Source: Sulfurimonas sp.
GTDB taxonomy: Bacteria; Campylobacterota; Campylobacteria; Campylobacterales; Sulfurimonadaceae
Assembly (NCBI GenBank): GCA_021157485.1
Contig: JAGGWO010000235.1
Location: forward strand, 1-10,670
Direction of reading: 5' to 3'
DNA length: 10,670 bases
Positions 1 to 10,670 of this stretch are shown here, one piece after another. The number at the start of each line of letters is the position of its first letter. Positions within the stretch are counted from its first letter, which is position 1. Below the pieces are notes generated by a model. It was not told the origin of the DNA and ran no database searches. It worked only from the letters and a program-made list of their open reading frames with translations. Made by a program: the position numbers and the translations under genes.

Positions 1-16
1 AACTCCAATTAGAGTT
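1..16. promoter_or_regulatory. Near-perfect 16-base palindrome upstream of kdsD
   Basis: Arms AACTC (1-5) and GAGTT (12-16) are exact inverted copies around an AATT centre; only the pair at positions 6 and 11 does not match. It covers the place where the -35 element and spacer of the kdsD promoter would lie, so it could be an operator. No T-run follows it, so it is not an obvious terminator. It sits at the window edge, and the upstream gene is not visible. The function is inferred only. Confidence 0.3.
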
Positions 17-23
17 ATTATAG

Positions 24-29
24 TATAAT
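24..29 (+). promoter_or_regulatory. -10 box (TATAAT) of kdsD, possibly giving a leaderless mRNA
   Basis: A perfect TATAAT ends only 6 bases before the kdsD ATG at 36. Transcription normally starts about 7 bases after the box, which would be at or next to the A of the start codon. No Shine-Dalgarno sequence lies between box and start. It is preceded by TAG, as in the maeB and moaD promoters of this window. No convincing -35 is seen, which is usual in Campylobacterota. In AT-rich DNA a chance match is possible. Confidence 0.5.
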
Positions 30-35
30 CTCTTT

Positions 36-998
36 ATGAATTACAAAAAAATTGCACAAGAAACTTTAAATATTGAAGCCGAGACTCTTCTAAACGCAGC
101 TACAAACATGAATGATGTTTTTGATAAGGCAGTAGATATTATCCTTAAGTGTAGTGGTAAACTTGTTATTACAGGTGTTGGAAAATCTGGACTTATTGGT
201 GCCAAGATGGCAGCAACTTTTGCCTCAACTGGTACTCCTAGTTTTTTTCTGCATCCTACAGAAGCACTTCATGGTGATTTAGGGATGATTAGTCCAAATG
301 ATGTAGTTATTGCAATTAGCTATAGTGGGGAAAGTGAAGAGTTAAGCTCTATTTTACCCCATATAAAACGTTTTGGGACTCCTCTTATTGGAATGACTAG
401 AGATAGAAATTCTACTCTTGGTCGACATAGTGACGAAGTAATTGACGTAGTAGTTGAGAAAGAAGCTTGTCCACTAGATATTGCTCCTACAAGTTCAACG
501 ACCCTGACTCTTGCTCTTGGTGATGCACTCGCAGTTTGTCTGATGAAAGCTAGGGATTTTAAAAAGAGTGACTTTGCCTCTTTTCACCCTGGTGGAGCTT
601 TAGGAAAACAGCTGTTTGTAAAAGTTTCTAACTTGATGCAGAGTAAAAATCTGCCAATCGTAGATAAAAACACAAAAGTAAAAGATGCAATTCTCAAAAT
701 TAGCGAGGGGCGTTTAGGGACTGTTTTAGTAACTGATAAAGATGACAAACTTATCGCACTTGTAAGTGATGGTGATATCCGTCGTGCACTTTTAGAAGAT
801 GATTTTTCACTTGAAGAGAATGTTTTAAAATATGCAACGATGAACCCTACGACTTGTGAAAATGAGAATATGCTGGCAAGTGAAGCACTTGTTTTAATAG
901 AAGCCAAAAAGATACAACTTTTAGTAATTACAGATAAAAATAAAAAAATAAAGGGTGTGTTACACATACACACGCTTATTGAAAAAGGAATATCATAA
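36..998 (+). CDS. kdsD: Arabinose-5-phosphate isomerase, KpsF/GutQ family (SIS + two CBS domains)
   Basis: This cytoplasmic enzyme interconverts ribulose 5-phosphate and arabinose 5-phosphate, the first step towards Kdo, the inner-core sugar of lipopolysaccharide. At 320 residues it has the usual family length. The N-terminal SIS domain (about 40-170) shows GVGKSG (47-52), HPTEALHGDLG (73-83), SYSGES (95-100) and FHPGGALGK (183-191). The four catalytic residues known from E. coli KdsD (Lys59, Glu111, Glu152, His193) map with a constant shift of 9 to Lys50, Glu102, Glu143 and His184, so the enzyme should be active. Two CBS domains follow (about 200-260 and 265-320) and may bind a regulatory nucleotide or sugar nucleotide. 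The ATG at 36 is chosen because the conserved N-terminus follows directly, although no ribosome-binding site is seen. rluB begins 4 bases after the stop, suggesting co-transcription. A capsule-specific KpsF paralogue is the alternative, but no capsule genes are nearby. Confidence 0.93.
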   Translation: MNYKKIAQETLNIEAETLLNAATNMNDVFDKAVDIILKCSGKLVITGVGKSGLIGAKMAATFASTGTPSFFLHPTEALHGDLGMISPNDVVIAISYSGESEELSSILPHIKRFGTPLIGMTRDRNSTLGRHSDEVIDVVVEKEACPLDIAPTSSTTLTLALGDALAVCLMKARDFKKSDFASFHPGGALGKQLFVKVSNLMQSKNLPIVDKNTKVKDAILKISEGRLGTVLVTDKDDKLIALVSDGDIRRALLEDDFSLEENVLKYATMNPTTCENENMLASEALVLIEAKKIQLLVITDKNKKIKGVLHIHTLIEKGIS

Positions 999-1002
999 TA
1001 TT

Positions 1003-1812
1003 ATGATGATGAGATTAAACAAATATATTGCTCACCACTCAAGCTACTCAAGAAGAGAAGCAGACAAAGCTATTCAAGATGGCTACGTGAGAGTGGATGG
1101 CGAAATTCAAGAAAACCCTGCAACACAAGTCGATGAAAAAGAAGTAGTCGTTTATGTGAGTGGGAAACAAGTAACTCCAAGAGATAAATACACTGTTATC
1201 GTTTATAATAAACCAAAGGGTGAGCTCGTAACAAAGAGTGATCCTCGTGGAAGAAAAACTATCTATGATGGACTTGGAAGTAAGTACAAACACTTCATTC
1301 CTGTTGGACGTTTAGATTATGCAACTGAGGGCGTTCTTCTTCTAACAGATGCTTCAAAAGTTGCTACTGCACTTATGGATTCGGGATTAGAAAGAGTTTA
1401 TAAAGTAAAAATCAAAGGTGAAATTACACCCGAGATTGAAGCTGCCATGATGAATGGTTTAGAGTTAGCCGATGCAACTGCAGGTGGGCATTCTCACTCT
1501 AAAGTTACATCTATGACTTTTGCACCTTTTATAGCATATAAGATTCAAAAAAATGAACATAACTACTCTGTTTTAAAAATAGCAATTTCTGAGGGTAAAA
1601 ATCGTGAGATTAGAAGATTCTTCGCTCACTTTGGAGCTGAAGTAGCTGACCTTAAACGTCTTAGTTTTGCAGAGATAGAACTTAATAACCTTCCAACTGG
1701 AAAGTCAAGATTTCTAACTAGAAGCGAGTACTCAGCTCTTTTTACATTCATGAAAGCTGATGAAAAACTGACTCGTGAAAAAGCTGGCAGTAAGGCTAAA
1801 GGCAAAAAGTAA
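1003..1812 (+). CDS. rluB: 23S rRNA pseudouridine synthase, RsuA/RluB/E/F family
   Basis: The product isomerises a specific uridine in large-subunit rRNA to pseudouridine. From the chosen start it is 269 residues. An S4 RNA-binding domain opens the protein (RLNKYIAHHS from residue 4, to about 50). The catalytic domain has YNKPKG (68-73), the RluB/E/F-type stretch SDPRGRKT (79-86), GRLDYATEG (103-111) with catalytic Asp105, and EGKNREIRR (197-205). A short Lys-rich tail ends the protein. Three tandem ATGs (1003, 1006, 1009) lie directly before the S4 motif, with AAGGAA at 986-990 upstream, so one of them is the start. The longer frame opening at 955 would add 16 non-conserved residues inside kdsD and is not preferred. 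Whether the target is the RluB, RluE or RluF site cannot be told from sequence; RluB is favoured by the S4 domain and length. Confidence 0.88.
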   Translation: MMMRLNKYIAHHSSYSRREADKAIQDGYVRVDGEIQENPATQVDEKEVVVYVSGKQVTPRDKYTVIVYNKPKGELVTKSDPRGRKTIYDGLGSKYKHFIPVGRLDYATEGVLLLTDASKVATALMDSGLERVYKVKIKGEITPEIEAAMMNGLELADATAGGHSHSKVTSMTFAPFIAYKIQKNEHNYSVLKIAISEGKNREIRRFFAHFGAEVADLKRLSFAEIELNNLPTGKSRFLTRSEYSALFTFMKADEKLTREKAGSKAKGKK

Positions 1813-1813
1813 G

Positions 1814-2998
1814 TTGAGTGACTTTACTTTAGCTTTACGACCTACTGCGTTTGATGATTTAGTTGGGCAAGAACATCTAAGTGAGCAAAACGCACCTCTA
1901 CGGATTCTATGTGAAAAAGGTGTTTTAGGACATAGTTTTCTTTTTGGTCCAGCCGGATGTGGTAAAACTTCCATAGCCCGTATTATCGCTAAAACTATGG
2001 ACTTGCCTTTTTATGAATTTAATGCAACTTCACTCAAAGTAGAACAACTTCGTAAAATCTTCGAGCAGTACAAAAATGCACTTCAAAAACCACTTATATT
2101 TATAGACGAAGTACATCGTCTAGCAAAAAATCAGCAAGAAGTTCTTCTTCCTGTTATGGAGAACAACAGCGTTTTAATCATAGGTGCATCAACTGAAAAC
2201 CCTTTCTTTTCACTCACCTCTGCTATTCGCTCACGTTCAATGCTTTTTGAGCTCAAACATATCTCAAACGCAGCGCTTGCAACACTTTTGCAAAAGGCGA
2301 TAAACGCAGCTGAACTTAGTTGTAATGATGAGACAAAAGAGTATTTAGTTGCAACAAGCGGTGGTGATGCTCGTGCAATGCTAAAACTTTTAGAGTTTGC
2401 TTCAAACCTAGATACAAACATTACACTCCAAAACCTAAAATCACTTCGTCCAAACGCACTTCAAGCTGGTAGTAGTGAGGCTGGTGTTCATTATGATTTA
2501 GCATCTGCTCTAATCAAGTCCATCAGAGGTTCAGACGCAGATGCTGCCATCTATTACCTTGCTCGTCTAATTGAAGGTGGAGAGAGTGCTGATTTTATAG
2601 CGAGAAGACTTGTGATTTTAGCGAGTGAAGATGTAGGAAACGCAAACCCTCAAGCTTTAACACTTACGACATCCACTATGACAAGTGTAAGTAAAATTGG
2701 TTATCCCGAAGCGAGAATCATCTTAGCTCAAGCAGTAGTTTATCTCTGTGCTTCTCCAAAATCTAACTCATCTTACTTGGCTATAAACGCAGCAATTGAA
2801 TCTGTAAAAAGTGGTAATATTTTAGAAATTCCAGACAACATTAAGCAAAAAAACAAGGGCTACCTATACCCTCACGACTTCGGTGGATACGTAAAACAAC
2901 AATATCTTTCAAAGACAATCAAGTTTGTTGAACTAAAAGAGATTGGATATGAACAAAAAATGAAAGAATGGATACAAAAACTTGATAATTTAAAATAG
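1814..2998 (+). CDS. rarA: Replication-associated recombination protein RarA (MgsA), AAA+ ATPase
   Basis: RarA is a clamp-loader-like AAA+ ATPase that acts at stalled replication forks and single-strand gaps, with SSB and RecA as known partners in other bacteria. Counting from the TTG at 1814 (394 residues): RPTAFDDLVGQEHL near the N-terminus, Walker A GPAGCGKT (45-52), Walker B with DEVH (98-101), the RarA hallmark GASTENPFF (124-132), arginine-finger region IRSRS (138-142), sensor-2 region GGDARAML (183-190), and the C-terminal MgsA domain with AAIYYLARLIEGGE and ASEDVGNANPQAL. The TTG lies one base after the rluB stop and gives the family-like N-terminus (Met)SDFTLALRP; AAAGG at 1798-1802 could be its ribosome site. 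A GTG at 1775 would add 13 basic residues overlapping rluB and is less likely. Translation is probably coupled to rluB. Confidence 0.92.
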   Translation: MSDFTLALRPTAFDDLVGQEHLSEQNAPLRILCEKGVLGHSFLFGPAGCGKTSIARIIAKTMDLPFYEFNATSLKVEQLRKIFEQYKNALQKPLIFIDEVHRLAKNQQEVLLPVMENNSVLIIGASTENPFFSLTSAIRSRSMLFELKHISNAALATLLQKAINAAELSCNDETKEYLVATSGGDARAMLKLLEFASNLDTNITLQNLKSLRPNALQAGSSEAGVHYDLASALIKSIRGSDADAAIYYLARLIEGGESADFIARRLVILASEDVGNANPQALTLTTSTMTSVSKIGYPEARIILAQAVVYLCASPKSNSSYLAINAAIESVKSGNILEIPDNIKQKNKGYLYPHDFGGYVKQQYLSKTIKFVELKEIGYEQKMKEWIQKLDNLK

Positions 2999-3005
2999 TT
3001 TTAGA

Positions 3006-3011
3006 TATCAT
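3006..3011 (+). promoter_or_regulatory. Weak candidate -10 (TATCAT) before the signalling operon
   Basis: This is a 5/6 match to TATAAT in the 44-base gap after rarA. It would start transcription near 3018 and leave a leader of about 25 bases, with AAGG (3032-3035) placed 7 bases before the STAS gene start. No -35 is visible. The operon could instead be read from the rarA transcript. Confidence 0.25.
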
Positions 3012-3042
3012 AAGTAACTAAAATTTACAACAAGGTTTATTT

Positions 3043-3330
3043 ATGGACATCTCATCATCTGCAAACGAAGTTACAATCACTGGAAATATCAAAAGTGTTA
3101 ATGACTTTCAATCTATCAAGTCAACAATTGATTCAATTAAAGACTCAACTTCAACAATAACTATTGATATCCAAGACTCTATCTCAATTACATCTTCTGT
3201 AATTGGTTATCTTAATAAACTTGTACTCAAAGATTCTATTGATTTAAACATGAAAGTTGGTAATAAGCAATTGATGCTTCTTCTTGAAGACTTAAACCTA
3301 ACTGGCACATTTAAAGCTAAGAGGAGATAA
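3043..3330 (+). CDS. Small STAS-domain protein, probable anti-sigma-antagonist-like phosphoprotein
   Basis: This soluble 95-residue protein is made up of one STAS domain, the fold of SpoIIAA and RsbV. In partner switching such proteins are phosphorylated on a Ser/Thr by an RsbW-type kinase and dephosphorylated by a PP2C phosphatase, and both activities are encoded two genes downstream. The pattern is a hydrophobic strand (ITIDIQ, 39-44), then [12 protein letters not shown] (49-60), then [17 protein letters not shown] (72-88). It aligns with the SpoIIAA region DSSGLG: Ser52 takes the phosphoacceptor place and Gly55 matches, but the Asp is Thr50 and the first Gly is Val53. The assignment rests on these patterns and on the context. 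AAGG at 3032-3035 is the ribosome site. The stop is 2 bases before the receptor gene. Its downstream target is unknown; no sigma factor is encoded nearby. Confidence 0.75.
3321..3326 (+). promoter_or_regulatory. Strong ribosome-binding site (GAGGAG) of the chemoreceptor gene
   Basis: GAGGAG ends 6 bases before the ATG at 3333 and lies inside the last codons of the STAS gene (encoding the terminal Arg-Arg). It fixes the start of the receptor and couples the two genes. Confidence 0.8.
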
Positions 3331-3332
3331 TT

Positions 3333-5309
3333 ATGACAATCAAAAGTAAATTAAATCTTGTAAATGTATTAGTGGTTGTGTTCTCACTTATCATTATACT
3401 TCTAACTATATTTAAAGCTTCATCTGAGAGAACAATTATTACCCAAGCTAAAGAACTAAATATACTCTCTATAAAACTTAGTCTCCTAATCCATGAAACG
3501 CAAAAAGAGAGAGGTGCAAGTGCAGGTTTTCTTGGATCTAAAGGAACAAAATTTACAGAAATTCTTCCAAAGCAAAGAGTTCTTACAACTGCAAAAAACA
3601 GTGAACTTACAGCCTATATTAATACTCTTGATTTAAGTTCATTTCCTCAAACATTACAACAAGAGATTTCCGCATTTAAAGCTGATATGAGTAAAGTTGA
3701 TACTATTAGAGGCAAGGTTGACTCTTTAAGCATTAGTGTTAAAGATGAAGTAACTTACTATACTAAAATGAATGCGAAAATATTAAGAATCGTATCACTT
3801 ACTGCAAAACTTGCTGACACGCAAGAACTGGTTAAATCACTCGATGCCTATACTAACTTCTTAAAGTCTAAAGAAAGAGCCGGGATAGAGAGAGCAGTTC
3901 TAAGTGGAACATTTGCCGCTGATAAATTTGGTAACGGTATGTTTGCAAAACTTATTACTCTTATTGCTGAGCAAAATGCTTACATGGACTCATTTTTAAG
4001 TATGGCTACAGAGGAATCTAAAACATTTTACAAGACTAAAATGAACTCACCGGTTGTTGATGAAGTTAACAGTATGAGAAACACTGCTATTACTAAAGCT
4101 GCCGAGGGTGGCTTTGGTATAGATAGTGTCCACTGGTTTAAAACAATCACTAAAAAAATTAACCTTTTAAAAGCTGTTGATGATGAACTTGCAACCCAAA
4201 ATACACAATTACTCAAAGAAGTTGAGAGTACATCTAAAACAAGTGCGATAATCTCTATCTCTGGTTTTGCTACTTTTGCTATTTTTCTTACAAGTGTACT
4301 AATCTTTGTTAGTAGAGGGATTAACAAAAATGTAAGTAAAACTCTAGAAAACATCAAACATGTATCTAGCAAACTTGATTTAACTCATCAGGTTAGAGTT
4401 GAAGGTCGTGATGAAATTGCACACATTGCTGGAGCTTTACAAGATATGGTAGATGCATTTAGAAATACGGTGGACAATGCGCAGGCAGTATCTTCAGCAA
4501 CTTCTCAAGAGAGTCAAGTCCTGAATGGCGTTGTAATAGAACTCGCAACTAATGGTGAAATAGCAGATGCAAGGATTAAAGATATCAATATCCTTGTTTC
4601 TGAAGTTGGAGAGAGACTTGATGATGTTGAGAATGCTTCAATTACTGTTTCAGAAGATTTAGATAATACATTTAATGTTTTAGATGGTTTTGTAACTAAA
4701 CTTAGTTCTGTTGTTGCAGATATTGAAGATGGTAGCCAGCGTCAAGAAGAGTTAGTTGTAAAAGTCTCTTCACTTACAGAACAGGCTAAAAACATTAAAG
4801 ATGTTCTCTCTATCATCTCAGATATTGCCGACCAAACAAACTTACTCGCACTTAATGCAGCTATTGAAGCAGCTCGTGCCGGTGAGCATGGACGTGGTTT
4901 TGCTGTTGTTGCTGATGAGGTTAGAAAACTAGCAGAGAGAACTCAAAAATCTCTTAGTGAGATTAGCGCAAACGTCAATCTTATCACTCAAAATGTTGTT
5001 GAAATATCTGAAGAGACAGACCAAACTTCACTAAGTATGCACAGTATATCTGATTCAGCGCAAGAGCTTATAGTCTCTTCTGAGGAGACGAAAGAGAACC
5101 TTTTAGGTACTACTGAGCAATCAAAAGATGTAATGAATCAGAGTATTTACATCGCGACAAAAACGAAGGAGCTTATCTCTCATATGGATGAGGTTATTGT
5201 AATTTCAGAGAAAAATGTTTCACACAGAGAGAATGTAGAAAATGTTTCAAATTCATTAACAGATGATGCTCAGAAATTAAAAGCTGAACTTTCAAAATTT
5301 ACAATATAA
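3333..5309 (+). CDS. Methyl-accepting chemotaxis protein with periplasmic NIT domain
   Basis: This inner-membrane chemoreceptor has 658 residues. A transmembrane helix lies at about 7-28 and a second at about 303-326. The periplasmic part between them (about 275 residues) matches the NIT (nitrate/nitrite-sensing) family: [18 protein letters not shown] at 54-71 and [20 protein letters not shown] at 180-199. A HAMP domain follows (about 330-383), then a long coiled-coil signalling domain whose tip, [19 protein letters not shown] (500-518), is the canonical CheA/CheW contact, followed by [18 protein letters not shown] (520-537). The tip is intact, so it should be able to couple to CheA. There is no C-terminal CheR-docking pentapeptide. 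The ligand is predicted by family only; NIT proteins do not all sense nitrate. It sits between a STAS gene and a phosphatase/kinase gene, so it may feed partner switching as well as, or instead of, the flagellar switch. Confidence 0.92.
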
Positions 5310-5325
5310 ATAGATAGATACGAAT

Positions 5326-6588
5326 ATGCCAGAGAAAGCCAAAAAATTCAAAGAGCTTCAAGAGAAGCATGAATATAACTCATATCAAGAAGATTTAGCT
5401 TTTGCAAAAGAGTTAAATATTCTTAGAAATGACTTTTATTATCAGATGATTGACTCCAAACACATCTCTTTAGTTGATTTTTTATATCAGCCTTTAGATT
5501 TGATTAGTGGTGATGCTTATACAGCGCGTCGTATTGACAATCATAGAACTTTTTATCTTATTGTTGATGGAATGGGTAAAGGCTTATCTGCCTCTTTGAC
5601 TGCAATGATTATGACTACATTTATCAATCACATTATTGATAAGATGATTGAGCATGATAGTTTCTCTCTGGATATACTTATAAAAGAATCTATGGCTTAT
5701 ATGAAGCCTATTCTTCTAGATGAAGAAGCTGTTGCAGTTGATTATATACTTTTTGATTCTGCTTATGACACACTCTCATATGCTAAATTTGCTATGCCAG
5801 CATCTCTCATGCAAGATAAAGAGCATAATGTTATAAAAATTAAATCAAATAATTCTCCTATGTCTAAGTATCAGAGAGATTATAAAATAGATGAATACAA
5901 TATAAAAGATATAGAAAAATTTCTATTTTTTAGTGACGGTATAGTAGAAAATATGACATCTGATGGTGTCACTCCTTATGAAAATTACATAGAGGATGAC
6001 TTCAAACGCAGCTTTACAAGAGAAGATTTAAAAACAAAGTTTTTCAGTAAAATTGATGAAGCAGAAGATGATATTACACTGATTTTTATAAATCGTATAC
6101 CTTTTGAAATAGCCACGAGCTGTGAAAAAAACTTTAATTCTACTTTAGATAATGTTGAACGTGCAAATGAGTGGTATGAAGAACTATGGAATGAATATAG
6201 CGATAATACACATATAGCATATCAAGCCGGTGTGGTATTTACTGAACTCTATATGAATGCTTATGAGCATGGAAATTTAGGGATAGATTCTAAAACAAAA
6301 CATATGCTTATTGACAATGATACATACTTTGAAACTTTAAAAGCTACAGAGATAAAATGTACTAAAAAAATAAACGTAAAAGTAAGTGTATTAAAATGTA
6401 AACATACTACCTACATTATCACTCAAATCACAGATGAGGGTGAAGGTTTTGACACACAAATACTCAGTGAAATTTTTAGAAACGCTAAAACATTTAATGG
6501 TCGTGGCGTTTTTGTCTCACGCAGTAACTCTTTAGGAATCTACTATAACTCCAAGGGCACAAGCGTTCTCTATTTACATAAAATTTAA
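5326..6588 (+). CDS. Fused PP2C/SpoIIE-type phosphatase and RsbW-type Ser/Thr kinase
   Basis: This is a cytoplasmic partner-switching enzyme of 420 residues with both opposing activities in one chain. A short charged helix (about 1-45), probably a coiled coil, precedes the PP2C_SIG/SpoIIE domain (about 46-260): LISGDAY with Asp63, DGMGKG (81-86), FFSDGIVE (201-208) and EDDITLIF (247-254), which carry the expected metal-binding aspartates. A GHKL ATPase domain of the HATPase_c_2 (RsbW/SpoIIAB) type follows (about 275-420): N-box ELYMNAYEHG (307-316) with Glu307 and Asn311, G1 box DEGEGFD (370-376) and G2 box NGRGVF (391-396). Both halves look catalytically complete. The natural substrate is the STAS protein at 3043. 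There is no receiver domain, unlike the fused regulators CrsR and HsbR of gammaproteobacteria, so the input must come from a partner, plausibly the receptor encoded 16 bases upstream. No clear Shine-Dalgarno is seen, which suggests coupling. Confidence 0.87.
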   Translation: MPEKAKKFKELQEKHEYNSYQEDLAFAKELNILRNDFYYQMIDSKHISLVDFLYQPLDLISGDAYTARRIDNHRTFYLIVDGMGKGLSASLTAMIMTTFINHIIDKMIEHDSFSLDILIKESMAYMKPILLDEEAVAVDYILFDSAYDTLSYAKFAMPASLMQDKEHNVIKIKSNNSPMSKYQRDYKIDEYNIKDIEKFLFFSDGIVENMTSDGVTPYENYIEDDFKRSFTREDLKTKFFSKIDEAEDDITLIFINRIPFEIATSCEKNFNSTLDNVERANEWYEELWNEYSDNTHIAYQAGVVFTELYMNAYEHGNLGIDSKTKHMLIDNDTYFETLKATEIKCTKKINVKVSVLKCKHTTYIITQITDEGEGFDTQILSEIFRNAKTFNGRGVFVSRSNSLGIYYNSKGTSVLYLHKI

Positions 6589-6608
6589 TCATTTAAGAGC
6601 CTTTTAGC

Positions 6609-6614
6609 TATAAT
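6609..6614 (+). promoter_or_regulatory. -10 box (TATAAT) of the malic enzyme gene
   Basis: TTTTAGC precedes a perfect TATAAT, a pattern typical of Campylobacterota sigma-70 promoters. The start of transcription would be near 6621, leaving about 18 bases before the ATG at 6639, with the ribosome site TAAGGA at 6627-6632. No -35 is seen. This separates the malic enzyme from the signalling operon, which ends at 6588. Confidence 0.65.
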
Positions 6615-6638
6615 TTCAAAAAAATTTAAGGACTTATA

Positions 6639-7910
6639 ATGCCTAAAATATCTGTTACTGACAAGCAAGCACTTGACTATCATGAATTTCCAAAACCTGG
6701 AAAAATCTCAGTAGAAACTACAAAACCAGTTGCAAGTTTAAAGGATTTATCATTAGCATACACTCCCGGTGTTGCAGTTCCATGTCTTGCAATAGAGAAA
6801 AATCCTGAGGATGCCTACAAATATACAGCAAAAAGTAATCTTGTAGCGGTTATCTCAAATGGAACAGCTGTTCTTGGACTTGGCAACATTGGAGCTCTCG
6901 CTTCAAAACCAGTTATGGAAGGTAAAAGTGTTCTCTTTAAAAGTTTCTCGGGACTTGATAGTTTTGATATAGAGGTTGATACCCAGAGCGTTGATAGATT
7001 TTGCTCTGTTGTCTCAGCAATTGCACCTACCTTTGGCGGAATAAACTTAGAAGATATTAAATCTCCTGAATGTTTTGAGATTGAACGTCGCTTAGTCGAA
7101 GAGTTAGATATTCCCGTAATGCATGATGATCAACACGGTACCGCTGTTATATCTGCTGCTGGAATTATAAACGCTTGTAAAGTTACTGGAAAATATACAC
7201 AGCATCTAAAAATAGTAGTAGTTGGTGCCGGTGCTGCTGCAATATCTTGCGCAAGACTTTACCGTGAACTCGGTGCTGATGAGATATATATGCTTGATTC
7301 AAATGGTCTCATATATGATGGTAGAAGTGATTTAAATGAGTATAAGCGTGAATTTGCTGCAAAACACTACATAACTCGTGCAGAAGTATTTGAAAACGCA
7401 GATGTAATTGTTGGTCTTTCAAAGCCAGGCTCATTCACAGTTGAAGATATTAAATTAATGGATAAAGATCCTGTAATTTTTGCACTAGCAAACCCTACAC
7501 CTGAAATATTTCCAGATGAAGTTAAAGCTGTAAGACCAGATGCTATAGTTGCAACTGGTAGAACTGACTTTGATAATCAAGTAAATAATGTTCTTGGATT
7601 TCCATTTATATTTCGTGGTGCGATGGATGTTAGAGCAAAAAAGATAAACACAGAGATGAAGTTAGCAGCTTCTAAAGCCTTGGCTCTTTTAGCGATGCAA
7701 GATGTTCCAGAGTATATCAATGAGCTTTATGGAAAAAAACTTAAATTTGGTAAAGATTATCTAATTCCAAAACCATTTGATAAAAGACTTATAGTTGAAA
7801 TATCTAGTGCTGTTGCTCAGGCTGCAATCGAGAGTGGTTCATCACAGATGAAAGATTTTAATCTAGAAAATTATAAAAAAGAGTTAGCAACGATACTCAA
7901 AGAGTCTTAG
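6639..7910 (+). CDS. maeB: Malic enzyme (malate dehydrogenase, oxaloacetate-decarboxylating), MaeB type without the phosphotransacetylase domain
   Basis: The enzyme converts malate to pyruvate and CO2, reducing NAD(P)+, and links the TCA cycle to pyruvate and gluconeogenic pools. At 423 residues it corresponds to only the N-terminal half of E. coli MaeB (about 760 residues); nothing suggests truncation, since short forms are common. The N-terminus ALDYHEFPKPGKISV (11-25) is strongly MaeB-like. Key residues: Tyr41 in YTPGVA, Lys96 in EGKSVLFK, metal ligands in NLEDI (136-140) and HDDQHGT (162-168), the dinucleotide loop GAGAAAIS (196-203), and NPTPEI (285-290). Asp220 at the end of the second Rossmann strand leaves NAD against NADP preference open. 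It has its own promoter and ribosome site. Its last 14 bases overlap the end of mqnA on the other strand. Confidence 0.94.
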   Translation: MPKISVTDKQALDYHEFPKPGKISVETTKPVASLKDLSLAYTPGVAVPCLAIEKNPEDAYKYTAKSNLVAVISNGTAVLGLGNIGALASKPVMEGKSVLFKSFSGLDSFDIEVDTQSVDRFCSVVSAIAPTFGGINLEDIKSPECFEIERRLVEELDIPVMHDDQHGTAVISAAGIINACKVTGKYTQHLKIVVVGAGAAAISCARLYRELGADEIYMLDSNGLIYDGRSDLNEYKREFAAKHYITRAEVFENADVIVGLSKPGSFTVEDIKLMDKDPVIFALANPTPEIFPDEVKAVRPDAIVATGRTDFDNQVNNVLGFPFIFRGAMDVRAKKINTEMKLAASKALALLAMQDVPEYINELYGKKLKFGKDYLIPKPFDKRLIVEISSAVAQAAIESGSSQMKDFNLENYKKELATILKES

Positions 7911-8547
7911 ATAGAGCGTAAAACTTTTTGAGTCCAAGCTTAGCCTTGGCATCTAGATTATAAGAGATGTATTTTAGATATTCCAAAATATCTTCTTCTT
8001 TAACAGATGTTTTTAGAGAGGCTTGCTTTAAAATATAACGTGGGATTCTTACTCTGCGTTTTAAAAACTGTTTCTCTATCTCTTTATATACTTTTTTATC
8101 TTTGTGGTAACACAAAAGTGCAAAAACAAAAGAAGAACCATATTGTCTGTTCCACTCACCTGCCAAGTCAACGTGAGGCTTATTTGAGAGATAATATCTG
8201 AGCGCTTTATCCCCTATGATAACCTCACCCTTAACATCTAAAACACGAGCTAAAACATTCGATGATGCTGACTCAACATCATTTTTAGAATTTTTTGATG
8301 GAATTACTAGAACAGACTTAACATCTTTTTTTGCAACGATTCCTAACTCTACGTGAGGATACTTTTGCGCGCTAATACTAGAGATAAACGCAGCATCAAC
8401 TCTACGAGATAAAAACTTTTTATTTACCTCAGCAGGTACACCGCGTTTATAGTGCATACTCGCACTCTGTTGGCTACTTTTTGTAAAGCGTTTCATAAAA
8501 ACATGAAAAGGTAGTAAGTTAAGATATTCTATTTTTCCAAAAACCAC
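7897..8547 (-). CDS. mqnA: Chorismate dehydratase MqnA (futalosine menaquinone pathway), short form
   Basis: MqnA removes water from chorismate to give 3-enolpyruvylbenzoate, the first committed step of the futalosine route to menaquinone, the respiratory quinone of Campylobacterota. Family signatures are KIEYLNLLPF (5-14), GVPAEVNKKF (36-45), DAAFISS (51-57), SVLVIPS (78-84), GDKAL (112-116), DLAGEW (127-132) and FVFALL (140-145). The fold is that of a periplasmic-binding-protein-like enzyme, but no signal peptide is present, fitting a cytoplasmic enzyme. At 216 residues it is shorter than typical MqnA (about 270-285). The GTG at 8547 is chosen because GGAG (8553-8556, minus strand) lies 5 bases upstream and the YLN motif follows at once. 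It is transcribed divergently from moaD. The related MqnD is the alternative, but the N-terminal and GVP motifs fit MqnA better. Confidence 0.82.
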   Translation of the reverse strand: MVFGKIEYLNLLPFHVFMKRFTKSSQQSASMHYKRGVPAEVNKKFLSRRVDAAFISSISAQKYPHVELGIVAKKDVKSVLVIPSKNSKNDVESASSNVLARVLDVKGEVIIGDKALRYYLSNKPHVDLAGEWNRQYGSSFVFALLCYHKDKKVYKEIEKQFLKRRVRIPRYILKQASLKTSVKEEDILEYLKYISYNLDAKAKLGLKKFYALSKTL

Positions 8548-8552
8548 ACATA

Positions 8553-8556
8553 CTCC
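8553..8556 (-). promoter_or_regulatory. Ribosome-binding site of mqnA
   Basis: GGAG on the minus strand lies 5 bases before GTG at 8547. It supports a GTG start where no in-frame ATG is available between here and the conserved N-terminus. Confidence 0.6.
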
Positions 8557-8572
8557 ATAACTATTTTATGAA

Positions 8573-8578
8573 ATTATA
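8573..8578 (-). promoter_or_regulatory. -10 box (TATAAT) of mqnA
   Basis: A perfect TATAAT on the minus strand, preceded by CTG, would start transcription near 8566 and give a leader of about 19 bases carrying the GGAG site. It lies back to back with the moaD box, 21 bases apart, so the two promoters could interfere or share a regulator. Confidence 0.6.
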
Positions 8579-8599
8579 CAGCACTTAACTTATCTTAGA

Positions 8600-8605
8600 T
8601 ATAAT
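8600..8605 (+). promoter_or_regulatory. -10 box (TATAAT) of the moaD-moaE-moeA operon
   Basis: A perfect TATAAT is preceded by TAGA, giving the same TAGnTATAAT form as at the malic enzyme gene. The start would be near 8612, with ribosome site AAGAAGG at 8619-8625, 7 bases before the moaD ATG. The leader of about 20 bases is too short for a molybdenum-cofactor riboswitch. Confidence 0.6.
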
Positions 8606-8632
8606 TCACACAATAATTAAGAAGGCATATAG

Positions 8633-8854
8633 ATGGTAAGAGTAGAGTTTTTAGGACCAATACAAAAAGATTCTTTAGAGTTAGAGATACAAAATCTCAA
8701 CGAATTAGCAACAATTTTACAAGAAGATAAAGAGATGACAGAGTGGCTAACAAACTGTGCTGTAGCAGTGAATGACACACTTGTTTCTTCACTAGAGGCT
8801 CCACTAAAAGATGGAGATAAAATCTCACTACTTCCACCAGTTTGTGGAGGTTAA
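8633..8854 (+). CDS. moaD: Molybdopterin synthase small subunit MoaD
   Basis: This ubiquitin-like sulfur carrier has 73 residues. Its C-terminal Gly-Gly is adenylylated (by MoeB) and turned into a thiocarboxylate, which donates sulfur to precursor Z (cPMP) in the complex with MoaE. Visible features are VAVND (44-48) and the canonical end LKDGDKISLLPPVCGG (58-73) with the required terminal Gly72-Gly73. The length is somewhat short but within the family. AAGAAGG (8619-8625) supports the ATG. It is the first gene of an operon with moaE and moeA. The codons for Gly-Gly, GGA GGT, also form the ribosome site of moaE. Confidence 0.93.
   Translation: MVRVEFLGPIQKDSLELEIQNLNELATILQEDKEMTEWLTNCAVAVNDTLVSSLEAPLKDGDKISLLPPVCGG
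8846..8850 (+). promoter_or_regulatory. Ribosome-binding site of moaE inside the moaD Gly-Gly codons
   Basis: GGAGG is formed by the two last sense codons of moaD and lies 7 bases before the TTG at 8858. It decides for the TTG start of moaE, as no in-frame ATG is at a suitable distance. Confidence 0.75.
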
Positions 8855-8857
8855 GTC

Positions 8858-9307
8858 TTGTTAAGTTTATATGATGGTGCTTTAGATGTACCTACGATTT
8901 TAAAAGATTGGTACGCGGAGGAAGCTACAAGTAACTACGGTGCGTACATCCCTTTTGTTGGAACTGTTAGAAGTGAAGATGGCATAGACGGACTTAGTTT
9001 TGATATCTACGAACCTATCCTAGAGTCTTGGTTTAAAGCGTGGCAAGAAAAAGCAAAAGCTAAAGGTGCAATCATAAAAATGGCACACTCACGTGGGGAT
9101 GTTATGCTTCATGAGTCATCTTATATTGCATCTGTTTTTTCACCTAAACGCAGAGTAGCTTTAGAGTTTATAGATGAGTTTGTAGAGGACTTTAAAGCAA
9201 GTGCTCCTATCTGGAAATATGACCTTATAAATGGCGAGAGAGTTTATGCACTTGACCGTTCAACTGCTATCAAAGGTAGCGGTATCTTAGCTGGAGAAAA
9301 TAACTAA
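8858..9307 (+). CDS. moaE: Molybdopterin synthase large (catalytic) subunit MoaE
   Basis: MoaE binds cPMP and, with thiocarboxylated MoaD, inserts the dithiolene sulfurs to make molybdopterin. The 149-residue product has the usual family length. GAYIPFVGTVR (28-38) is the conserved N-terminal strand. HSRGDVMLHESS (77-88) occupies the place of the usual HRxG motif, with His and Gly kept but Arg shifted. FSPKRRVALEFID (94-106) and DFKASAPIWKYD (111-122) follow; Lys113 and Lys120 have the same 7-residue spacing as catalytic Lys119 and Lys126 of E. coli MoaE. The start is TTG, supported by GGAGG at 8846-8850. The gap to moaD is 3 bases, and the stop overlaps the moeA start by one base (TAATG), so the three genes are translationally coupled. 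Confidence 0.92.
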   Translation: MLSLYDGALDVPTILKDWYAEEATSNYGAYIPFVGTVRSEDGIDGLSFDIYEPILESWFKAWQEKAKAKGAIIKMAHSRGDVMLHESSYIASVFSPKRRVALEFIDEFVEDFKASAPIWKYDLINGERVYALDRSTAIKGSGILAGENN

Positions 9308-10518
9308 TGAATTTTTTATCTTACGAAACAAGCAAAAATATGCTGGACCTACTTCAGGTAAACGCTTCAAGATATGAGAGAGTTGCTTTAAACGCTTCTA
9401 TCGGTAGAGTTCTATTTGAAGATATGGTAGCTGAATTTAACGACCCACAATTTCCAACTGCTTCTATGGATGGGTATGCTGTAAAACATGAAGATTTACA
9501 AAGTGGGACTATCGCTGTTCTTGGAGATAACCCTGCAGGACATGATGAGAAAAGAGTTTTAAACGCAGGTGAGTCTATAAAAACATTTACTGGTTCTATG
9601 ATGCCGGAGGGTGCAGATACTCTCATCCAGATAGAAAATGTAACTTATGAAGATGGCAAGATTACAATAAACGAAGAGGTTCCAAAAGGTTTCTCTGTTC
9701 GTCCAATCGGCGAAGGTTATAAGTCTGGTGATATTCTCATCACTAAAGGAACGAAAATAGGTTTCGCGGAGATTGGTGTAATGGCTGGACTAAATCAAGT
9801 AATGGTTAAAGTGGCTGTTCGTCCTCGTGTTGCTGTTATTGCAACTGGTAGTGAAATACTTGACCTTGGTGAGAACAGTGACAATCCTGCACAGATTAGA
9901 AGTTCAAATAACTACACTTTAGCTGCACTTTTTGAGCAAGCTGGAGCAGAAGTTATTCAACTTGGAACTGCTCCTGATGACAGAGACTCTATCATGAAAA
10001 CTTTTGAGAATGCTCTTGCTTCTGCTGACATTCTTGTAAGTACGGGTGGAGTGAGTGTTGGAGACTATGACTTTGTAAAAGATATCATTCCGCGTTTAGG
10101 TGCTGAAGTTGTCTACAAAGGTGTTGGAATAAAACCAGGTCGTCACATAATGGTAGCTCAAAAAGATAATAAGTTCTTGTTAGCTCTTCCAGGTTTTGCA
10201 TACTCTTCAACTGTAACAGGAATTCTTTACGCTCTTCCTCTTATCTCTAAAATGTTAGGTAAAACGCAGCCATATAAAACTGTTGCGGCTAAACTCCAAG
10301 AGGACTTTAAAAAGAGAAGTAAATTTACTGAGTTTACTGCTTGTAATGTTGTCGTAGAAGATGGAGAGTATCAGATAAACTTTAAAGATAAAAAAGTTGG
10401 AAGTTCTGCAATTTTAACAAATATGTTAAATCAAAGTGCCCTAATGATAGCCGGTGAAGATGATAAATTTCTCGAAGCTGATACTTATGTAAATATTATA
10501 CTTTTAGAAAATTTTTAA
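9307..10518 (+). CDS. moeA: Molybdopterin molybdenumtransferase MoeA
   Basis: MoeA inserts molybdate into adenylylated molybdopterin to give the active cofactor. The 403-residue protein is full length. Motifs in order: DPQFPTASMDGYAV (46-59, Asp55), TFTGSMMPEGAD (93-104), RPRVAVIATGSEILDLGE (172-189, Glu183), QIRSSNNYTL (196-205), APDDRD (222-227), VSTGGVSVGDYDFVKD (245-259) and KGVGIKPGRH (271-280). A C-terminal beta-barrel (domain IV) spans about 325-403. The usual LPGNP active-site loop reads LPGFAYS (294-300): Asn and the second Pro are replaced. The other catalytic residues known from E. coli (Asp59, Glu188, Asp228, Asp259) have counterparts. The ATG overlaps the moaE stop, with GGAG at 9293-9296. 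It converges on rnhB with a 27-base gap holding no clear hairpin. Confidence 0.94.
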   Translation: MNFLSYETSKNMLDLLQVNASRYERVALNASIGRVLFEDMVAEFNDPQFPTASMDGYAVKHEDLQSGTIAVLGDNPAGHDEKRVLNAGESIKTFTGSMMPEGADTLIQIENVTYEDGKITINEEVPKGFSVRPIGEGYKSGDILITKGTKIGFAEIGVMAGLNQVMVKVAVRPRVAVIATGSEILDLGENSDNPAQIRSSNNYTLAALFEQAGAEVIQLGTAPDDRDSIMKTFENALASADILVSTGGVSVGDYDFVKDIIPRLGAEVVYKGVGIKPGRHIMVAQKDNKFLLALPGFAYSSTVTGILYALPLISKMLGKTQPYKTVAAKLQEDFKKRSKFTEFTACNVVVEDGEYQINFKDKKVGSSAILTNMLNQSALMIAGEDDKFLEADTYVNIILLENF

Positions 10519-10545
10519 ACTAGACTTTTAAATTATTAAATACAA

Positions 10546-10670
10546 TTAATCAAACAGTGTAGCTGCAAGTGCTTTTAGCTTGTAACTACGTCTATGAATC
10601 TCACAATATCCATGCTCTTTAATCATTTCAACATGTAGCTTTGTTCCATACCCTTTATGTTTTTCAAACT
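10546..10670 (-). CDS. rnhB: Ribonuclease HII, C-terminal end only (cut by the window edge)
   Basis: The last 40 codons and the stop of a minus-strand gene are visible; the rest lies beyond the window. RNase HII nicks RNA in RNA-DNA hybrids and removes single ribonucleotides from DNA. The fragment reads [20 protein letters not shown] and then IHRRSYK, matching the conserved RNase HII stretch HKGYGT-x-x-H followed by HR-x-S/T-(F/Y). The catalytic DEDD residues are upstream and not visible here, so activity cannot be judged. Confidence 0.88.

Follow-up and report, generated by a model that had tools for sequence, protein, structure and literature searches.

The window, as we call the whole stretch of 10,670 nucleotides analysed here, is an entire contig (C240) of the Sulfurimonas sp. 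source genome (G000; 1.79 Mb, 80% complete). Three genes on its forward strand are the subject of this study. The first (3043..3330; open reading frame, model, and profiles) encodes a STAS-fold switch protein of 95 amino acids resembling RsbV, SpoIIAA, and HsbA. The second (3333..5309; open reading frame and Pfam) encodes a NIT-HAMP-MCP chemoreceptor of 658 amino acids with two hydrophobic, transmembrane-like segments, and the third (5326..6588; Pfam, alignment, and model) a fusion of a PP2C phosphatase and an RsbW-like kinase, 420 amino acids long and devoid of a receiver domain. The triplet is intact and co-oriented, as the original prediction had described it, with gaps of 2 and 16 bases. 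The end of rarA is 44 bases from the start of the STAS gene, and 50 bases lie between the end of the enzyme gene and a malic enzyme gene. The complete order is kpsF-type, rsuA-type, rarA, STAS, NIT-MCP, PP2C-kinase, maeB-type, mqnA-type (reverse), moaD, moaE, and moeA, where the flanking genes are what we presume them to be from their domains, and moaE, which is outside the Pfam scan, is named by position only. No che gene is found among the neighbours of the triplet in the window, so that the triplet does not lie inside a che cluster in the manner of F7 systems. From the spacing, we infer that the three genes form a single operon. Promoter-like sites in the window are not in excess (14, vs a shuffle mean of 18.1), while terminator-like sites number 4 vs a shuffle mean of 1.3, with none in the two intergenic gaps. 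An Rfam scan of the window gave no match.

Pfam detected no domain in the 95-residue protein. Its structure model (pLDDT 94.7) has a STAS fold, and the best matches among solved structures are anti-sigma factor antagonists. The position of Ser51 (codon 3193..3195, forward strand) should be mentioned, since this residue is the predicted phosphorylated serine by alignment and model. Ser51 begins the helix of residues 51–62 in the predicted structure and is aligned with the Ser of the DST motif in RsbV, which we take to be the phosphosite of that protein. Position 51 is Ser in all 100 STAS sequences of the fetched loci and in all 121 sequences of a second set, consisting of the window protein and the best 120 of 449 database relatives. 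Asp21, Ser51, Gly55, Leu77, and Leu86 are invariant among 41 aligned STAS sequences. The assignment of the first gene to the STAS family is thus upheld by the modelled fold, the profiles, and the invariance of Ser51.

The receptor has a NIT sensor domain (3486..4199, forward strand), which is periplasmic by topology (Pfam NIT, 2.4e-61). The domain is related over its length to the NIT domain of NasR (4akk; profile, 6e-20), although NasR is a soluble antiterminator whereas the protein in the window is a receptor. Glu175 and Arg176 of NasR form a predicted nitrate pocket (PMC7496416). These residues align, counted by hand, to Glu186 and Arg187 of the receptor, which are invariant and at least 90% kept, respectively, in 16 receptors. 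With the NIT profile matching NasR, nitrate or nitrite is a plausible ligand. The HAMP match is slightly below the Pfam cut-off. The tip for CheA/CheW (4812..4952, forward strand), identified by comparison with other receptors, is ordinary and resembles those of other receptors in the same genome; exactly 129 residues follow the tip in four of the seven tip-bearing receptors of the genome, the NIT-MCP among them. Together with the transmembrane segments, HAMP, and coiled coil, the tip, which is intact as predicted, gives the protein the architecture of an array-class MCP. The same genome has a CheA match near a contig end (G000:C219) and four open reading frames with CheW domains.

In the enzyme, an N-terminal helix (5329..5421; residues 2–32 in the model) corresponds to the linker between the receiver and PP2C domains of orthologues in the alignment. 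It is followed by a PP2C domain of the SpoIIE/RsbU type (5443..6096) and an RsbW-like GHKL kinase domain (6109..6585), all on the forward strand and the two domains assigned by alignment and model. Among 45 aligned proteins, the PP2C acidic residues Asp63, Asp81, Asp204, Asp248, and Asp249 are invariant, and so are Glu307, Asn311, Glu314, His315, Asp370, Gly374, Gly392, and Gly394 in the GHKL domain, while Gly372 is conserved in at least 90%. The latter residues belong to the nucleotide boxes of GHKL proteins. The Pfam match to the kinase half is weak, and a genome search with the kinase Pfam family did not detect this half of the window enzyme. The model of the enzyme matches SiaA, RssB, SpoIIE, Rv1364c, and the Leptospira kinase domain LvrC (9qih), which share folds with the enzyme domains but have other inputs and targets. 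The 9qih entry, elsewhere called SenB, appears in the structure listing as LvrC of Leptospira; literature searches on SenB of 9qih gave no paper among the matches listed. With metal-binding acids and nucleotide boxes both intact, the fusion of phosphatase and kinase is as originally proposed, and the STAS serine, the PP2C acids, and the GHKL boxes support the presence of the parts of a partner-switching module of the RsbU/V/W kind, so far as sequences and models can indicate. The absence of a receiver also holds: Pfam finds none, and there is no room for one upstream because only 16 bases separate the MCP stop from the enzyme start.

To compare loci, 140 stretches around enzyme and NIT matches were fetched. 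The enzyme search gave matches in 111 of 199 genomes, some through the PP2C half alone. In the genus, an enzyme was counted at a best E value below 1e-70, with four genomes (G040, G050, G052, and G070) added from fragments, and a receptor at about 335 bits or more, with four (G001, G064, G076, and G109) added from partial or gapped matches; receptor matches under about 200 bits are outside the source listing, so that small receptor fragments may be missed. By these thresholds, the NIT-MCP is found in 69 of 120 genus genomes and both proteins in 68, that is, 68 of the 69 NIT-MCP genomes also hold the PP2C-kinase. The triplet is therefore not confined to this strain, and the survey of Campylobacterota proposed with the original prediction finds it recurring in the genus, with related linkages in other families. 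The enzyme occurs without the NIT-MCP in 13 of 81 enzyme-bearing genus genomes, some owing to contig ends. Wherever the stretch extends far enough, the genus triplet adjoins rarA. The order is mostly STAS-MCP-enzyme, with MCP-STAS-enzyme at four loci (L033, L046, L050, and L053). Locus L151 of S. indica NW8N shares the order of the window, and its enzyme, of 419 amino acids, likewise has no receiver. At nine genus loci, STAS and enzyme stand without an adjoining receptor, and two of these (L036 and L041) also lack the receiver. The enzyme is apart from both partners at L127 and L035, and in G109 the MCP is kept with STAS and enzyme absent.

Across the whole group, the orders STAS-MCP-PP2C, MCP-STAS-PP2C, MCP-PP2C-STAS, and PP2C-STAS-MCP are all observed. 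Family f23 and locus L092 (f7) have MCP-enzyme-STAS, followed in f23 by flhB (by Pfam for L084). In f16, f17 (L098), and a Sulfuricurvum record (L210), a different kind of receptor comes directly after an enzyme-STAS pair; pair and receptor are separated by a PAS gene in f2, and in f19 the gene after the pair, cut by a contig end, has a receptor-type sensor and HAMP. The receptors near the enzyme are of the NIT type, a 390-residue type, a 464-residue type with a weak CZB match, a 481-residue MCP with the PAS gene, and a 530-residue HAMP type in the Sulfuricurvum record. A co-oriented MCP lies within three genes of the enzyme at one or more loci in six of 11 families (f1, 59/75; f23, 4/4; f16, 3/3; f17, 2/4; f7, 1/2; f2, 1/1) and at none in f5 (0/2), f13 (0/2), f19 (0/1), f20 (0/3), and f21 (0/1); in f5, f13, f20, and f21 the enzyme is present without an adjacent receptor. 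MCPs account for 72 of 536 near genes vs 4 of 633 farther ones and, outside f1, for 11 of 127 vs 3 of 134 (p 0.027), with the L099 receptor, cut by a contig end, excluded from the count near enzyme genes. NIT-MCPs also occur without the module in other families. On a tree of 68 of 110 NIT rows, for which one in four genus rows was kept and rows with fewer than 180 aligned residues, L106, and L234 were left out, the linked or free state changes at least six times.

In receiver-less pairs, dN/dS is 0.05–0.23 where computable for all three genes, indicating purifying selection. Mirror-tree partial correlations inside the triplet (0.16–0.49, 35 loci) are no higher than those with the neighbouring genes rarA, rsuA, and kpsF (0.06–0.50). 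The triplet is a real, conserved, and selected unit.

The distribution of the receiver should be considered here. Pfam detects it in 27 of the 45 aligned enzymes, the window enzyme included in the 45, and it is present at 43 of 70 genus loci of known state. When receiver and receptor are tabulated together, 34 genus loci have both, eight the receiver only, 24 (the window included) the receptor only, and three neither; loci of unknown receiver or receptor state (L081, L082, L055, L071, and L131) and L106 are not in this table. The deepest genus rows carry the receiver, as do four of five outgroup rows (all but L092), and a relative of 68% identity (L148) retains it. Since the deepest rows and most of the outgroup have the receiver, its loss is the simplest origin of the window form, and the enzyme would most simply be a CrsR/HsbR-type protein that lost its receiver. 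At least 11 changes of receiver state are needed on a tree of 76 enzymes, a quick reconstruction in which 17 of the 73 inner branches are weak. The phospho-accepting Asp is kept in 56 of 62 receiver sequences from the genus and other families, and is replaced by Ala in five and Glu in one.

The original prediction held that the membrane receptor replaces the receiver as input. The lack of the receiver stands, but a takeover by the receptor because of that loss is not supported: among rows of known state, the enzyme has a receptor next to it in 34 of the 39 whose receiver is functional and in 27 of the 31 others, and the two states are unrelated on the tree. Receptor retention being independent of a working receiver, the comparison gives no support to compensation by the receptor. 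The equal retention also means that the receiver alone is not the reason for the pairing of receptor and switch, and a receiver-independent link between the two is possible on these comparisons. Raw counts hinted that the receiver is kept only alongside a second CheA; independent pairs on the tree gave a null result (seven pairs, median p 1). At L212, the one locus inspected for a nearby receiver gene as a possible substitute for the lost domain, this gene encodes a DNA-binding response regulator.

CheA was undetected in seven of 120 genus genomes. The enzyme is present in 80 of 113 CheA-bearing genomes and is absent in six of the seven CheA-less ones, compared with 33 of the 113 (Fisher p 0.005, relatedness ignored). 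The exception, G071, is 70% complete and has the enzyme in two pieces. FlhA is present in five of the six genomes lacking both CheA and the enzyme, and these six may represent few independent events. As for the output, the operon contains no target gene. The seven genomes examined each have only two sigma-70-type factors, in open frames of 623–663 and 230–237 amino acids, and no RpoS-like or stress-type one, the 80% complete G000 being one of the seven. With no candidate in these genomes, a stress sigma factor is an unlikely output, and control of motility or c-di-GMP is likelier. FlgM is found in six of the seven, all but G000.

The linkage of MCPs to partner switching is itself already known from Shewanella mcpA/crsR/crsA and from F7 clusters, as reported in PMC9855816 and PMC7184735. 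In S. oneidensis, two MCPs, CrsR, and CrsA are in one transcription unit of che1, and McpA forms clusters with CheA3, a chemotaxis kinase (PMC9855816). As in the window, an MCP, a phosphatase/anti-sigma-kinase regulator, and a STAS-type antagonist are together there; the Shewanella genes, however, belong to a complete che cluster with CheA1 and have RpoS as target (PMC9855816), whereas the window has no adjacent che genes, the receiver is lost, and the RpoS target of CrsR has no counterpart in the seven genomes. Stage 1–2 F7 clusters of gamma- and beta-proteobacteria likewise contain an mcpA-like receptor, an anti-sigma antagonist, and a serine phosphatase as neighbours moving together, but inside the che cluster (PMC7184735), while the Campylobacterota loci stand alone, next to rarA in the genus and to flhB in f23. 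The HsbR-HsbA pair of Pseudomonas aeruginosa also combines PP2C and kinase with a STAS-type partner, acting on its Ser56 with FlgM/FliA and HsbD as outputs; HsbR has a receiver loaded by HptB, and the cited part of that report names no receptor gene of the module (PMC6482189), in contrast to the window with its receptor gene and no receiver. CrsR/HsbR proteins have receiver, PP2C, and kinase in one chain, which the window enzyme does not, whereas the STAS gene of the same cluster is present, the MCP gene lying between it and the enzyme. As far as its parts can tell, the Campylobacterota triplet resembles the Shewanella and Pseudomonas systems. No paper describing it in Campylobacterota was recognised among the titles and abstract openings of the matches listed.

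The recurrent pairing in spite of a lost relay part suggests that sensor and switch may work together. We tentatively favour, at somewhat less than an even chance, a CrsR/HsbR-type partner-switching module with a functional tie to a chemoreceptor of the array class. Ser51 of the STAS protein would be phosphorylated by the C-terminal GHKL domain and dephosphorylated by the PP2C domain, both activities being predicted, and the STAS protein would switch partner according to whether it is phosphorylated. The receiver that the enzyme has in most relatives could be loaded by the array kinase CheA or by another histidine kinase. In the source strain, since the receiver is gone, any influence of the NIT receptor on the enzyme or the STAS protein would have to take a path that needs no receiver; our guess is that the receptor array contacts either the STAS protein or the linker helix that the enzyme still has. 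The output would most likely be flagellar or biofilm control, through FlgM/FliA or a c-di-GMP enzyme, both the target and the direction of signalling being presumed. Chemoreceptor signalling through serine phosphorylation, as originally suggested, is plausible from the gene content. In a narrower form, the array would drive the kinase/phosphatase switch directly, through contact with either the STAS protein or the linker of the PP2C-kinase, with no phosphotransfer from CheA to a receiver. This form would explain the repeated deletion or disarming of the receiver with the receptor retained, and we consider it unlikely as a specific claim.

The genes may instead only be expressed together, the receptor reporting to the flagellar CheA array and a motility-related switch taking other inputs, with an operon shared as the same condition needs both. 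The behaviour of Shewanella McpA, which is encoded with CrsR/CrsA yet found with CheA3 (PMC9855816), is consistent with this, as are the match of the NIT-MCP in tip and post-tip length to three other MCPs of the genome and the persistence of the module at the nine receptor-less genus loci. We regard it as rather unlikely, since shared timing hardly accounts for receptors of such different types being linked again and again to one pair, or for the co-occurrence in 68 of 69 genus genomes, though neither point is decisive and relatedness is ignored in both. A relay from receptor through CheA to the enzyme receiver could also operate in the family, in which case it would be broken in the source strain and the module there would be free of receptor control. 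The intact Asp in most receivers and the che1 precedent with its own CheA1 (PMC9855816) argue for such a relay, as does the rarity of the enzyme in CheA-less genomes, FlhA-bearing for the most part; the equal retention of the receptor with and without a working receiver argues against it, and receiver presence does not track cheA gene number once relatedness is counted, which leaves it improbable. In the opposite direction, the enzyme would set the state of the STAS protein, which in turn would act on the chemoreceptor or its array. STAS does remain beside the MCP where the enzyme has moved off (L229, L230, and L231), and G182 has a STAS-MCP pair (L240) with no match in the enzyme search at E 0.001. 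At loci without the MCP, however, STAS also remains with the enzyme, and it is not adjacent to the MCP in f23 and L092; we hold this direction to be improbable.

Chemoreceptors are generally taken to signal through CheA. If the tie between receptor and module is real, a receptor controlling a switch based on serine phosphorylation, via or around CheA, would bridge two signalling worlds. In this respect, Sulfurimonas amounts to a natural experiment, with related species that have or lack the receiver, and have or lack the receptor, at the same genomic place.

In three genomes, G105, G069, and G094, the PP2C-kinase is encoded at a separate locus (L127, L035, and L131, respectively), while the STAS and chemoreceptor genes still adjoin rarA (L229, L230, and L231, respectively). 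Two of the three relocated enzymes possess a receiver in which the phosphate-accepting Asp is replaced by Ala, and the receiver is absent from the third.

Parts of the module are missing at other loci. At L036 (G099) and L041 (G002), the STAS protein and a receiver-less enzyme are present with no adjoining receptor. At L228 (G109), the receptor gene, which contains an assembly gap accompanied by a repeated segment, is flanked by rarA and maeB, and both STAS and enzyme genes are absent there. In G182 (family f4), a STAS gene lies immediately 5′ of the NIT-MCP gene (L240:546-2808); a genome search for the PP2C-kinase gave no match (E 0.001), and the two genes form a pair on their own.

The genome of the window encodes a second SpoIIE-type phosphatase on contig C237 (L110:3175-7195), with a receiver-PAS-PP2C architecture in which no kinase domain was seen. 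Its neighbors are a receiver-PAS protein and a binding protein of the NMT1 type.

At L097 (G120), the genes are ordered GGDEF-EAL, PP2C-kinase, STAS, PAS, and MCP, the first overlapping the start of the second; a c-di-GMP enzyme is a member of the same cluster. In family f23 (L084-L087), where the module order is NIT-MCP, enzyme, and STAS, an FlhB-family gene follows, as assigned by Pfam for L084 and by size and sequence start for L087. This neighbor hints at flagellar control.
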